Below are positions 1 through 64,000 of a stretch of DNA of 64,000 nucleotides, piece by piece. The position numbers and the translations under genes were made by a program. The DNA comes from Alphaproteobacteria bacterium (GTDB taxonomy: Bacteria > Pseudomonadota > Alphaproteobacteria > Caulobacterales > Hyphomonadaceae): contig JAHJYW010000045.1 of the NCBI GenBank assembly GCA_018827375.1, forward strand, positions 124,001-188,000, read 5' to 3'. The notes beneath the pieces were generated by a model. It searched no databases. It was not told where the DNA came from and saw nothing but the letters and a program-made list of their open reading frames with translations. Within the stretch, counting starts at the first letter, position 1, and the number at the start of each line of letters is the position of its first letter.

Positions 1-600
1 TTGCTGCAGGAACCAGGCAAACCACGCCATTGCGAGCGGGGTGAGAACCGCCACTTCGACCAGGAAGCCGGCCCGGCTATCGATCGCCACTTTCTTCCGG
101 ATCACCGAATAAAAAGCGAATGTGAAACAGAGACCCAAGGCGACCCAGGGAATATGGCCAAAAGCGACAGCCATCACCGCGACACCAATCGTGGCGATGC
201 CCACGGCAATCCATTGGGCAGGTCGCAGGCGCTCGGCGAAGATCAACATGCCGAAAAGCACGTTGACGAGCGGATTGATGTAATAGCCGAGTGAGGCCTC
301 CATCGTCCGTCCGGCATTCACCGCCCAGATATAGATCAGCCAGTTCACGCCGATCAGGACGCCTGAAAGGGCCAGCCATTTCAGGTTCTCCCATTTGAAC
401 GCAGTGCGGATGTCGCGCCAGTTGGCGGCAACCGCGATCAGCAGGATCGCTGTTGGCACGGACCAGATGATCCGGTGCGCCAACAGCTCCACCGCGCCGA
501 CATGGTTCATCGCGCGAATATAAAGTGGCAGCGAGCCCCAGATGACATAGGCACCGAGCGCGGCGGGAAATCCGAGACGAAGGGAGGACGAAGTGCTCAT
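1..600 (-). CDS. rarD: RarD-type EamA-family permease, 3' end outside window
   Basis: Inner-membrane drug/metabolite transporter of the EamA superfamily, RarD branch (named for chloramphenicol sensitivity; substrate not established). The frame starts at an ATG at 600 and stays open for 200 codons to base 1, so the C-terminal part (family length about 290-300 residues) is cut off by the window edge. What I see: hydrophobic helices throughout, an early WGSLPLYIRAM segment, and the RarD-like stretches NWLIYIWAVN and EASLGYYINPLVN, about residues 95-125, followed by FAERLRPAQW. It is transcribed away from asd, with about 95 bases between its start and the 3' end of asd. The family assignment is firm; the transported substrate is unknown. 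Confidence 0.85.
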   Translation of the reverse strand, partial: MSTSSSLRLGFPAALGAYVIWGSLPLYIRAMNHVGAVELLAHRIIWSVPTAILLIAVAANWRDIRTAFKWENLKWLALSGVLIGVNWLIYIWAVNAGRTMEASLGYYINPLVNVLFGMLIFAERLRPAQWIAVGIATIGVAVMAVAFGHIPWVALGLCFTFAFYSVIRKKVAIDSRAGFLVEVAVLTPLAMAWFAWFLQQ

Positions 601-695
601 GCGCCGCGATGTAGGCGCAGCCGCCATGCGACGCCACCCAAATCTTGCTGCGCCAAGCGCTTAGTTTTCTTTCACCCGGAAAGTCCGGCTGCGGC

Positions 696-1739
696 TCAGC
701 CCGTCGTAACGGCCTGCTTCTCAGGCTTCAGCACGCCGCGGTTCAGCAATTCTTCGGCGATCTGAATGGCGTTCAGGGCCGCGCCCTTGCGAAGGTTGTC
801 CGAGACGCACCAGAAGGCGAGGCCATTCTCGACCGTCGGATCCTTGCGCACGCGGCTGATAAAGGTTGCCCAGTCACCGACACATTCCTTCGGCGTGATG
901 TAGAGCTCTTCCTTCGGATCATCGACCAGCATGATGCCGGGGCTTTCGCGCAGGAGCTTTTTCGCCTCGGCGGCGCTCATCGGGCCAGCCATCTCGATAT
1001 GCACAGCCTCGGAGTGACCGACAAACACCGGCACGCGTACGCACGTCGCCACGAGTTCGATGGCGGGATCGAGGATTTTCTTGGTCTCCTCGCGCATCTT
1101 CCACTCTTCCTTGGTGAAACCGTCATCCATGAAGACATCGATCTGCGGGATCACGTTGAAGGCGATGTCCTTCTGGAACACCCGCGGCGTCGGCTCGTCA
1201 TTGACGAAGATGCCCTTGGTCTGGTTCCAGAGTTCGTCCATTCCCTCCTTGCCCGCGCCGGAAACGGACTGATAGGTCGCAACCACGACACGCGTGATGC
1301 CGACTGCATCATGGATCGGCTTCAGCGCGACAACCAGTTGCGCTGTGGAACAGTTCGGATTGGCGATGATGTTTTTCTTCGTGTAGCCCATCACGGCATC
1401 GGCGTTCACTTCCGGCACGACGAGCGGTACGTCCTTGTCCATGCGCCAGGCCGACGAGTTATCGATGACGATGGCACCGGCAGCCGCAATCTTCGGCGCC
1501 CACTGCTTCGAAATCGTGCCTCCAGCCGACATGAGCACGAGATCAACGCGCTTAAAGTCAAAGGATTCAAGGTCGTGACACTTCAGCGTCCGGTCGCCAT
1601 AGCTGACTTCCTTGCCAATCGAACGCCGGGACGCGACAGCAAAGACTTCGTCTGCGGGGAACAGGCGCTCATCCAGAATATTGAGCAATTCGCGCCCGAC
1701 ATTCCCTGTTGCACCGACAACTGCAATCCGCGTGGCCAT
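696..1739 (-). CDS. asd: Aspartate-semialdehyde dehydrogenase
   Basis: Cytoplasmic enzyme that reduces beta-aspartyl phosphate to aspartate semialdehyde with NADPH, the branch point to lysine/diaminopimelate, threonine and methionine. 347 residues, normal for the family. The N-terminal Rossmann motif GATGNVG is at residues 9-15, the catalytic cysteine lies in NPNCSTAQ (Cys130), the following QSVSGAG loop is intact, and a catalytic-region histidine lies in VGHSEAVHIE. The C-terminal dimerisation/catalytic half is complete. It follows a divergently oriented NTF2-like gene, with about 130 bases between the starts that can hold promoters for both. No sign of damage; confident call. Confidence 0.97.
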   Translation of the reverse strand: MATRIAVVGATGNVGRELLNILDERLFPADEVFAVASRRSIGKEVSYGDRTLKCHDLESFDFKRVDLVLMSAGGTISKQWAPKIAAAGAIVIDNSSAWRMDKDVPLVVPEVNADAVMGYTKKNIIANPNCSTAQLVVALKPIHDAVGITRVVVATYQSVSGAGKEGMDELWNQTKGIFVNDEPTPRVFQKDIAFNVIPQIDVFMDDGFTKEEWKMREETKKILDPAIELVATCVRVPVFVGHSEAVHIEMAGPMSAAEAKKLLRESPGIMLVDDPKEELYITPKECVGDWATFISRVRKDPTVENGLAFWCVSDNLRKGAALNAIQIAEELLNRGVLKPEKQAVTTG

Positions 1740-1869
1740 GATATCAATAACTCCGTTGTGTAAGCCGCAGGCTTATGACGCATTCTTGTCCCATGTGCAA
1801 AGACTGTTGCCATCGTGTTATGTGTAATGCAGCACTTTAAGCCTGCCCCAAGCCCAAGGAGACCCATGC

Positions 1870-2241
1870 GTGCTTGATGACGTAATCGCCCGCTACATCG
1901 CCAGCTACAACGCCCGTGACATTGACGGCATGATCGACTGCGTCACCGATGATGTCGTGTTCGAGAATATTTCCAATTCCGGACAATCCATGCGGCTCGA
2001 CGGCAAGGACATGATGCGTCAGGTGGCAGACCTGTCGGGCAACGCCTTCTCCTATCGCCGCCAGCGGCTGGTCAATGTTGTGACCGGCTCCGGGAAGGCC
2101 GCCGCCGAAATCGAATTCGAGGGCAAGGCCGCTGTTGACCTGCCCAATGGCGTGCGCGCCGGTGAAACGGTCAAGATACGCGGCGCCAGCTTCTTCGAAT
2201 TCCGCGGCAACCTGCTCTGCCGCATCGCCGACTATAGCTAG
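1870..2241 (+). CDS. NTF2-like (SnoaL-type) protein
   Basis: A 123-residue protein with the alpha+beta cone fold typical of NTF2-like/SnoaL domains: N-terminal helix IARYIASYNARDIDGMIDC, then the DDVVFEN strand, and alternating strands to the C-terminus. Such proteins are either small isomerases/hydrolases or non-catalytic binding domains; which one cannot be told here. The start is GTG at 1870: an AAGGAG Shine-Dalgarno lies at 1857-1862, while the nearby ATG at 1866 runs into TGA after three codons. Its TAG stop shares the CTAG tetranucleotide 2238-2241 with the stop of the convergent amidohydrolase gene, so the two genes overlap tail to tail. Confidence 0.75.
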   Translation: MLDDVIARYIASYNARDIDGMIDCVTDDVVFENISNSGQSMRLDGKDMMRQVADLSGNAFSYRRQRLVNVVTGSGKAAAEIEFEGKAAVDLPNGVRAGETVKIRGASFFEFRGNLLCRIADYS

Positions 2242-3428
2242 CCGGCCTTCTGGTACGTCTCCCGTCGCAGATCAGGCGCCAGGCCATCGCCCATCAAATC
2301 GATGAAGTTGCCCGAATAGAAAGCCTCGACGGCGCGCGTCGACGCACCCTTCAGGCTCTCGTCAAAGCGCTTCAGAGGATTGCGGCCGCCCTCAACGTGC
2401 GGGTAGTCCGAAGAAAAGAGACAAATCTCCTCACCCGCATTCGCGATGATCCAGCCAGCATCCTCATGCGGATAGGGTGTCACGCGGAACTGCCTGCGCA
2501 CGATCTCGGACGGTTTAGCCGACAGGTTCTGCAGCCGCGTCTCATTGCGCATGAAGGCATGGGCCGCCGAATCCATTGATCGCATCCACCCCGGCACCCA
2601 GGCCGCGCCAAGTTCGATCGCGCCGAATTTCAGGCGCGGGAAACGGTCGAAGACGCCGTCAAAAATCATCGTGGCCAGTGTCTGCATCACAGCCGAGGGG
2701 ATCGGCATGTAACTGACCGAGGTGAAATTATCGTCGCCACCATGAAAATCCGGCACCGGCGGCAGGCCGTTTTCCTTGTAGACAGGGTTCAGCTTGTCTT
2801 CGCCGCCCACGTGGAAAAGGATCGGCAGGCCGGCTTCCTCCGCCATGGCCCAGACCGGATCGAGGCCAACATGGCTTGGCGCGTGATGCTGCGGGCACTT
2901 TGACGGCACCATGAGCGCTTTGACGCCCATCTCGATGGCATTGCGTGCCGTCTGGACAGCGCGCTCGATATCCTCGAGCGGTACATAGGCCGTGGCCAGC
3001 AGGCGCCGGTCGACCGCGCAGAAATCTGTCATCATGCGGTTGTGCGCCTCGGCGGCCGCATAGCAGAGCTCCATGTCGTCGCCCTCATCCAGGCCGAAAT
3101 TGCCGAGGCAGAAAGTGGTGAACACAAGCTGGCTGGCAAAGCCGAGAAGATCGAGCACCGCGGGACGGTCTTCCCGGCGAAAGGCGCCGTGCGCCTCGTA
3201 ATTCTTCCGCAGGAGAATGTTCTCGGCGACGCCTGCCTGAAAGGCGGCATCATCATGCGCGGCCAGCTGCCCATTGACGAAATCGTCAAAGGATTTCTTC
3301 GCTTTATAGACCGGAAGATCGTGATAGCGCGCCAGCAGCTTGCGATCAAAATAGGGGTCGAGACAGTCGCTCGGCTCCATCAAATGGCTGTCAGCATCAT
3401 GCACAAGGCGGCTGCCTGCATAGGTCAT
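2238..3428 (-). CDS. Amidohydrolase-2 family metal-dependent hydrolase
   Basis: 396-residue TIM-barrel hydrolase of the amidohydrolase_2 group (PF04909 type), which includes decarboxylases and C-C hydrolases of aromatic catabolism. Seen: the N-terminal metal-binding DADSH segment followed by LMEP, a central ILFHVGG histidine, and the C-terminal SDYPHVEGGRNP motif that carries the catalytic Asp. After the last motif the FYSGNFIDLMG helix closes the barrel, as in the family. The ATG at 3428 has GGAGGAA just upstream. It lies 74 bases downstream of leuB and convergent with the NTF2-like gene. Substrate cannot be inferred; context (leu genes) gives no clear pathway link. Confidence 0.85.
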   Translation of the reverse strand: MTYAGSRLVHDADSHLMEPSDCLDPYFDRKLLARYHDLPVYKAKKSFDDFVNGQLAAHDDAAFQAGVAENILLRKNYEAHGAFRREDRPAVLDLLGFASQLVFTTFCLGNFGLDEGDDMELCYAAAEAHNRMMTDFCAVDRRLLATAYVPLEDIERAVQTARNAIEMGVKALMVPSKCPQHHAPSHVGLDPVWAMAEEAGLPILFHVGGEDKLNPVYKENGLPPVPDFHGGDDNFTSVSYMPIPSAVMQTLATMIFDGVFDRFPRLKFGAIELGAAWVPGWMRSMDSAAHAFMRNETRLQNLSAKPSEIVRRQFRVTPYPHEDAGWIIANAGEEICLFSSDYPHVEGGRNPLKRFDESLKGASTRAVEAFYSGNFIDLMGDGLAPDLRRETYQKAG

Positions 3429-3502
3429 CGTGTTTCCTCCAAGTTTTCTTTTTGGAGGAAGATGTCACAGCCGCAGGTCAGCGGCAATTATGATGCCGGG
3501 CT

Positions 3503-4561
3503 CTAGAGCGCTGCGATGATTGCGTCGGCCATGCCTTGGGTGCTGAGGTCGCCGCCGAGATCCTTCGTCCGGGCGCCGTTTTCGAGCGCTTTGCCGACCG
3601 CCGCGAACAGCGCGTCCGCAGCCTTCTCGCGGTCGAGCGACCAGCGCAGCGCCATTTCCAGTGACAGGATCATGGCGCACGGGTTGGCAATGCCCTGACC
3701 GGCAATGTCCGGCGCCGAACCATGCACGGGTTCGTAAAGCCCCGGCGTGCCCGGACCGCCAAGCGAAGCGGACGGCAACATGCCGATCGAGCCTGTCAGC
3801 ATCGAAGCCTCGTCCGACAGGATGTCGCCAAACAGGTTCCCCGCCAGAATGACGTCGAACTGTTTGGGCGCGCGCACCAGTTCCATCGCGCACGCATCGG
3901 CATACATGTGGATGAGGTCAATGCCTGCGCCGAATTCGGCATGCGCGAGCGTCACTTCCTGGCGCCAGAACAGGCCGGATTCCATCACGTTCGATTTCTC
4001 GACCGAACAGACCTGCCCCTTGCGGCCGCGCGCAATGTCAAAGGCCACACGCGTGACGCGCTCGATTTCCGGATGGGTGTAGAGCGCTGTGTCATAGCCG
4101 CGACGATAGCCGTTTGCATCGGTATCGATGCCGCGCGGCTGGCCAAAATACACGTCGCCGGTCAGCTCGCGCACGATCATCAGGTCGAGGCCTTCAATGA
4201 TCTCGCGCTTCAGGCTGGACGCATCCACCAGGGCCGGGAAGCAATAGGCCGGGCGCAGGTTCGCAAACACGTCTAGCCCCTTGCGGATGGCAAGCAAGCC
4301 GGCCTCCGGCCGCTTGTCGCGTGCGACGCTATTCCATTTCGGTCCGCCCACAGCGCCGAGCAGAACAGCGTCTACGTGGAGAGCCTGATCCAGGGTCTCA
4401 TCCGAGAGGGGCGTGCCATGCATGTCAAAGGAGGCGCCGCCGACAAGGCCGGTCTCGAACTTGAGGTCCGGCACGAGTATCTCGGCCACGCGGCGCGCCT
4501 GCGCCATCACTTCGGGGCCAATACCGTCTCCGGGCAGAAGCAAGACTGTTTGCGATGACAT
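3503..4561 (-). CDS. leuB: 3-isopropylmalate dehydrogenase
   Basis: Third step of leucine synthesis: NAD-dependent oxidative decarboxylation of 3-isopropylmalate, cytoplasmic homodimer. 352 residues, family-normal. Visible motifs: LLPGDGIGPEV at the N-terminus, AVGGPKWN, the substrate-binding IVRELTGDVYFGQPRG, the DKSN-like VEKSNVMESG, and the long metal/NAD signature containing GNLFGDILSDEASML and GSIGMLPSASLG, then EPVHGSAPDIAGQGIANP. The conserved Asp pair of the active site is present. A GGAG lies ten bases before the ATG. leuC and leuD lie on the same strand upstream at 8.6-10 kb and 6.4-7.0 kb, but small lipoprotein and enzyme genes separate them, so a single leuCDB operon is not certain. 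Confidence 0.97.
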   Translation of the reverse strand: MSSQTVLLLPGDGIGPEVMAQARRVAEILVPDLKFETGLVGGASFDMHGTPLSDETLDQALHVDAVLLGAVGGPKWNSVARDKRPEAGLLAIRKGLDVFANLRPAYCFPALVDASSLKREIIEGLDLMIVRELTGDVYFGQPRGIDTDANGYRRGYDTALYTHPEIERVTRVAFDIARGRKGQVCSVEKSNVMESGLFWRQEVTLAHAEFGAGIDLIHMYADACAMELVRAPKQFDVILAGNLFGDILSDEASMLTGSIGMLPSASLGGPGTPGLYEPVHGSAPDIAGQGIANPCAMILSLEMALRWSLDREKAADALFAAVGKALENGARTKDLGGDLSTQGMADAIIAAL

Positions 4562-4710
4562 GGGCGCGGGTCTCCTGGATTTTGGTCTTTTGCCGCTAAG
4601 GCGCAGCAGAAGACACGCGTCTAACGCCCTGGACCGTGTCGCGCAATCTGAAGAGTGACTTCATCAAAGGGGCCAAGCGTCCGCGGCAGCAACGGTCTGC
4701 CATGCGCCTC

Positions 4711-5022
4711 TCAGTCCGGGCGACACTGGCCAGGCACGCCACTGCATCTGTTGCGCTGAACGGAATCCATCGCCTCCTTGGCATTTGAGGCGACCATTTT
4801 GTCCCATGTTGCCCAGGCGCTTTCCGATTTGCACTCCTGTAGCAGAAACCGAGTGCCCGTACGCGAGATGTTTCGGCAGCGCACGACGGTGCCATCCGAT
4901 GTCATCAGACCTTCCATGTTAACTTTCGCATCGGAAGGATCCACCTTCGCCATATCAACTGGCTGGGGCGTCACACAGGCCGAGAGAAAGACCATACTCG
5001 CAATTAGGATTTGACGGATCAT
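4711..5022 (-). CDS. Small lipoprotein, member 1 of a tandem family
   Basis: 103 residues from the ATG at 5022, chosen because GGAGG precedes it at normal spacing; an in-frame start 11 codons upstream lacks such a site. Signal peptide of the lipoprotein class with the lipobox LSAC at about residues 13-16, so probably anchored in the inner or outer membrane facing the periplasm. The mature part has the pattern CRNxxRTGTRFxxQEC...W...NAKEAMDSVQR. The same pattern occurs in the two following genes, of which this is the most divergent. Three further cysteines (two in the core, two near the C-terminus counting CSG and QCR) could form disulfides. Function unknown. Confidence 0.8.
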   Translation of the reverse strand: MIRQILIASMVFLSACVTPQPVDMAKVDPSDAKVNMEGLMTSDGTVVRCRNISRTGTRFLLQECKSESAWATWDKMVASNAKEAMDSVQRNRCSGVPGQCRPD

Positions 5023-5108
5023 TGGAGGACCTCCACCCAAGGATGACGGTATCACACATTGAGGGCGGGGCTAGGTTCAATCCGCTTGGCATCCACGTGA
5101 TCGGCCCC

Positions 5109-5429
5109 TCAACAACTGCCCTCTGCCTGCGTCGAACAGCCAGTATTCAGGCGCTGCAAACGGTCGGTCGATTCCTTGGCGTTCTGGTTCGTGTAGGCGT
5201 CATACTGCGCCCATACTTCAGGCGTTTTGCATTCGCGCTTGGCGAAGCGTGAACCAGTCACCTTCATGGTGCGGCATACAACATCGGCACCGTCGGCAGA
5301 CGCGACTTGGACGGCGGTTTGAGGTGCGGCCAAGGCTTCGGGCGAGGTCGGAGCCGCTGGTGCTGCCTGACAGGCAACCAGCAGCAGAGCGGCGGCTGGC
5401 AAAAGCCAGCTCAGGCGAAGTTGAGTCAT
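5109..5429 (-). CDS. Small lipoprotein, member 2 of a tandem family
   Basis: 106-residue predicted lipoprotein: hydrophobic N-terminus LLPAAALLLVAC with the lipobox VAC, an Ala/Pro-rich linker, and a core with VVCRTMKVTGSRFAKREC followed by W..YDAYTNQNAKES and QRLN. Aligned by eye it is identical to the next gene at about three quarters of the 49 core positions, and the DNA is also visibly alike, which points to a fairly recent duplication. Two conserved cysteines sit about 14 residues apart in the core and may pair in the periplasm. I do not recognise a biochemical role; similar short CR-TG-R-C proteins are common hypotheticals in alphaproteobacteria. Confidence 0.8.
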   Translation of the reverse strand: MTQLRLSWLLPAAALLLVACQAAPAAPTSPEALAAPQTAVQVASADGADVVCRTMKVTGSRFAKRECKTPEVWAQYDAYTNQNAKESTDRLQRLNTGCSTQAEGSC

Positions 5430-5482
5430 ATCGAACCCCTTTATTCTTGCTTTCAGTAAGAAGTGGCTAGAGCATGATACGA

Positions 5483-5779
5483 TCAGTTGGCGCTGGCTGC
5501 CGGCCCACTGTTCAAGCGCTGGACCTTGTCGGTTGCTTCCCTGGCGTTCTGGTTGGTGTAGGCATCATACTCAACCCATGCGTCGGGCGTCTTGCATTCC
5601 CGCTTGGCGAAGCGCGTACCGGTCACTTTCATCGAACGACAGACGACTTCGACATCGGCAGCCGCGGTTTGTGTTGGTGCCTGATCCGCCGCTGCAGCGG
5701 TGGTCGCAGGTGCGCTCTGGCAGGCGGCAGCCAGAATGAGAAACAGGGGCGCACAGGCGCAGGCGAGACGACGCTTCAT
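5483..5779 (-). CDS. Small lipoprotein, member 3 of a tandem family
   Basis: 98-residue predicted lipoprotein with lipobox AAAC following LFLILA, an Ala/Thr/Gln-rich linker and the core VVCRSMKVTGTRFAKREC ... YDAYTNQNAREATD. It is the closest paralogue of the gene at 5109-5429 and lies just upstream of it on the same strand, 53 bases away. The Ala-rich linker and both core cysteines are kept, so the copy looks functional rather than decayed. All three copies sit between leuD and leuB. Function unknown; a periplasmic structural or inhibitor role would be a guess only. Confidence 0.8.
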   Translation of the reverse strand: MKRRLACACAPLFLILAAACQSAPATTAAAADQAPTQTAAADVEVVCRSMKVTGTRFAKRECKTPDAWVEYDAYTNQNAREATDKVQRLNSGPAASAN

Positions 5780-5885
5780 GTATTGTATCCTTCAGGGTAT
5801 TTCTATTTTCCGGTGATTTTTATGACGGGTGGGCACTTGGTGCAACTGCGGCGCACATCTTTGATGCCTCCCGCGCGCGAAGTGA

Positions 5886-6182
5886 TCAGATCGGTTCGGG
5901 GTCTGCCTCGTAAAGACGCAAGGAGCGGTCGGTTATCTCCAGGCTGGGGAACGTGGCGCGCCAGGCCGCCATATGCGCTGTCTTGAAATGGGCCGCCAGC
6001 GCATCGCGGCTCTCCCAGCGCTCGGTTATGCGTATGAGACCCGGGTCCAGAATATCGAGACTATAGGCATAATCGATACATCCGGCCTCGGCCCGGCTCC
6101 CGCGGATCATTTGCGCCATGGCGTTTCGGGCGGCCTCAAGATTGGCCGGCGGGATGCGCACTGTTCCTTCGATCACGATCAC
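5886..6182 (-). CDS. Antibiotic-biosynthesis-monooxygenase (ABM/YgiN-like) domain protein
   Basis: 98-residue ferredoxin-like dimeric alpha+beta barrel of the ABM superfamily, which holds cofactor-independent quinol monooxygenases and related small enzymes. Seen: first strand IVIEGTVRIPP, helix with AARNAMAQMIRGSRAEAGCIDYAYSLD, the typical ITERWESRDALAAHFKTAHM segment and a final strand. Start is GTG at 6182; its first bases overlap the TGA of the 55-codon lipoprotein gene upstream (GTGA, 6179-6182), so translation is probably coupled. Substrate unknown; quinone detoxification is a family-level possibility only. Confidence 0.85.
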   Translation of the reverse strand: MIVIEGTVRIPPANLEAARNAMAQMIRGSRAEAGCIDYAYSLDILDPGLIRITERWESRDALAAHFKTAHMAAWRATFPSLEITDRSLRLYEADPEPI

Positions 6183-6346
6183 TGGGGTGCCTCAGCATCC
6201 GGAATGGCCTTGTCCGGTTCAGCTGGCGGCGCTTTTTTTGGAAGTGTCGCGTTCGTCTCGGGCTTGATGCTGAACGGGTCATTATGACAGCCGCCCAGTA
6301 CCGTCAGGCACGCCGCAGATACGAGGATGCATTTCCAGCGCGCCAT
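6179..6346 (-). CDS. 55-residue lipoprotein, coupled to the ABM gene
   Basis: Short gene read from the sequence: ATG at 6346, TGA at 6181-6179, 55 codons. The product begins MARWKCILVSAACLTVLGGC, a compact signal peptide with the lipobox LGGC, and continues as a charged, Pro/Lys/Ala-rich tail without obvious fold (PKKAPPAEPDKAIPDAEAP). GGGAGAAAAG precedes the start at good Shine-Dalgarno distance. The stop overlaps the GTG of the next gene by four bases. It sits 23 bases after leuD. It could be a small membrane-anchored partner of the monooxygenase or an unrelated lipoprotein; no function can be claimed. Confidence 0.7.
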   Translation of the reverse strand: MARWKCILVSAACLTVLGGCHNDPFSIKPETNATLPKKAPPAEPDKAIPDAEAPQ

Positions 6347-6369
6347 ATCTTTTCTCCCGCCTTCCTGTT

Positions 6370-6999
6370 TCAGCCAGCCCGTTCAAGCCAGGGCGTCATG
6401 TGACGCCGCCTGGACTCGAATGCGTCAATCTCGGATGCCGAAGTCAGGGACGCGCCGATCTCGTCGAGGCCCGCCATCAAGTTGGACTTGCGACCCGCAT
6501 CAACTTCAAAGCTGTGCACCACGCCGTCCGGCGTGGTCACGGTCTGCGTCTCAAGGTCGATTGTGAACACATGGTTCGCGCCACCGGCCTGCGCCGCCAG
6601 CTGCGCGCACACATCCACCGGCAGACGAACGGGCAGGATACCGTTCTTGTAGCAGTTATTGTGAAAGATATCGGCAAAACTCGGCGCGATGACGCACGTG
6701 ATGCCCTGGTCCAGCAGCGCCCAGGGCGCGTGCTCGCGCGAAGAACCGCAGCCGAAATTCTCACCTGCGATCAGAATGCTCGCCTTGGCATATTGCGGCT
6801 TGTTCAGCACGAAATCCGGGTTTTCGGACCCGTCTGCCTTCGTTTTCAACTCGTGGAACAGGCCTTTGGACAGGCCCGTGCGTGTCGTTGTTTTCAGGAA
6901 CTGTTTCGGAATGATCATGTCGGTGTCGACATTCGACATCAGCTTGCCCTTCTCCATGAGAGGGGCGGCAGTTCCGGTGAGGGTCTGGAAGGCTTTCAT
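6370..6999 (-). CDS. leuD: 3-isopropylmalate dehydratase small subunit
   Basis: Small (swivelling) subunit of isopropylmalate isomerase, which with LeuC interconverts 2- and 3-isopropylmalate in leucine synthesis. 209 residues, close to the usual 195-205. Motifs: [15 protein letters not shown] near the N-terminus, the [17 protein letters not shown] loop that contacts substrate, and [17 protein letters not shown]. All are intact. It is 9 bases downstream of the VOC gene (7009-7857) on the same strand, so leuC, GST, VOC and leuD may be co-transcribed even though leuC and leuD are not adjacent as they are in many bacteria. Confidence 0.97.
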
Positions 7000-7008
7000 C
7001 GGATTATC

Positions 7009-7857
7009 CTAATGCGGGTCGTGCGAGATGAACAGGGTCGGCACGTTCAGCGTGCCGTTGCGAATTGTGAAGACCGTGCTGCCGGGCTTGCGGCCCTTGC
7101 GTTGCTCGGACACATCAAACCCGGCATCCAGCAGGCGCTCATGGGCGGCGGCCAGATCAGCCACTTCCCATGTCAGGCCCCAGATGGAATCCGGTCCGGC
7201 CGCATCATGCGTCTCGCCGAGTCGGTTGATCACTTCGAAGGTCAGCCCACCGGTGCGGAAGAACAGGAAACGCGTTTTCCATTCCGGCGCCGTACGGTCG
7301 AGCGCGAGGTCGAGCCCAAGCCGCGCACCATAAAGGGCTGCCGCGCGGTCAGGGTTCGGTGTGTTGATCACGATATGGTCGAGGCCAGACACAGCGTCAT
7401 CCAGAGCATCAAGGGGGGCCAGTTCACCCGTCTGATGTTCGATGATGAAACTGCGAATCCCCGCAGTCTCCGCATCCGAACAGCGAAACCGGCGCCAGTT
7501 GCGGGTTTTCCCCATGATCTCGCTGGTGCTTTCCCCCGGCATGATTTCATGCGGCTTCAGCCCGCGCCGTGTCAGGCGGTGATGGGTGTGCTCGATATCG
7601 CCTGTGCGGAAGGCCAGGCTTTTCAGGCCCGGCCCATCATCGGAAATGATTTCGCCAAGACGCTGCGCGAGCGGCCCGTCGCCGTGCGGCGCCATCAGCT
7701 CCAGGGCCGTATTGTTCACCCGGAAGATCGCCGTCGCCGCGCCATCCTCGGAGACCGCCTCCCAATCCGGCGCGCGGCCGAGCAGGGCGGAATAGACCGC
7801 CGTGCCGGACGCAATCTCCGGACAGACCAGAACAATATGGTCCAGACCCGTGATCAT
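7009..7857 (-). CDS. Two-domain VOC (glyoxalase-fold) protein
   Basis: 282 residues made of two vicinal-oxygen-chelate modules. The first starts with LDHIVLVCP and holds LELMAPHG around residue 55; the second starts with SGLDHIVINTPN around residue 155 and continues with TFEVINRLGE. The His/Glu pairs typical of metal binding are present in both modules. Proteins of this shape include glyoxalases, dioxygenases and resistance proteins; the substrate is unknown. The ATG overlaps the TGA of the upstream GST gene by four bases (7854-7857), indicating translational coupling and a possible shared role in electrophile or thiol-adduct chemistry (inference). Confidence 0.85.
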   Translation of the reverse strand: MITGLDHIVLVCPEIASGTAVYSALLGRAPDWEAVSEDGAATAIFRVNNTALELMAPHGDGPLAQRLGEIISDDGPGLKSLAFRTGDIEHTHHRLTRRGLKPHEIMPGESTSEIMGKTRNWRRFRCSDAETAGIRSFIIEHQTGELAPLDALDDAVSGLDHIVINTPNPDRAAALYGARLGLDLALDRTAPEWKTRFLFFRTGGLTFEVINRLGETHDAAGPDSIWGLTWEVADLAAAHERLLDAGFDVSEQRKGRKPGSTVFTIRNGTLNVPTLFISHDPH

Positions 7858-8489
7858 GCCTTGGTGCTTTCCTTCGGCAGGGCCGTGTCGATGCTCTTGA
7901 AACGGGGCAGGGCCTCAACGCGCGACATCCAGCGGCGCACATGGGCAAACGGACCGAGGTCTATCTGCGCCTGTCCGCAATAAGCGACGACGCCGTAAAT
8001 ATCGATATCAGCGATCGTGACACCCCCGCCAACGAGCCAGTCGCGCCCGTCGAGCAGACCGTTCAGTTCCTTCAGGGCATTCGTCGCACTGGCCAGATTG
8101 GCCGCGACGACCTGCTCGGGAAAATCGAAGAAGCCGAGCTTCTGGGCGCGGGTCCTGAAAATGCCGATGGATAGCTGGCCTGTGCCCCACAGCTGCCACT
8201 CACGCGCCCGCAGGCGCTCGGCCCTGTCCTTGCCGCCGAACTGGCCGGTCTCATCGGCAAGATAGTCGAGAATGACGGAGGACTGGCTGAGGCACATGTC
8301 CTGCTCGTGATCCTCCAGCACCGGAACCTGGCCGTAGCGGTTCTTGGCAAGGAAGGCGTCAGCCTTGTGGGCGCCCGAACGCAGGTCGACATGCTCGTAA
8401 TCGTAAGGCGTGCCCGTCAGGTTCAGCATCAGGCCCACCTTGTAGGTCGGACCTGAAGCAAACATGCCATGCAATGTGTATCGGGTCAT
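7854..8489 (-). CDS. Glutathione S-transferase
   Basis: 211-residue cytosolic GST. N-terminal thioredoxin-like domain (about 1-80) with GMFASGPTYK, where the serine is the likely thiolate-activating residue, the cis-proline segment GQVPVL around residue 55, and LSQSSVILDYL for the glutathione gamma-glutamyl contact. The all-helical C-terminal domain (about 90-205) keeps the N-capping box GGVTIADIDIYG. It follows leuC by about 85 bases and overlaps the VOC gene. Substrate not predictable; conjugation or de-conjugation of small electrophiles is the family role. Confidence 0.9.
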   Translation of the reverse strand: MTRYTLHGMFASGPTYKVGLMLNLTGTPYDYEHVDLRSGAHKADAFLAKNRYGQVPVLEDHEQDMCLSQSSVILDYLADETGQFGGKDRAERLRAREWQLWGTGQLSIGIFRTRAQKLGFFDFPEQVVAANLASATNALKELNGLLDGRDWLVGGGVTIADIDIYGVVAYCGQAQIDLGPFAHVRRWMSRVEALPRFKSIDTALPKESTKA

Positions 8490-8574
8490 CTCGCGTTTCC
8501 TCGCTTGTGTGGCCTCATTATGTGCGAGGACCGGGCACTTTGAAATCGTCGGTTCAATGCCGTCGCCCGGCCGC

Positions 8575-9972
8575 CTAGCCGATCACGCCATTGATCGCCG
8601 CGCGCGCCGCGAGCGCCGGGCTCATCAGGTGCGTGCGTCCGCCCCGGCCCTGACGGCCTTCGAAATTGCGGTTCGAGGTCGATGCGCAGCGTTCGCCCGG
8701 CGAGAGGATATCCGGGTTCATGCCGAGGCACATGGAACAGCCCGGCTCGCGCCATTCAAACCCAGCTTCCATCAGCACGATATCAAGGCCTTCCGCTTCG
8801 GCCTGCGCCCGCACGAGGCCAGAGCCCGGCACGACCATAGCCCGCACGCCTTCGGCCACGTGATTGCCCTTGGCAATTTCCGCCGCCGCACGCAGGTCTT
8901 CAATCCGGCTGTTCGTGCAGGATCCGATGAACACGCGCTGCACTGGCGTTCCGGCAATCGGCACGCCTGCCTCAAGGCCCATATAATCGAGCGCGCGCTC
9001 GGCTGCGGCGCGTTTGACAGGGTCGACAATCTCTTCCGGCACAGGCGTCTTACCCGACAGCGGGATCGCCTGCTCAGGGCTCGTGCCCCACGTGATCGTC
9101 GGCTCAATCGACGGGCCATCAATGCGAATGACCGTGTCCCATCCCGCATCGTCATCGGAATAAAGTGTCTTCCAGTAACTTTCAGCCACTTCCCAAGCGC
9201 CTGCCTTCGGGCTGGCTGGACGGCCTTTCATGTATTCGAGTGTCTTTTCATCCGGCGCGATCAGGCCGGCGCGGGCGCCGCCTTCAATGGCCAGGTTGCA
9301 CAGGGTCATCCGCGCTTCCATCGAGAGCGCCTCGATTGCCTCGCCGCGATACTCGATGACATAGCCGGTGCCGCCGGCCGTGCCGGTTTGCGCAATGATA
9401 TGCAGCGCCAGGTCTTTTGCCGTCACGTCGTCTCGCAGCTTGCCTGTCACTTCAACGGCCATGTTCTGCATCTTGCGCGCCCGCAGGGTCTGCGTGGCCA
9501 GCACGTGTTCGACTTCAGATGTGCCAATGCCGTGCGCCAGCGCGCCAAAGGCGCCGTGCGTCGATGTGTGGCTGTCGCCGCACACGATGGTCATGCCCGG
9601 CTGCGTGCGGCCCTGCTCAGGGCCAACCACGTGCACAATGCCATTACGGATATCGCCCATCGGGAAATATTCGATGCCATATTCGGCCACGTTCCGCGTC
9701 AGCGTTTCCAGCTGGTTGCGTGCTTCGGGGTCTTTCACGCCGGCAAGGCCCGCCGCCTGGTTCTCGGTGGGTGTATTGTGATCCGCCACGGCCAGCGTCA
9801 GGTCCGTGCGGCGCACCTTGCGACCCGCGGTCTTCAGGCCGTCGAAAGCCTGGGGGGTCGTCACTTCATGGATAAGATGCAGGTCAATATAGAGCAGGCT
9901 CTCGCCCGAAGCAGCATCCGTATGGACGACATGCGCGTCCCAAATCTTGTCATAAAGTGTCTTGCCGGCCAT
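8575..9972 (-). CDS. leuC: 3-isopropylmalate dehydratase large subunit
   Basis: Large, [4Fe-4S]-bearing subunit of isopropylmalate isomerase (aconitase superfamily), second step of leucine synthesis. 465 residues, the normal bacterial length. Cluster ligands are the cysteines in GSCTNSR (Cys352) and GCSMC (Cys412, Cys415). Other hallmarks: ADHNTPT near residue 64, [14 protein letters not shown] at 130-143, and the C-terminal [10 protein letters not shown] substrate motif. It is the first gene of a minus-strand run leuC-GST-VOC-leuD and starts about 220 bases from the divergent ATP-grasp gene; the AT-rich stretch at 10050-10090 between them is the likely promoter area. Confidence 0.97.
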
Positions 9973-10190
9973 TGGTCCTGCCTATCCTCGTGTTCGCGGC
10001 GCACCATAGCGATAGATAAGTACGATGGAAGCCCGGTCTACTGCCCGTCGGAAGGCTATATATCCCAAAACACGAATAATTCGCCGAACCTGTAGTGTTG
10101 GCACGCAGATTGAACTGCTCACAGGGAGTGCTTCGTCCTTTGTCTCGATTTGGACTTGCGCAGTTTACAGTCCAAGCCAGAGGCCAATAC

Positions 10191-11342
10191 ATGCGATTTC
10201 CTGACAGCCCCTCTCTCCGCGTCCTCCCGCTTCGGGCCAAGGCCACCGCGTCCAGATTCAAGATCGTCTTTGTCACCCATGGCGAAGGCCGCGGCCGGAC
10301 TGTCGCAACCGACCAGGCCTTCATGGACCGCTTGCAGCAGAGCGACCCAGACCTGGTCGGCCAGACCCGCATTCACCGGACCGGCAGCGGCCCCTTCGAT
10401 TTCCGGGATGTCGGCCTTGTCGTGTTCTGGCTGGGTGACCCGCTGCGCCAGAAATACCCCAAATGCTATGCCGAGGCCGTCCAGATCGAGGCGACAGCCA
10501 GCCTTTATGGCATCCCCGTACTGAATTCACCCTTTGGACTCAGAAATACAACCAAAGCCGGTCAGGCCAGGATATGGAACGAGACAGGCATGCCCAGCGC
10601 CTATGCTGCGGTGGCCGATTCTGCGGATGCGTTGCCTGCTGTGGCCAGCCAAGTGGGCTTCCCCTGCATCATCCGGTCTGATGATGTCCATTGCCAGCGC
10701 GACGTTGTGATCGCACGTAATGAAGCTGACGCCCGGCGCGCCGCGGCAAAGTGCATGTTCCCGGCCGCCGTCATCACCCTTGTCGATGTACAGGGCGCCT
10801 GGCGCGCGAAAGGGGACGAAACCAGCCTGTTCAGCCAGTACCACCACAAGGCCCGCGCCTTTGTGTTTGGCGGTGAGGTCAAGGCCAGCCATCTCTTCTT
10901 CTCGACCGACCGCATTGTCGGCCTGTCGACATCTGTCTTCGCCCGCGAAGATACACCGCGTCGTAATTTCACCCGCCGCTTCGGCCTCGGCGCCAGCTTG
11001 GTCAGCCGGATGATCGATGCAGACCTCGCGCATTTTGAAGCGCCGGTGGCCCACGCCGATCAACTCGTCAAAGCCGTCGCCGCGCTCGGCCTCGACTTTG
11101 CCGCCGTCGATTACAGCATTCTGCCAGATGGCCGGCCGGTCATCTGGGAAGCCAATCCCTATTTCTACCTGCCTTCGGGCGAGCAAAGCGTCTTCTCCGC
11201 CGATCGCCAGGCCGTGCGGCGTGTCGAGGAGACATTCGACTGGATGGCCGCACAGATCAAAGCGGAATACACGCGCGCCCTCAGCGCCGGTGACAAATCA
11301 TTCCCGGAGCCGGAGACGGCCCTGCTCAGCGCGGCAGGCTGA
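10191..11342 (+). CDS. ATP-grasp domain protein (RimK/glutathione-synthetase-like)
   Basis: 383 residues from the ATG at 10191, which has AGAGG upstream; an open GTG start at 10095 would add 32 residues without a clear binding site. N-terminal pre-ATP-grasp Rossmann-like part (VVFWLGDPLRQKYP), then the ATP-grasp body with GFPCIIRSDD and the C-terminal metal-binding E-x-N motif in VIWEANPYFYLPSGEQS. Such proteins form peptide or amide bonds through acyl-phosphates; the substrate is not evident. It stands alone on its strand, divergent from leuC, and overlaps the 3' end of the convergent reductase gene by 17 bases. Confidence 0.75.
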   Translation: MRFPDSPSLRVLPLRAKATASRFKIVFVTHGEGRGRTVATDQAFMDRLQQSDPDLVGQTRIHRTGSGPFDFRDVGLVVFWLGDPLRQKYPKCYAEAVQIEATASLYGIPVLNSPFGLRNTTKAGQARIWNETGMPSAYAAVADSADALPAVASQVGFPCIIRSDDVHCQRDVVIARNEADARRAAAKCMFPAAVITLVDVQGAWRAKGDETSLFSQYHHKARAFVFGGEVKASHLFFSTDRIVGLSTSVFAREDTPRRNFTRRFGLGASLVSRMIDADLAHFEAPVAHADQLVKAVAALGLDFAAVDYSILPDGRPVIWEANPYFYLPSGEQSVFSADRQAVRRVEETFDWMAAQIKAEYTRALSAGDKSFPEPETALLSAAG

Positions 11343-12339
11343 TATCGGCACGCGACCAGTCAACGGCTCGCGCACTGGATTCGGGCAGGCACTTCATGCC
11401 CCGCAACGTCGCCCGTAGGGCTTCGTCAATAGGCGTATGCGGTTCACCGCCAAGCTGACTGACGAGCCTGGCATTATCGAGCCGTACCGGCACGTTCCAG
11501 AGATACTGCATTTCGGCCATCTCCCGGAAAAGCGGCACAAATGGCTTCATCATGTGCAGCAACGGCCATGGAAACCGTTTGATCGGCGCATCCGGAACAC
11601 CAGCGACAATCCGGAGGCGTTCGGCGATCTCACGTCCGTCCTCGAACCAGTGCCCGTTGAAGTGGAAGCGCTCGAACGCCGCCAGTTCCTCGCCGCTGTC
11701 GACGAGGCGCGCGATCGTCTCTGCAAAATCGGGCAGGTAGGCCCAGGCGTGACCCGCACCCGGCTTGCCCGGATGGGTGATCGCGCGCAGAGGCCGTCCC
11801 GGCTTGATCATGCCCTGCGCCAGCCACGAATTGCCGGTATTCGGCCCAAAAAAGTCACCCGCACGCACGATAAGGACACGGACGCCAGTATCCGCCGCAC
11901 GTCGAAGACGCGCTTCCATCTCCACCCTTATCCCGCCTTTACGTGTTTTCGGATTTTGCGGGGATGTTTCACGGAGCAGGGGAAACGCATCAGGACCATA
12001 ATTATAGACCGTCCCCGGCAGCACGATCCTGGCACCATGCGCCCGCGCGGCGGCAATGGTATTGTCGATCATGGGCAGGACGAGCTTGCCCCAGTTGCGG
12101 TATCCGGGTGGGTTCACCGCATGCACGATCAGGTCTACATTCGTGGCAGCCATCAGTACATCATCGGCCTTCATTGCATCGCCCGCGATCCAGTCAGCGT
12201 CCGGAATTAGCGCGGAGACAGACTCCGGGCGGCGGTGCATGGCGCGCATTTGCCAGCCACGCGCCCTTAGCGCCTTGGCGATTTCATATCCGGCGCCGCC
12301 CGTTGCGCCAAGGATGAGGGCTGTTCGTGTGTGGGTCAT
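11326..12339 (-). CDS. NAD-dependent epimerase/reductase family protein
   Basis: 337 residues with an N-terminal NAD(P)-binding Rossmann fold: LGATGGAGYEIAKALRARGW at about 9-28, then the acidic/basic selector region MHRRPE, which favours NADP, and the second-half pattern VHAVNPPGYRNW and PGTVYNYG. The canonical YxxxK is not obvious in the usual position (YNYGPDAFP instead), so it belongs with extended-SDR/NmrA-like reductases of uncertain chemistry. It is transcribed divergently from a LysR gene starting 91 bases away, the usual layout for a regulator and its target. Inference: the LysR protein controls this gene. Confidence 0.8.
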   Translation of the reverse strand: MTHTRTALILGATGGAGYEIAKALRARGWQMRAMHRRPESVSALIPDADWIAGDAMKADDVLMAATNVDLIVHAVNPPGYRNWGKLVLPMIDNTIAAARAHGARIVLPGTVYNYGPDAFPLLRETSPQNPKTRKGGIRVEMEARLRRAADTGVRVLIVRAGDFFGPNTGNSWLAQGMIKPGRPLRAITHPGKPGAGHAWAYLPDFAETIARLVDSGEELAAFERFHFNGHWFEDGREIAERLRIVAGVPDAPIKRFPWPLLHMMKPFVPLFREMAEMQYLWNVPVRLDNARLVSQLGGEPHTPIDEALRATLRGMKCLPESSARAVDWSRADISLPR

Positions 12340-12430
12340 GTCGATCTCCTGTTTGGCTGTCAGGCAGAAGATGACCTCGCAGGCAGCTAAAAGAAATTGC
12401 GGTAATATCTATAGTCGCTAAACATTATTT

Positions 12431-13339
12431 ATGGATCAGGCCACGCTCTCTTGGGATCATTGCCGCTCCCTGCTCAGCGTCTATCGCACCGGCAGCCTGT
12501 CAGCCGCCGCCCGTGCGCAAGGGGTTACGCAGCCAACGATTGCCCGCCATGTCGAACAGCTCGAGAGCGTTCTTGGCGGCGCCGCCCTGTTCACCCGGTC
12601 ACCAAAGGGCCTGACACCGACAGACGCTGCTGAAGCCCTGATGCCCCATGCGCTTGCCATGGAGGCCTCTGCCGCCGCGATGATCCGCGCTGCCTCGGGA
12701 CCGGATGATGCCCTGACGGGCGCGGTCCGCATTACGGCAAGTGAAGTCATCGGCATTGAAGTTTTGCCACCCATCCTCGCGGCCATCGGGGCCGACTATC
12801 CCCAACTCGCCTTCGAACTTGTGGCCTCGAATGAAACGGCTGACCTGCTGCGCCGGGACGCCGACATTGCCGTGCGCATGGTGCAGCCTAGCCAGGGCGC
12901 GCTGATTGCGCGCAAAATTGGCGATATCGAACTCGGCATGTTTGCCCGCCGTGATTACCTGGACAGGCGCGGCACACCGATCGCCCTGAACGACCTCGCG
13001 CATCATGCCCTGATCGGTTTCGACCATGAGACAACCGGTGTTCAGGGACTGCGCGCCAAGGGACTGAAGCTGCACCGCGACATGTTTTCCCTGCGGACTG
13101 ACAGCGATGTCGCCCAGTTCACATCCATTCGCGCCGGGCTCGGCATAGGTATCTGCCAGGTCGGGCTCGTCATGCATGATCCGCGCTTTGTCCGCCTGTT
13201 TCCGGACGACATGACATTTTCGCTCGAAACCTGGGTGACCATGCATGAGGACCTGCGCGGCAACCGGCGCATACGCCTCGTCTTCGACCATCTTGTCGCC
13301 GGTCTCACACGCTACATAAAGCACGGGACAGGCGCCTGA
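12431..13339 (+). CDS. LysR-family transcriptional regulator
   Basis: 302 residues. N-terminal winged helix-turn-helix at about 5-65 with the family pattern GSLSAAARAQGVTQPTIARHVEQLE and the following FTRSPKGLTPTDAAE; the rest is a periplasmic-binding-like effector domain from about residue 90. The gene faces away from the reductase gene at 11326-12339; the 91-base intergenic stretch is AT-rich around 12400-12430 and presumably holds the operator and both promoters. A strong bidirectional terminator follows directly at 13343-13376. Effector unknown. Confidence 0.93.
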   Translation: MDQATLSWDHCRSLLSVYRTGSLSAAARAQGVTQPTIARHVEQLESVLGGAALFTRSPKGLTPTDAAEALMPHALAMEASAAAMIRAASGPDDALTGAVRITASEVIGIEVLPPILAAIGADYPQLAFELVASNETADLLRRDADIAVRMVQPSQGALIARKIGDIELGMFARRDYLDRRGTPIALNDLAHHALIGFDHETTGVQGLRAKGLKLHRDMFSLRTDSDVAQFTSIRAGLGIGICQVGLVMHDPRFVRLFPDDMTFSLETWVTMHEDLRGNRRIRLVFDHLVAGLTRYIKHGTGA

Positions 13340-13342
13340 ACG

Positions 13343-13376
13343 AAAAACGCCCCTGCCGGAAGGCAAGGGCGTTTTT
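13343..13376. terminator. Bidirectional intrinsic terminator between LysR gene and rplS
   Basis: Long hairpin: AAAAACGCCC at 13343-13352 pairs with GGGCGTTTTT at 13367-13376, one C-A mismatch, then TGCC/GGCA and a GGAA tetraloop. With A-tract on one side and T-tract on the other it can end transcripts from both strands: the LysR gene (plus) and the rplS end of the trmD-rplS operon (minus). Confidence 0.93.
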
Positions 13377-13399
13377 GAAATCGTGAAAAGGCGAGAAGC

Positions 13400-13987
13400 C
13401 TATTCTTCCGGCGCAGCCTCAGGAGCTTCAGCGGCAGCAGCAGCTTCTGCAGCGGCCTTGGCTTCAGCTTCTGCGGCAGCCGCAGCAGCCTTTTCGGCCT
13501 CAAGCTTTGCCTTGGCGGTCGCTTCGCGCTCGACAGCAGCTGCTTCCTTGCGGGCAACCTTCTCTGCGTCTTTCTGACGGCGGCGCTCGGTCTTCGAGAC
13601 AGCGATCTCGACGGCCTCGATGCCGTGGCCGGTCGTACGCTCGGCAATACGGGCCGATTTACCGCGACGATCGCGCAGGTAGTAGAGTTTCGCGCGGCGG
13701 ACGCGGCCCTTGCGCTTCACTTCGATCGACTCGATCAGTGGCGAGACCAGCGGGAAAACCCGCTCGACGCCTTCACCGAAGGAAATCTTGCGAACCGTGA
13801 AGCTTTCGCTCAGGCTGCCGCCGGAACGTGCAATGCAGACGCCTTCGAAGCGCTGGACGCGCTCACGGTCGCCTTCCTTGATCTTCACGTTCACCGCCAG
13901 CGTGTCGCCGGGCGAGAATGCAGGAATTTTTTTATCGCCGAGGACACGGACGCGTTCTTCCGCCTCAAGCTGTTCAATCATGTTCAT
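13400..13987 (-). CDS. rplS: 50S ribosomal protein L19 with Ala/Glu-rich C-terminal extension
   Basis: L19 sits at the 30S-50S interface. The core (about residues 1-120) is typical: [65 protein letters not shown] (quoted in parts) and [16 protein letters not shown] further 70-75 residues form a coiled, low-complexity Ala/Glu/Lys tail ([12 protein letters not shown]...), absent from the usual 115-130-residue protein. The start at 13987 is chosen because GGAG inside trmD lies seven bases before it and MNMIEQ matches the family start; an ATG two codons earlier (13993) is possible. The gene begins inside the end of trmD, so expression is coupled. Confidence 0.95.
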
Positions 13988-14708
13988 CGCCATTCTCCGG
14001 CGGTTGGAATTCGGGGGTCTTGGAGTAAGCGGCGTATAAATCGGGACGGCGGTGCTTTGTCAACGCCTTTGCGCTGCTGCGACGCCATTCTTCTATACGT
14101 TTATGATCGCCAGACAGGAGAACATCCGGTGTGGGACGGCCTTCCCACTCGCGCGGCATGGTAAAATGAGGATGTTCCAGCAGGCCCTGCTCGAAGGATT
14201 CCTCCGTCAGCGACGCTTCATTTCCCGCCACGCCCGGCAGCAGACGCACCGTCGCCTCGATGAAAGCCATCGCCGCCACTTCGCCGCCAGCAAGAATAAA
14301 GTCGCCCAGCGACACCTCTTCCATGTCGCGCGCTTCAATCACCCGTTCGTCGAGCCCCTCGAAACGCCCGCACAGAAACACGACGCCCGGACCGGTGGCC
14401 CATTCATGCGCCTTTTTCTGGTCGAAGGGCTTGCCGCGCGGAGACAGGTAGACAAGCGGGCGACCCTCACGGGCCACGCTGTCAATCGCCGCCGCCGCCA
14501 CATCCGGCCGGAGCACCATGCCGGCGCCGCCGCCCGCGGGCGTGTCATCGACATTGCGGTGCTTGCCGACACCAAAGTCGCGCAGGTCCACCGTCTCTAG
14601 CGCCCATAGCCCCTTTTCCCGGGCGCGCTCGAGAATCGAGACACCGAGCGGGCCGGGAAAGGCATCCGGTACAAGCGTGATGAGCGTGGCCTTGAACATG
14701 CCGCGCAT
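13974..14708 (-). CDS. trmD: tRNA (guanine-N1)-methyltransferase
   Basis: SPOUT-class dimeric enzyme that methylates G37 of tRNAs using SAM, preventing +1 frameshifting. 244 residues, normal. Hallmarks: the N-terminal TLVPDAFPG, the [16 protein letters not shown] loop, the trefoil-knot SAM segment [14 protein letters not shown] and [13 protein letters not shown], and the C-terminal RRPDLY helix. Start ATG at 14708 has GGGAG eight bases upstream. Its 3' end overlaps the start of rplS. In most bacteria rpsP-rimM lie directly before trmD; here rimM is about 5.6 kb upstream, beyond several unrelated genes. Confidence 0.97.
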
Positions 14709-14801
14709 CTAGCTCACTCCCGCCGCCGCGTCACCCCATCTGACCGTTGACGCAAACCCCCGCCGGGCGCTTGATGTCGCAGAAATAACGGGGGGATACA
14801 G

Positions 14802-15296
14802 ATGACACTCGATACCATCGCTACGATTGCCAACATCATGGCCTCCGGCGCCGTGGTGCTGACGCTGGTCTTCATTGGCCTGCAGCTTCGCCAAAACGCC
14901 CATTTGACGCGCATGGCGGCGGCGCAGACGTCGGCCCAGCTCCTGTCGGCCAATATGGGGCGTGTCACCGAAAGCGGTGATCTCGCAGAAATTCTCACCC
15001 GCGAGGCGGGCCACACCGGCTGGACCCGTTCGGAATTCCTCCGCGTGTCCAATTTCCTCAGCATTTCCTTCCGCCACTTCGAGGTGCTGCACACGCATCG
15101 TCGCTTCGGCGTGTTCGAGGATGAATTGTGGGAGGGCTCGGAGGCGCGCCTGCGGGAATCGCTCAGCGATCCAGACATCCGCGCATGGTGGGCCGCGAGC
15201 CGGCTTGTGTACGCCCGCAGCTTTGTCAAATACGTGGACAAGCTCTCAGCGGAACTGGAAGTCGCTCAGGCCATGTCCATGATGGGTCAGGATTAG
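14802..15296 (+). CDS. Single-pass membrane protein of unknown function
   Basis: 164 residues: N-terminal membrane helix within IANIMASGAVVLTLVFIGLQL (quoted short), a polar QNAHLTRMAAAQTSAQLLSAN helix and a soluble, mostly helical C-terminal domain with FLRVSNFLSISFRHFEVLH and DELWEGSEARLRESL. GGGGGG lies eight bases upstream of the ATG. Proteins of this design occur in multiple copies in many marine proteobacteria, but I know of no function. Its stop overlaps that of the convergent GGDEF gene by four bases (TTAG, 15293-15296). Confidence 0.7.
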   Translation: MTLDTIATIANIMASGAVVLTLVFIGLQLRQNAHLTRMAAAQTSAQLLSANMGRVTESGDLAEILTREAGHTGWTRSEFLRVSNFLSISFRHFEVLHTHRRFGVFEDELWEGSEARLRESLSDPDIRAWWAASRLVYARSFVKYVDKLSAELEVAQAMSMMGQD

Positions 15297-16051
15297 GCAG
15301 CCAGCTCCACGGCACGGCCCGACGTCACCTTGTTGCGCCCGGTGCCCTTCGACTGGAACAGCGCCGCATCAGCGGTCTCGAGCGTTATGTCAATTTGTGC
15401 ACCCGGCTTCAGAAGGCAGGTGCCAAAGCTCGCCGTAACGCTGAACGCCTCGTCCCGGGCTTCCAGGTGCAGCGCGGCGATCCGCTCACGGATGCGTTCG
15501 CACACGAGCGCAGACTGCTCCAGTGTCACATTGCTGAGCAAGATAACGAATTCCTCGCCGCCCCAGCGCCCCAGCCGGTCGAAAGGTCCGCGCAGTTCGG
15601 CAAAAGCGGCCGCAGCCACCTCCTGCAAAACGAGATCGCCTGTCTTGTGACCGAAACGGTCATTGATGCGCTTGAAATGGTCGAGGTCGAAAAAGACAAG
15701 ACCGGCGGTCTGATGGCTGCGGCGCATGCGTTGCACCTCGTCTTCAAGGGCCTGTTTGAAGAAGCGGCGATTATACAAGCCGGTCAGCGGGTCGGTCGCC
15801 GCCAGGGCCTCCAGCCGGCGCTGGTAGGATTTCAGGCGGAATTCATGCTGCGAGGCAATCACGCCGGTCGGAATGGCGACGCAGGCAGAGATCAGAAGGT
15901 TGGTCAGAACGAAAGACCGCGGATTTGTCGGCAGGCCAAGCTGGTAGACAATCATCGAAAACGTGAACGACAGGCACAGGGCCGTAATCGCAACGAATGC
16001 AAAAAATATCAGCGAATCAACGACATCACGATTGTGGTTTGAGATGGGCAT
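15293..16051 (-). CDS. Membrane-anchored GGDEF diguanylate cyclase
   Basis: 252 residues from the ATG at 16051, which is preceded by a strong GAGGAGG five bases away. Two membrane helices lie near residues 13-37 and 44-65, then a GGDEF domain (about 85-245) that would condense two GTP into cyclic di-GMP. The active-site loop reads GRWGGEEF, the accepted GGEEF variant; LTGLYNRRFF and FFDLDHFKRINDRFGH are intact. The inhibitory RxxD site five residues before the motif is missing: the arginine position is Gly (in RGPFD the spacing is one too long), so product feedback is probably absent. The sensor input is only the two helices, so the signal is unknown. Confidence 0.9.
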   Translation of the reverse strand: MPISNHNRDVVDSLIFFAFVAITALCLSFTFSMIVYQLGLPTNPRSFVLTNLLISACVAIPTGVIASQHEFRLKSYQRRLEALAATDPLTGLYNRRFFKQALEDEVQRMRRSHQTAGLVFFDLDHFKRINDRFGHKTGDLVLQEVAAAAFAELRGPFDRLGRWGGEEFVILLSNVTLEQSALVCERIRERIAALHLEARDEAFSVTASFGTCLLKPGAQIDITLETADAALFQSKGTGRNKVTSGRAVELAA

Positions 16052-16265
16052 CCTGTCCTCCTCGGTTATGCACTTGTACACGTTACAAGAGAATATGCCC
16101 CCAACCTGAGGACGGGATTTGGTATTGACGCGTTTACCAAATGGAAATGATTGGCCGCCGTTTTTGATCGCCACACGGAAAACAGTGGAACCGGTTACGG
16201 CTTCGCGGCTTACTGGCACAGCGGTTCTATAACTTTGGCTGGGCCGGTATTTGGGAGATAACGAC

Positions 16266-16703
16266 ATGGATACGACAAAGCGTCACCTTTTGATGGGTGG
16301 CTCTGCCGCCATCCTCGCGACCGCCCTCAGCGGCTGCGGCACACTTCTTTACCCTGAACGCAAGGGCCAGCGCGGCGGCCGTATCGACCCGGCTGTGGCG
16401 ATCCTCGATGGTGTCGGCCTGCTCTTGTTCCTCATCCCGGGCCTCATCGCCTTTGCCGTCGATTTCTCGAACGGCACGATCTACCTGCCCGGCGGACGAC
16501 GCGCCGAAAAATCAGATGATCTGTCCGAGGTCAAAATGTCTGCCGCGCTGACAAAGCCGGAAGTCGACCGTATCTGGACGGAAAACTATGGCCACGCCGC
16601 GCCGTTCGAATTGTCCGAGCTCAAGCGCCGACGCCTCAGCGACAAGTCGATGACTCTCGACACGGTCGCCACCCTCGCCCGCAACGATTTCGCGCGCATC
16701 TAA
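16266..16703 (+). CDS. Predicted lipoprotein of unknown function
   Basis: 145 residues from the ATG at 16266, with GGGAG nine bases upstream. The N-terminus RHLLMGGSAAILATALSGC carries the lipobox LSGC, followed by TLLYPERKGQRGGRIDPAVAILDGVGLLLFLIPG, quoted in part: a second hydrophobic stretch (about 45-65) that could be a membrane helix. The C-terminal half is polar, with the repeated themes SEVKMSAALTKPEVDRIW and FELSELKRRRLSDKSM. Divergent from the GGDEF gene, 214 bases apart. Function unknown. Confidence 0.75.
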   Translation: MDTTKRHLLMGGSAAILATALSGCGTLLYPERKGQRGGRIDPAVAILDGVGLLLFLIPGLIAFAVDFSNGTIYLPGGRRAEKSDDLSEVKMSAALTKPEVDRIWTENYGHAAPFELSELKRRRLSDKSMTLDTVATLARNDFARI

Positions 16704-16711
16704 AGCATTCC

Positions 16712-16739
16712 GGAAGCTGCGGCTTATCCCGCAGCTTCC
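16712..16739. terminator. Perfect hairpin between convergent genes
   Basis: GGAAGCTGCGG at 16712-16722 and CCGCAGCTTCC at 16729-16739 form an 11-base-pair perfect stem with a six-base loop, placed between the stops of two convergent genes (16703 and 16760). There is no T-tract, so termination efficiency is uncertain; it may instead protect 3' ends. Confidence 0.6.
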
Positions 16740-16759
16740 ATCGCTATGCCCCTTCCTGC

Positions 16760-17371
16760 CTAGTCGCCCAGGGGCTCGTCGGGCTCCTTCGCCTTGCGAA
16801 TATCTGCCTGCAGCACTTTCAGCCGCTCGTGATAATGCGCGCCATCCCCAAATTCCTCGAAGCCGGCATACCGTGCATGCGCGCCGATAACGCGCCGCGC
16901 CTGTTTGATCGGGCACCAGTACTGTTCCGTGCGTGAGCCGACCTCACGCACGTAGGCGATCACGCCGTTGACGTACGAACAGTAGGCGCAGTTCAGCTTC
17001 TCGATCGTATTGAGGTAGGCAAGGCCGCTGCGGTCGAACACGAGGTAGCGATGCCGACGGACCTGCGGAATGCCATACACGCGGAAGCAGATGGCCTGGT
17101 AGATCGACACCCAGAGGTCGACGATGGCAAAAGGCACGATCAGCGAATAGATGACCGGCGCGGTAAACCAGACCAGCAGCCGCGCGCTGAACAGGTAGCG
17201 CGCCACATGCGTGCGCATCTCACGATGCCGCCGCACAACTTCCTGTTCGAACAGGACCTTTCCGCGCTCAAGGCCGTATTGCAAACCCGCCCGCTTCTTG
17301 GCCATTTCGGCTTCCAGCTCGAGTTCGAGCGCGTGCAGTTTCGCGGAGATCTGATCGATGGGGCTTGTCAT
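16760..17371 (-). CDS. Membrane protein with conserved Cys motifs, unknown function
   Basis: 203 residues from ATG 17371; a TTG at 17407 with GAGGG upstream could add 12 residues. N-terminal coiled helix (ISAKLHALELELEAEMAKKR), then two membrane helices around LLVWFTAPVIYSLIVPFAIV and VDLWVSIYQAI, then a polar C-terminal half with LNCAYCSYVNGVIAYVREV and QYWCPIKQARR. The CxxC plus a later Cys suggests metal binding or redox function, but no assignment is possible. Starts just after the DUF6614-like gene on the same strand (gap 44 bases, or 8 with the TTG), so the two are probably co-transcribed. Confidence 0.75.
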   Translation of the reverse strand: MTSPIDQISAKLHALELELEAEMAKKRAGLQYGLERGKVLFEQEVVRRHREMRTHVARYLFSARLLVWFTAPVIYSLIVPFAIVDLWVSIYQAICFRVYGIPQVRRHRYLVFDRSGLAYLNTIEKLNCAYCSYVNGVIAYVREVGSRTEQYWCPIKQARRVIGAHARYAGFEEFGDGAHYHERLKVLQADIRKAKEPDEPLGD

Positions 17372-17415
17372 GGCCTCGTCGTTGCGCCCATCCGTCAGAC
17401 CTGACAAGGCAGCCC

Positions 17416-17736
17416 TCAGTCCGGCCAGTCGCGGAACAGGCCGAACTTCACATTCGTCACCATCGCATTTGCCGTGAAATGCAACGTGTCGGTCTCGCCC
17501 TCGCGGCTGGCCGCCGCCTTGAAGGCCTTATCGAGTTGCGCAAGGTCGCGCGTCTCGATCATGATATGGAACTCGCGCACATCATCCGGCCGCAGGCCTA
17601 GCTTGCAGCGCATCATCCGCCAGCTTTCGATCCGCCCCTCATCGCGCATGTGATTCAGGAAGGCGGGCAGAGCGGCGGCAAACGCGCGCTCATCCGTGCC
17701 GGTCTTCAGGTCGAACCAGATATGGTAGATGTCCAT
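17416..17736 (-). CDS. DUF6614-like small protein
   Basis: 106 residues, beginning MDIYHIWFDLKTGTDE, with a ferredoxin-like alternation of strands and helices (IESWRMMRCKLGL, FHIMIETRDLAQLDKAF). I match it from memory to the DUF6614 family, whose role is unknown; the fold resembles small dimeric ABM-type proteins. Start ATG at 17736. It shares a short regulatory region with the divergent glycosyltransferase gene and precedes the Cys-motif membrane protein. Confidence 0.7.
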   Translation of the reverse strand: MDIYHIWFDLKTGTDERAFAAALPAFLNHMRDEGRIESWRMMRCKLGLRPDDVREFHIMIETRDLAQLDKAFKAAASREGETDTLHFTANAMVTNVKFGLFRDWPD

Positions 17737-17793
17737 GGGCCTTGTCTTTCGGGCATGTATTCGTGGTTATGTACATTATTCGGGTTGTTTACG

Positions 17794-17822
17794 GGCATTA
17801 TACAGGCATTTTTCCGGGCATT
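17794..17822. repeat. Three phased GGCATT direct repeats between divergent genes
   Basis: GGCATT occurs at 17794-17799, 17805-17810 and 17817-17822, spaced 11 and 12 bases apart, about one helical turn; a related GGGCAT lies at 17751-17756. The block is in the 135-base gap between the DUF6614-like gene (minus) and the family-2 glycosyltransferase (plus). Placement and phasing fit an operator bound on one face of the helix, but no regulator is evident. Confidence 0.4.
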
Positions 17823-17871
17823 CTGAGCACGTAAATTGCGCTGATAAGACATGTTCTATACGGGAGGATGA

Positions 17872-18618
17872 ATGGCAAACGCACCGTCCCTTTCCGTCCT
17901 GATTCCCTTCTTCAATGAGGAAGGCAATGTCCACCCCGTGATTGACGAGATCCATGAGGCGCTGGCAGGAATCGATTTCGAGATCATTTGCGTCAATGAT
18001 TGTTCAGGCGACGCAACCAGCGCGGAACTCTCCGAAGCAAAGGCCCGTCACCCGCATACGGTTATTGTGCTCAACCATGTTGCCCGGCGCGGAAAGTCCG
18101 CCGCCCTGTTTAGCGGCCTCAAATCCGCGCGGGGCGAATGGGTCCAGCTGCTCGATGGCGACGGTCAGAATGACCCCCATGACACAGCCCGCCTCTGGAC
18201 CGAAATCATCGCCCCCGGCGCTCCCGCACGGCTCGGCATAATTGCCGGCAAGCGTAACAGCCGCAACGATTCCGGTTTCAAGTGGCTGCAGTCCCGCGTT
18301 GCCAATGGCGTGCGCCGTTTCGTTCTGCGCGATGATGCAACTGACACTGGCTGCGGCTGGAAGCTGATCCGCACGCGGGCCTTCCGCGACCTGCCCTTTT
18401 TCGCCTCGATGCATCGCTTCCTGCCGGCCCTCGTCAAGCGTGCCGGCTGGGATGTGCGTGAGGAAACCGTCAACGACCGCGAGCGCATGGCCGGCGTTTC
18501 CAAGTACGGCTTTCTCGGCCGCCTTGGTGCCGGCGTGTTCGACCTGATCGGCATGTTCTGGCTCACGCGGCGCGGCGGCTACGGCATTGCCGCCGAGTGG
18601 AACGACCCCCGCGCCTGA
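17872..18618 (+). CDS. Family 2 glycosyltransferase (DPM1/DPG synthase-like)
   Basis: 248 residues, GT-A fold, inverting GT2. N-terminal SVLIPFFNEEGNVHPVIDEI (nucleotide-binding start), CVNDCSGDATS, and the acidic DGDGQNDP metal/nucleotide motif at about residue 98; the C-terminal part has DTGCGWKLIR, HRFLPAL and the RMAGVSKYG loop typical of polyprenyl-phosphate mannosyl/glucosyl transferases. No C-terminal membrane helices, so it is probably a peripheral cytoplasmic-face enzyme charging undecaprenyl phosphate (inference from family). The ATG follows GGGAGG. Only eight bases separate its stop from the convergent crystallin gene. Confidence 0.88.
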   Translation: MANAPSLSVLIPFFNEEGNVHPVIDEIHEALAGIDFEIICVNDCSGDATSAELSEAKARHPHTVIVLNHVARRGKSAALFSGLKSARGEWVQLLDGDGQNDPHDTARLWTEIIAPGAPARLGIIAGKRNSRNDSGFKWLQSRVANGVRRFVLRDDATDTGCGWKLIRTRAFRDLPFFASMHRFLPALVKRAGWDVREETVNDRERMAGVSKYGFLGRLGAGVFDLIGMFWLTRRGGYGIAAEWNDPRA

Positions 18619-18626
18619 CCTGCGGA

Positions 18627-20198
18627 TTAGTTTTGATTATTCCCGACGCGGTCCCCGCGCGCCCGGATGCCCGCAGGCGAGCGCGGATCTGGCCGCGGCT
18701 GTGCGCGTGGCCGCGGCGCCGGAGCCGCCTGAACCTGTGGCCGCGGCTGAGGGGCCGCTCTGACAGGCGCCTGGACTGGCGCGGCGCGGGCAGGTGCCCG
18801 AACTTGCGGGGTCGCTTGCACCGGCGTGCGAACTTGCGGAACGGCCCTTACAGGCTGGCGCGACTGCATGGCCGGCGTCTGGGGCATTACGCGCTGCGTC
18901 TGCGCGCGTTGTGGCTGGGGTCTAGGCTGAACCGGCGCACTTTGCTGAACGCGCGTGCGCTCGGAACGCACCCGGTTATTGACGGCAAGGTCTGATGCCT
19001 CTCGTTCACGCGCGCCATTCCGGCGTTGGGCATCACCGCGTGGGCGATCCTGACGGGGCGCGCGTACGGTTTTGCTGATCGGATCCGGCGCCACAAAACC
19101 ACGCTGCTCGCGCTTGGTCTGCGTTGTATCCGGCAGCGACGGCACCACGCCCGGTGCGCCTGCAAGCACATCACTCGAACGTCCCCCGCCCGGCCGGCCT
19201 CGCGCGATCTGGCCGCGATCGCCCTGCTGGCCACGATCGCCTCGCGGCTGGTCGCGGCGGCCATCATTGTTGCCACGACGGTCATTGTCGCCACGGCCCG
19301 TCTGGCCGCGGTCGCCGCCCACGGGGCGGATCGAGGAGATATTATCGTTGAGGCGCAGTCCGTTCAGCTTGCCGGTCGAGGCGTCGATGATCTCGCAGCG
19401 GCCTTTGTAATTCGCGTGTTCGCACACTTCCCACTTGCCGGACTTGATATTCAGGGACGACACATTGTCATTGAATCGGTAACGGCTGAGATCAGACACG
19501 CCGCGATTAATGCCGAGCGAGGCGCCCCGGCCCTTGGAATCGACATAGAGAGTCGCGTCCGCATGGCGCGCGCCATAATGGCCCCGCAACGGCGGGCGCT
19601 CGCGGTGATAGGCACGATAGGTATTGTAGCCGCCGCGCGAGTAGCCAAAGCCATAGGGACCATAGCCAGCCAGGGGGTCATAATAGCCATAGGACCTGTA
19701 AGCGGGCGAATAGCCGTAATGGTAAACTTCGACCCGTGTGGTCGCGCCATAGCCGTGATTGTAGGTGTCGTATCCATACTGCGCATCATCGGCGTAGCGG
19801 ATGTAGCCACTCTCATCGCGCACGAACATCAGGCCGTTCTCGGCATCGGTATATTCATAAATCGGCCGGACCGAGGACACCTGCCCCTCAAGACCGAAAT
19901 AGCGCAGGTCCGGCACGTCCTCGCGCAGGAACACACAGCGCCCGGTAAAGTCACTGTGCTCACAAAGCTCCCAGGCGCCTGAGAGCACCGCGACAGAGCT
20001 GGCCCGGTCATTGAACTGGATGTCGGGAAGGGCGTAGATCGGGTCGAACACATTGACGGCCGGACCGGTGTAATTCTCGCCGCCGAAGAGGATCAGCGCC
20101 GCCTCGTCCTGCACATCATCATACTGCGCAGCCGCCGTGCCCGCCAGAATGACGGGGGCCGCGATGAGGGCGCCGAAACGCATGAGGGTGGCAAGCAT
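18627..20198 (-). CDS. Exported beta/gamma-crystallin protein with long disordered tail
   Basis: 523 residues. Signal peptide to about residue 24 (ILAGTAAAQ). Two beta/gamma-crystallin domains: residues about 33-112 and 213-292, separated by a Tyr/Gly-rich linker of about 100 residues (YGYYDPLAGYGPYGFGYS). Ca-binding-type motifs (N/D)(N/D)xxSS are FNDRASS, FNDNVSS and LNDNISS; the fourth site is degenerate (LEGQVSS). Cysteines recur as WELCEHSDFTGRC and WEVCEHANYKGRC. From about 293 the protein is Arg/Gly/Asp/Asn-rich, then Pro/Gln/Arg/Ala-rich (QPRPQPQRAQTQ). It probably sits in the periplasm or on the surface as a Ca-stabilised protein; no enzyme motif. Lies downstream of rimM on the same strand. 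Confidence 0.88.
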   Translation of the reverse strand: MLATLMRFGALIAAPVILAGTAAAQYDDVQDEAALILFGGENYTGPAVNVFDPIYALPDIQFNDRASSVAVLSGAWELCEHSDFTGRCVFLREDVPDLRYFGLEGQVSSVRPIYEYTDAENGLMFVRDESGYIRYADDAQYGYDTYNHGYGATTRVEVYHYGYSPAYRSYGYYDPLAGYGPYGFGYSRGGYNTYRAYHRERPPLRGHYGARHADATLYVDSKGRGASLGINRGVSDLSRYRFNDNVSSLNIKSGKWEVCEHANYKGRCEIIDASTGKLNGLRLNDNISSIRPVGGDRGQTGRGDNDRRGNNDGRRDQPRGDRGQQGDRGQIARGRPGGGRSSDVLAGAPGVVPSLPDTTQTKREQRGFVAPDPISKTVRAPRQDRPRGDAQRRNGAREREASDLAVNNRVRSERTRVQQSAPVQPRPQPQRAQTQRVMPQTPAMQSRQPVRAVPQVRTPVQATPQVRAPARAAPVQAPVRAAPQPRPQVQAAPAPRPRAQPRPDPRSPAGIRARGDRVGNNQN

Positions 20199-20274
20199 GG
20201 CCTGAACCTTTCAGTTGCTGAGCCTACCATGCACCACCCCACCTGAACCATTCACAACATGAGGCATGCAGCGG

Positions 20275-20811
20275 CTATTGGTCTGGTTCGGTCTCAGCCC
20301 AATTGGCGAGTTCGGGGATCAGGACACGTCTCTTGGCAAAATCGATCTCTGGCACATCAAGCAGCGTGAACGGCACAAAGACACTATGCCCACCGGTTAC
20401 AAGCTGGACTTCAAGCAGGTCGTCCGCTCCGAAATTCTGGACTGATTTCACCCGCCCTTCGGCAACATCTCCTGTCGTAAAGACGTCGAGACCGATCAGG
20501 TCTTCGATATAAAACTCCCCGTCGTCGGCGTCCGGCAACTCGGCGCGCAGGACATGCAGCAGAGTACCTTTCAGGGCGTCCCACTCTTCTTTCTGCTTCT
20601 GCTCGCGCGTGGCCACGATGAAGTGATCATTGCCGGGCCGCGCAGAAAGCGGTGTCAGGACAACGCGTCCATCCACATCGGTCAGAGGGCCATAGGTGAA
20701 CAGGTCTTCCGGATCAGCCGTGAAACTCTTCACGCGCACTTCACCGCGCACGCCATGGGCGCCCTTCAGGGCGCCCACAACGATCAGCTTGTCTTCAGGT
20801 TTCGACGTCAT
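20275..20811 (-). CDS. rimM: 16S rRNA processing protein RimM
   Basis: Assembly factor that binds ribosomal protein S19 and helps mature the 30S head. 178 residues. N-terminal RimM barrel with the signature VGALKGAHGVRGEVRVKSFT (residues 11-30) and a C-terminal PRC-barrel: FYIEDLIGLDVFT, VQNFGADDLLEV, VFVPFTLLDVPEIDF, RRVLI. The usual rpsP-rimM-trmD-rplS order is kept but not contiguous: a crystallin gene separates it from rpsP, and about 5.6 kb separates it from trmD. Confidence 0.95.
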   Translation of the reverse strand: MTSKPEDKLIVVGALKGAHGVRGEVRVKSFTADPEDLFTYGPLTDVDGRVVLTPLSARPGNDHFIVATREQKQKEEWDALKGTLLHVLRAELPDADDGEFYIEDLIGLDVFTTGDVAEGRVKSVQNFGADDLLEVQLVTGGHSVFVPFTLLDVPEIDFAKRRVLIPELANWAETEPDQ

Positions 20812-20853
20812 CGTGCCTCTCTAGCGGCAGTCTGCGCCGGAGAGAACAGGTGT

Positions 20854-21564
20854 TTAGCGTCGGGTGCCATAGTGACGGCCATAATCGTTGCGAGCGTCAT
20901 AACGTGTGTCATAGCGCCTGATCGACGAAATATTGTTGTTAAGGCCAATCGGACGCAGGTCGCCTTCTGCCCGCGAAATCACTTCGCACCGGCCTTTGTA
21001 ATCGGCGTGCTCACAGGCGAGCCATGTGCCTTGCGTCACTTGTATCGAGCTGGCCTTGTCATTGAATCGATAGGCCGAGAGGTCCGGCACATCCCGGTTG
21101 ATCTCTGCGGGTTCACCGCGGAAATCGGCATTGGAGAACAGCACCACATCGGCCCTGCGGCCATTATTCCAGCGACCGCTGTCCGCGACTCCGCCGCGTC
21201 CATGGCCTGCAGGGCGGATTGAGGAGATATTGTCGTTGAGACGCAAGTCGGCGAGCCGCGAAACGCTCGTATCGATTGTCGCACAGCGCCCTCTGAAATT
21301 TGCATCAGAGCAAACCTCCCAAGCCCCGCCAGCGATGCTGATAGACGAGATGCGGTCATTGAAGCGCACACGCGCGAGGTCGGGGACAGCGCCATTCACC
21401 TCAATGGCTTCGCCGCGAAAGTTTCCGTCAGCGTGCAATATGGCGCCGCCATTATGCCCACCGCGATAGGTATCGTGTCTGGGCGCAGCCTGCGCGGGTA
21501 GTGCAAGAGCGGCAATACTGGCGACGACGAGCGCGCCATTTCGGAAGTGGATCAACCTGTTCAT
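20854..21564 (-). CDS. Exported two-domain beta/gamma-crystallin protein
   Basis: 236 residues with signal peptide ending LALPAQA (about residue 27). Two beta/gamma-crystallin domains, about residues 40-120 and 138-220, each of two Greek-key motifs. All four Ca-type motifs are recognisable: FNDRISS, LNDNISS, FNDKASS, LNNNISS. Cysteine pairs in WEVCSDANFRGRC and WLACEHADYKGRC match those of the larger crystallin at 18627-20198, so the two are paralogues. The C-terminus is Tyr/Arg/Asp-rich and short. It is inserted between rpsP and rimM; the intrinsic terminator after rpsP suggests it has its own promoter. Role unknown, probably a Ca-binding envelope or stress protein. Confidence 0.88.
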   Translation of the reverse strand: MNRLIHFRNGALVVASIAALALPAQAAPRHDTYRGGHNGGAILHADGNFRGEAIEVNGAVPDLARVRFNDRISSISIAGGAWEVCSDANFRGRCATIDTSVSRLADLRLNDNISSIRPAGHGRGGVADSGRWNNGRRADVVLFSNADFRGEPAEINRDVPDLSAYRFNDKASSIQVTQGTWLACEHADYKGRCEVISRAEGDLRPIGLNNNISSIRRYDTRYDARNDYGRHYGTRR

Positions 21565-21670
21565 AGCGGTCTCCTTGCGGTCAGCCTTTTGTTTAGGCTA
21601 AGCGAACTGAACCGGGACAAGGTTCCCTGTTGCCGGACATTCAGGCAGCCCGCCGGGGCCGGCCCAAACA

Positions 21671-21698
21671 GAAAAGGCCAGTGCAAACTGCACTGGCC
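21671..21698 (-). terminator. Intrinsic terminator after rpsP
   Basis: On the minus strand a perfect 10-base-pair stem, GGCCAGTGCA and TGCACTGGCC (21676-21685 and 21689-21698), with a three-base loop is followed by TTTT (21675-21672). It lies 28 bases after the rpsP stop and before the crystallin gene, so it closes the ffh-chorismate mutase-rpsP unit. Confidence 0.93.
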
Positions 21699-21725
21699 CC
21701 TTCAGATTCGATACTGGAGCGAAGG

Positions 21726-22196
21726 CTATGCCGAAGGTGTCTCTTCAGCAGGCGCTTCTTCAGCTGGTGCTTCTTCCGCAGGAGCGGCAGCCGCAGCCGC
21801 AGCAGCTTCTGCAGCAGCAGCGGCCGCTTCAGACGCAGCAGTCGCCTTGTCGGCGCGCTCTTTCACGCGGTCCTGGGCTTTCTTGCCTGGCTCACCTTTA
21901 TTCGGGTTGTTGCCAGCGGCCCATGTGTAGATCGGTGCGGATTCGCCTTCGAGCGTGATCTGCGACAGGAAGCGGCCGACGCGCTCGGTAGGCTGGGCGC
22001 CTTTCTTGAGCCATTCAGCGGCTTTCACGCCGTCGATCTTGACGCGGTCACCGGAGTCTTTTGCAAGACGCGGGTCATAGACGCCGATTTTCTCGATGAA
22101 GCGACCGTCGCGTGGTGCGCGGGCGTCAGCGATGACAACCGAATAGAAAGGGCGTTTCTTGGACCCGCCACGGGCGAGTCGGATCTTGAGGGACAT
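21726..22196 (-). CDS. rpsP: 30S ribosomal protein S16 with Ala/Glu-rich extension
   Basis: S16 stabilises 16S rRNA folding. The core, residues 1 to about 85, is typical: [58 protein letters not shown]. After it comes an extra stretch of about 70 residues: a basic segment ([22 protein letters not shown]) and then an Ala-dominated tail ending in repeated AEEAP units. Common S16 is 80-100 residues; some alphaproteobacteria have longer ones. Terminates in a strong hairpin. It lies 33 bases after the chorismate mutase gene. Confidence 0.96.
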
Positions 22197-22229
22197 TGGG
22201 GTTACTCCTGTAAAGTGTCGTCTCTGGAA

Positions 22230-22544
22230 TTAAAGTTCTGCTTCGTCGCTGCGGATCTGCTCGTGATGGCGGATCACTTCGGCCACGATGAAGGATAGGA
22301 ATTTTTCGGCGAAGGCCGGGTCGAGGCCGGCGTCATTGGCGAGGCGCCGAAGGCGCTCGATCTGCTGGGCTTCGCGGCCCTTGTCGGCCGGCGGCATATG
22401 GTGAAGCGCCTTAAGCTTGCCGACTTCTTTCGTTGCCTTGAAGCGCTCGGCCAGCGTGTGGACGAGGATCGCGTCCATATTGTCGATGCTGGCGCGCAGC
22501 TGGTTCAGCTGGAAAAGGGCGAGCGTGTTATCTGCGTTCGTCAT
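22230..22544 (-). CDS. Chorismate mutase (AroQ class)
   Basis: Converts chorismate to prephenate, the entry to phenylalanine and tyrosine. 104 residues, all-helical AroQ dimer. Seen: LRASIDNMDAILVHTLAERF (first helix with active-site Arg), TKEVGKLKA (active-site Lys), the MPPADKGREAQQIERLR segment and FIVAEVIRHHEQI, which carries the late Gln/His positions. The ATG abuts the ffh stop codon with no gap, so it is co-translated with ffh. A mutase gene between ffh and rpsP is known in several alphaproteobacteria. Confidence 0.92.
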   Translation of the reverse strand: MTNADNTLALFQLNQLRASIDNMDAILVHTLAERFKATKEVGKLKALHHMPPADKGREAQQIERLRRLANDAGLDPAFAEKFLSFIVAEVIRHHEQIRSDEAEL

Positions 22545-24011
22545 CTATTTCTTCTTTCCCCCAAGGCCCGGAAGGCCGCCGCCAAGACCAGGCAGTCCGC
22601 CTGAGCCCATGCCCGGCGGCAATTGCTGGCCGCCCATTCTTGCAAGGTCTGCCGGTGACATGCCGGCCTGCGAGGCGGCGCCCATCATGGCTTTCATGCC
22701 GCCCTTGGTGCGCATCTTCTTCATCATGCCGGCCATCTGCTGGTGCATCTTCAGCAGCTTGTTCACTTCCTGCACCGATGTACCGGAACCGGCAGCGATC
22801 CGCTTGCGACGCGAAGCGTTCAGCACAGCGGGTTTACGGCGTTCCTGCTTCGTCATCGACAGGATGATCGCTTCCTGGCGCTTCAGCACATTGTCATCCA
22901 GGTTGGCGCCGGCCATGGCTTCCTTGGCTTTGCGGGCACCGGGCATCATGCCCATGATGCCCCCAAGGCCGCCCATGCGCTGCATCTGGCGCAGCTGGTC
23001 GGCCATGTCTTCGAGGTCGAATTCGCCCTTCTTGAGCTTCGCGGCCATGCGCTCGGCTTTATCGGCGTCCATCTGCTCGGAGGCTTTTTCGACGAGACTG
23101 ACAATGTCGCCCTGGCCAAGGATGCGGCCCGCCACGCGGCTGGCATCAAACGCATCGAGACCCTCAAGCTTTTCACCGACGCCGAGGAACTTGATCGGCA
23201 GACCCGTGACAGCCCGCATCGACAGCGCTGCACCGCCGCGTCCGTCGCCGTCCATACGCGTCAGGACAAGGCCGGTCAGCGGGAGGCGCGCATGGAAACG
23301 CCTGGCCGTCTCGACAGCATCCTGCCCTGTCAGGGCATCAGCAACCAGCAGCGTCTCGGATGGGTTGGCGATGGCGGCAATCTCGGCCGCTTCGCTCATC
23401 ATCTGCTCGTCGATCGTGGTGCGGCCGGCCGTATCGAGGATCAGGACATCATAGCCGCCGATCTTCGCGGCCTGCACGGCGCGCCGGGCGATATCGGCCG
23501 GCAGCTGGCCTTCGATGATTGGCAGGGAGGAAACATTCTCGCCGCACTGGTCGGCAAGGATCGCCAATTGCTGCATGGCTGCGGGACGGCGTACGTCGAG
23601 CGAGGCTATGAGCACGCGTTTGCGCTGTTTCTCCGAAAGGCGTTTCGCGATCTTCGCCGTCGTCGTGGTTTTACCTGAGCCCTGCAGGCCGGCCATCATG
23701 ATTGTTGCGGGCGGGTTGTCGACGCGCAGGCCGGTTTCAGAATCCGTCCCGCCGAGCATCTCGACCAGGCCGTCATAGACGATCTTGACCACTTGCTGGC
23801 CGGGCTTCACCGAGCGGACAACTTCCTCGCCAACGGCGCGGGTGCGCACGCTGTCGATGAAATCCTTGACCACGGGCAGCGCAACGTCGGCTTCGAGCAG
23901 GGCCACACGGATCTCGCGCAGGGCGGCATTCACGTCCTTTTCGGACAGCGCGCCGCGGCCGGTCAGGCCGTCGAAAATTCCGCCAAGACGATCGCTCAAT
24001 GCGTCGAACAT
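22545..24011 (-). CDS. ffh: Signal recognition particle protein Ffh
   Basis: SRP54 GTPase that binds signal sequences of membrane proteins together with 4.5S RNA and docks on FtsY. 488 residues from ATG 24011, chosen for AAAGGAG six bases upstream; an ATG six codons earlier is weaker. N domain about 1-85; G domain with P-loop GLQGSGKTTTTAKIA, LDTAGR, and TRMDGDGRGGAALS; Met-rich M domain with MQRMGGLGGIMGMMPG and the RNA-binding SMTKQERRKP, RRKRIAAGSGTSVQEVN. The Gly/Pro-rich C-terminus is usual. Head of the unit ffh-chorismate mutase-rpsP. Confidence 0.97.
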   Translation of the reverse strand: MFDALSDRLGGIFDGLTGRGALSEKDVNAALREIRVALLEADVALPVVKDFIDSVRTRAVGEEVVRSVKPGQQVVKIVYDGLVEMLGGTDSETGLRVDNPPATIMMAGLQGSGKTTTTAKIAKRLSEKQRKRVLIASLDVRRPAAMQQLAILADQCGENVSSLPIIEGQLPADIARRAVQAAKIGGYDVLILDTAGRTTIDEQMMSEAAEIAAIANPSETLLVADALTGQDAVETARRFHARLPLTGLVLTRMDGDGRGGAALSMRAVTGLPIKFLGVGEKLEGLDAFDASRVAGRILGQGDIVSLVEKASEQMDADKAERMAAKLKKGEFDLEDMADQLRQMQRMGGLGGIMGMMPGARKAKEAMAGANLDDNVLKRQEAIILSMTKQERRKPAVLNASRRKRIAAGSGTSVQEVNKLLKMHQQMAGMMKKMRTKGGMKAMMGAASQAGMSPADLARMGGQQLPPGMGSGGLPGLGGGLPGLGGKKK

Positions 24012-24199
24012 GTGCCACTCCTTTGCCATTTATCTGTGGGGACAGACATAGGCGCTCAAACCCGTCGCACAAAGCATGAAGCCCCGCTGAGCGAACCTTC
24101 GCCGGGCGGGGGGCCTCGCTGACCTCATGGATCAGTCAAAGCGCGCTTCTGAATTTTGCGCGAATGTAGTGGCGCCTAAAGCATGGGGGGCCCGTCAGG

Positions 24200-24790
24200 T
24201 CAAGCCAGCTGCATCTCTGCGACCCGGTCCTTCAGGAGGTCGATCGCCGCACGTATCTCGGCATCAACCAATGAAAGGATGGCCAGATCGGCCCAGGAAC
24301 CATCGGAAAGGCGCATATAGCGGCGCAAAACACCCTCCCTGCGCGCGCCAAGCCGCTCAAGCGCCTTGATGGCCCGTTCATTGCTCGCCGCAATCGGGAA
24401 TTCGACCCGCCTGATGCGCGCACCGAAGGCCCGGCCAATCATCGCCATCTGGGTAGCAACAGGCACGACCGTGCCCCGCATTTCCGGTGGGTGCCAGACA
24501 TAGCCAATGCCGACACGGCGGTGGGTGCGCGATACATCCAGATAGGCAATGACACCGGCAAAGGCGCCGTCAGACTGTCGCGTGATCGAAAAGGGGATAA
24601 TATTTCCCTGCTGCTTCATGGCCAACATGAAGTCGAAATAGGCGTGGAAGTTCGTACCTGTCGGCATGACGGGTAACCAGTCCCACATGGACTGTACCGC
24701 TCCCGATCTTTCAAGCCGCGCGCGATCACGCTCCTCCAGCAGGTCGAGCCGGACGACGTCGTTATGGAGATCCTTCTCGTCGAGCCGCAT
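24200..24790 (-). CDS. GNAT acetyltransferase (RimJ/RimL-like)
   Basis: 196 residues in the RimJ/RimL-type GNAT pattern: an acidic start LDEKDLHNDVVRLDLL, the central strand IPFSITRQSDGAFAGVIAYLDV, HRRVGIGYVWHPPEMRGT (acetyl-CoA pyrophosphate-loop region) and the C-terminal SNERAIKALERLGARREGVLRRYMRL, which is characteristic of this subfamily. It acetylates an alpha-amino group or small molecule, target unknown. A GC-rich hairpin with a G-run lies between this gene and ffh (about 24083-24115). Similar to proteins that often lie in housekeeping regions without operon partners. Confidence 0.88.
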   Translation of the reverse strand: MRLDEKDLHNDVVRLDLLEERDRARLERSGAVQSMWDWLPVMPTGTNFHAYFDFMLAMKQQGNIIPFSITRQSDGAFAGVIAYLDVSRTHRRVGIGYVWHPPEMRGTVVPVATQMAMIGRAFGARIRRVEFPIAASNERAIKALERLGARREGVLRRYMRLSDGSWADLAILSLVDAEIRAAIDLLKDRVAEMQLA

Positions 24791-24854
24791 ACGCTAAGGG
24801 TGTCACGGATTACGAAACTGACAAGACCCCCTACAAAAGAATGCAAGTTCGTTC

Positions 24855-24891
24855 CAATTCGGAACTCGGACTACTCAAGAGTTCCGAATTG
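24855..24891. repeat. Perfect 13-bp inverted repeat after the S9 peptidase gene
   Basis: CAATTCGGAACTC (24855-24867) and GAGTTCCGAATTG (24879-24891) are exact inverted copies with an 11-base spacer, four bases beyond the peptidase stop. This would form a long RNA hairpin in the peptidase transcript. No T-tract follows on the minus strand at once, so it is either an imperfect terminator or an mRNA-end stabiliser. Confidence 0.7.
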
Positions 24892-24895
24892 ATAC

Positions 24896-27058
24896 TTACT
24901 TCCCGTCGAACAGCCGCTCTGACAGGTAGGTAAATTCCAAAGCGGTACGCTTGGCCCGTTCTGTCTGGTTCGCCGCAGCCGAATGGCCCCCGTCGATATT
25001 TTCGTAGTAGAGGAAGGGCAGTCCGGCCTCCTCGAACAATTTGGCCATCTTGCGTGCGTGGCCGGGGTGCACCCGGTCATCCTTGGTCGAGGTGACAAAG
25101 AAGGGCTCAGGATAAGCCTTGGAGGCATCGAAATTCTGATACGGCGAAATCGTCTCTAGGAATGACCGTTCTTCGGGCACGTCCGGCGATCCGTATTCAT
25201 CCACCCATGACGCGCCCGCCAGCAGGAGGTGATAGCGCATCATGTCGAGCAGCGGCACCTGCACCACGACCGCGTTCCACAGGTCCGGCCGCTGGTTCAG
25301 CATCACGCCCATCAGCAAGCCGCCATTCGACCCGCCCATGATCCCGAGATGGTCCGGGCTGGTCACCTTGCGGGAAATCAGGTCCTCACCCACCGCGATG
25401 AAATCATCATAGACGCGCTGGCGGTTCAGCTTGAGCCCCGCCTGGTGCCAAGCCGGGCCAAACTCGCCGCCGCCCCTGATGTTTGCCAACACATAAGCGC
25501 CGCCCTGCTCCAGCCAGAGCCGGCCCGTGACCGGGCTATAGCCAGGATTCATCGACACCTGGAACCCGCCATAGCCATAGAGCAGCGTCGGCGTGCTGCC
25601 ATCGCGCTTCATGCCGGATTTGTGCACGATGAAATAGGGCACCTTCGTCCCATCCTTCGACACAGCGAAGAACTGCTCCACTTCGAGCCCCGACGCATCG
25701 AACTTGCCCGGCAAGCTCTTCACGGTCGTGACCGCGCCGCTGGCAATGTCATAACCGAGCAACGAATCCGGCGTCAGGAAGTCCTGATAGGTCAGGAACA
25801 CTGTCTCTTCGTGCTCATCGGCGAACACGATGCCGGCCTGGCCCGTGCCCGGAAGCTCCAGCGCATTGGTTGTCCAGCCATTCGCGCCGGGCTCAAGCCG
25901 CAGCACACGGCTCGCCACATTGTCATTGATCGACAGCAGCGCGGCGCCCTTGGCCACAGCGACACCGTTTACTGCCTGCGCCGCATTCGGCCGGAACACG
26001 AGGCTTACGTCCGGCAATCCGCGCGTCTCGAGGAACGCTTCGACATTAAAGGCCACGAGGTCACCTGTCTTGAAGGTTGCGTCCTGCCCCTCCGGCTCCC
26101 AATCCTCTTCCAGCGAAAGGAGGAAATGGCCCTTATAGATGCCTTCCGGCGAGGATTTCAGCGGGATGGGCCAGCGCACCGGTTCCACCTCGCCCTCGGG
26201 AAGCCACCAGAAGGAATGGGTGAAGAAGGTCTCCGATTTCACCGCGCCCTGAATAACGCGCCCGTCTTCCAGCTCCATCACCGATGGCCACACGCCGACA
26301 TGATCCCGCGTTCCGCGGATGACTTCCTGTGCCTCAGAAAGCGGCGTGCCCCGCTTCCAGCGCTTCACGATGAACGGATAGCCGGACGCCGTGACAGTGC
26401 CTTCGCCCCAGTCCGAAGCGATCAGCAGCGTGTCCGCATCAACCCACGAAATGCCCTGCTTGGCCTCTGGCGTGACGAAGCCACCATCCACGAAGGTCTT
26501 CGTCTCAAGATCGAACTCGCGATTGATCACGGCATCCTTGCCGCCATCCGACAGCGACACAAGGCAATGGCGAACCGGTCTGCCCTTTTCGCGCAGGCAG
26601 TTGGCGCCCGTATAGACCCAGTTTTTGCCCTCATCCGCCGCGAGCTGGTCGAAATCGACCACGGTCTCCCAGTCCGGTGCATCAGTCGCATAGCTCTCGA
26701 GCGTCGTACGGCGCCACAGGCCGCGCACATTCACATCGTCCTGCCAGAAATTATAGACCATCCCGTCGCGCACGGTGCCATACGGGATGCGCTCGTCCGA
26801 TGTCAGCACGTCCAGCGCCGCAGCCTCATAGCCAGCGTAACGCGAGTCGGCCTGCAGCGTGGCGAGGCTGCGCTCATTCTGTGCACGGACCCATGACAAA
26901 GCCTTGTCGCCTTCGACCTCTTCCAGCCAGAGGTACGGGTCCGTCTCTGCGACTTGCGTGTGATTGGTGGGGGCGTCTGACAAATCAGTCTCCATTTCAG
27001 GTGTCTGTGTGCAGGCAACGCACAAAATCGTGGTGAGCAGGGGAATAATGCGGCGCAT
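24896..27058 (-). CDS. Prolyl oligopeptidase family serine peptidase (S9A), lipoprotein
   Basis: 720 residues from the ATG at 27058 (AGGAG five bases before it; neighbouring in-frame ATGs are possible). N-terminal lipoprotein signal with lipobox CVAC, so it is probably anchored in the periplasm. Residues about 45-440 form the seven-bladed beta-propeller (starts DPYLWLEEVEGDKALSWV), the rest the alpha/beta-hydrolase domain. Catalytic Ser is in GGSNGG (near residue 576), Asp in STKDDRVHPGH (near 660) and His in DGGHSAA (near 692). Cleaves short proline-containing peptides. No signs of decay; convergent inverted repeat follows. Confidence 0.93.
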   Translation of the reverse strand: MRRIIPLLTTILCVACTQTPEMETDLSDAPTNHTQVAETDPYLWLEEVEGDKALSWVRAQNERSLATLQADSRYAGYEAAALDVLTSDERIPYGTVRDGMVYNFWQDDVNVRGLWRRTTLESYATDAPDWETVVDFDQLAADEGKNWVYTGANCLREKGRPVRHCLVSLSDGGKDAVINREFDLETKTFVDGGFVTPEAKQGISWVDADTLLIASDWGEGTVTASGYPFIVKRWKRGTPLSEAQEVIRGTRDHVGVWPSVMELEDGRVIQGAVKSETFFTHSFWWLPEGEVEPVRWPIPLKSSPEGIYKGHFLLSLEEDWEPEGQDATFKTGDLVAFNVEAFLETRGLPDVSLVFRPNAAQAVNGVAVAKGAALLSINDNVASRVLRLEPGANGWTTNALELPGTGQAGIVFADEHEETVFLTYQDFLTPDSLLGYDIASGAVTTVKSLPGKFDASGLEVEQFFAVSKDGTKVPYFIVHKSGMKRDGSTPTLLYGYGGFQVSMNPGYSPVTGRLWLEQGGAYVLANIRGGGEFGPAWHQAGLKLNRQRVYDDFIAVGEDLISRKVTSPDHLGIMGGSNGGLLMGVMLNQRPDLWNAVVVQVPLLDMMRYHLLLAGASWVDEYGSPDVPEERSFLETISPYQNFDASKAYPEPFFVTSTKDDRVHPGHARKMAKLFEEAGLPFLYYENIDGGHSAAANQTERAKRTALEFTYLSERLFDGK

Positions 27059-27168
27059 CATGGCTCCTTGCACGGGGTCAATGACCCGCTTTTAAGTTTT
27101 GACTCGTCCCAAGCCCGGAATGCACGACATAATGCGGCGGACTAGCGAACGCAAACAGGGGGAAACCG

Positions 27169-28908
27169 ATGGGCCAGACATTCAGCCCGAACGCCACGTC
27201 GCGGCGCAACCTGCTGCTTGGCGCAGGCGCTGGCCTCGCGGGGCTTGCCGCCGCAGCCTGCTCGCGGACACCGGAGCCAGCCGCTTTGCCCGAGGGCATC
27301 AGCGCGACCACGATTCGCGACGCCGAGACCCTCACCGGCATTACATACACGGATGCCGAACGGGCCCAGATGGTCGCCGACCTCGAAGCCCGCCTCGACG
27401 CACTCAAGCAATTGCGCGAAGTCGATAAACCGAACAGCCTCGCCCCGGCCACCGTCTTCGATCCGCGTCTGCCTGGCGTCGACTACGGCCTTTCGACCAC
27501 GTCCAGCGTCAGTGTCATGCCATACGTCAGTGCCGCCATGCCGGGCGAGGACGACGTGGCCTTTGCCTCGCTGACGCAGCTGCGCACATGGCTTTCAGCT
27601 GGCGCGATCTCGAGCCGGGAACTGACCGATCTTTACCTCAAGCGGATTGAGACTTTTGGTCCCAAACTCGAATGCTTTGTCACTGTCATGGCCGAGCGGG
27701 CCCGGCGCGAAGCGGATGCGATGGACGCCGAACGCGCTGCCGGCAAGGTGCGCGGGCCACTGCATGGCATTCCCTACGGCCTGAAGGACCTGTTCGATGC
27801 GGAAGGCGCGCCCACGACCTGGGGCGCGGCGCCCTACAGGACGCGCGCCTCAGAAGGTGACAGTGCCATCGTCCGAAAGCTGGCGGACGCCGGCGCCATC
27901 CTGCTTGGCAAGACCACTTGTGGCGCACTGGCCTATGGCGATGTCTGGTTCGGCGGCGTCACCCGCAATCCGTTCGATATTCGCGAAGGGTCATCCGGCT
28001 CCAGTGCCGGGTCGGCCAGTGCGACAGCCGCCGGACTTTGCGCCTTTTCGATCGGCACCGAGACGCTCGGCTCACTTGTGTCACCCGCCATGCGTTGCGG
28101 TATCACCGCGCTCAGGCCAACATTCGGCCGGGTCAGCCGGGCAGGGGGCATGGCGCTTTGCTGGTCACTCGACAAATGCGGTCCGATTGCCCGGTCGGTC
28201 GAGGACTGCGCCCTCGTGCTCGAAGCTATCAATGGATTTGACCCCGCCGATGCAGGCTCAATCGCGGCGGGTTTTAATTATGACTTTCGCACGTCGATAA
28301 CGGACCTTCGCCTCGGCATCGATCCGGCCTGGATGGAAGCTGCCACCGATACCGAACGCCACGCCATCGAAACCGCAAAGGCCCTCGGTGCCCGGCTTGT
28401 GCCTTTCACCGTGCCAGACCTCCCAGCCGATCCTCTCTCCCTGCAACTGACTGCCGAAGCCGCTGCCGCCTTCGAAGACCTGACCTTGTCCGGGCGTGAT
28501 GACGAGCTGACCTGGCAGGATCCGGAGGCCTGGCCGAATTCCTTCCGCGGCGCCCGTTTCATCAGCGCCGTGGATCTTATCCAGGTGGATCGCCTGCGTC
28601 GTCTCTGGATGCAGGCCATGCATGCGGCGTTCGCCGATGTGGATGTCGTGATCGGCCCCAGTTTTTCGAGCGGCATGCTCACGCCGACCAATTATACAGG
28701 TCACCCGTGTCTGGCGATGCGTTGCGGTTTCGACACGACGAAGCCCCGGACGCTGTTTGATTCAGAAACCAATCCCGATGCGTCTGAAGCCCGGACACCG
28801 GTTGCCATCTCACTCTGGGCGCCGCTCTTCCGGGAGGGACCTATGCTCGCCTTCGGCCGCGCGCTCGAACAAGCCCTTGGGGTCACGGGAGAGCGGCCTG
28901 AACTTTAG
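27169..28908 (+). CDS. Amidase-signature enzyme with Tat/lipoprotein signal
   Basis: 579 residues. N-terminus has TSRRNLLLGAGAGLAG followed by AAAACS: a twin-arginine motif plus a lipobox, so it is predicted to be exported folded by Tat and lipidated. The body is an amidase-signature domain with the catalytic Lys in YGLKDLF (near residue 206) and the Ser-rich loop EGSSGSSAGSAS with the cis-Ser/Ser pair, then IGTETLGSLVSPA. The loop reads GSSGSSAG rather than the commoner GGSSGG, a conservative change. Substrate, for instance peptide amide or small amides, is unknown. Its stop overlaps the convergent gene by TTAG (28905-28908). Confidence 0.9.
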   Translation: MGQTFSPNATSRRNLLLGAGAGLAGLAAAACSRTPEPAALPEGISATTIRDAETLTGITYTDAERAQMVADLEARLDALKQLREVDKPNSLAPATVFDPRLPGVDYGLSTTSSVSVMPYVSAAMPGEDDVAFASLTQLRTWLSAGAISSRELTDLYLKRIETFGPKLECFVTVMAERARREADAMDAERAAGKVRGPLHGIPYGLKDLFDAEGAPTTWGAAPYRTRASEGDSAIVRKLADAGAILLGKTTCGALAYGDVWFGGVTRNPFDIREGSSGSSAGSASATAAGLCAFSIGTETLGSLVSPAMRCGITALRPTFGRVSRAGGMALCWSLDKCGPIARSVEDCALVLEAINGFDPADAGSIAAGFNYDFRTSITDLRLGIDPAWMEAATDTERHAIETAKALGARLVPFTVPDLPADPLSLQLTAEAAAAFEDLTLSGRDDELTWQDPEAWPNSFRGARFISAVDLIQVDRLRRLWMQAMHAAFADVDVVIGPSFSSGMLTPTNYTGHPCLAMRCGFDTTKPRTLFDSETNPDASEARTPVAISLWAPLFREGPMLAFGRALEQALGVTGERPEL

Positions 28909-29510
28909 GACGGATCGCCAGTTTTCCAGGATCCCAGCCGCTCGAACGTAACTCTCTCGACAAGCAGCGCGCGGCTTTTGTCTGGCACAACAGGCCTGAT
29001 GCCGAAATAGTCGACCCCCTGATCTCCCTCGATGAGGGGCACGTCATAATCGAAACTGAAATCCTCGAATTCGGGTTTGAGATCGAAAATTTTCCAGCCC
29101 GATTCGCCCACGCGGCCTGCAGAGTAATTGAGTGCGATCTGCATGGCGCCCTGGTCCCGGACAGGACGCGCCCGCACCGTCGTGCGTATTGTCTGCCCTG
29201 CGAACTGGATTTCAAGATCGGCGGCCAGGCGAAAGTGCGGGCCAAGCTCAGGCTCATCCCGCAATGCGCCTGCGTCCGCCTCAATCAGCAGCACCCGCTT
29301 GCCATCAGGCTCAGTGGCCAGTTCCGTTTTTGCGTTACCGCCCGCATAAATCTTGTGGAGATAATCACCTTCAACGACGATCTTGTCATAGTTGGAGCCA
29401 TCACCCGTCAGCGTGCCGGTCGGAAGCGCACCGATGGCCGGCCGGATGGCGAAAAAGACCATCAGGCCCACCACAACCAACGCAGCCGGGAAGAAAAACC
29501 TGTCTCGCAT
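28905..29510 (-). CDS. Exported or membrane-anchored protein of unknown function
   Basis: 201 residues: one N-terminal hydrophobic helix (FFFPAALVVVGLMVFFAI) not followed by a clear cleavage site, then a periplasmic beta-rich domain with YDKIVVEGDYLHKIYAGG, LRLAADLEIQFAG-like strands, SGWKIFDLKPEFEDFSFDYDVP and DYFGIRPVVPDKSRALLVERV. The strand pattern and W/F-rich surface suggest a jelly-roll or carbohydrate-binding-type domain (inference). No catalytic motif seen. The ATG is at 29510, about 130 bases from the start of the divergent AGE-epimerase gene. Confidence 0.7.
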   Translation of the reverse strand: MRDRFFFPAALVVVGLMVFFAIRPAIGALPTGTLTGDGSNYDKIVVEGDYLHKIYAGGNAKTELATEPDGKRVLLIEADAGALRDEPELGPHFRLAADLEIQFAGQTIRTTVRARPVRDQGAMQIALNYSAGRVGESGWKIFDLKPEFEDFSFDYDVPLIEGDQGVDYFGIRPVVPDKSRALLVERVTFERLGSWKTGDPS

Positions 29511-29641
29511 GCGGCGTGTCCTTTGCTACCGGCAAAGCGCGCAACGGCGCTGGCCAATCAATGCATCTGCTGATAGCAGGAGCACGATCGGTTTGGCGAG
29601 CCGTATGCTCGGCTTAACATGCATTTCGAGGACCCTCCCTA

Positions 29642-30784
29642 ATGTCCAGGTCAGCCTTGAAGCGTCGGGCCAAGGAAGCCCGCACATGGCTCACGGATGC
29701 CTGTTTTCCGCTCTGGGCAGAGCGTGGCACCAGCAGTTCCGGCCTTTTCCGGGAAGCACTTGAGTTAGACCACACGATTACCGATTCGCTTCCAAACCGC
29801 GTTCGTGTTCAGGCCCGCCAGACCTATGTCTTTGCAGAGGCCCTGAGACTCGGTTGGAAGCCGGACACCTCACGCGACCGAGTCGAGCGCGGGCTTGGAA
29901 TCCTGACAGGCCTCGCACGGCGCGATGACGGCCTGGTCGGCCGCACGCTGCGCCCGGATGGCAGCGGATTGCTGGATGATACGCCCGACCTCTATGACAT
30001 TGCTTTCACGCTATTCGCCATTGCGGAATCCTCTGCCGTGCTTGGCGGTAATGGCGAAACCCGGGCCAGCGCAGGCGCCCTGCTGGATGCCGTCGACCGG
30101 CAGATGCGTGACCGCTTGAACGGCGGCTATGCCGAGACCCTGCCGCCGCCCGGAATACGCGAGCAAAACCCGCACATGCACCTGCTGGAGGCCTGTCTCT
30201 CGCTCCACAAGGTTGATCCGGATGGCCGGCATATCGCCCGTGCCGCCGAAATCATTTCATTGTTCGAAACCTTCTTTACGGCCGGTCCCGGTGGCTTGCT
30301 CGGGGAACGCTTTGCGGCAGACTGGTCCATACCTGCAGGCCGAGATGCCGAGATTATCGAGCCTGGCCACCAGTTCGAATGGGTCTGGCTACTGCATGCC
30401 TACGCGACTGCAGCTGAAACAATGGTTCACCCGGCTGCAGAGGCGCTCTATGATTTTGCCTGCGCCACACTCGATGAGGCGGGCAGGGCCTGTGTTGAGG
30501 TGACCCGCGACGGCCAGCCTTTTGACGCCTCACGCCGCACCTGGCCCCAGTCCGAGGCCCTGAAAGCCCACCTAGCCATGCTCGAGGCAACCGGAGACGA
30601 GCGCTACGCGGCCGCGGCGTGCACCAGTTTTGATGTCATCATGGACGAATTCCTGACACCCGATGGTGGCTGGATCAATCACTACGGCGCGGAGGGTGAC
30701 ATCGTCTCGACTTTCATGCCCGCCTCGACCGGCTATCACGTCGTTCTGTCTTTTGCCGAGCTGATCCGGGTCATGAAAGCTTGA
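29642..30784 (+). CDS. AGE family epimerase/isomerase
   Basis: 380-residue (alpha/alpha)6-barrel enzyme of the N-acylglucosamine 2-epimerase / mannose isomerase group. Family residues visible: RVRVQARQTYVFAEAL (Arg and Tyr of the sugar site), NPHMHLLEACLSL, the catalytic-His segment EPGHQFEWVWLL, TWPQSEALKAHL and the final MPASTGYHVV His. Likely isomerises mannose-type sugars. Its successor gpmA follows after 70 bases on the same strand, but they need not share an operon. GAGGA upstream of the ATG. Confidence 0.9.
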   Translation: MSRSALKRRAKEARTWLTDACFPLWAERGTSSSGLFREALELDHTITDSLPNRVRVQARQTYVFAEALRLGWKPDTSRDRVERGLGILTGLARRDDGLVGRTLRPDGSGLLDDTPDLYDIAFTLFAIAESSAVLGGNGETRASAGALLDAVDRQMRDRLNGGYAETLPPPGIREQNPHMHLLEACLSLHKVDPDGRHIARAAEIISLFETFFTAGPGGLLGERFAADWSIPAGRDAEIIEPGHQFEWVWLLHAYATAAETMVHPAAEALYDFACATLDEAGRACVEVTRDGQPFDASRRTWPQSEALKAHLAMLEATGDERYAAAACTSFDVIMDEFLTPDGGWINHYGAEGDIVSTFMPASTGYHVVLSFAELIRVMKA

Positions 30785-30854
30785 ACCTTTGGTGATTTAC
30801 CCCGAGAAGGGCGCCATATGCTTGAAGTGACGCCGTTTTGAGGAAATCTGATCA

Positions 30855-31568
30855 ATGACCAAACTCGCCCTTGTCCGCCATGGCCAGTCCGCCTGGAACC
30901 TTGAAAACCGCTTCACCGGCTGGTGGGATGCCGACCTCACCGAAAAGGGCGAGGCCGAGGCCCGCCATTCCGGCAAGCTTCTCAAGGAAGTCGATGCCGA
31001 TTTCCGCGCCGCGTTCACAAGCGTCCAGACCCGTGCCATTCGCACGCTCTGGATGGCGCTGACGGAAATGGGCCGCGTCTGGGTACCGGTCGAAAAGAAC
31101 TGGCAGCTCAACGAGCGCCACTATGGTGGACTGACCGGTCTCGATAAGGCCGAGACCGCCGCCAAGCATGGTGACGAACAGGTTCACGTATGGCGCCGCT
31201 CCTATGACGTCCCGCCGCCGCCCATCGATGCAGGCAGCCAGTACGATCCAGCCCGCGACCCACGTTACAAGGGCATCGATGTCCCGGCCACGGAAAGCCT
31301 GAAGACAACACTCGAGCGTGTGTTGCCCTATTGGTCCAATGAAATCGCCCCTGTCCTGAGCGCCGGAACAGACACCGTGATTGCCGCACATGGCAATTCG
31401 CTGCGCGCCCTTGTGAAACACCTGTTCAATGTGCCAGATGAGTCCATTACCGGGATCGAGATTCCGACTGGCAACCCTCTTCTGATCGATCTTGACCCCA
31501 ACCTTAAGCCCATCTCAGTTCGATATTTGGATCCTGCTCGCGCAACGCCACTGCCTGAACTTCCATGA
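30855..31568 (+). CDS. gpmA: 2,3-bisphosphoglycerate-dependent phosphoglycerate mutase
   Basis: Glycolytic/gluconeogenic interconversion of 3- and 2-phosphoglycerate. 237 residues. The phosphohistidine motif LVRHGQSAWN (His9) starts the protein; FTGWWDADLTEKG, the ERHYGGLTGLDK substrate loop and the second His in AAHGNSLRALVK are intact. TRAIRTLW carries the conserved Arg. GAGGA lies ten bases before the ATG. Its last four bases overlap the start of the following deaminase gene (ATGA, 31565-31568). Confidence 0.96.
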   Translation: MTKLALVRHGQSAWNLENRFTGWWDADLTEKGEAEARHSGKLLKEVDADFRAAFTSVQTRAIRTLWMALTEMGRVWVPVEKNWQLNERHYGGLTGLDKAETAAKHGDEQVHVWRRSYDVPPPPIDAGSQYDPARDPRYKGIDVPATESLKTTLERVLPYWSNEIAPVLSAGTDTVIAAHGNSLRALVKHLFNVPDESITGIEIPTGNPLLIDLDPNLKPISVRYLDPARATPLPELP

Positions 31569-32020
31569 GCCGACGTCTCGACCGGCGCATGATGGGCCGG
31601 GCACTTTGCCTCGCCCGGCTTAACCAAGGCCTGACAGGGCCGAATCCCTCGGTTGGCTGCGTCATTCTGGATGTGGATGGCCATCTGGCCGGTGATGGCG
31701 TCACGGGTCTGGGCGGGCGCCCTCATGCAGAAGAAATCGCGCTCGACGAGGCAGGCGCACTTGCCCTGGGCGGCACGGCCTATGTCACGCTTGAGCCCTG
31801 CCGCGAGCGCTCGGCCGGCAGCCCGTCCTGTTCCACCAAACTGAAAGAAGCGGGCATCGCCCGTGTCGTCTGCGCCATTACCGATCCGCACCCGCTGGCC
31901 GAAGGCGGCATTGCCGCCCTGCGCGAGGCTGGCATCCGTGTTGAGACCGGCATCGGCGGACGGGTCGCAGCCCGCCTCTACCGCGGCTTCTTCCGGACCG
32001 TCCATTCCACCAAGGGCTAG
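31565..32020 (+). CDS. RibD-like deaminase-domain protein, stand-alone
   Basis: 151 residues corresponding to the N-terminal deaminase half of RibD (2,5-diamino-6-ribosylamino-pyrimidinone 5'-phosphate deaminase), or a related cytidine-deaminase-fold enzyme. Zinc motifs: PHAEEIA (His and catalytic Glu) and EPCRERSAGSPSC (two Cys). NPSVGCVI in the start region is RibD-like. The C-terminal reductase domain is missing entirely, so if it is RibD a separate reductase is needed. Start overlaps the gpmA stop (ATGA), coupling the two genes; stop shares CTAG (32017-32020) with the convergent glycosyltransferase. Confidence 0.8.
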   Translation: MSRRLDRRMMGRALCLARLNQGLTGPNPSVGCVILDVDGHLAGDGVTGLGGRPHAEEIALDEAGALALGGTAYVTLEPCRERSAGSPSCSTKLKEAGIARVVCAITDPHPLAEGGIAALREAGIRVETGIGGRVAARLYRGFFRTVHSTKG

Positions 32021-33066
32021 CCGCCGAACGGCCCCGCATGCGCAGCGATCTTTTCATACAAGGCCAGTGAGTCACGCTGGAAGACGGCCTTGGTGAACTG
32101 CGCTTCGTAAGACGCGCGCCCGCCCGCAACCAGTTTCGCTGCTAGATCCTTGTCCGTCACAACCTTGCGCAAGGCATCGGCAAGGGCATCGACGTCATTC
32201 TTCGGAATGAGCAGGCCGTTGACGCCGTCCTTCACATAGGCGGCCGGGCCAACCGCATCAGCGGCGACCAGCGGGCGTGAGCCCGCCCAGGCATCCACCG
32301 TCACGGTGCCGAAAGGTTCATAGCGCGACGGGAATGCAACGACATCACAGGCCGCCAGCAACTCACCGCGATCATTTCGCCAGCCAAGGAAGCGTACGCG
32401 GTCGTCGAGGCCGAGCCGCGTGCAATGCGCTTTCAGTTCCTGCTCAAGCGGGCCTTCGCCAGCGATCCAGACATACAGGCCATCAATCTTCGCCGTCGCA
32501 TCAAGCAAGGTGTCGAGGCCCTTCTTTTCGTGCAGGCGCGCCAGCGCCAGCGCGACCGGAGCATCTTCGGGCGTATTCAGCGCCTTGCGGCTCGCAGGGT
32601 CTGCGCCGGTGAAGTCTGCATAAGTGTGGACGATGGCAGAGCGCTCGTCGCTGACGCCCTGTTCGCGGATATGGCGCAAGAGGTCGATGGTAAGGCCGAC
32701 ATGCCATTCGCAATTCTTGAAACGCGCCAGCTTGTAGTATCCGCCATACCACCCGATTGACCGTGGGCGGAATTGTTTGGGCGCAAATTGTCCGGCGCGG
32801 CCCATCCAGTATTCGATGACGTCCGGCTGGAACTGCTTGAGGGATTCCGCGATCACGCGCTGTGTCGGGAACGGCCAGCTATTGTTGAAAGCGGCCACGT
32901 CCACACCGATGCCGGCCTCGCGAAATTTCTGGATCCGGAACGCATTGTCAGGCCGCGTCACGACGTGCTGTTCAAGGTCCGTCTCGGCAAGCGCGAGCAC
33001 CGATTCCAGCATGATGTTTTCTGCGCCGCCTTCTGCCGCGCCTGCCATGACATGCATTACACGCAT
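32017..33066 (-). CDS. Family 4-type (GT-B) glycosyltransferase
   Basis: 349 residues from ATG 33066 (GGAC upstream; the longer frame upstream of it is not supported by family alignment). Typical start MRVMHVMAGAAEGGAE, the N-terminal acceptor domain to about residue 165, and the C-terminal nucleotide-sugar domain with LALARLHEKKGLDTLLDA, WIAGEGPLEQEL, VRFLGWRNDRGELLAACDV and the EPFG signature PSRYEPFGTVTVDAWA, ending in the VNGLLIPKNDVDALADAL segment. Retaining glycosyltransferase, sugar and acceptor unknown; lipid A/polysaccharide decoration is plausible from the family only. Confidence 0.9.
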   Translation of the reverse strand: MRVMHVMAGAAEGGAENIMLESVLALAETDLEQHVVTRPDNAFRIQKFREAGIGVDVAAFNNSWPFPTQRVIAESLKQFQPDVIEYWMGRAGQFAPKQFRPRSIGWYGGYYKLARFKNCEWHVGLTIDLLRHIREQGVSDERSAIVHTYADFTGADPASRKALNTPEDAPVALALARLHEKKGLDTLLDATAKIDGLYVWIAGEGPLEQELKAHCTRLGLDDRVRFLGWRNDRGELLAACDVVAFPSRYEPFGTVTVDAWAGSRPLVAADAVGPAAYVKDGVNGLLIPKNDVDALADALRKVVTDKDLAAKLVAGGRASYEAQFTKAVFQRDSLALYEKIAAHAGPFGG

Positions 33067-33199
33067 TTCATCTGTCCTTTGTATCCTGCCACCCCAGCAT
33101 TTGATGCAGCGCATAGCCATTATCGGCGCAGGCGGCAAACGCTGCTTGGCAGTTCGGGGTGAAGTGCATAGAGAGGGGCCAGACCGGAAGGGTAGCGTT

Positions 33200-34201
33200 A
33201 TGACCAATTATCGTCTGTTTGGCGCAGACACGTCTCCGTACTCACTCAAGGTGAAAGCCTTCCTCCGTTACAAAGAATTGCCCTTCGACTGGATCGCCCG
33301 ATCACGCAGCAATGAAGCGGAATTCCGGGCCAATGCGCAGGCGGTTGCGACTGTTCCGCTGCTCGTTTCTCCCACACGCCCGGTCAATCAGGACTCCACG
33401 GCAATGCTGGCGGCGATCGAGGCTGACCATCCCGAGCCCTCGTCTGTTCCTGATGATCCGGCCTGTGCGATGCTCGCGCTGATCCTCGAAGATTTCGCTG
33501 ACGAATGGCTGAACAAATGCATGTTCCAGCAACGCTGGGGACAAGCGCCCGACCGCGAAGTCGCCGCCTTGCGCGTACTCAACCAGCTCTATGACGGCAA
33601 GCCGCCACGTGCCCGCAAGGCGCCGCAGAAACAGATTGCCGAACGCATGGCGGCGCGCCTGCCGCTTGTCGGTGCAGAGACAGACAATAGCGAAACGCTC
33701 GACACGTCCTGGCGCCGCTTCGCCCTGCGGCTGAATACCCATCTCAAAGAACACCTCTGCCTTTTCGGCGGGCGTCCATCCGTGGCGGACTTTGCCATCG
33801 CTGCGCAGTTCCAGCAGATGTTGCTTGACCCCACGCCCGGTGACTGGTTGCGCGATCGCGCCCCGTTCGTGACCGCATGGTGCACGCATATGGAAGCGCC
33901 ACAGGCTGGTGGCCCATTCGAAGAACTCAGCGCATTGGAACAGACGCTGGCGCCACTCTTTGAAGGCGAAGTGAGTGTAACCTATCTGCCATGGGCAAGC
34001 GCCAACGCGGCCAGCGCCGCACGCAAACGTACGCGCTTTTCTGTGACACTGCCTGATGGTGCATTTGAGCAAGACACGCAGCGATATGCGGCCCGCGCCT
34101 TCAGATCCCTGCGGGCGGCCATATCCGCCACCAGCGAGGATGAGGCCCTCACGGAATTCCTTGAACGGACGGGTGCGCGTCGACACCTGGCCAAGGCATA
34201 A
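33200..34201 (+). CDS. Glutathione S-transferase-like protein, long form
   Basis: 333 residues from the ATG at 33200 (GAAGGG upstream); the longer open frame upstream overlaps the divergent glycosyltransferase promoter and is not used. N-terminal thioredoxin-like domain with DTSPYSLKVKAFLRYKELPFDW, the VATVPLL cis-Pro and VNQDSTAML segments, then an all-helical GST C-terminal domain with FGGRPSVADFAIAAQFQQM. A further 70-80 residues (TRFSVTLPDGAFEQDTQRYAA) extend beyond normal GSTs, with no clear family. Enzyme activity uncertain. A/T-run and hairpin follow its stop. Confidence 0.8.
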   Translation: MTNYRLFGADTSPYSLKVKAFLRYKELPFDWIARSRSNEAEFRANAQAVATVPLLVSPTRPVNQDSTAMLAAIEADHPEPSSVPDDPACAMLALILEDFADEWLNKCMFQQRWGQAPDREVAALRVLNQLYDGKPPRARKAPQKQIAERMAARLPLVGAETDNSETLDTSWRRFALRLNTHLKEHLCLFGGRPSVADFAIAAQFQQMLLDPTPGDWLRDRAPFVTAWCTHMEAPQAGGPFEELSALEQTLAPLFEGEVSVTYLPWASANAASAARKRTRFSVTLPDGAFEQDTQRYAARAFRSLRAAISATSEDEALTEFLERTGARRHLAKA

Positions 34202-34230
34202 AAAAACGGCGCGCCCCTTGGGACGCGCCG
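34200..34230 (-). terminator. Intrinsic terminator of the hsp20 gene
   Basis: Hairpin CGGCGCG / CGCGCCG (34207-34213 and 34224-34230, extended by two more G-C pairs with one mismatch); on the minus strand it is followed by seven U residues (34206-34200). It lies about 25 bases beyond the hsp20 stop. It does not have a T-tract for the plus-strand gene. Confidence 0.88.
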
Positions 34231-34254
34231 CTCTCAATTCCATGCGTACAGGCC

Positions 34255-34737
34255 TTAGGCAGCGCCGCCAGCCGTCTTCTTGCTGATCAGCTTTGGCTCA
34301 GATCTCGTCTCGTCCGTACCGATAGAGATCTTGCGTGGCTTCTTTTCCTCCGGCAGCTCGCGCACCAGATCGATGCGAAGCACGCCATGATCGAGCGCGG
34401 CGCCGGTCACGATAACGTGATCAGCGAGCTGGAAACGGCGGATGAAACTGCGCTGGGCAATGCCGCGATGGAGGAACTGTCGTCCATCGCCATCCTCGTT
34501 CTCACCTTTCTTGCCAGCGACAGTGAGCTGACCTTCCTTGGTTTCGATATCCAGATCGGCTTCCGTAAATCCGGCAACAGCAATCTCTATTGCGAAAGCA
34601 TTTTCGCCTGATCGCTCAATATTATAGGGGGGATAGCCCTGTGTACCGTCGAGACGCGACGCGGTGTCGATCATGTTGGCCATACGGTCAAAGCCAACCA
34701 TCGTCCGGTACAAGGGGGTCAAATCAATATTGCTCAT
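34255..34737 (-). CDS. Hsp20 small heat-shock protein (IbpA type)
   Basis: 160-residue alpha-crystallin-type chaperone that holds unfolding proteins. Start ATG 34737. N-terminal MSNIDLTPLYRTMVGFDRM is of the IbpA/class-A type; alpha-crystallin domain about 35-135 with YNIERSGENAFAIEIAVAGF, LTVAGKK, FIRRFQLADHVIVTGAALDHGVLRIDL; C-terminal PRKISI carries the I-x-I dimer-of-dimers motif. The 5' leader, about 140 bases, carries a probable thermosensor hairpin and a heat-shock sigma-factor promoter (see separate entries). Own terminator at 34200-34230; monocistronic. Confidence 0.95.
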   Translation of the reverse strand: MSNIDLTPLYRTMVGFDRMANMIDTASRLDGTQGYPPYNIERSGENAFAIEIAVAGFTEADLDIETKEGQLTVAGKKGENEDGDGRQFLHRGIAQRSFIRRFQLADHVIVTGAALDHGVLRIDLVRELPEEKKPRKISIGTDETRSEPKLISKKTAGGAA

Positions 34738-34742
34738 GGGAA

Positions 34743-34790
34743 CAGTCCTCTCGTTTGAAGCAACTGTGAGAGACCTGAAGCAGGCAGGTC
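34743..34790 (-). promoter_or_regulatory. ROSE-like RNA thermometer upstream of hsp20
   Basis: Read on the minus strand, a hairpin at 34766-34743 pairs CAGU with ACUG, then UUGCUU with the Shine-Dalgarno GAGGA so that the middle G is left unpaired; the loop is short. This UUGCU-against-AGGA pairing with one bulged G is the hallmark of ROSE elements, and the stem ends five bases before the AUG. A second hairpin GACCUG/CAGGUC lies just upstream at 34790-34772. Heating would melt the weak stem and free the ribosome site. Confidence 0.65.
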
Positions 34791-34884
34791 CTCGGTTCGT
34801 CTCGGGCCATATGAACACCCAGCCCGTCATCGGCGCTGGCATATCTCCCGGTCTCGGCCCGCATTGCAGCACCGTGACAATTAG

Positions 34885-34913
34885 TATTTGGGTAGCGTAA
34901 GGGGGTGTTCAAG
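34885..34913 (-). promoter_or_regulatory. Possible sigma-32 (RpoH) promoter of hsp20
   Basis: On the minus strand CTTGAA (34913-34908) is followed after 15 bases by CCCAAATA (34892-34885), close to the RpoH pattern CTTGAA-N13-17-CCCCATNT. Transcription would start near 34878, giving a leader of about 140 bases that contains the thermosensor. It overlaps the promoter area of the divergent lipoprotein gene at 34935. Confidence 0.5.
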
Positions 34914-34934
34914 ATGTGGATCAAGGAGAACGCA

Positions 34935-35822
34935 ATGAAGAATTTCCTGTTGGCGGGTGCTGCTTTCGGCATGCTCGCGGCCTGTGGGCCATCAGAGACG
35001 CCGGCGCCGGTCGAAACGCCCGCCGCTGAAGTCCCCGAAGTGGTTGTCCTCAACCCGCTTGAGGTCGCGGTAAATGATCCGGGCCGTTCGGATGCCGAGA
35101 AGGCCCGGGACATGTGGCGCCACCCGGCCGAAACGCTGGAATTCTTCGCGGTCGAACCTGATGATACCGTCGTGGAAATCTGGCCTGGCGGTGGCTGGTA
35201 CACCAACATTCTTGCGCCTTACCTCGCTGCCGGTGGCGGCACGCTGGTGGCAGCAGGCTTCGACCCTGCAGCCGCTCCAGATGAAGAGCGCAAACAACGC
35301 ACGCTCGACCGCCTCGCCGAGTTCAAGGCCAATTATGCCGACCCTAAATATGGCACGATTGAATATAGCGCCTTTTCAGGCGTCAGCGGCCCGCTGACCG
35401 AAGCCGGTACAGCCGATGCGGTCCTCACCTTCCGGAACGTCCATAACTGGATGTCGGGCGGCTATACCGAAAAATTCTTCACCGATGCCTTTGCCGCCCT
35501 GAAACCAGGTGGCGTACTAGGCGTGGTCGAGCACCGCCTGCCATCGACGGCGACGCAGGACCCAACCGGCTCGACAGGTTATGTGCACGAAGACTTCGTC
35601 AAGGCGCGCGCGATTGCCGCTGGTTTTGAATTCGTCGGCGCCAGCGAGATCAACGCCAACCCGGCTGACACGACCGAGCATCCTTTTGGCGTCTGGACCC
35701 TGCCACCGGTCAGCACGACTGCTGACTCGGATGGAAATACGCCGGAAGGCTTCGATGCCGCCCTCTATGCCGATATCGGCGAGAGCGACCGGATGACGCT
35801 CAAATTCGTCAAGCCTGAATAG
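34935..35822 (+). CDS. Lipoprotein with class I methyltransferase-like fold
   Basis: 295 residues from ATG 34935 with AAGGAG seven bases upstream. Signal peptide with lipobox LAAC at about residues 15-18, then a Pro/Ala/Glu-rich linker, then a Rossmann-type domain: DDTVVEIWPGGGWYTNILAPYL resembles methyltransferase motif I, later ADAVLTFRNVHNWMSGG and FFTDAFAALKPGGVLGVVEHR motifs IV-VI. The protein is predicted to be exported, while SAM is cytoplasmic, so either the cofactor differs or the fold is reused. Such exported proteins are known as a family but without function. Followed by a strong hairpin terminator. Confidence 0.85.
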   Translation: MKNFLLAGAAFGMLAACGPSETPAPVETPAAEVPEVVVLNPLEVAVNDPGRSDAEKARDMWRHPAETLEFFAVEPDDTVVEIWPGGGWYTNILAPYLAAGGGTLVAAGFDPAAAPDEERKQRTLDRLAEFKANYADPKYGTIEYSAFSGVSGPLTEAGTADAVLTFRNVHNWMSGGYTEKFFTDAFAALKPGGVLGVVEHRLPSTATQDPTGSTGYVHEDFVKARAIAAGFEFVGASEINANPADTTEHPFGVWTLPPVSTTADSDGNTPEGFDAALYADIGESDRMTLKFVKPE

Positions 35823-35831
35823 GCCTGTCTC

Positions 35832-35859
35832 CTCCCCGGACCGGGAACGGTCCGGGGAG
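35832..35859 (+). terminator. Hairpin terminator after the lipoprotein methyltransferase-like gene
   Basis: CTCCCCGGACC (35832-35842) and GGTCCGGGGAG (35849-35859) form an 11-base-pair stem with a six-base loop, nine bases after the stop; a pyrimidine-rich stretch CCCTTCTATTT follows. Confidence 0.75.
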
Positions 35860-35920
35860 ACCCTTCTATTTACAGACTGTCCCCGTGAAGCACCACGGAA
35901 GCACCCGAGTTACGCCCCAA

Positions 35921-36535
35921 ATGACACTCCAGACACTTTTCCCGACCCTCATCCGCCATGCGGAAGTCGGCGATGACCCCTTGCGGGCCTCGCTCGAAAA
36001 AGTGTGCTGGCTGCTCGAAGACGAGGATGAAGCCGGCAATGACTGGTGCGATAGCGAGGGCTATGACGGCTACACGTCCTATGCCTCGCTCGATGACCTG
36101 CCGGAGCGCTTCCCCGAGATCGCCGAACTGAAGGGTTTCCTCGATACAGAGGTAGAGGCTTACGCACGCGATCTTCATTGGGACATGCAGGATCAGACGC
36201 TCGAGCTGAACGGGCTATGGGTCAATATCCTTGGCGAGAGCGGCAGCCATTCGGGCCATATCCACCCCGGAAGCGTCATCTCCGGAACCTATTATGTCAG
36301 CATACCGGAGGGCGCAGGCCAGCTCAAGTTCGAGGATCCCCGCCTCGCCTTCATGATGGCTGCCCCGCAGCCCGAAGACGACGCACCTGAAGCCGCTCGT
36401 CGCTTCGTCTATGTCACCCCCACCCAAGGGCACGCCATGTTCTGGGAAAGCTGGCTGCGCCATGAAGTGATGCCAAACCGGAGCGACATTCCGCGGCTTT
36501 CCATCAGCTTCAACTATGCAATCAAGCGGGACTAA
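35921..36535 (+). CDS. 2OG-Fe(II) oxygenase-type protein (TIGR02466-like)
   Basis: 204 residues from ATG 35921, matching the family start MxLxxLFPT; a GTG at 35885 would extend it by 12 codons. Pattern of TIGR02466 proteins: LFPTLIRHAEV, NDWCDSEGYDGYTSYASLDDL, LWVNILGESGSHSGHIHPGSVISGTYYV with two His near residue 115, and the C-terminal WLRHEVMPNR...RLSISFNYA with a His and Arg for iron and 2-oxoglutarate. Substrate unknown. It stands between a terminator and ppa on the plus strand. Confidence 0.8.
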   Translation: MTLQTLFPTLIRHAEVGDDPLRASLEKVCWLLEDEDEAGNDWCDSEGYDGYTSYASLDDLPERFPEIAELKGFLDTEVEAYARDLHWDMQDQTLELNGLWVNILGESGSHSGHIHPGSVISGTYYVSIPEGAGQLKFEDPRLAFMMAAPQPEDDAPEAARRFVYVTPTQGHAMFWESWLRHEVMPNRSDIPRLSISFNYAIKRD

Positions 36536-36674
36536 ACCTCCCGCCTGTCCCGCAGTCTGAATCCTCGGTTAACCCTCTGGGACACCGCGAACTCTTGACC
36601 TGAGCGCTGTGACAGGCCATCCGGCTCGCCAGCAAATTCAATTCCTCCCTGATCAGACAAGCGAGCTTCGTCCC

Positions 36675-37205
36675 ATGGACCTTTCCAAGATCTCAACCGG
36701 CCAGAACCCACCTGATGACCTGAACGTGCTGATCGAAGTGCCGCTGGGCGGCGACCCGATCAAGTATGAGATCGACAAGGCCTCCGGCGCCATGTTCGTC
36801 GACCGCTATCTCTACACCGAGATGCGCTATCCCTGTAATTACGGCTTCGTGCCCCACACGCTGAGCCTCGATGGCGATCCGATTGACGTGATGGTCGTTG
36901 GCAATCGTCCGCTCGTTCCGGGCAGTGTGGTGCGTGCGCGTCCTGTCGGCGTCCTGATGATGACGGATGACAAGGGCCCCGACGAGAAGATCCTCGCCGT
37001 GCCTCACAACAAGCTGACGTCTTACTACGACAAGATCGCAACTTATCACGACCTGCCGCAGACCCTGATCGACAAGACCGCGCACTTCTTCGAGCACTAC
37101 AAGGATCTCGAAAAAGGCAAGTGGACGCGTATCGAGGGCTGGTATGGCATCGAGAAAGCGCGTGAGTTGATCTCACTTGCTGTCGAGCGCGGCAAAAAAG
37201 GCTAA
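36675..37205 (+). CDS. ppa: Inorganic pyrophosphatase
   Basis: Soluble class I pyrophosphatase that hydrolyses PPi and drives biosynthesis. 176 residues from ATG 36675; an upstream in-frame ATG (36609) lacks a convincing binding site and extends beyond the family start. The signature with three metal-binding aspartates reads LDGDPIDVMVV; NVLIEVPLGGDPIKYEIDK and ILAVPHNKL are also present, and the C-terminal YGIEKARELI helix closes the domain. The following LysE-type gene starts 22 bases later and may be co-transcribed. Confidence 0.96.
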   Translation: MDLSKISTGQNPPDDLNVLIEVPLGGDPIKYEIDKASGAMFVDRYLYTEMRYPCNYGFVPHTLSLDGDPIDVMVVGNRPLVPGSVVRARPVGVLMMTDDKGPDEKILAVPHNKLTSYYDKIATYHDLPQTLIDKTAHFFEHYKDLEKGKWTRIEGWYGIEKARELISLAVERGKKG

Positions 37206-37226
37206 ACTCACACGGCGGTCGCTTTC

Positions 37227-37850
37227 ATGGACTTAACCGTCTGGCTTGCGCTGCTCGCGTTGTTTTTTGCTGGCGGCCTTACGCCTGGTCCCGCCGTTAT
37301 GATGGTGATGAGCACGTCCCTGCGTTACGGCGCAGTGACTGCGCTTGTTCCAGCTGTCGGCGTATCGACCGCCAATCTCGTCTGGATCACTCTGGCGGCG
37401 ACAGGCCTCGCGACTTTCGCGGCGAGTGCGCCGACTTTGCTGCTTGCCCTGAAACTGGCCGGACTGGTTTTTATTGGGTGGCTTGCCTGGACAATGGCTA
37501 CGGGCGATCCGTCACAGCCACGTGCCAGCGCCGCGCAAGCGCCCCCCAAGGCCAGCCTGTTTGGACGCGGCATTGGCCTGCAATTGCTGAACCCGAATGC
37601 ACTTGTATTTTTCGGCTTGTTGCTGCCCAGCTATTTCGACGCCGATCATCCTGTCGTCATGCAGGCTGGCATCATCATGGCCACTGTAACGGCAACGGAA
37701 ATGCTAGGCCTGACAGTCTATGCCTGGGCAGCTGATGCCATGAATCATCGCTTCCAGAATCCGGCCTTTGCGCTCTGGTTCAACCGCGCCGCTGCAGCTG
37801 CGATGCTTGTTTCAGCCGGCTTCGCCGCCTTCCTGACGACGGCTAAATAG
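37227..37850 (+). CDS. LysE/RhtB family exporter
   Basis: 207-residue inner-membrane exporter with about six helices: LALLALFFAGGLTPGPAVMMVM start, VLTALVPAVGVSTANLVW-like second helix, and the C-terminal AAAAMLVSAGFAAFLTT. The GLTPGPA motif at about residues 13-19 is the LysE signature. Exports amino acids or related compounds, substrate unknown. Follows ppa by 22 bases; its 3' end overlaps the convergent carbonic anhydrase gene by 8 bases. Confidence 0.9.
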   Translation: MDLTVWLALLALFFAGGLTPGPAVMMVMSTSLRYGAVTALVPAVGVSTANLVWITLAATGLATFAASAPTLLLALKLAGLVFIGWLAWTMATGDPSQPRASAAQAPPKASLFGRGIGLQLLNPNALVFFGLLLPSYFDADHPVVMQAGIIMATVTATEMLGLTVYAWAADAMNHRFQNPAFALWFNRAAAAAMLVSAGFAAFLTTAK

Positions 37851-38469
37851 CGGAAATCACTTCGAAATGGCCTGTTTTCGCATTCCGCCAGTGAAGCTCG
37901 CCATGAACGATGGCAAACCACGCACCATGCAGCGAAAGGTCCCCGGCTTCGACGCGGCGCGCAACGAACGGAAAGCTCATCAGATTCGTCAGTGACACTT
38001 CGATGCCTTCCAGCTCGAGGGCGAATTGAGGATTGACGGACCCGCTCTGCGCCACACGCTCCCTTGCCGATTCCAGGAGGCTGACCCACGGCGTCACGAA
38101 TTCGCCAATCTCCGGATTGCCACCGCCGCCGAGGGAAGCTGCAATGCCCCCGCAACCGCCGTGCCCCATGACCACGATATTGCCAACCTTCAGCACGTTG
38201 ACGGCATATTCGAGTGCAGCACTGACACCATGCAGGCCGCCATCGGGCTCGTAGGGCGGCACGAGATTGGCCACGTTGCGCACGACAAACAGTTGGCCCG
38301 GCGCGGCATCGAAGATGTCCGATGGCTCGGCGCGGCTGTCAGCGCACGCGATCAGCATGATGTTCGGGTCCTGCCCTTGGCCAAGTTCGCGATAAAGGCT
38401 TGCCTGCTCGGCATAGGCCCCGGTGCGAAACCGCCGGTAGCCTGAAATCAGGTCATCAATCGATCTCAT
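37843..38469 (-). CDS. Beta-class carbonic anhydrase
   Basis: Hydrates CO2 to bicarbonate; cytoplasmic. 208 residues. Zinc ligands Cys42 (in IACADSR, with Asp44 and Arg46 as the active-site dyad), His103 and Cys106 (GHGGCGG) are all present, and VVRNVANLVPP, GLHGVSAALEYAV are typical. The divergent TetR gene starts 150 bases away. Likely supplies bicarbonate for carboxylases. Confidence 0.95.
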   Translation of the reverse strand: MRSIDDLISGYRRFRTGAYAEQASLYRELGQGQDPNIMLIACADSRAEPSDIFDAAPGQLFVVRNVANLVPPYEPDGGLHGVSAALEYAVNVLKVGNIVVMGHGGCGGIAASLGGGGNPEIGEFVTPWVSLLESARERVAQSGSVNPQFALELEGIEVSLTNLMSFPFVARRVEAGDLSLHGAWFAIVHGELHWRNAKTGHFEVISAI

Positions 38470-38540
38470 CTGACATATTCCTGTGTCTGCGCGGCTTGCC
38501 TAATCGATATTGAGCAATCAGCAAGCTGAATTGGGACAAA

Positions 38541-38567
38541 TTGTTAGCGATATGTCTATAATAACAA
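38541..38567. promoter_or_regulatory. Dyad with TATAAT upstream of the TetR gene
   Basis: TTGTTA (38541-38546) and TAACAA (38562-38567) form an inverted repeat with a 15-base spacer, and TATAAT (38557-38562) overlaps its right arm. It lies 52 bases before the TetR start, in the gap to carbonic anhydrase: a candidate self-operator. Confidence 0.4.
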
Positions 38568-38618
38568 AATAGGCATCATGGGACCCATGACCATTCCTCG
38601 CCTTTCCAGGAGACTTCA

Positions 38619-39218
38619 ATGGCGACTACGACCGACGGCTCCAAGACCTCCCGCAAGGGCCCGACGCGCAGCGAAGAATCGAAAGCCGCGATCCTTGAAG
38701 CCACGCGCGTTGAAATGGCCGAAACGGGCTGGCGCGGCTTTAGCGTTGATAGCGTTGCCAAACGGGCAAGCGCGTCGAAACAGACGATCTACCGTTGGTG
38801 GCCTTCGATCGGCGCCATGTGTGTGGACGCCGCGCTCGCGCTGATTCCGGACAGTCCTGACGGTGGCCGCGACCCACAGGAACGTTTGACGGCCCTGATC
38901 GTGCCGCTGGAGGCCACGGCGCGGACCGGGCAGGGACATGCCGTTTTGCGCGTGGCCCTTCTGGCGGCAGTCGACGACAAGGAAGCCGGGGAAGTCTGGC
39001 GCGCATGGATTGGTCGGGACATCCGCCAACCCCTGCGCATGCTGCTCGCGGAACTCGCTGGCAAGAAGGTTATCCGACGCGATTTCGACCTTGATGAAGT
39101 GCTGGAACTGCTGCTGGGACCGCTCTGGCATCGCCTGATGATCATGAGGGCGCCTGTCCGCGAAGGCTTTTGCGCCGAACAGGCGGGTAACTTCCTGAGA
39201 GTTTACGCAACCTTCTGA
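38619..39218 (+). CDS. TetR-family transcriptional regulator
   Basis: 199 residues. Helix-turn-helix about 20-65: ESKAAILEATRVEMAETGW, GFSVDSVAKRASASKQTIYRWW, the usual TetR signature; the C-terminal ligand domain (PLRMLLAELAGK, ELLLGPLWHRLMI) is of the TetR_C type used by many small-molecule repressors. CAGGAGA lies seven bases before the ATG. It is followed by an acyltransferase gene on the same strand; whether it controls this or the divergent carbonic anhydrase is not shown. Confidence 0.92.
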   Translation: MATTTDGSKTSRKGPTRSEESKAAILEATRVEMAETGWRGFSVDSVAKRASASKQTIYRWWPSIGAMCVDAALALIPDSPDGGRDPQERLTALIVPLEATARTGQGHAVLRVALLAAVDDKEAGEVWRAWIGRDIRQPLRMLLAELAGKKVIRRDFDLDEVLELLLGPLWHRLMIMRAPVREGFCAEQAGNFLRVYATF

Positions 39219-39285
39219 GCGACCCTCACCGTCAAACTGCATGATTCTTGCACGGATCTTCGAAAGTCTACGGAGACCGCAGGAA

Positions 39286-40335
39286 ATGCCAGTGGGACGT
39301 TTAAATTGGGTCGATACCGCAAAAGGTGTGTGTATCATTCTCGTGGTCGCCCTGTTCACAACGCAGGGTTATGGCGCGCTGGGATCGCAGGGCGGCTGGA
39401 TGAACACTGTCGTCAACTGGGCTCACCCCTTCCTGATGCCGGCGTTTTTCTTTCTCTCTGCGCTCTTTCTCAACAGAACAGTTTTTGGTCCGCCAAAGCA
39501 CTACATGGATCGCAAGATCCTCCATTTCGTCTATTTTTACGTTGTCTGGCTCGTGTTGCAGGATGTGATCCTGAACAGCGCGCTTCTGTTTAGCGCCCCG
39601 CGGATGTTCCTTGCCGAACTCGTCGCTGCGCTTATTGAACCGCGCGACAGTCTCCTGCTCGTCTATATGCTGACCGTCTTTCACGCCGTAACCTGGCTGT
39701 TCAGACGTGTTCCCGCACGCAAAGTCATTACCGTCGCAGCAATCCTGCAGATCGCCTTTGCCACCGGCTGGGTTGAGACGGGATCAATCGTGCTCAACGA
39801 ATTCTGCCGCTGGTATGTCTTCTTCCTGTCGGGATTCATGGGCGCGCCAATTGTCTTTGAGATGGCGGAACGGGTGGCAGGGCACGCCGCGCAAACATGG
39901 CGCGTCTTGCTTGGCTGGATGATTGCCAATGCCGCGTTTGTCGGCCTGCATGTTGCGGGACTGCCGCTGATAAGCCTGGCGCTTGGTTTCGCGGGGGTCG
40001 GCGCGATAATCGGATTTGGCCTGATGCTTTCGCGTGTGAAATGGCTGTCCATGATTGGATACGCCGGGCGCCACTGCCTCATCATCTATCTCACGTGCGC
40101 CATCCCCGTCACGTTGATGCAGTACGGACTGGTCTCGACAGGCAATATAGAGGGCGCAGGTATCAATGCTCTGGTTACAGCGCTTGTCGCGATCGCCTTG
40201 TCACTTGGCTTCCATCGCCTGGTCAGCCGGACACATTTGAATGTGCTCTATCGCAGGCCAATGCGCCTGCGTCTGAAATCCGCAAGGCTCGGCCGCTCAT
40301 CTGGCCTGCTGCCTCCGCCACCCTCAGCAGCGTAG
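39286..40335 (+). CDS. Acyltransferase-3 family membrane protein
   Basis: 349 residues from ATG 39286 (an ATG at 39241 would add 15). About ten membrane helices, beginning LNWVDTAKGVCIILVVALFTTQ, the R/K-W-(V/I)-D-xx-KG-xx-I motif of acyltransferase_3 proteins, then AHPFLMPAFFFLSALFLN, ILHFVYFYVVWLVL, and the late GYAGRHCLIIYL segment. Transfers acyl groups to membrane or surface sugars or peptidoglycan. Follows the TetR gene and may be its target. The C-terminus is Arg-rich and short. Confidence 0.88.
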   Translation: MPVGRLNWVDTAKGVCIILVVALFTTQGYGALGSQGGWMNTVVNWAHPFLMPAFFFLSALFLNRTVFGPPKHYMDRKILHFVYFYVVWLVLQDVILNSALLFSAPRMFLAELVAALIEPRDSLLLVYMLTVFHAVTWLFRRVPARKVITVAAILQIAFATGWVETGSIVLNEFCRWYVFFLSGFMGAPIVFEMAERVAGHAAQTWRVLLGWMIANAAFVGLHVAGLPLISLALGFAGVGAIIGFGLMLSRVKWLSMIGYAGRHCLIIYLTCAIPVTLMQYGLVSTGNIEGAGINALVTALVAIALSLGFHRLVSRTHLNVLYRRPMRLRLKSARLGRSSGLLPPPPSAA

Positions 40336-40344
40336 CGCCACAGG

Positions 40345-40893
40345 CTACTTGGCGCGATGCCAGACCATCAAGGGATCGAAAGCGCCCGTTTCGGCCGCCT
40401 TTTGCAGCTGGGCGATCTGGTCTGATACGACATTCTTGGCCTGACCCGGCATAGGCGCATTATAGAGCGCCTGATCGAGACGGCAGATCTGTTCGAACAG
40501 GGCTTCAGAACGCGCCACAAGCTCCAGAAAGCGCTGCGGCAGCCCCTTGTCGCGCTGCGCTTCGGCATCAAGCGGCGGATCATCGCGGTTGACGCGATAC
40601 TTGCGGGCAGACGCATCCTCGCGGCGCATTTCGCCATCGCGCACGGCTTTTTGCATGACCAGCCAGCTCGCAGCCTGCATCAGGCGCGTTGTCAGCTCCA
40701 TGCTCCACGCGGAATAGGTGAGTCCTGCCTCGCGCGGCAGGGTGCGGGCATGATCACGGCCCGGGCCGTCGAGATAGGAAGCTGTTTCCTCAACCAGCGC
40801 CATGCCCTTCGCGAACACAGTGTCGAAAAGTTTCCCGCCGGTGAACGAGTTGAGGCTGTCGGAGCCGTTATCGGGTGACCCGTTTGCCGCCAT
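40345..40893 (-). CDS. rcdA: Regulator of CtrA degradation RcdA (DUF1465)
   Basis: 182 residues from ATG 40893. In Caulobacter RcdA is an adaptor that, with PopA and CpdR, helps bring CtrA to the ClpXP protease at the start of S phase. The family pattern is clear: LFDTVFAKGMALVEETASYLDG, YSAWSMELTTRLMQAASWLVMQKAV, the RRED...KYRVNRDD stretch and FLELVARSEALFEQICRLD; three-helix bundle. It lies 7-9 kb from an origin with CtrA boxes. Upstream, a DUF1192 gene on the same strand is about 60 bases away, so the two may form one unit. Confidence 0.9.
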   Translation of the reverse strand: MAANGSPDNGSDSLNSFTGGKLFDTVFAKGMALVEETASYLDGPGRDHARTLPREAGLTYSAWSMELTTRLMQAASWLVMQKAVRDGEMRREDASARKYRVNRDDPPLDAEAQRDKGLPQRFLELVARSEALFEQICRLDQALYNAPMPGQAKNVVSDQIAQLQKAAETGAFDPLMVWHRAK

Positions 40894-40956
40894 CTTCAAG
40901 ACCTCAGAACACAAATTGCAATCTCAATACTTAAGTCATAACCCGTTTCCGAGGAC

Positions 40957-41136
40957 TTAACTCTTTTCGCCAAACAGGGCATCGGCCGCAGATTTCTGGG
41001 CCTCTTTCCGCTTAAGTTCAGCCTCGCATGCCTCTATCTGACCGCGCAATACGCTGATGCGGGAATAAAGCTCGTCAATGGACATCTGATCGAGTGTCTG
41101 GCCGCGGTTTGTCAGGATTGGTTCTTCTTCAAACAA
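40957..41136 (-). CDS. DUF1192 small protein, TTG start
   Basis: 59 residues beginning at TTG 41136, chosen because AAGGAGAGG lies just before it and because the resulting length matches the DUF1192 family (about 60). It reads FEEEPILTNRGQTLDQMSID then ELYSRISVLRGQIEACEAELKRKEA, a short coiled coil, and ends SAADALFGEKS. DUF1192 proteins have no known role but occur widely in alphaproteobacteria, often beside a quinone-oxidoreductase gene as here. Divergent from the oxidoreductase, 101 bases apart. Confidence 0.8.
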   Translation of the reverse strand: MFEEEPILTNRGQTLDQMSIDELYSRISVLRGQIEACEAELKRKEAQKSAADALFGEKS

Positions 41137-41237
41137 GGGGCCTCTCCTTCTCTGCTTTCGGCGTCGGGCTTTCATAAAACCAGAAAGGCGGGCTAGAAGC
41201 GACTCCCCGACCGCCATTTTCCTGAAGGACCGACGCC

Positions 41238-42212
41238 ATGACCGAGATGATGAAAGCCGTAATCGTGGAGGACGGCGCACCGCTCCGTCTTGGAGACGTT
41301 GAAGCGCCCGTTCTCAAATCGGGCGAAGTGCTCGTGAAGGTCGCGGCCGCTGGCCTTAACCGCGCAGACCTGATCCAGCGCAAGGGCGCCTATCCGCCAC
41401 CGCCCGGCGCATCCAAGATCATGGGGCTGGAAATTTCCGGCCACATCCAGTCGCTTGGCGAAGGTGTCACGCGCTGGAAGGTTGGTGATGCAGTGTGCGG
41501 CCTGCTCGCAGGCGGCGGTTATGCCGAACTCGCAGCCGTTGACCAGGGCTCACTCCTTCCCATCCCCGAAGGCATGGACATGGCAACAGCCGCCTGTTTT
41601 CCGGAGGCCCTTTTCACCGCGTGGGCCAATGTGTTTGACAGGGTCGGGCTGAAGGCAGGCGAGGATTTTCTCTGCCATGGCGGCACAAGCGGCATCGGCG
41701 TCATGGCGATCCAGATGGCGCGTGTTGCGGGCGCAGGGGAGATTTTCGCCACAGCGGGCAGTGACGAGAAGTGCGCGCTCGCGGCAGAGTTGGGCGCTGA
41801 TCGGGCGATCAATTACAAGACCGAGGATTTCGAGGCTGTTGTGCGGGAGGCCGGCGGCGCCGATGTCACGCTCGACATGGTCGGCGGCGACTATGTGCAG
41901 AAGAATATCGGCGCGGCGAAAGTCGACGGCCGGATCGTCAATATCGCCTACCAGAATGGCTTCACGGCCGAGGTCAACTTCGCTCCGGTCCTGATGAAAC
42001 GCCTCACGCTGGCCGCGACCACCCTGCGTGCGCGCCCAGTGCCGGAAAAACAACGTATCCGCGACGCCGTTGAAAAGGATTTCTGGCCGCATGTGGTGTC
42101 AGGCCGGATCAAGCCTGTCCTGGACAAGACCTTTGCCATTACAGACGCTGAGGCAGCCCAAGCCTATATGGCGAAAGGCGTCCATTCCGGGAAGATCATC
42201 CTGACGCTCTGA
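41238..42212 (+). CDS. NAD(P)H quinone oxidoreductase (zeta-crystallin/PIG3-like MDR)
   Basis: 324 residues, zinc-free medium-chain reductase. N-terminal catalytic domain with VLVKVAAAGLNRADLIQRKGAYPPPPG and ISGHIQSLGEGV; Rossmann domain with FLCHGGTSGIGVMAIQMARVAG (nucleotide-binding GGTSGIG), SDEKCALAAELGADRAINYKTEDF, and VNIAYQNG-type final part. Reduces quinones or enoyl substrates with NADPH. No zinc cysteines. AGGA lies nine bases before the ATG. Three cell-cycle-related genes surround it (rcdA, DUF1192, trcR). Confidence 0.93.
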   Translation: MTEMMKAVIVEDGAPLRLGDVEAPVLKSGEVLVKVAAAGLNRADLIQRKGAYPPPPGASKIMGLEISGHIQSLGEGVTRWKVGDAVCGLLAGGGYAELAAVDQGSLLPIPEGMDMATAACFPEALFTAWANVFDRVGLKAGEDFLCHGGTSGIGVMAIQMARVAGAGEIFATAGSDEKCALAAELGADRAINYKTEDFEAVVREAGGADVTLDMVGGDYVQKNIGAAKVDGRIVNIAYQNGFTAEVNFAPVLMKRLTLAATTLRARPVPEKQRIRDAVEKDFWPHVVSGRIKPVLDKTFAITDAEAAQAYMAKGVHSGKIILTL

Positions 42213-42278
42213 GACGCATGCCTTTTCATTCAGCTTTGCATGTTCTATAATGTTTTCAGGTTCCAAGCTTGCCTGAAA

Positions 42279-42305
42279 CCTCGACCGCCCGGCACGATGT
42301 GTCGG
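42279..42305 (+). terminator. Hairpin between the quinone oxidoreductase and trcR
   Basis: An imperfect stem CGCCCG...CGGGCG with inner pairs and a short loop lies at 42282-42304, and a second stem TTTCAGG/CCTGAAA surrounds the palindrome CAAGCTTG at about 42253-42277. Either could end the oxidoreductase transcript or be part of the trcR leader; no T-tract is present, so the role is unsure. Confidence 0.4.
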
Positions 42306-42348
42306 GCGGCTGCATTTCAGGCCCCAACGTGCTCCAAGGAGACATCCC

Positions 42349-43023
42349 ATGTCCGAGATACTTATGCCCAAGGCGACCGCCGTCTGGCTGCTGGACAATA
42401 CGACCCTGACCTTCTCGCAAATCGCAGCTTTCTCAGGCCTGCACCATCTCGAAGTCAAAGGGATCGCCGATGGTGACGTCGCCGAGAACATGCGCGGCGT
42501 CGATCCAATCGCAGGCGGCATGCTGTCGCGTGAGGAAATCGCGCGCGGCGAAGAGAACCCTGATTACGTTCTGAAAATGGCCGCGTCAAAAATCGCGCAC
42601 ATCCCGCAGCCGCCCCGCAAAGGCAGCCGCTACACACCGGTCATTCGCCGTCAGGACAAGCCTGATGCCGTGGCCTGGTTCATCCGCAACCACCCTGAAG
42701 TATCGGACGCCCAGATTTCCAAGACGATCGGCACGACCAAGTCGACGATCAACAATGTGCGGGACAAGTCGCACTGGAATTCGCAGAATATCCGTCCGGT
42801 TGACCCTGTTACGCTTGGCCTTTGCACCCAGATCGAGCTGGATGAAGTGATCGCGAAATCGGCTGACAAGCGTCGCCGCATCGAGGCTGAAAAGAGCCTG
42901 AATGCTGAAGGTCCGGGTCTTGTACCGACGCAGGATGATGCTGCGGCATACGAGCCTGAGCCTGAGGATGACCGTCACAAGAAGGACGTGTCTGCGGCCG
43001 ACGTCTTCCGCGACTTCAGCTAG
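42349..43023 (+). CDS. trcR: Cell-cycle regulator TrcR (DUF1013)
   Basis: 224 residues. DUF1013 family, annotated in alphaproteobacteria as cell-cycle transcriptional regulator TrcR. N-terminal MPKATAVWLLDNTTLTFSQIAAFSGLHHLEVKGIADGD holds a helix-turn-helix-like segment; the middle has YTPVIRRQDKPDAVAWFIRNHPEVSDAQISKTIGTTKSTINNVRD, a second HTH; PVDPVTLGLCTQIELDEVI follows; the acidic/basic C-terminus is low in structure. CAAGGAG precedes the ATG by seven bases. Own promoter probably in the hairpin-rich 136-base gap before it. Known members are essential in some relatives. Confidence 0.9.
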   Translation: MSEILMPKATAVWLLDNTTLTFSQIAAFSGLHHLEVKGIADGDVAENMRGVDPIAGGMLSREEIARGEENPDYVLKMAASKIAHIPQPPRKGSRYTPVIRRQDKPDAVAWFIRNHPEVSDAQISKTIGTTKSTINNVRDKSHWNSQNIRPVDPVTLGLCTQIELDEVIAKSADKRRRIEAEKSLNAEGPGLVPTQDDAAAYEPEPEDDRHKKDVSAADVFRDFS

Positions 43024-43035
43024 GCTTATCTGCAG

Positions 43036-43584
43036 TCACGACTGCAGTTTACGAAGAAATACATAGAACGCACCGGCGCCGCCATGGCGCTGGTGCGCTT
43101 CGGCGTATCCTGACACGAGCGTACGCGCATGATCCGTGTCGAGCCAGGCAAGGAAGTTGCGCTTCAGCACGCCTTCGCCAAGACGGCCCTTTCCTGTAAT
43201 AACCAATACACAACGGGACCCATCGGCCTGGGCGTTTGCCAGGAAGCCCGGCAAGGCGCGCGCAGCCGTTGCCTGCGTATGCCCGTGCAGGTCGAAAGTG
43301 GCTGAAACGACGAGTTTGCCCCGCTTCACGCGCTTTTCCTTGCCGCGATTTGCTGGACCACCTGGCGGTATTTCCGGACCGTTCGTGGAGACTTCACGAG
43401 GTGCTCCGGGACGCATCGTGGGTATTTTCGGACCGTTCGCGGGTGCTTTCTGATCCGGCTCGCCTGCTTCGAGGGCCGAAATCAGCGCGCCGAAGTCTTC
43501 CGGCGCAGGCCCGATCGGCTTGATGGATTTTGCAACGCGCGACCACGCCTTCGCTTCATCAGGTGTCAGGGGGCGCTTCGACAT
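43036..43584 (-). CDS. Smr-domain protein
   Basis: 182 residues. Poorly structured N-terminal half rich in Pro/Gly, then an Smr (MutS2 C-terminal-like) domain: ATFDLHGHTQATAARALPGFLANA, VLVITGKGRLGEGVLKRNFLAWL, GAFYVFLRK. The LDLHG-like FDLHGHT and GKGRLGEG motifs mark the DNA/RNA-nicking family. Third gene of tim44-mltA-smr on the minus strand, a conserved alphaproteobacterial order. A CTGCAGTC/GACTGCAG hairpin (43030-43047) covers its stop. Confidence 0.9.
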   Translation of the reverse strand: MSKRPLTPDEAKAWSRVAKSIKPIGPAPEDFGALISALEAGEPDQKAPANGPKIPTMRPGAPREVSTNGPEIPPGGPANRGKEKRVKRGKLVVSATFDLHGHTQATAARALPGFLANAQADGSRCVLVITGKGRLGEGVLKRNFLAWLDTDHARTLVSGYAEAHQRHGGAGAFYVFLRKLQS

Positions 43585-43593
43585 AAGCCCCGT

Positions 43594-44808
43594 CTAGGGC
43601 GCTGCGGGCGGATCGCCAAGACCCGGCGCTTCAGACACCTGCATACTGCGGAGAAGTCGGTCGGCAACAGCGCGGGGCAACAGGACCCAGAGACGCCCGG
43701 GCGCGTTCATCGTGCCAGCGCGTGAACCAGCATCAGGGCCGGTGCCGAAATAGAGGTCACCGCGTACAGCGCCCTTGATGGCGCCGCCTGTATCCTGCGA
43801 GATGAGCAGGCCCGACCAATGGCCGCCAAGGCCGGGCGCGCTGGTCTCGACAAACATGGGCATGCCGAGCGGCTGGATGTCAGTATCGACAGCCATCGAG
43901 GCGAGCGGCGTCAGCGGAACACCCTGCGCACCGACAGGCCCAAGCGAGGGATCGCCTTCCGGCTCGGCACGGAAAAAGACATAGCGCGGATTGTGGTTCA
44001 TCGCGACGCGCGCCTCGGCGGGCCCGGCCCGGTCCATCCAGGCGCGGATTCCCTGCATGCTGGCCTGCCCGCGTGTAATGCGGCCAGTTTCGATGAGCCA
44101 GTTGGCAGTCGACATGAATTTATGGCCGTTATGCGCCGCGTAGACCGCCCGCGTTGTTGAGCCATCCGGGAATGTCAGACGACCGGATCCCTGAATCTGA
44201 AGGAAGAAGACATCTGAAGGGTGGGCATAAGCGATGGGCGTAATCCCGGCCCGGCTGATTTCCTCTCGCGAGGGATAAGGCCGGGTGCGGCCATCCGGCA
44301 GGCGTTGCAGCGGGGAGGAACCGTTCGGTATCAAATCAGCCGGCAAGGCCGGGACAGGTTCGGTGAAGGGCGGAACAGGTGTGCGGCGCGCCTCATAGGT
44401 CGGTTCAAAATAGCCCGTGAAGCGGGTGTTGCCATCCGGCGAAAGTGCCTCGATTGGCGTGAAAAGACTTTGATACGCGGCGCGGGCGCCCGCTTCGTCC
44501 CTGACCCGAGCCATCGCCGCGCAAGCCGGTTGCCACTCGCCCACCTGGCCGGCCCAAGTGGCCTTGGCGGAGAGATCAGCATTTTTGGGGCGGTTCGCGA
44601 GCTTTGAACAGCTGCGCTGGAAAGCCTGAACGCTATCCATCAGCCGCGCGGAAGACCAGCCGGGCAATTCCCCATAAGCAACCGCCGACACGCCCGACGG
44701 CGGCAAGAGGACCGGGCCAGCCTGCGTTGGCACAGAAGGGGGGGCCTGCGTGCTCTGGCACGAGACAAGCGTGAGCGAGAGAAAAGCAACAGCCAGAGAA
44801 CGAAGCAT
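43594..44808 (-). CDS. mltA: Membrane-bound lytic murein transglycosylase A
   Basis: 404 residues from ATG 44808 (an upstream ATG at 44844 is possible). Lipoprotein signal with lipobox VSC, so outer-membrane anchored; cleaves peptidoglycan between MurNAc and GlcNAc with anhydro product. MltA double-psi barrel with GNTRFTGYFEPTYEARRT and FFLQIQGSGRLTFPDGSTTRAVY, then the 3D domain with ISQDTGGAIKGAVRGDLYFGTGPDAG, which holds the catalytic Asp. The N-terminal 90 residues are of low complexity. Lies between the tim44-like and smr genes. Confidence 0.95.
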   Translation of the reverse strand: MLRSLAVAFLSLTLVSCQSTQAPPSVPTQAGPVLLPPSGVSAVAYGELPGWSSARLMDSVQAFQRSCSKLANRPKNADLSAKATWAGQVGEWQPACAAMARVRDEAGARAAYQSLFTPIEALSPDGNTRFTGYFEPTYEARRTPVPPFTEPVPALPADLIPNGSSPLQRLPDGRTRPYPSREEISRAGITPIAYAHPSDVFFLQIQGSGRLTFPDGSTTRAVYAAHNGHKFMSTANWLIETGRITRGQASMQGIRAWMDRAGPAEARVAMNHNPRYVFFRAEPEGDPSLGPVGAQGVPLTPLASMAVDTDIQPLGMPMFVETSAPGLGGHWSGLLISQDTGGAIKGAVRGDLYFGTGPDAGSRAGTMNAPGRLWVLLPRAVADRLLRSMQVSEAPGLGDPPAAP

Positions 44809-44876
44809 GCGCTTTTTATGGCCCGTTTCGCGCGAACCTGTCATCCAAAACTATCAGGTAGCGACAGGCTGGCCTG

Positions 44877-45494
44877 TCAGGCGACCGTATCGACGTCATC
44901 GAGGATCCAGTTTGGATCGCTGCCTTTGACATTCCGCATGAAGGTCCAGAGTTCCTTGGCCGTGCGGGTGATCTCACCATCGCCAAGTTCAGCTTCATAA
45001 CGCACGACAACGCGGGCTGTGTTGCCATCCAGCTCCGCGCTTTCGATCTCGGCGCGCCTGACGCGAAGAAGCTCGAACGTCTTGTCACCATTCGTCTCGC
45101 GCGCCGTGATGGCGGCGTCCCAGGCTTCATAGACGTCATCGTCCAGCAGCGGGCGCAGCGCAGCCCGGTCGCCTTTGGCAAAGGCACCGACGATCATCGT
45201 GTAGGCCGACTTGGCGCCCTGCATGAAGCCCGAAACGGAAAAGCTGTTATCGGCATTGTAGATATCTTCAAGGCCGCTGGCGGCAGGCCCGGTAAAGATC
45301 GGGCGTTCGGCATTTACGCGCCGTTCGCGACGCTCAGCCAGCTCTGCGAGATTGTTCTCCGACGGAGCTGTGGATGTGGACGGGCGCTGCACGGGACGGT
45401 CATTGCCGCCACGCCCAAGCGCCATATAGAGGCGCGACAGAACGATGAGCGCCACCGCTGCCAGAACTAAAACCTCGATCACTGGGTCGAACAT
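44877..45494 (-). CDS. Tim44/TimA-domain protein
   Basis: 205 residues: N-terminal membrane anchor (DPVIEVLVLAAVALIVLSRLYMALG), a charged linker, and a Tim44-like domain about 75-205 with NSFSVSGFMQGAKSAYTMIVGAFAKGDRAALRPLLDDDVYEAWD (quoted in parts) and ARVVVRYEAELGDGEITR. The mitochondrial homologue tethers mtHsp70 to the import channel; the bacterial relatives sit in the inner membrane with uncertain role. Neighbour of secB (divergent, 134 bases between starts) and first gene of tim44-mltA-smr. Confidence 0.9.
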   Translation of the reverse strand: MFDPVIEVLVLAAVALIVLSRLYMALGRGGNDRPVQRPSTSTAPSENNLAELAERRERRVNAERPIFTGPAASGLEDIYNADNSFSVSGFMQGAKSAYTMIVGAFAKGDRAALRPLLDDDVYEAWDAAITARETNGDKTFELLRVRRAEIESAELDGNTARVVVRYEAELGDGEITRTAKELWTFMRNVKGSDPNWILDDVDTVA

Positions 45495-45628
45495 ATCGTA
45501 TGGAATTCCTTCAAGTATTCGGCCGTCTCTTCCCTAGATAGTCACGATAGCCAGCAAACGCCAGTGAACGTTGCGCCCTCGAAGGCCGCATGCTAGGCGC
45601 GCGGTGCGATCCAGGTAGAGGAAACATC

Positions 45629-46132
45629 ATGACAGACACGAGCGCACCGGGAAACCCCAATCCCCCGCAAGACCCAAATGGCGATAAGCCCGCAGCACCC
45701 GTAATGCGCGTTCTGGGTCAATATGTGAAAGACTTGTCTTTCGAAAACCCCGGTCACGCCCCTGTTCAGTCGCAACCCAATATTGATCTGGGCATCGATG
45801 TCGGCGCGACGCCCCATGCAGATGGCAATGGTCTGTTCGAGGTTTCGCTGAAGCTCTCGGCCAAGGCCATGGCTGATAGCAAGGTGATGTTCATTTCGGA
45901 GCTGGATTATGCGGGCCTCTTCCAGCTGCAAAATGTTGCGCAGGAACAATTGGAGCCGATGCTGCTGATCGAAGCGCCGCGCCTGCTGTTCCCGTTCGCA
46001 CGCCGCATCATTGCAGAAATCACGCGCGAAGGCGGCTTCCCGCCACTGCTGATCGACCCGGTGGATTTTGTGGCGCTGTATCAGGCGCAGGTGCGCCGTG
46101 CCAATTCGGCCGGAACCGCGACCCAGCAATAG
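45629..46132 (+). CDS. secB: Protein-export chaperone SecB
   Basis: Tetrameric chaperone that keeps secretory proteins unfolded and passes them to SecA. 167 residues from ATG 45629 with AGAGGAAA upstream. Pro/Asp-rich N-terminus, then the core: VLGQYVKDLSFENPG, LFEVSLKLSAKAMADSK, FISELDYAGLFQLQNVAQEQLEPMLLIEAPRLLFPFARRIIAEITREGGFPPLLIDPVDF (quoted in parts). Ends four bases before the convergent dnaQ stop. Confidence 0.96.
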   Translation: MTDTSAPGNPNPPQDPNGDKPAAPVMRVLGQYVKDLSFENPGHAPVQSQPNIDLGIDVGATPHADGNGLFEVSLKLSAKAMADSKVMFISELDYAGLFQLQNVAQEQLEPMLLIEAPRLLFPFARRIIAEITREGGFPPLLIDPVDFVALYQAQVRRANSAGTATQQ

Positions 46133-46135
46133 GCC

Positions 46136-46834
46136 TCAGGCCTGTTTCCAAAGACAATCGGGACCGAGTGTCTCTATGAAGGCCGCGTGAGCGGCCTTCT
46201 CTGATTCCGTTATCAGGGATGGAGGCTTCCGCGGGCGCTGGCGGGCTGTGCGGCGTTCGCCGGCCGCCAGTTCGGTTTCCGGCGCATCGAAAGAGAACGC
46301 CCTGGCCCGGCCACCGAGCAGTTCCAGATAGACGCTGGCAAGCAATTGGCTATCGAGCAGGGCGCCGTGCAGCGTGCGGCTTTCAAGGGAAATGTCGAAG
46401 CGTTTGCAGAGCGCATCAAGGCTGGCCGGGGCGCCTGGATATTTCTTGCGCGCCAGAGCAGCCGTATCGAGCCAGCGATCATCCGGCACGGGATCGCGCC
46501 CACAGAGCGCAAGTTCCATGTTCAGGAAGCCCCGGTCAAAGCCGGCATTGTGCGCGACAAGCGTCGCGTCGCCGATGAATTCCATGAACGCGCCGACGAC
46601 ATGCTCTTCCTCGAAGAAGGGTGCATCCTTGAGATGATCATCTGTCAGGCCGGTGATGCGTATGGTCGCTTCGGAAACGGACCGGCGTGGATTGATGCGC
46701 GTGTGGAATGTCTTGCCGGTCGGGATGTGGTTGATCATCTCGACGGCGCCGATCTCGATCACCCTGTCGCCATCATTCGGATTGAGGCCGGTCGTTTCCG
46801 TATCGAACGCGATCTCGCGGATGAGCTGGGTCAT
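46136..46834 (-). CDS. dnaQ: DNA polymerase III epsilon subunit (3'-5' exonuclease)
   Basis: Proofreading subunit of the replicase. 232 residues. Exo[13 protein letters not shown], Exo[18 protein letters not shown], Exo[17 protein letters not shown] are complete; Asp/Glu ligands present. The C-terminal 50 residues bind the polymerase subunit. The start ATG overlaps coaE's TGA by four bases. Last gene of the chain ppsR-maf-aroE-coaE-dnaQ that runs leftward from the origin. Confidence 0.96.
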
Positions 46835-47439
46835 GAACGGGCTTCCTCTTCCTTGCGATTCATCAGGGCGATTATGGCCCGGACATGGTCGCGCGCAAAC
46901 TCGAAACCATGACCTGTGGAGATCACAAAGTCAGCGCGGGCGCGCTTTTCGGCGTCGGGCACCTGTCGCGCGAGGATGGATTCAAAAGTCTCAACGGTCA
47001 TGTCGGGCCGCGAGAGGACGCGCTCGCGCTGAACATCTGCCGGAGCGCTCACGACGGTGACATAGTCGCAGAGCTGCCAGCCGCCTGTTTCGTAGAGCAG
47101 GGGGATGTCGATAACGGCGAAGGGGGCACCAGCCTCGCGCGCCTCCTGGCGGAAATCATGTTGGGCCTGACCGGCGAGCGGGTGGACAATGGACTCAAGG
47201 CGCTTCATGGCCTCGACATCATTGAGCACGCGCTGTCGCAGGCGCAGGCGATCAATCGCGCCATCAACGGCAACGCCGGGGAATGCCGCGTCGACAGGCG
47301 CGACGGCAGCACCGCCCTTGCCATAAAGTTCGTGCACGGCAGCATCGGCATCATAGACCGGGACGCCCTCATCGCGAAAGAGCTGTGCCGTGGCCGATTT
47401 CCCCATGCCGATAGATCCCGTCAGACCAAGGATGATCAT
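46831..47439 (-). CDS. coaE: Dephospho-CoA kinase
   Basis: Last step of coenzyme A synthesis. 202 residues from ATG 47439, where [16 protein letters not shown] opens with the P-loop (residues 8-15); upstream codons are aro[17 protein letters not shown] and [34 protein letters not shown] match the family lid and substrate regions. Overlaps aroE and dnaQ by four bases each, so it is translated as part of one chain. Confidence 0.95.
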
Positions 47440-48251
47440 GATGTGGCCTCCACAGCGGCGCGGCATTTGCGTTCAGCTTCTTCCATGTCCGGAACCACGC
47501 CGAACCAGTATTCGAAGGCAAAGGCGGCTTGCGCCACCAGCATGCCGAGCCCGTCCATGGTTTGCCAGTCCTGACTGGCCGCGCCGGCGAGCGTCTTCTT
47601 CGCCGCGGCGCCATAGCTGATGTCATAGAAGGTGCGGCCATGTCCGGGCGGCAGGTCAAGGGCTTCACCACTATGGCCGAGGCCAAGCGTGTTGATGACA
47701 AGTTCAGCCGTGGGCAGGCGCCCCATGCCTTCATCAAGCGAGCATATTTCAGGCTTTGTGAGAAGGTCTGCCGCTATGGATTCAGCGCGCGATATTGTGC
47801 GGTTACTGATTGTCAGCTTGGCGCGTAGATCGGTCAGCACGAAGGCCAGAGCGCGGGCGGATCCGCCCGCGCCAAGGAGCAACACGTTCTTGCCGGCCAC
47901 ATCGATATTGGCCGTGTCGAGCGTGTGGATGAAACCCGGCGCGTCAGTATTCTCGGCCCGCCATCCGCCTGAGTCCTTGCGGATCAGCGTGTTGGCGGCC
48001 CCGATGCGGCGTGCGAGGTCGCCCGACTCTTCGGCGAGATCCAGCGCGGTATGCTTGTGGGGCAGGGTGATATTTAGACCGCGAGCGCCCTGGCGGGTAA
48101 GCGTATCAAGCGCCGATTCCAGTTCGCCATCGGGCACCTGCATCGCCGCATAGGTCGCGTCGATTCCATTATCGCGCATCCATCCATTGTGGATGAGGGG
48201 GGAAAGGGAATGGGCAATCGGGTCGCCGATAACACCGTAAAGCTGGGTCAT
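47436..48251 (-). CDS. aroE: Shikimate dehydrogenase
   Basis: Reduces 3-dehydroshikimate with NADPH in aromatic amino-acid synthesis. 271 residues. [17 protein letters not shown] start, catalytic Lys in [14 protein letters not shown], catalytic Asp in [16 protein letters not shown]-binding [13 protein letters not shown], and the final [18 protein letters not shown]. Overlaps maf and coaE by four bases. Confidence 0.96.
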
Positions 48252-48844
48252 GCGGTGAGCGCTCCCCTTATGCGCAGATAGTCGAGCAATGGCAGCAGGG
48301 GCAGGCCAAGGATCGAGAAATAGTCGCCCTCGATCTGGTTGAACAGCTGCGCGCCGAGGCCTTCGAGCTGGTAGGCGCCGACGGTGGAGAGGAGCGGTTC
48401 ACCGACGCGGTCGACATAGGCATCGATGAAGGCGTCGCTGAGCGGGCGCATGGTGAGTTTTGGGCGGGCAAGGTGGCGCCAGACAGGCGTGCCGTTCTCG
48501 CAGATGACGATGGCGGTTTCGAGCGTGTGCGACTTGCCCGAGAGCTTGCGGAGGTGATCGCGCGCGGCCTCAAGATCGACCGGCTTGTCGAAGGCTTCGC
48601 GATCCAGCGAGAGCATCTGGTCACCCCCGATGACGAGGCCTTCAGTTCGGTTGGAGACTTTGACGGCTTTTAGTTCGGCAAGCTGCATGGCTTGGTCGCG
48701 CACCGACATGCCTTGGGCGCGCATGGCAGCCTTGGCAGAATCTTCATCGACATTCGGCTTTATGCTGGCGGCTTCAACACCGGCGCCTGCGAGCAGCGCC
48801 CGGCGGCTGGCGCTGCCGGAAGCAAGGGTGATGGCGAGGCTCAT
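48248..48844 (-). CDS. Maf family nucleotide pyrophosphatase
   Basis: 198 residues, Maf/YceF fold: LASGSASRRALLAGAG start, catalytic Asp in VIGGDQMLSLD, GKSHTLETAIVIC, the GAYQLEGLGAQLFNQIEGDYFSILGLPLLPLLDYLR end (quoted in parts). Hydrolyses non-canonical nucleoside triphosphates (dTTP/UTP or m7GTP type not resolved). Overlaps both neighbours by four bases. In Caulobacter relatives a maf gene also sits next to aroE near the origin. Confidence 0.92.
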   Translation of the reverse strand: MSLAITLASGSASRRALLAGAGVEAASIKPNVDEDSAKAAMRAQGMSVRDQAMQLAELKAVKVSNRTEGLVIGGDQMLSLDREAFDKPVDLEAARDHLRKLSGKSHTLETAIVICENGTPVWRHLARPKLTMRPLSDAFIDAYVDRVGEPLLSTVGAYQLEGLGAQLFNQIEGDYFSILGLPLLPLLDYLRIRGALTA

Positions 48845-49683
48845 ATCTGGCCGCGCCGTTCGTTGAGGAAGTTGAGAATGGCTGCGGCTGTTTCTTCAAC
48901 AGACCGCCTGGAGACATCGATGGTCTTCCACTTGTTTCGCTGGAAGAGACGGTTGGCTTGTGTGACCTCATCCCGCACTGCGTCTTCGTCGGCATAGATT
49001 GTGTGTTCGTCCTGGTTCAGGGAGATCAGGCGCTGGCGGCGGATCTGGACGAGACGTTCTGCGCTGATCTTCAGGCCGACAACCATCGGACCTTTATCGC
49101 CGAGCTTCTCCATGAAGTCCGGAAGCGCAACACCGGGCACCAGTGGAATGTTGCCGGCGCGGACTTTGCGGTTGGCAAGGTAGACACATGTGGGCGTCTT
49201 GGACGTTCGGCTGACGCCAAGCAGGATCACGTCCGCACCGATCAGCCCGTCCATATTCTGGCCGTCATCATGGGCCAGCGTGAAATTGATCGCTTCCATC
49301 CGGTCGAAATAGTCCTGGTCGAGCGCGTGCTGGCCGGCAACCTTGTGGTTGGCGGCAACCCCGAGGTGGCGGCCGAGCATGGCGATTGAGGCATCAAGCA
49401 CAGGAAGTGTTGCGACGCCGCGCTCGCGGCAAAAGGCCTCCAGTCGCGTGCGCAGCGCTTCATCGGAAATCGTGTACCAGACGACACCCGGAGCCGCTTC
49501 GATCTCGCGCATCACCCGTTCAAGCTGGCGCTCGGAACGCACGAGGTAGTAGTTGTGCTCGAGAGGTTGTACATTCTCGAACTGCGCACACGCCGCTCGC
49601 TGAACGGCATTGAGGGTTTCCCCCGTACTGTCAGAGACGAGGTGGACGTTGAAATAGATGCTGGGGCGCTGCGGTGGGGTCAT
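48841..49683 (-). CDS. PEP synthase / PPDK regulatory protein (DUF299)
   Basis: 280 residues. Bifunctional kinase/pyrophosphorylase that controls pyruvate,phosphate dikinase or PEP synthase by ADP-dependent phosphorylation. Seen: YFNVHLVSDSTGETLNAVQ start, P-loop GVSRTSKTPTCVYLANRKVRAGNIP at about residue 154 (quoted in part), LVPGVALPDFMEKL, RLVQIRRQRL. This is the gene known as RP001 in Rickettsia, which lies next to hemE at the origin there and in Caulobacter. Start ATG at 49683 faces the origin region. Confidence 0.93.
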   Translation of the reverse strand: MTPPQRPSIYFNVHLVSDSTGETLNAVQRAACAQFENVQPLEHNYYLVRSERQLERVMREIEAAPGVVWYTISDEALRTRLEAFCRERGVATLPVLDASIAMLGRHLGVAANHKVAGQHALDQDYFDRMEAINFTLAHDDGQNMDGLIGADVILLGVSRTSKTPTCVYLANRKVRAGNIPLVPGVALPDFMEKLGDKGPMVVGLKISAERLVQIRRQRLISLNQDEHTIYADEDAVRDEVTQANRLFQRNKWKTIDVSRRSVEETAAAILNFLNERRGQI

Positions 49684-49843
49684 GGCTTCCTCTCTTGCCG
49701 ATGGCCGGGCATTTTCACAAGACCTGTGTAGTTCCTGTGCATAGATGATTCCTCACACCGGGAGTCACAATCCATACACAAGCGGCGGAATCTGACTCCC
49801 CATGAATCCCCGTATGTTCCATCCTGTGACTCCAGAAGGGGCG

Positions 49844-49859
49844 TTAAGAGGTCATTAAC
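49844..49859 (+). promoter_or_regulatory. CtrA box 1
   Basis: TTAA at 49844-49847, seven bases, TTAAC at 49855-49859: exact match to the CtrA consensus TTAA-N7-TTAAC. In Caulobacter CtrA-P binds such boxes to block replication start in swarmer cells. Confidence 0.88.
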
Positions 49860-49877
49860 CAGCGCGGCCATTGAAGG

Positions 49878-49893
49878 TTAAGCAAGTCTTAAC
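49878..49893 (+). promoter_or_regulatory. CtrA box 2
   Basis: TTAA at 49878-49881, seven bases, TTAAC at 49889-49893: a second exact consensus, same orientation, 34 bases after the first (just over three helical turns). Confidence 0.88.
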
Positions 49894-50009
49894 GGGGTGC
49901 GACACCCTGTGACTCCCATGTGGAATTTGCTGGACAAATCCTGTGAGTGGCCTTTCTCCCCTGATATCACCGGGTAGTAATAATAAGCGCCCTGACGGGC
50001 TTTTGAGAT

Positions 50010-51065
50010 ATGAGAGATTTGAGGGTCATGGGGAACGCAAGCACATCAAAACTGATATCAGTTCTCGGCGGAGAAGCAGCCAAGGTGCCTCCGGTATGGA
50101 TGATGCGGCAAGCCGGGCGTCACCTACCAGAATATCTCGAGCTGAGATCACGTGCCAAAGACTTTCTCGATTTTTGTTACACACCTTCCATGGCAGCTGA
50201 AGCGACGCTCCAGCCTGTCCGGCGCTATGGCATGGATGCAGCGATCCTGTTTGCCGACATTCTGCTGATCCTTGATGCGATGGGCCTCGGTGTGAAGTTC
50301 GAGAAGGGTGTCGGCCCTCTCGTGCAGCAGATCGAGTCGGCGGCGGATCTTGGTAAAGTGCCTGCGAAGAAAGCGGCTGACCGGTTGGCGCCTGTCTATG
50401 AGACCGTTTCGCGTGTTAAATCTGAACTGTCGGCTGAAACCGCATTGATTGGTTTTGCCGGATCGCCCTGGACGGTGAGCCTTTATGCCATCGAAGGTCG
50501 TGGCAAGACTGACAAATCGCTCGCCTGGCGCTGGGCACATGGCAAGCAGGCCGAATTGGCCGCCGTGATGGACTATGTGATTGAGGCGACAGCGCATTAC
50601 CTGTTGCGGCAGGTTGAGGCCGGGGCTCAGGTCCTGATGCTGTTCGACAGCTGGGCCGAGGGCCTGCCGGATAATATTTTCCGCGAAGTGATCATCACCC
50701 CAACCCGGAAAATCGTGAGGCTCTTGCGCGAGATGGGCGTTACCGTGCCGATTATCGGCTTTCCGCGTGGCGCCGGAGCGATGTTGCCGGAATATGCCCG
50801 TGAGACTGGGGTTACCGCTGTCGGGCTTGATACGGCCGTTGTGCCGAGTTTCGTGAAAGCGGAGCTCGTTGCAGGCATGCCTGTGCAGGGTCATCTGGAC
50901 CCGTTGCTGCTGATCGAAGGCGGCGAGCGCATGGATGAACGCGTCCGCGAACTTGTGGCAGCCTATGCCGGGCGCCCCCATATCTTTAACCTCGGCCATG
51001 GTATCCGGCCGGAAACACCTATCGGGAACGTGGAACGCGTCCTGAAAATCATTCGGGAAGGCTGA
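50010..51065 (+). CDS. hemE: Uroporphyrinogen decarboxylase
   Basis: Converts uroporphyrinogen III to coproporphyrinogen III in haem synthesis. 351 residues from ATG 50010; ATG 50028 with GAGGG just before it is an alternative. Signature PPVWMMRQAGRHLPEYLELR (Arg, Asp/Tyr binding), ILFADILLILDAMGLGVKFEKGVGP, FAGSPWTVSLYAIEGRG, IGFPRGAG and FNLGHGI are present. It borders the origin on the right, a very conserved alphaproteobacterial position; hemH follows after 6 bases. Confidence 0.96.
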   Translation: MRDLRVMGNASTSKLISVLGGEAAKVPPVWMMRQAGRHLPEYLELRSRAKDFLDFCYTPSMAAEATLQPVRRYGMDAAILFADILLILDAMGLGVKFEKGVGPLVQQIESAADLGKVPAKKAADRLAPVYETVSRVKSELSAETALIGFAGSPWTVSLYAIEGRGKTDKSLAWRWAHGKQAELAAVMDYVIEATAHYLLRQVEAGAQVLMLFDSWAEGLPDNIFREVIITPTRKIVRLLREMGVTVPIIGFPRGAGAMLPEYARETGVTAVGLDTAVVPSFVKAELVAGMPVQGHLDPLLLIEGGERMDERVRELVAAYAGRPHIFNLGHGIRPETPIGNVERVLKIIREG

Positions 51066-51071
51066 CCGATC

Positions 51072-52145
51072 ATGGGTCGCAAGATTGCTGTTGTGCTATT
51101 CAACCTGGGTGGGCCTGACGGACCGGACTCGGTACAACCCTTCCTGCAGAACCTGTTCGATGACCCGGCCATCATCCAGGCGCCCTTGCCGATCCGCTGG
51201 GCGCTGGCCCGGTTCATTTCCAAGACCCGTGCGCCTTCGGCGAAAAAGAATTATGCGATGATGGGTGCGGGCGGCGGATCGCCCCTGCTGCCGGAAACCG
51301 AGAAACAGGCTGAAGCGCTGCAGATCGCGCTCGCCGCCTCTTTGCCAGGCGACGAAGTGAAAACCTTTATTGCTATGCGCTATTGGCATCCTTTCACGCG
51401 GGATGTTGCCCGCATGGTGAAAGACTGGGGCGCCGATGAAGTTGTGCTGCTGCCGCTCTATCCGCAGTTTTCCACCACCACGACGGGATCGTCGCTGAAG
51501 GAGTGGAAGAAGTATTATGCCGGCCCAACCCGGACAGTGTGCTGCTATCCATTTGAGGAAAGCTTCATTGCGGCGCATGTCGACCAGATCATGGCTGCTT
51601 TCGACAGGGCCGGCCGTCCCGAGAATGTATCCCTGCTGCTGTCGGCGCATGGATTGCCTGAAAAGATTGTCGCGGCGGGCGACCCCTATCAGTGGCAATG
51701 CGAAACGCTGGTCGCGATGATTGCTGCGCGCGTGCCGCAGGACTGGGAAGTTATCGGCTGCTACCAGTCACGCGTCGGTCCGCTCAAATGGATTGGTCCA
51801 TCGACGGATCTGGAAGTCGAGCGCACGTCGAAAGAGAAGCGCAATATCCTGATCGCGCCGATTGCGTTCGTCTCGGAGCATATCGAAACGCTTGTTGAAC
51901 TCGGTGAGGAATACAAGTTGCTGGCCGAGCAGCATGGCGCAGCGAGCTATACGCGCGTGGAAGCCCTGGGAACGCATCCGGGCTTCATCCGGACGCTGGT
52001 TGGCGAGACCATGGCTGCTCTCGAGATGAATGATACGATCCGGTCGTGTGCCGGGAGCCGACTTTGTCCGACAGGGTCATCCGGTTGCCCACATGCAGAT
52101 GTGGTGCGACAAGCCGGCCGCGCCGTCAGTATGCCGGCAGAATAA
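51072..52145 (+). CDS. hemH: Ferrochelatase with probable [2Fe-2S] cysteines
   Basis: Inserts iron into protoporphyrin IX. 357 residues; FNLGGPDGPDSVQPFLQNLF start, AMRYWHPFT with the active-site His-type region, SAHGLPEKI with the conserved His, and IGPSTDLEVE. Cys157/Cys158 and C-terminal Cys326, Cys332 and Cys339 (RSCAGSRLC...SSGCPH) fit the [2Fe-2S] ligand pattern known for the Caulobacter enzyme. hemE upstream and hemJ downstream form an operon on the plus strand. Confidence 0.96.
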   Translation: MGRKIAVVLFNLGGPDGPDSVQPFLQNLFDDPAIIQAPLPIRWALARFISKTRAPSAKKNYAMMGAGGGSPLLPETEKQAEALQIALAASLPGDEVKTFIAMRYWHPFTRDVARMVKDWGADEVVLLPLYPQFSTTTTGSSLKEWKKYYAGPTRTVCCYPFEESFIAAHVDQIMAAFDRAGRPENVSLLLSAHGLPEKIVAAGDPYQWQCETLVAMIAARVPQDWEVIGCYQSRVGPLKWIGPSTDLEVERTSKEKRNILIAPIAFVSEHIETLVELGEEYKLLAEQHGAASYTRVEALGTHPGFIRTLVGETMAALEMNDTIRSCAGSRLCPTGSSGCPHADVVRQAGRAVSMPAE

Positions 52146-52156
52146 GGGGTCGGGCG

Positions 52157-52585
52157 ATGCTCTATCTGTTTGTAAAAGCGCTTCACATCATTTTCGTCGT
52201 CTCGCTAATGGCGAGCCTGCTGGTCTATCCGCGTTACAAGATCCACCAATTGGCCAGCACGCCGGGTGAGCCGCTATTCGAGACGATGAAAAAGTCGTCC
52301 GAGCAATTGCGCAAGATTATCATGAACCCGAGCCTGATCCTGGTCTGGGTGCTGGGCCTGACCATGCTTTGGATGAATCCCGGCCTCATGTCGCAAGGCT
52401 GGTTGCACGCCAAACTGCTGCTCGTTCTGATCCTGTCCGGCCTGCATGGTTATTTCATTGGCCTCGGCAAGAAAGTGGACCGCGGCGGCGATGGCGTATC
52501 GGCAAAACGGCTGCGCATGCTCAATGAAGTGCCGTTCCTGCTGATGATCGTCATTGTGATTCTGGTGGCCGTGAAGCCCTTCTGA
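52157..52585 (+). CDS. hemJ: Protoporphyrinogen IX oxidase HemJ
   Basis: Integral-membrane enzyme that oxidises protoporphyrinogen IX to protoporphyrin IX in bacteria lacking HemG/HemY. 142 residues from ATG 52157, four helices. The first helix has the conserved histidine in LFVKALHIIFVVSLMASLLVYPR (quoted in part); the second and third helices LVWVLGLTMLWM and LHAKLLLVLILSGLHGYF, with a Lys and His, fit HemJ; the last is LLMIVIVILVAV. Next to hemH and hemE, completing the last steps of haem synthesis in one operon. Confidence 0.88.
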   Translation: MLYLFVKALHIIFVVSLMASLLVYPRYKIHQLASTPGEPLFETMKKSSEQLRKIIMNPSLILVWVLGLTMLWMNPGLMSQGWLHAKLLLVLILSGLHGYFIGLGKKVDRGGDGVSAKRLRMLNEVPFLLMIVIVILVAVKPF

Positions 52586-52748
52586 CGGCCTTAAGTCATT
52601 GAAGACTTGACGAAACGCGCGCTCGAGGCCCATATAAGCGACAACCGGAGCACAGTCCTTGTGCAGCGCGATTTCCTATTCGCCCGGTCCCCCACATTTC
52701 AGTCCGATTCAATAGACATCCGGATTCCACCTTTAATTGGCCTCATCC

Positions 52749-54026
52749 ATGCTCGATAACGTTACCAGCGTCACCCTCCGCGAACTCAAAGCCAAATCGC
52801 CTGAAGAACTTCTGGCCTATGCCGAAGAACTTGAAGTCGAAAACGCCTCGGCGCTGCGCACGCAGGATATGCTGTTCGCGATCCTGAAGGAGCTGGCCGA
52901 CAGCGAAGTCGAGATCACGGGCCAGGGCGTCCTGGAAGTTCTGACAGATGGTTTCGGCTTCCTGCGCTCGCCGGAATCCAACTACCTGCCCGGCCCGGAC
53001 GACATCTATGTCAGCCCGGAAGTGCTGAAAAAGGCGAATATCCGTACCGGCGACACGGTTGAGGGCCCGATCACGGCGCCGCAGGATAGCGAGCGCTACT
53101 TCGCGCTGACCGACGTGTCGAAAATCAATTTCGAGGAGCCTGAAAAGGCCCGCCAGAAAGTCCACTTCGACAACCTGACGCCGCTTTATCCCGAAGAACG
53201 GATGAAGATGGAAAGCCGCGACCCCACGAAAAAGGACCGTTCCGGCCGCGTCATCGATATTGTCGCGCCAATCGGCAAGGGCCAGCGCGCGCTAATCGTT
53301 GCGCCGCCGCGGACGGGTAAGACGGTTCTGCTGCAGAACATTGCGGCAGCCATCGAAGAGAACCATCCGGAATGCTACCTGATCGTTCTGCTGATCGATG
53401 AACGCCCGGAAGAGGTGACCGACATGCGCCGGACGGTGAAAGGCGAAGTTGTTGCTTCGACCTTCGACGAGCCCGCAACGCGTCACGTGCAGGTTGCCGA
53501 AATGGTGATCGAGAAGGCCAAACGCCTCGTCGAGCACAAGCGCGATGTTGTCATCCTGCTGGATTCCATCACGCGCCTTGGCCGTGCTTACAACACGACA
53601 GTGCCTAGCTCCGGCAAGGTGCTTACCGGCGGTGTCGACGCGAACGCGCTGCAAAGGCCGAAGCGCTTCTTTGGTGCAGCCCGGAACGTTGAAAACGGTG
53701 GCTCACTCACAATTATTGCCACGGCGCTGATCGATACAGGCAGCCGGATGGACGAAGTGATCTTCGAGGAATTCAAGGGTACGGGTAACTCTGAAGTCGT
53801 GCTCGACCGCAAGATTGCCGACAAGCGGACCTTCCCTGCCATCGACATCATGAAGTCCGGCACGCGGAAAGAAGAGCTGATCACACCGCAGGACCAGCTG
53901 TCCAAGATTTACATCCTGCGCCGCATCCTAGGCCCGATGGGCACCAACGATGCCGTCGACTTCCTGATCGACAAGCTGCGTCAGACGAAGACCAACGACG
54001 AGTTCTTCGAGGCCATGAAGAACTAG
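52749..54026 (+). CDS. rho: Transcription termination factor Rho
   Basis: RNA-dependent ATPase helicase. 425 residues from ATG 52749; an in-frame TTG at 52737 is unlikely. N-terminal [22 protein letters not shown]-binding cold-shock-type domain with [30 protein letters not shown], Walker [16 protein letters not shown] near residue 186, [14 protein letters not shown], the Q/R-loop [34 protein letters not shown] (quoted in parts). The 160-base gap after hemJ may hold a leader for autoregulation. Confidence 0.97.
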
Positions 54027-54042
54027 GCATGATGGAGCGCAC

Positions 54043-55377
54043 ATGAGCGAGCGCGACACAATCTGCGCCCTCGCTTCGGGCGCGCCGCCGGCTGCGATCG
54101 CGATCCTGCGCCTTTCGGGGCCGCAGGTGCGGCAGTTGGCGGATCGCCATTTGGGCAGCGGCCTGCCCGCCGCCCGACATGCAACACTGACTGACATGAC
54201 AGATGATGACGGCGTCCTGGTTGACCGGGGCCTCGCCCTGTTCATGCCGGGTCCAGGCAGTTATACAGGCGAAGACACGCTCGAGCTTTACCTGCATGGC
54301 GGCGCAGCCGTGATCGCGCATGCGCTGGAAACACTCACGGCGCATGTGGGCGTTCGCATGGCTGAGCCGGGTGAATACACACGCCGGGCCTTCGAAGCGG
54401 GAAAACTTGACCTGACCGAAGCAGAAGGTGTGGCGGATATCATTGAAGCCGAGACGGTCGCGCAAAAGGCGCAGGCGCTTCGGCAGCTCGGTGGCGGCCT
54501 GTCGGAGACTTATGATCAATGGCGTGCTGAGCTGACGGGCGTGCTGGCACTGGTCGAAGTCGCAATTGATTTTCCGGACGAAGGCGACGCGCCGCAGGAT
54601 ACGACGGCGCCGATCCTGGCAAAACTTGGCCGCGTGATTGGCGAGATGGAAACAGCGCTTGGGGATGGCGGCATTGGCGAGCGGATTCGCGACGGATTTC
54701 GCGTGGCGATCATTGGTGCGCCGAACGCTGGCAAGTCTACACTGCTCAATCGTCTCGCACGTCGCGAGGCAGCGATCGTCACGGCCAAGGCTGGGACGAC
54801 ACGCGATGTGATCGAGGTGCGGCGGGTGCTCGGCGGGCATGTGGTCTGGATTGCGGATACAGCTGGGCTGCGCGTCACGGTTGACGAGATCGAAGCCGAA
54901 GGCGTGCGCCGGGCTGAAGTTGCTGCGCGCGAGGCTGACCTGCGGCTGTTCGTGCTGGATGCAGGCGAGCCTGACACAAGTCATCTGTCTACGGAGTATC
55001 GTCTTGATACGGATATCGTGGTTGTTAACAAGAGTGACCTTGGCGCCGCGCCGGATGGCGTTATCGCTGATCATGTGATCTCGGCCAGAGACGGCTTTGG
55101 CGTAGATGCGCTGGAACAAGCGATCGCGCAGTTCGTTGATCAATATGCGGCTTCAGTCGAGGCGCCGGTGATAACACGCCAGCGCCACAGGGCGCGGCTG
55201 ACCCAAGGGTTGAGCAGTCTCGAGGCCGCGCAGGATGCGCTAGAGCAGGATGTGGGTGCCGAACTCGCAGCTGAAGACATACGTATGGCGCTCCGCCAGC
55301 TTGGGTCGATTATCGGCGTCGTTGGCGTGGAAGATGTGCTAGGTGCTGTCTTTTCCGAATTCTGCATCGGCAAATGA
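54043..55377 (+). CDS. mnmE: tRNA modification GTPase MnmE
   Basis: Works with MnmG to make carboxymethylaminomethyl-uridine at tRNA wobble position 34. 444 residues: N-terminal folate-binding domain to about 115 (AIAILRLSGPQVRQLAD), helical domain, G domain with GAPNAGKSTLLNRL at about residue 226, GTTRDVIEV, DTAGLR; C-terminal CIGK (441-444), the required cysteine. Follows rho by 16 bases; mnmG 74 bases further. Confidence 0.96.
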   Translation: MSERDTICALASGAPPAAIAILRLSGPQVRQLADRHLGSGLPAARHATLTDMTDDDGVLVDRGLALFMPGPGSYTGEDTLELYLHGGAAVIAHALETLTAHVGVRMAEPGEYTRRAFEAGKLDLTEAEGVADIIEAETVAQKAQALRQLGGGLSETYDQWRAELTGVLALVEVAIDFPDEGDAPQDTTAPILAKLGRVIGEMETALGDGGIGERIRDGFRVAIIGAPNAGKSTLLNRLARREAAIVTAKAGTTRDVIEVRRVLGGHVVWIADTAGLRVTVDEIEAEGVRRAEVAAREADLRLFVLDAGEPDTSHLSTEYRLDTDIVVVNKSDLGAAPDGVIADHVISARDGFGVDALEQAIAQFVDQYAASVEAPVITRQRHRARLTQGLSSLEAAQDALEQDVGAELAAEDIRMALRQLGSIIGVVGVEDVLGAVFSEFCIGK

Positions 55378-55450
55378 CCCCTAGGGTTTGAGGCGTTGCG
55401 CGGTTATATAGCCGCCAGAACACCCCCTATTACTCTAAGGTACCTGATTG

Positions 55451-57316
55451 ATGGCGATGCCAGACCAATTCGATGTAATTGTAATCGGCGGCGGACATGC
55501 TGGCTGCGAAGCGGCTGCGGCTGCGGCGCGCTTTGGTGCGCGCACAGCACTCGTGACGCACAAGCGCTCCACTATTGGCGAGATGAGTTGTAATCCGGCG
55601 ATTGGTGGTCTCGGCAAAGGCCACTTGGTGCGTGAGATAGACGCGCTCGACGGCCTGATGGGGCGCATGGCTGACAAGGCCGGCATCCAGTTTCGTATGC
55701 TGAATCGCTCGAAAGGCCCGGCTGTTTGGGGTCCGCGCGCACAGATAGATCGCGCACTCTATCGCCAGGCGATGCAGGCAGAACTGTCGGATTATCCCAA
55801 TCTCACGATCATCGAAGATGGCGCTGAAGACCTCATCATCGAAGACAATATTCTTAGCGGTGTGGTTGGCCTTTCCGGCACGGTTTATCACGCGCGTTCT
55901 GTAGTCATTACTACAGGTACGTTCCTGAAGGGCATGATCCATATTGGCGATAAGCGCATACCGGCCGGGCGTGTTGGCGAAGCGCCCGCGATAGGCCTGT
56001 CTGACCGGCTTTATGGCATGGGCCTGCCCATGGGCCGCCTCAAGACCGGCACACCTGCGCGTCTTGATGGCAGCACCATCGCCTGGGACCAGTTGGAGAA
56101 GCAGGCCGCCGACGAATTGCCGGTACCGTTCTCCTACATGACGGACCGGATCGACGTGCCTCAGGTGGCGTGCGGCATCACGTGGACCACCGCAGTAACG
56201 CACGCGATCATTGCCGAGAATATCAATCAGTCGGCCGTGTATTCCGGCGCAATTGCCGGACGCGGCCCGCGTTATTGCCCGTCCATCGAAGACAAAGTGG
56301 ACCGCTTCGCGGATCGCGACCGTCACCAGATCTTCCTGGAACCCGAAGGGCTGGACGACGACACCGTTTATCCAAACGGCATTTCGACCTCTCTTCCGGA
56401 ATCCGTCCAGGATCAGTTCATTCGGACCATTCCGGGCCTCGAAAACGTGGTGATCCGGCAATATGCCTACGCAATTGAGTATGACTACGTCGATCCGCGC
56501 GCATTGACGCCGGCACTGGAAGTGCGCGCTCAAACCGGCCTCTATCTCGCCGGACAGATCAACGGCACCACGGGATACGAAGAGGCCGGGGCGCAGGGGC
56601 TGGTGGCCGGATTGAATGCGGCACGGGCATCAGCGGGCAAAGACCCCGTCATGTTCGACCGCGCCGAGGCTTATATCGGTGTCCTTATCGACGACCTCGT
56701 CACGCGTGGTGTGACGGAGCCGTATCGCATGTTCACGTCGCGCGCCGAATACCGCCTGGCACTCCGAGCGGACAATGCGGATCAGCGTTTGACACGAAAA
56801 GGCCTCGAAATGGGCTGTGTGGGCCCAATTCGGGCCAAAGTGTTTCACGTGAAACAAGATGCATTAACCCGCGCACGTGAAACGCTCCAGTCTCTGATGC
56901 TTTCGCCCGCAAAGGCGGCAAATGCGGGATGGGCGATCAATCAGGATGGTCGTGTGAGATCCGCCTGGGAATATCTCGCCTACAAGGATATCGGTTTTGC
57001 AGAACTCGCTCGCGTGTGGCCTGAATTGTCGGAGCTTCCCGGGACAGTGACGGCACAATTGGAAATCGAGGCCCTATATTCCGGTTATCTCGACCGTCAG
57101 GCGGCTGATGTCGCGGCGCTGCGTCGTGACGAAAGCCTGACGCTTCCGCGTGATATTGATTATGCCTCGGTTGGGGGGCTTTCTAATGAGGTGCGCCAGA
57201 AGCTTGAAACGATCCAACCTTTGACCCTTGGCCAGGCGGGACGGATAGAGGGCGTCACCCCGGGCGCGCTCACGGCGCTCCTGAGTCACGTAAAGCGTCG
57301 CGCGAAGGCGGTCTGA
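55451..57316 (+). CDS. mnmG: tRNA uridine-5-carboxymethylaminomethyl modification enzyme MnmG
   Basis: FAD-dependent partner of MnmE. 621 residues from ATG 55451 (a TTG just before is less likely). [10 protein letters not shown] at 13-22 is the FAD motif; [46 protein letters not shown] and the C-terminal tRNA-binding half ([12 protein letters not shown]) are typical. Contains a parS site (56841-56856) inside its coding sequence. Ends four bases before rsmG. Confidence 0.97.
56841..56856. promoter_or_regulatory. parS site 1, inside mnmG
   Basis: TGTTTCACGTGAAACA, a perfect 16-base palindrome identical to the consensus ParB-binding site. It is read within mnmG codons and lies about 7 kb to the right of the origin region, as expected for a centromere that is segregated early. 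Confidence 0.95.
56874..56883. promoter_or_regulatory. Degenerate parS half-match
   Basis: CACGTGAAAC, 33 bases after parS site 1 (start to start), keeps the right half and centre of the palindrome but has CGCG instead of TGTTT on the left. It may be a weak ParB contact or chance; shown because of its close spacing. Confidence 0.35.
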
Positions 57317-57319
57317 CCA

Positions 57320-57943
57320 ATGACAAGCGAGAATGACCGCGCGGTATTCCTGGCCGCTCATAATGTTTCACGTGAAACTCTTAACCGTCTCGATCAGGTC
57401 ATCGACACCCTTGATTCCTGGCGGATGAAGTCGAACCTGATCGGACCGCGTGAGTGGCCGCATATCTGGCAAAGGCATGTGTGGGATAGTCTGCAATTGC
57501 TCGACCACATTCCTGAGACTGCCCGCGTCGTTGATCTCGGATCCGGGGCCGGTTTTCCAGGCCTTATCATTGCGGCAGCGCGGCCTGCTGGGCACGTGAC
57601 AATGATGGAAAGCGTGGGAAAGAAAACGGCCTTCCTCAACGCGGCGATAAATGCAGCCGGTTTATCGGGCGATGTGTATCAGGGACGGGTGGAATCGGCC
57701 CCTGCCAGCCAGGCGGATATCGTGACGGCGCGCGCTTTTGCGCCCCTGCCAAAGCTTCTCGATTATGCCGCGCCGTGGATGAAGAACGGTGCAAAAGGGC
57801 TGTTCCTCAAAGGCGAACGCTGGGAAGAAGAATTGACGGAAGCCCGACAAAGGTGGAGTTTCGCTTATGAGGCGATTCCGAGTCGAAGCGGTGGGTCGGG
57901 AGTCGTGTTGATCGTAAGGGAGCTACAAGGTGGCGAAGCCTAG
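57320..57943 (+). CDS. rsmG: 16S rRNA (guanine-527-N7)-methyltransferase RsmG
   Basis: SAM-dependent methyltransferase, 207 residues. Motif I VVDLGSGAGFPGLIIAAA at about residues 71-88; KKTAFLNAAINAAG, ARAFAPLPKLLDYAAPWM and LFLKGERWEEEL follow. A second parS lies in its 5' part (57364-57379). Its stop is 14 bases inside parA, so parA is probably coupled. Confidence 0.96.
   Translation: MTSENDRAVFLAAHNVSRETLNRLDQVIDTLDSWRMKSNLIGPREWPHIWQRHVWDSLQLLDHIPETARVVDLGSGAGFPGLIIAAARPAGHVTMMESVGKKTAFLNAAINAAGLSGDVYQGRVESAPASQADIVTARAFAPLPKLLDYAAPWMKNGAKGLFLKGERWEEELTEARQRWSFAYEAIPSRSGGSGVVLIVRELQGGEA
57364..57379. promoter_or_regulatory. parS site 2, inside rsmG
   Basis: TGTTTCACGTGAAACT: 15 of 16 positions match the parS palindrome. 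It lies 523 bases from site 1, in the 5' end of rsmG, 565 bases upstream of parA. Confidence 0.92.
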
Positions 57944-58736
57944 GATTTTTGCTGTGGTGAATCAGAAGGGCGGGGTCGGTAAGACCACGACTTCGATTAA
58001 CCTTGGAACTGCATTGGCGGCTGTGGGGCGCCGCGTTCTGATTGTCGATTTTGACGCGCAGGGTAATGCCTCGACGGGTCTCGGTATTTCTAGGGCAGAC
58101 CGGCAATTGACCAGTTATGACCTGGTTGTTGACCGCGTGGACATGGAACAGACGGTCTTGTCGACCATCGTGCCGCGACTGGACATTGTTCCGGGCGACG
58201 AAAACCTGTCTGGCGTCGAGACTGAACTGGCTCAGGATGCGCGCCGTTCCTACCGCTTGCGTGAAGCGCTCATGAACTATGTCGAGCGGGCGGAAATAGG
58301 CGGCCTCGTGAAATACGATTATATCCTGATCGATTGCCCGCCATCCCTGTCTGCGCTCACATTGAACGCCATGACGGCAGCAAATGCGCTACTCGTGCCG
58401 CTTCAATGCGAATTCCTGGCACTTGAGGGCTTGTCGCAATTGATGCGGACCGTTGAAGTCGTACGGCAGGGCCTCAATCCCGGGCTGGAAATTCAGGGCG
58501 TGGTGCTGACGATGTATGACCGTCGCAACAACCTGTCCGATGAAGTGGCAGACCAGGTGCGGGCCTATTTCGGCAACAAGGTCTATAACACGGTCATACC
58601 GCGGAATGTCCGTCTGTCCGAAGCGCCGTCCTTCGGTAAGCCCGCACTACTTTATGATTATCGGTGTCCTGGCAGCGAGGCTTACATTCGTCTCGCGTCC
58701 GAAGTCCTGCAACGCGAAAAAGCGAGAGCGGCCTGA
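57930..58736 (+). CDS. parA: Chromosome-partitioning ATPase ParA
   Basis: Deviant Walker ATPase, 268 residues, that forms a nucleoid gradient along which ParB-parS complexes move. Start is GTG 57930, with GGGAG eight bases upstream, overlapping rsmG by 14 bases. Walker A KGGVGKTT at 13-20, DFDAQGNAS at about 40, LIDCPPSLSALTLNAM (Walker B region) and LVPLQCEFLALEGLSQL are complete. parB follows after 5 bases. Confidence 0.96.
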   Translation: MAKPRIFAVVNQKGGVGKTTTSINLGTALAAVGRRVLIVDFDAQGNASTGLGISRADRQLTSYDLVVDRVDMEQTVLSTIVPRLDIVPGDENLSGVETELAQDARRSYRLREALMNYVERAEIGGLVKYDYILIDCPPSLSALTLNAMTAANALLVPLQCEFLALEGLSQLMRTVEVVRQGLNPGLEIQGVVLTMYDRRNNLSDEVADQVRAYFGNKVYNTVIPRNVRLSEAPSFGKPALLYDYRCPGSEAYIRLASEVLQREKARAA

Positions 58737-58741
58737 TCACG

Positions 58742-59659
58742 ATGAGCGAAGAGGCAAAGAGCAAACCGACACGGCTAGGTCGCGGGCTGTCTGCCCTGAT
58801 GGGGGAGGTCGACGCCGTCGGCGCCACGCCTGGAAAAGAGGTCACCGACAAGCCCGGTGTTGCCTCGAATGAAATCGATATCGATCTTATTCGCCGCAAT
58901 CCGGCCCAGCCACGCCGCACGTTCGATGAAAATGCGCTCAACGAGCTGGCAGAATCGCTGAAGAGCAAGGGTGTGTTGCAGGCCATCCTCGTGCGGCCGG
59001 ACCCGAAAGACAAAGGCAAGTTCCAGATTATTGCCGGTGAACGCCGCTGGCGTGCTGCGAAGATTGCCGGCCTCAAGTCGATCCCGGCTCTTGTCCGCGA
59101 TATCGACGAGCTTGAGCTACTCGAAATTGGCATCATCGAGAACGTGCAGCGCGCAGATCTCAACCCGATCGAGGAAGCCGAGGCCTACGAGGCGCTGATG
59201 AAGCGTTTTGGCCGGACGCAGGACAGCCTCGCGAACAGTGTTGGCAAAAGCCGTGTGCACATCGCCAACACGCTGCGCCTTTTGCAATTGCCGGAAAGCG
59301 CGCGCGCTTATGTGCGTGAAGGCAAGATCAGTGCGGGTCACGCCCGTGCAGCCCTCGGCGCGCCCGATCCGGAAGCGCTCGTGAAGCTGGCCGCCGAGAA
59401 AGGTCTCAGCGTTCGCGACGTTGAGGCGAAGGCAAAGGAGGCCCGCGAAGGCGGGTCGATCGAGACCAAATCGGCCAAGCAGGTTGGGGACGAGAAGGAT
59501 GTCGACACAGAGGCGCTGGAAGCTGACCTGACCCGCACGCTGGGTCTGGCTGTCGATATCCGTCATGGCAAGAATGGCGGCGAGCTGCGGATCCAGTATC
59601 GCGATCTGGAACAGCTCGATGATGTGTGCCGGCGCCTGACGGCCAAACGCGGAAGCTGA
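58742..59659 (+). CDS. parB: Chromosome-partitioning CTPase ParB
   Basis: 305 residues from ATG 58742. N-terminal ParA-interacting LGRGLSALMG (12-21); CTP-binding/spreading motif GERRWRAA at about 100 and IIENVQRADLNPIEEAEA; central helix-turn-helix with SLANSVGKSRVHIANTLRLLQLP that reads parS; acidic linker EKDVDTEALEADL and C-terminal dimer domain. Binds the parS sites in mnmG and rsmG nearby. Its stop directly abuts the holA stop (59660) with no spacer. Confidence 0.96.
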   Translation: MSEEAKSKPTRLGRGLSALMGEVDAVGATPGKEVTDKPGVASNEIDIDLIRRNPAQPRRTFDENALNELAESLKSKGVLQAILVRPDPKDKGKFQIIAGERRWRAAKIAGLKSIPALVRDIDELELLEIGIIENVQRADLNPIEEAEAYEALMKRFGRTQDSLANSVGKSRVHIANTLRLLQLPESARAYVREGKISAGHARAALGAPDPEALVKLAAEKGLSVRDVEAKAKEAREGGSIETKSAKQVGDEKDVDTEALEADLTRTLGLAVDIRHGKNGGELRIQYRDLEQLDDVCRRLTAKRGS

Positions 59660-60697
59660 TCAGGCGGCCTTTGCGGCGGCCCTGCCAAGTTCATTCATCA
59701 GTATACGAACGACTGGGTCGGCGCTGCCCGATCCGGACTTTGCCTGCTGCTCGGCTTCATAGATCCGCTCCATGATCCGCATGAGTCGCTTCTGCGGCCA
59801 CTTGCCAAGACGTGCGCGAAAGGCGGGCCATTCGCTCTGCCAGACCGGCGGACGAAGCTTCATGCCCGGCGCGCCCTCGCCAGCCGTCATTCGCTTGTGG
59901 GCGTCGAGCATGCGGAGCGTCTCGCTTTGCAGCGCCCTCAGGATGGATATGGCTGATGTGCCTGCCACTTCGAGGCGCTGCAGCGCGACATTGGCGGCAA
60001 CAAGATTTCCGTCCAGCGAGGCGCGTATGGCTGCAGACAGGTTGTGATCGATATCTGTCGCCGAGAGACTGCGTATATCCGTGAGCGAAATATCCCGGCC
60101 CAATCCGCGTGCATAGAGCGCCAGCTTTTCGATCTCGGCATTGGCGATACCGCGATGGCCGGGCAGGTCGCCTGTGAAAGCGTGCAGGGCGACCGGATCG
60201 ATCGTTGCGCCAACTTCCAGGAGCGCCGTTTTGACCCGCTCTTCGATATCGCTGGCCTCATCTGCAAAAAGCTGAAGGCAGGCGGTATGCTTTGCGCCAC
60301 TCGCTGCTGCGCGCAGCTTGGACTTTGACGCAAGCGAGCCTGCCTCGATCACCAGTCGCGCCGCATAACGGTCGGGCTGCTTGTCGCCCTCCCCAATGGC
60401 CTCGGCAAGCAAGCCTGCAATTTTTTCGCCACTGGTCCGCACACGAATGGCGCGTGGATCGCCGAGCAGGGAAATGGCTTCGAGATTGTCGAACAAGAGG
60501 GACGGGTCTTTCCGGATGGCGTCATCGTCTAGAACGGTGACTTCCAATTCTCCGGCTTTGGGCGTCCAGGCCTTTAGCAGGCTGCTTGCCGCATCACTTG
60601 CGAGGCCGTCATCTTCGCCGAAGGCCAGGACAGCCCAGATGGCGGGATCAGGCCTGCGAGCGAAAGCGACAGCATGCTTGCCCTTTAGCAGCATCAA
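59660..60697 (-). CDS. holA: DNA polymerase III delta subunit
   Basis: Clamp-loader subunit that opens the sliding clamp. 345 residues, normal length. Seen: [31 protein letters not shown] start, SLLFDNLEAISLLGDPRAIRV, GDLPGHRGIANAEIEKLALYARG (domain III entry) and a helical C-terminus. Start overlaps lptE's stop by four bases: leuS-lptE-holA form one coupled chain on the minus strand, a common alphaproteobacterial order. Confidence 0.93.
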   Translation of the reverse strand: MMLLKGKHAVAFARRPDPAIWAVLAFGEDDGLASDAASSLLKAWTPKAGELEVTVLDDDAIRKDPSLLFDNLEAISLLGDPRAIRVRTSGEKIAGLLAEAIGEGDKQPDRYAARLVIEAGSLASKSKLRAAASGAKHTACLQLFADEASDIEERVKTALLEVGATIDPVALHAFTGDLPGHRGIANAEIEKLALYARGLGRDISLTDIRSLSATDIDHNLSAAIRASLDGNLVAANVALQRLEVAGTSAISILRALQSETLRMLDAHKRMTAGEGAPGMKLRPPVWQSEWPAFRARLGKWPQKRLMRIMERIYEAEQQAKSGSGSADPVVRILMNELGRAAAKAA

Positions 60698-61167
60698 TCA
60701 GCCATGAGCTGTAGGCGAAGATCCTGAACCATCCGCTTGGCGAGCTCCCGCATTGTGCGATCTGAAGCACTCGTTTGGGCGGCGATGTCCCCGTATGGCT
60801 GGCTTGGTACGGAAAAATCGGTTTCCGCCCGTACCTGACCCGAAATGGCGCCACTTGAGCGGGCGAGTACGTATTCACCCCTCGCAGAGATACTTGAGCG
60901 CGCCGCGGCCCCATCGGGCTTGAAAGCCAAACGGGTCAGACCTTCACTCAGCACAACATTAAGTGTTGCGGGCTCCGTCACGCCCGGCAGGCCGATGGCC
61001 AGCTCTTGCTGCAAGGCGCGGCGCAACATGTAACCGGACCGGCCGCGAATGGGCTCAACCGTGATCGGGCCACCAGCCGCCAGCGCGCTGTTGGCAGGGG
61101 CGTACACCGGCTGGAAGCCACAGGCGCTCAGGACAAAGAGGGCGAAGGCGGCGAGAAACTGTTTCAT
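60694..61167 (-). CDS. lptE: LPS-assembly lipoprotein LptE
   Basis: 157 residues. Lipoprotein signal with lipobox SAC ([17 protein letters not shown]), then the LptE fold: [45 protein letters not shown]. Plugs the LptD outer-membrane barrel in lipopolysaccharide export. Low sequence conservation is usual; FQPVY and position after leuS support the call. Overlaps leuS and holA by four bases. Confidence 0.88.
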
Positions 61168-63731
61168 GCCACCACGATATTCACGATGCGACCGGGAACG
61201 ACAATGGTTTTCTTGACGTCCTTGCCTTCAAGGAATGCGGAAACTTCCGGATCAGCGAAGGCTGCAGCCTCGACGGCATCCTTGGAGAGATCCTTTTCCA
61301 CAGTGATTTCGCCGCGGCGTTTTCCGTTCACCTGAACCGCCATTGTGACGCTGTCGTCGACCAGCAGGGCCGCATCTGGCTCAGGCCAGACCGCAGCTGA
61401 TACGAAGCCTTCACCGCCAATGCGCTCCCAGCAGGTTTCTGCCAGATGGGGCATGAATAAAGTGAGGCAGCGCGCCAGCATTGAGGTGCCTTCCATGCGT
61501 GCGCCGACAAGCTCATCCGAACCGGTTTCAGCCTTCTTCAGCGCGGTGACCCATTCATAGATGGTCGCCACGGCCGAGTTGAAGCGGAAATCTGAAATCG
61601 CCTTGTCGATGCTCGCAACGGCTTTATGCGATATCTTGCGCAGGGCGACGGACTCTGCGTCAGCACCGGCAGCTATCGCGCCGGTTTCGGGCAGCACGTC
61701 GAAGACGCTCCAGATGCGCTGGGCAAAGCGCGCTGCGCCCTCGGCGCCCGACTGGGTCCATTCCACGTCGCGCTCTGGGGGCGAGTCGGACAACACGAAC
61801 CAGCGGGCGATATCCGCGCCGTAGGCGCCAATGATGGCATCGGGATCGACCGTGTTCTTCTTCGACTTGGACATTTTCTCGATCGGGCCGACGCTCGCGG
61901 GCGCTCCCGTCGAAATCTCGATCCAGTTGCCGTCGCGCTGCTCGACTTCCGACGGCTCGAGCCAGACACCGCTGTCGGACTTGTAGGTCTCGTGGGTCAC
62001 CATGCCTTGTGTGAACAGGCCGGCGAAAGGCTCGCCGCTCGGCAGGTCCAGCTCGCCGACATCACGCATCGCGCGGGCGAAGAAGCGGGCATAGAGCAGG
62101 TGGAGCACGGCATGCTCGACGCCGCCGACATACTGGTCGACGGGCAGCCAATAGGCGCGTTCTTCCATATCGTCCGGGCTGGCGAAGCGGGCATAGTACC
62201 AGGAGCTGTCGACGAAGGTGTCCAGCGTATCCGTCTCGCGCCGGGCCTTGCCGTTGCAGTTCGGGCAGGTCGTTTCTTTCCAGGTCGGATGGCGCTCCAG
62301 CGGGTTGCCGGGCACATCGAAGGTCACGTCATCGGGCAGGCGGATCGGCAGGTCAGCCGCAGGAACGGGAACGATGCCACAGGCCTCGCAATGGATGACC
62401 GGGATCGGGCAGCCCCAATAGCGCTGACGGGAGACACCCCAGTCGCGCAGGCGGTAGTTCACCTTGCGGTCACCGAGCCCCATGGATTCAATTTTAGCAA
62501 TCGCCATCCGCTTGGCGTCGTCAATGGATTGGCCATCCAGGAAACCGGAATGGAAAATCGTGCCGGGGCCGGTATAGGCGTCGTCTTCCACGTCGAATGT
62601 GGCGGCGTCGGCATTTGGCGGCAGGACAACCGGCGTGACAGAGAGGCCATATTTGCGGGCAAATTCGATGTCGCGCTGGTCATGCGCCGGGCAGCCGAAG
62701 ATTGCGCCTGTGCCATAGCCCATGAGCACGAAATTCGCGATCCAGACCGGAAGCGTGCGACCAGGCTCGAAGGGATGCTGAACCGTCAGGCCGGTGTCAA
62801 AGCCGAGCTTTGGTGCCTTTTCGATGGCCTCTTCGCTCGTGCCGACAGCAGCGCATTCAGCGCGAAAGGCGGTAAGGGCGTCATTGCCTTTCGCCAATTG
62901 CAGCGTCAGCGGATGGTCTGGCGACAGGGCAATGAAGCTTGCGCCAAACAGCGTGTCGGGGCGGGTCGTGAAAATTTCGACACCCTGCTCATAGTTCGCT
63001 GGCGCCTTGCCTGCGAACGCGAACCGCATCTGTAGGCCTTCCGACCGGCCGATCCAGTTAGCCTGCATCGTGCGGACCTTCTCGGGCCAGCGCTCGAGCT
63101 TCTGCACTTCTTCCAGCAGGTCTTCGGCATAATGTGTGATGCGGAAGAACCATTGCGTCAGTTCGCGCTGCTCGACGATTGCACCGGAACGCCAGCCACG
63201 ACCGTCAACGACCTGCTCGTTCGCCAAGACCGTATTGTCGACCGGGTCCCAGTTCACCTTGCTGGCCTTGCGATAGACGAGGCCCTTTTTCAGCATCTTC
63301 AGGAACAGGCCCTGCTGGGCGCCATAATATTCCGGGTCGCATGTCGCGAACTCCCGGCTCCAGTCGAGCGACAGGCCGAGCTTTTTCAGCTGCGCGCGCA
63401 TCGCGTCGATGTTCTGGTATGTCCATTTGCCGGGGTGCACACCGCGCTGCATGGCGGCGTTCTCTGCCGGCATGCCGAACGCATCCCAGCCCATAGGGTG
63501 GAGGACATTATAACCCTTGGCGCGGCGGTGGCGGGCAACGACGTCGCCCATGGCATAGTTGCGCACATGGCCCATGTGCAGGCGCCCGGACGGGTAAGGG
63601 AACATCTCGAGGATGTATGCCTTGGGTGCGTCACCGGCCTCGGCCGGTGACTTCGCCTTGAACAGGTCTGCGGCGGCCCACTCGGCACGCCATCTGTTTT
63701 CCGCGGCCTGCGGATCATAACGGGTGGCCAT
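61164..63731 (-). CDS. leuS: Leucyl-tRNA synthetase
   Basis: Class Ia synthetase, 855 residues, full length. HIGH motif is HMGH at 52-55 ([16 protein letters not shown]), KMSKS at about 617-621, editing domain (about 225-420) with [26 protein letters not shown] and the Zn-type region CPNCNG are visible. The C-terminal anticodon-binding and added domain end [21 protein letters not shown]. First of the coupled genes leuS-lptE-holA. Confidence 0.97.
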
Positions 63732-63767
63732 GTCCCGCTCCTTTAAAGAAGAGTGTTAGGCGGCTTT

Positions 63768-64000
63768 CTAGCCGATCTGGGAAGCTTTAAGCGTGCGAGC
63801 GCGCTGAAGGATCTTGTTCTCAAGCTGGATAGCGGTTTCCTCGTCGACGGGCGCGTCGGTCCATGTGCCATCCATGTTGGTCTGGCGGAACACAGAAACC
63901 TTCACGCCATCGGCGCGCAGGCGTGTGTCGAGAATGTAGACCGTGGCCTTGATGCGCTCATCAGGCGAGTCCGCGAAAGACTTCCAGTCATAGTTCACGA
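63768..64000 (-). CDS. DUF3576-type protein, 5' end outside window
   Basis: The C-terminal 76-77 codons of a gene that continues beyond base 64000. Visible: NYDWKSFADSPDERIKATVYILDTRLRADGVKVSVFRQ and a final LENKILQRARTLKASQIG. I match this from memory to the end of DUF3576 proteins (exported or lipoproteins, unknown role), which often precede leuS in alphaproteobacteria. The GTG at 63998 is probably internal. 36 bases before leuS. Confidence 0.75.
   Translation of the reverse strand, partial: VNYDWKSFADSPDERIKATVYILDTRLRADGVKVSVFRQTNMDGTWTDAPVDEETAIQLENKILQRARTLKASQIG

Follow-up and report, generated by a model that had tools for sequence, protein, structure and literature searches.

The gap between the PpsR/DUF299 gene and hemE in a Hyphomonas genome is very probably the chromosomal replication origin, and it carries a set of phased TGTG/GANTC boxes that is conserved in 39 of 39 gaps of this genus and was missed by the initial annotation. 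TGTG boxes form exactly three pairs in each of these gaps; the two members of a pair share a strand and are spaced by 11 bp, and the pairs follow the order +, -, +. We read the gap, with a probability of roughly 0.55, as an origin gated by CtrA in which methylation by CcrM tunes weak DnaA boxes, a reading in which we infer the binding of DnaA and the effect of methylation. An origin of this kind is known; its genus-wide anatomy, in which DnaA-like pairs are phased and contain CcrM sites, appears to be undescribed, and among the open-access papers listed on Hyphomonas, CcrM, GANTC, or DnaA-box origins, no title or abstract opening describes this arrangement.

The window, the whole stretch of 64,000 nucleotides that was analysed, belongs to a Hyphomonas genome of 3.63 Mb in 50 contigs. 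In the family set of 105 genomes, Hyphomonas is genus g1 and Henriciella genus g3. A DUF299 match was found in 103 genomes, and 101 gaps remained after two genomes with hits near a contig end (G090 and G101) were left out; 98 gaps (39 from Hyphomonas and 59 from other genera) entered the spacing count. For 39 of the 42 Hyphomonas genomes, the gap entered the alignment and the counts. The other three stood outside the gap counts because the record start splits the gap (G042), the contig ends and hemE is missing (G071), or the gap is 814 bp long (G066), and all three were included in the 42-genome motif search described below. In the order outside the family, 42 gaps were examined (40 stretches plus L292 and L211), with hemE in reach in 40; in the class, 68 of 104 matching genomes were examined (29 loci and 39 stretches), with hemE in reach in 62. 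One genome (G156) is counted in both the order and the class sets.

Table 1. Features of the proposed origin gap and its surroundings (positions in the window).
Feature	Position	Strand	Basis or conservation
Intergenic gap, proposed chromosomal replication origin	49684..50009 (probably to 50027)	.	Gene order, skew, box anatomy, published origin map of H. neptunium
PpsR/DUF299 (COG1806) gene, left flank	48841..49683	-	NF003742, 4.4e-93
hemE, right flank	50010..51065	+	TIGR01464, 5.8e-107; true start likely 50028 (comparison with relatives)
Pair A: TGTGTAGTT + TGTGCATAG, 11 bp apart	49725..49744	+	GANTC absent here; at the same place in 33/39 gaps
Lone GANTC (GATTC), the gap's seventh	49747..49751	.	
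Pair B: TGTGTATGG + TGTGACTCC, 11 bp apart	49761..49780	-	GANTC at 49762 in 39/39
Three GANTC without TGTG	49788..49808 (sites 49788, 49794, 49804)	.	
Single box D: TGTGACTCC	49825..49833	+	GANTC in 38/39
CtrA box 1, palindrome GTTAA-N7-TTAAC	49843..49859	.	Full in 22/39, near in 17/39 Hyphomonas gaps
CtrA box 2, palindrome GTTAA-N7-TTAAC	49877..49893	.	Full in 14/39, half in 11/39, absent in 14/39
Pair F: TGTGACTCC + TGTGGAATT, 11 bp apart	49908..49927	+	GANTC in 37/39
AT-rich stretch + short inverted repeat GCCC-TGAC-GGGC	49975..50000	+	Largely conserved (Hyphomonas alignment)
Two parS-like sites	56841-56856 (exact), 57364-57379 (one mismatch)	.	Match to the parS consensus
parA + parB	57930..59659	+	Right of the gap

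The initial annotation had placed the origin between the DUF299 gene and hemE, and this placement is supported by the gene order, the distance to parABS, the GC skew, and the published mapping in H. neptunium. The flanking genes run outward as described, PpsR/DUF299 on the minus strand and hemE on the plus strand; parABS, put at 7-9 kb, is represented by the parS-like sites and parA/parB about 6.8-9.7 kb to the right of the gap. This reading of the gap is well supported and yet largely known, having been made previously for the genus: in H. neptunium, the origin is reported to map near hemE, with the marker frequency peaking there (PMC6650430, PMC7200025). A change in GC skew at the gap had been named as a check. 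In the window's own contig, such a change is seen within about 8 kb, with the minimum of the cumulative skew (C40:165414) 8.3 kb off the gap. In 19 sampled stretches of a relative (G074), the sign of the skew flips between 1.158 and 1.327 Mb, an interval that brackets the gap at 1.242 Mb, and flips back at about 3.04-3.21 Mb, on the other side of the chromosome. In a single-contig Hyphomonas genome of 3,705,021 bp (G042), presumably H. neptunium, base 1 lies inside the gap. The displaced minimum in the own contig would also suit an origin elsewhere, for example at dnaA (locus L145, on contig C25 and not on the contig of the gap), with the gap merely a regulatory region, as would the H. neptunium study, which, in its accessible text, could not clearly place the origin from skew, from dnaA, or from DnaA sites. 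This is very improbable, however, given the marker-frequency peak near hemE in H. neptunium, the two skew flips in G074, and the fact that parABS adjoins the gap.

The gap has a GC content of 0.521, versus 0.58-0.65 in the 2-kb steps of the window, and is AT-richer than the genome. Comparison with relatives favours the ATG at 50028 over 50010 as the start of hemE, and the gap would therefore measure about 344 bp. The inverted repeat GCCC-TGAC-GGGC (49989-50000), which follows the AT-rich stretch and precedes hemE, is nearly invariant in Hyphomonas. A scan of the gap gave no terminator-like site, no RNA family matched it up to an E value of 1, and there are zero exact matches to a consensus of the IHF site within 49601-50100. 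The origin of C. crescentus is reported to carry a non-coding RNA, CcnA.

The TGTG boxes are phased: the 39 Hyphomonas gaps contain 117 pairs at a spacing of 11 bp, 15 at 10, and 11 at 12, and when the gap was shuffled 5000 times, three 11-bp pairs never arose. The window's boxes have their starts at 49725 and 49736 (+), 49780 and 49769 (-), and 49908 and 49919 (+). The characteristic member of these pairs is TGTGANTC, which joins half of a DnaA box to GANTC, the site of CcrM. At least one TGTGANTC is present in 109 of the 117 pairs and none in eight; its partner is TGTGGA in 79 pairs, another TGTGG box in nine, a second TGTGANTC in 15, and something else in six. It should be mentioned that the window's copy is a weak representative, with TGTGGA in pair F only and with a pair A that lacks GANTC, as in six of the 39 gaps, the window's included.

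At least one 11-bp TGTG pair is found in 42 of the 59 gaps from the family's other genera. Three pairs are found in all 39 Hyphomonas gaps and in the single genome of genus g6, and in none of the 58 other family gaps, the 40 gaps from four other families of the order, or the 62 class gaps. Apart from Hyphomonas and g6, one of the 40 order gaps and three of the 62 class gaps have two or more TGTGANTC. When the 42 whole Hyphomonas genomes were searched for TGTGANTC-N3-TGTGGA, a motif derived from the same sequences in which it was counted, 71 matches were obtained, all of them in the gap, and the reversed-pattern control gave 0. Upstream of DUF299, 70 of the matches lie at most 420 bp away and one, in the longer gap of G066, at 652 bp; G042 carries two such sites. 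TGTGANTC alone is common, with 108 strand-hits in the own genome (three in the gap) versus 93 for the reversed control, and TGTGACTCC has five strand-hits there, three of them in the gap.

The 814-bp gap of G066 (L025, G066:C18), a Hyphomonas MAG that is 74% complete, is twice the usual length. By eye, it contains an extra short reading frame; a full CtrA box is absent, and two TGTGANTC-N3-TGTGGA sites are retained. This suggests that DNA was inserted into the origin or that the assembly is faulty.

The CcrM sites themselves are probably under selection, to judge from their density and from the way in which they vary. The gap has seven GANTC in 326 bp, the contig mean is 1.65 per kb, and no second 326-bp stretch in 324 kb of the 330-kb contig has six or more; only one of 5000 dinucleotide shuffles of the gap reached seven. 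Four TGTGANTC boxes were traced on a hemE tree. In three of them, B2, D, and F1, 13 of 16 changes fall on the N of GANTC and three across the other 21 positions (binomial 7e-10 if rates were even), which is what selection for recognition by CcrM would produce. At GANTCACA (49762), the other seven bases are invariant in 39 of 39 gaps, with N being G in nine, A in nine, T in 14, and C in seven. Box A1 is off this pattern, with five changes at N and five elsewhere. In the DnaA consensus, the base directly after TGTG is degenerate. Here, unlike that consensus, this base is always A and the variation sits at the base that follows, as expected for recognition by CcrM. The genome encodes both CcrM (2.7e-160 to C. 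crescentus CcrM, 6pbd) and GcrA.

We consider it likely that DnaA uses the 11-bp pairs. The gap contains no match to the consensus DnaA box TTATCCACA with up to one mismatch and has weaker phased TGTG boxes instead, and it is from these that we infer a role for DnaA; the pairing of TGTGANTC with TGTGG boxes argues for it. At the place of the left pair, TGTGGA comes first in 29 of 29 Henriciella gaps, and the pair is TGTGGA/TGTGGA in 22 of them. The same double box is found in five of seven g7 gaps, and genera g10, g5, and g8 are without such a pair. These Henriciella pairs and the free N in B2 and D made it less likely that TGTGACTCC is an iteron with no relation to DnaA. Alternatively, TGTGANTC might be the site of another origin protein, a SeqA-like blocker reading methylated or hemimethylated GANTC. 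Such a protein could account for boxes in which TGTG and GANTC are fixed and N drifts (B2, D, and F1), and for a box D that stands outside the three pairs, and SeqA itself was not found in the own genome (no PF03925 match; the E. coli control was positive). The TGTGG partner boxes, however, argue for DnaA, and the search, which was for SeqA, gave no candidate protein, so that we regard this alternative as quite unlikely.

An altered recognition helix of DnaA was also considered and rejected. The motif R[DN]HTT is present in 25 of 31 DnaA loci, including those of 13 Hyphomonas and the own gene, and the Hyphomonas genes examined keep RDHTT. The six other loci, from g3 and g6, have KDHTT (five, from g3) or RDHST (one), and there is thus a small difference between Hyphomonas and g3. 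The DnaA proteins of this family are divergent, with 14 of 105 genomes above the TIGR00362 cut-off and the own protein at 315.2 versus 343.9 bits.

Two exact TTAA-N7-TTAAC boxes had been claimed, and they were found on the plus strand at 49844-49859 and 49878-49893. Because each is part of a 17-bp palindrome, both match on the minus strand too: the 64 kb contain four strand-hits versus 0.04 expected, a number reached in 0 of 100 shuffles. When the gap was shuffled 5000 times with its dinucleotides preserved, two 17-bp boxes never appeared, and the whole 3.63-Mb genome has 17 strand-hits, with six for the reversed-pattern control. The suggestion that two boxes make a simpler design with cooperative CtrA binding finds no support across the genus, in which both are full in only five of 39 gaps. 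Control of the origin by CtrA is a plausible part of the same proposal, since CtrA is reported to bind beside the origin in H. neptunium, with a ChIP consensus of TTAA-N7-TTAAC (PMC7200025).

We propose that the CtrA-gated origin would work as follows. DnaA would load on the three box pairs, each lying on one helical face (11 bp), in the order +, -, +; most pairs combine a weak TGTG-GANTC member with a more DnaA-like one (TGTGG). CtrA would occupy the palindromes, which lie between the left and the right boxes, and hold the origin shut in cells that are not replicating. Once the fork has passed, the GANTC sites would be hemimethylated until CcrM acts again, which may alter the occupancy of the weak boxes, through DnaA itself or a reader such as GcrA, and so help to limit initiation to once per cycle. 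That initiation is controlled by methylation we hold only tentatively, at somewhat less than even odds. Similarly tentative is the further step that Hyphomonas independently evolved a methylation-coupled origin, a SeqA-free alphaproteobacterial counterpart of Dam/SeqA in which CcrM sites within weak DnaA boxes would keep the hemimethylated origin from reloading DnaA until CcrM comes into play late in the cycle.

Alternatively, the gap might be an ordinary CtrA/DnaA origin, in which the GANTC sites have to do with transcription and not with initiation, as elements of a hemE or DUF299 promoter regulated by GcrA/CcrM. The gap does lie upstream of two divergent genes, GcrA is encoded, and GANTC methylation is reported to act on promoters of C. 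crescentus. This explanation has to contend with seven sites spread over about 170 bp, three of them inside TGTGANTC boxes and in two orientations, with the confinement of the combined motif to the gap in 42 genomes, and with the DnaA-like pairs at the left-pair place in Henriciella; moreover, a weak scan found no sigma-70-like promoter in the gap. We think it unlikely, and prefer the origin tuned by CcrM.

The gap can be set beside several known origins. That of H. neptunium is alike in lying near hemE, with parAB about 7 kb away, two parS sites, and adjacent CtrA binding, but the accessible text of the reports mentions neither DnaA nor GANTC boxes there (PMC6650430, PMC7200025). Cori of C. 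crescentus shares the hemE/COG1806 position, the CtrA boxes, weak DnaA boxes, and several GANTC (PMC8959179, PMC1914354, PMC3973325, the last citing Shaheen 2009 for the GANTC), but is reported to have five CtrA boxes and two strong plus five weak DnaA boxes. Order family f2, probably the Caulobacteraceae, has a mean of 3.3 GANTC and no 11-bp TGTG pair in 11 sampled gaps; the 39 Hyphomonas gaps have a mean of 8.0 and three pairs. G042, probably H. neptunium, has one near CtrA box, and the window two full ones. Published results on other Alphaproteobacteria speak against a part for CcrM in initiation. According to a review, CcrM is dispensable for this step in C. crescentus, which sets it apart from Dam, though its overexpression disturbs the chromosome content; ori1 of A. 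tumefaciens is reported to show no obvious change upon CcrM depletion.

In E. coli oriC, weak DnaA sites are reported to lie exactly two bp apart (PMC4451416), so that successive 9-mers start at intervals of 11 bp. GATC is found inside or over the weak sites R5M, tau2, I2, and I3, and SeqA keeps DnaA off hemimethylated weak sites (PMC8488378). The likeness thus extends to weak sites two bp apart on one face, opposed arrays, and methylation motifs in or over weak sites (PMC8488378, PMC4451416). The difference is that oriC uses Dam/GATC with SeqA and four-site arrays, whereas the Hyphomonas gap has CcrM/GANTC, no SeqA found, pairs, and added CtrA boxes. The gap has a cluster of methylation motifs (GANTC, not GATC), the cognate methylase, and GANTC inside the TGTGANTC boxes, which are putative weak DnaA sites; because SeqA was not found, we do not file it as an origin of the Dam/SeqA type. 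Clusters of orphan-methylase motifs have been described at replication origins, and the four cases named in the accessible text (GATC, TTAA, CTCGAG, and a haloarchaeal motif) do not include GANTC/CcrM (PMC4752239). The repABC origins of chromids and megaplasmids in Alphaproteobacteria are likewise GANTC-rich, but their initiator is RepC rather than DnaA, and the binding of RepC in vitro is reported to be methylation-independent (PMC6090056).

The box pattern uniquely marks the origin gap across the 42 Hyphomonas genomes searched and names the bases to test. It also allows a test of whether methylation by CcrM has direct control over initiation in some Alphaproteobacteria; CcrM sites are on record at the origin of C. 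crescentus, where they have no clear role in this step. In this budding marine bacterium, putative initiator sites with built-in CcrM marks may help the cell to replicate its chromosome no more than once.

Clustering of GANTC was rejected as a class-wide rule, as at least five sites are present in only 14 of 62 class gaps (mean 3.2, versus 1.7 expected from base composition). Within the family, 10 of 12 gaps of genus g10 (L095, L098, L102, L113, and others) contain 9-15 GANTC and two contain 2-3, and the g5 gap (L107) contains 12, all without 11-bp TGTG pairs. The fusion of TGTG to GANTC is therefore not the sole arrangement. In five of six displayed g10 gaps, GGACTCGACTC stands directly beside a CtrA box, and GANTC is found near hemE in all six. 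These gaps suggest a second, different design of GANTC-dense origin. Two distant Alphaproteobacteria of one class family (f33; L237 and L249) are perhaps a convergent case: each has one 11-bp TGTG pair along with three TGTGANTC.
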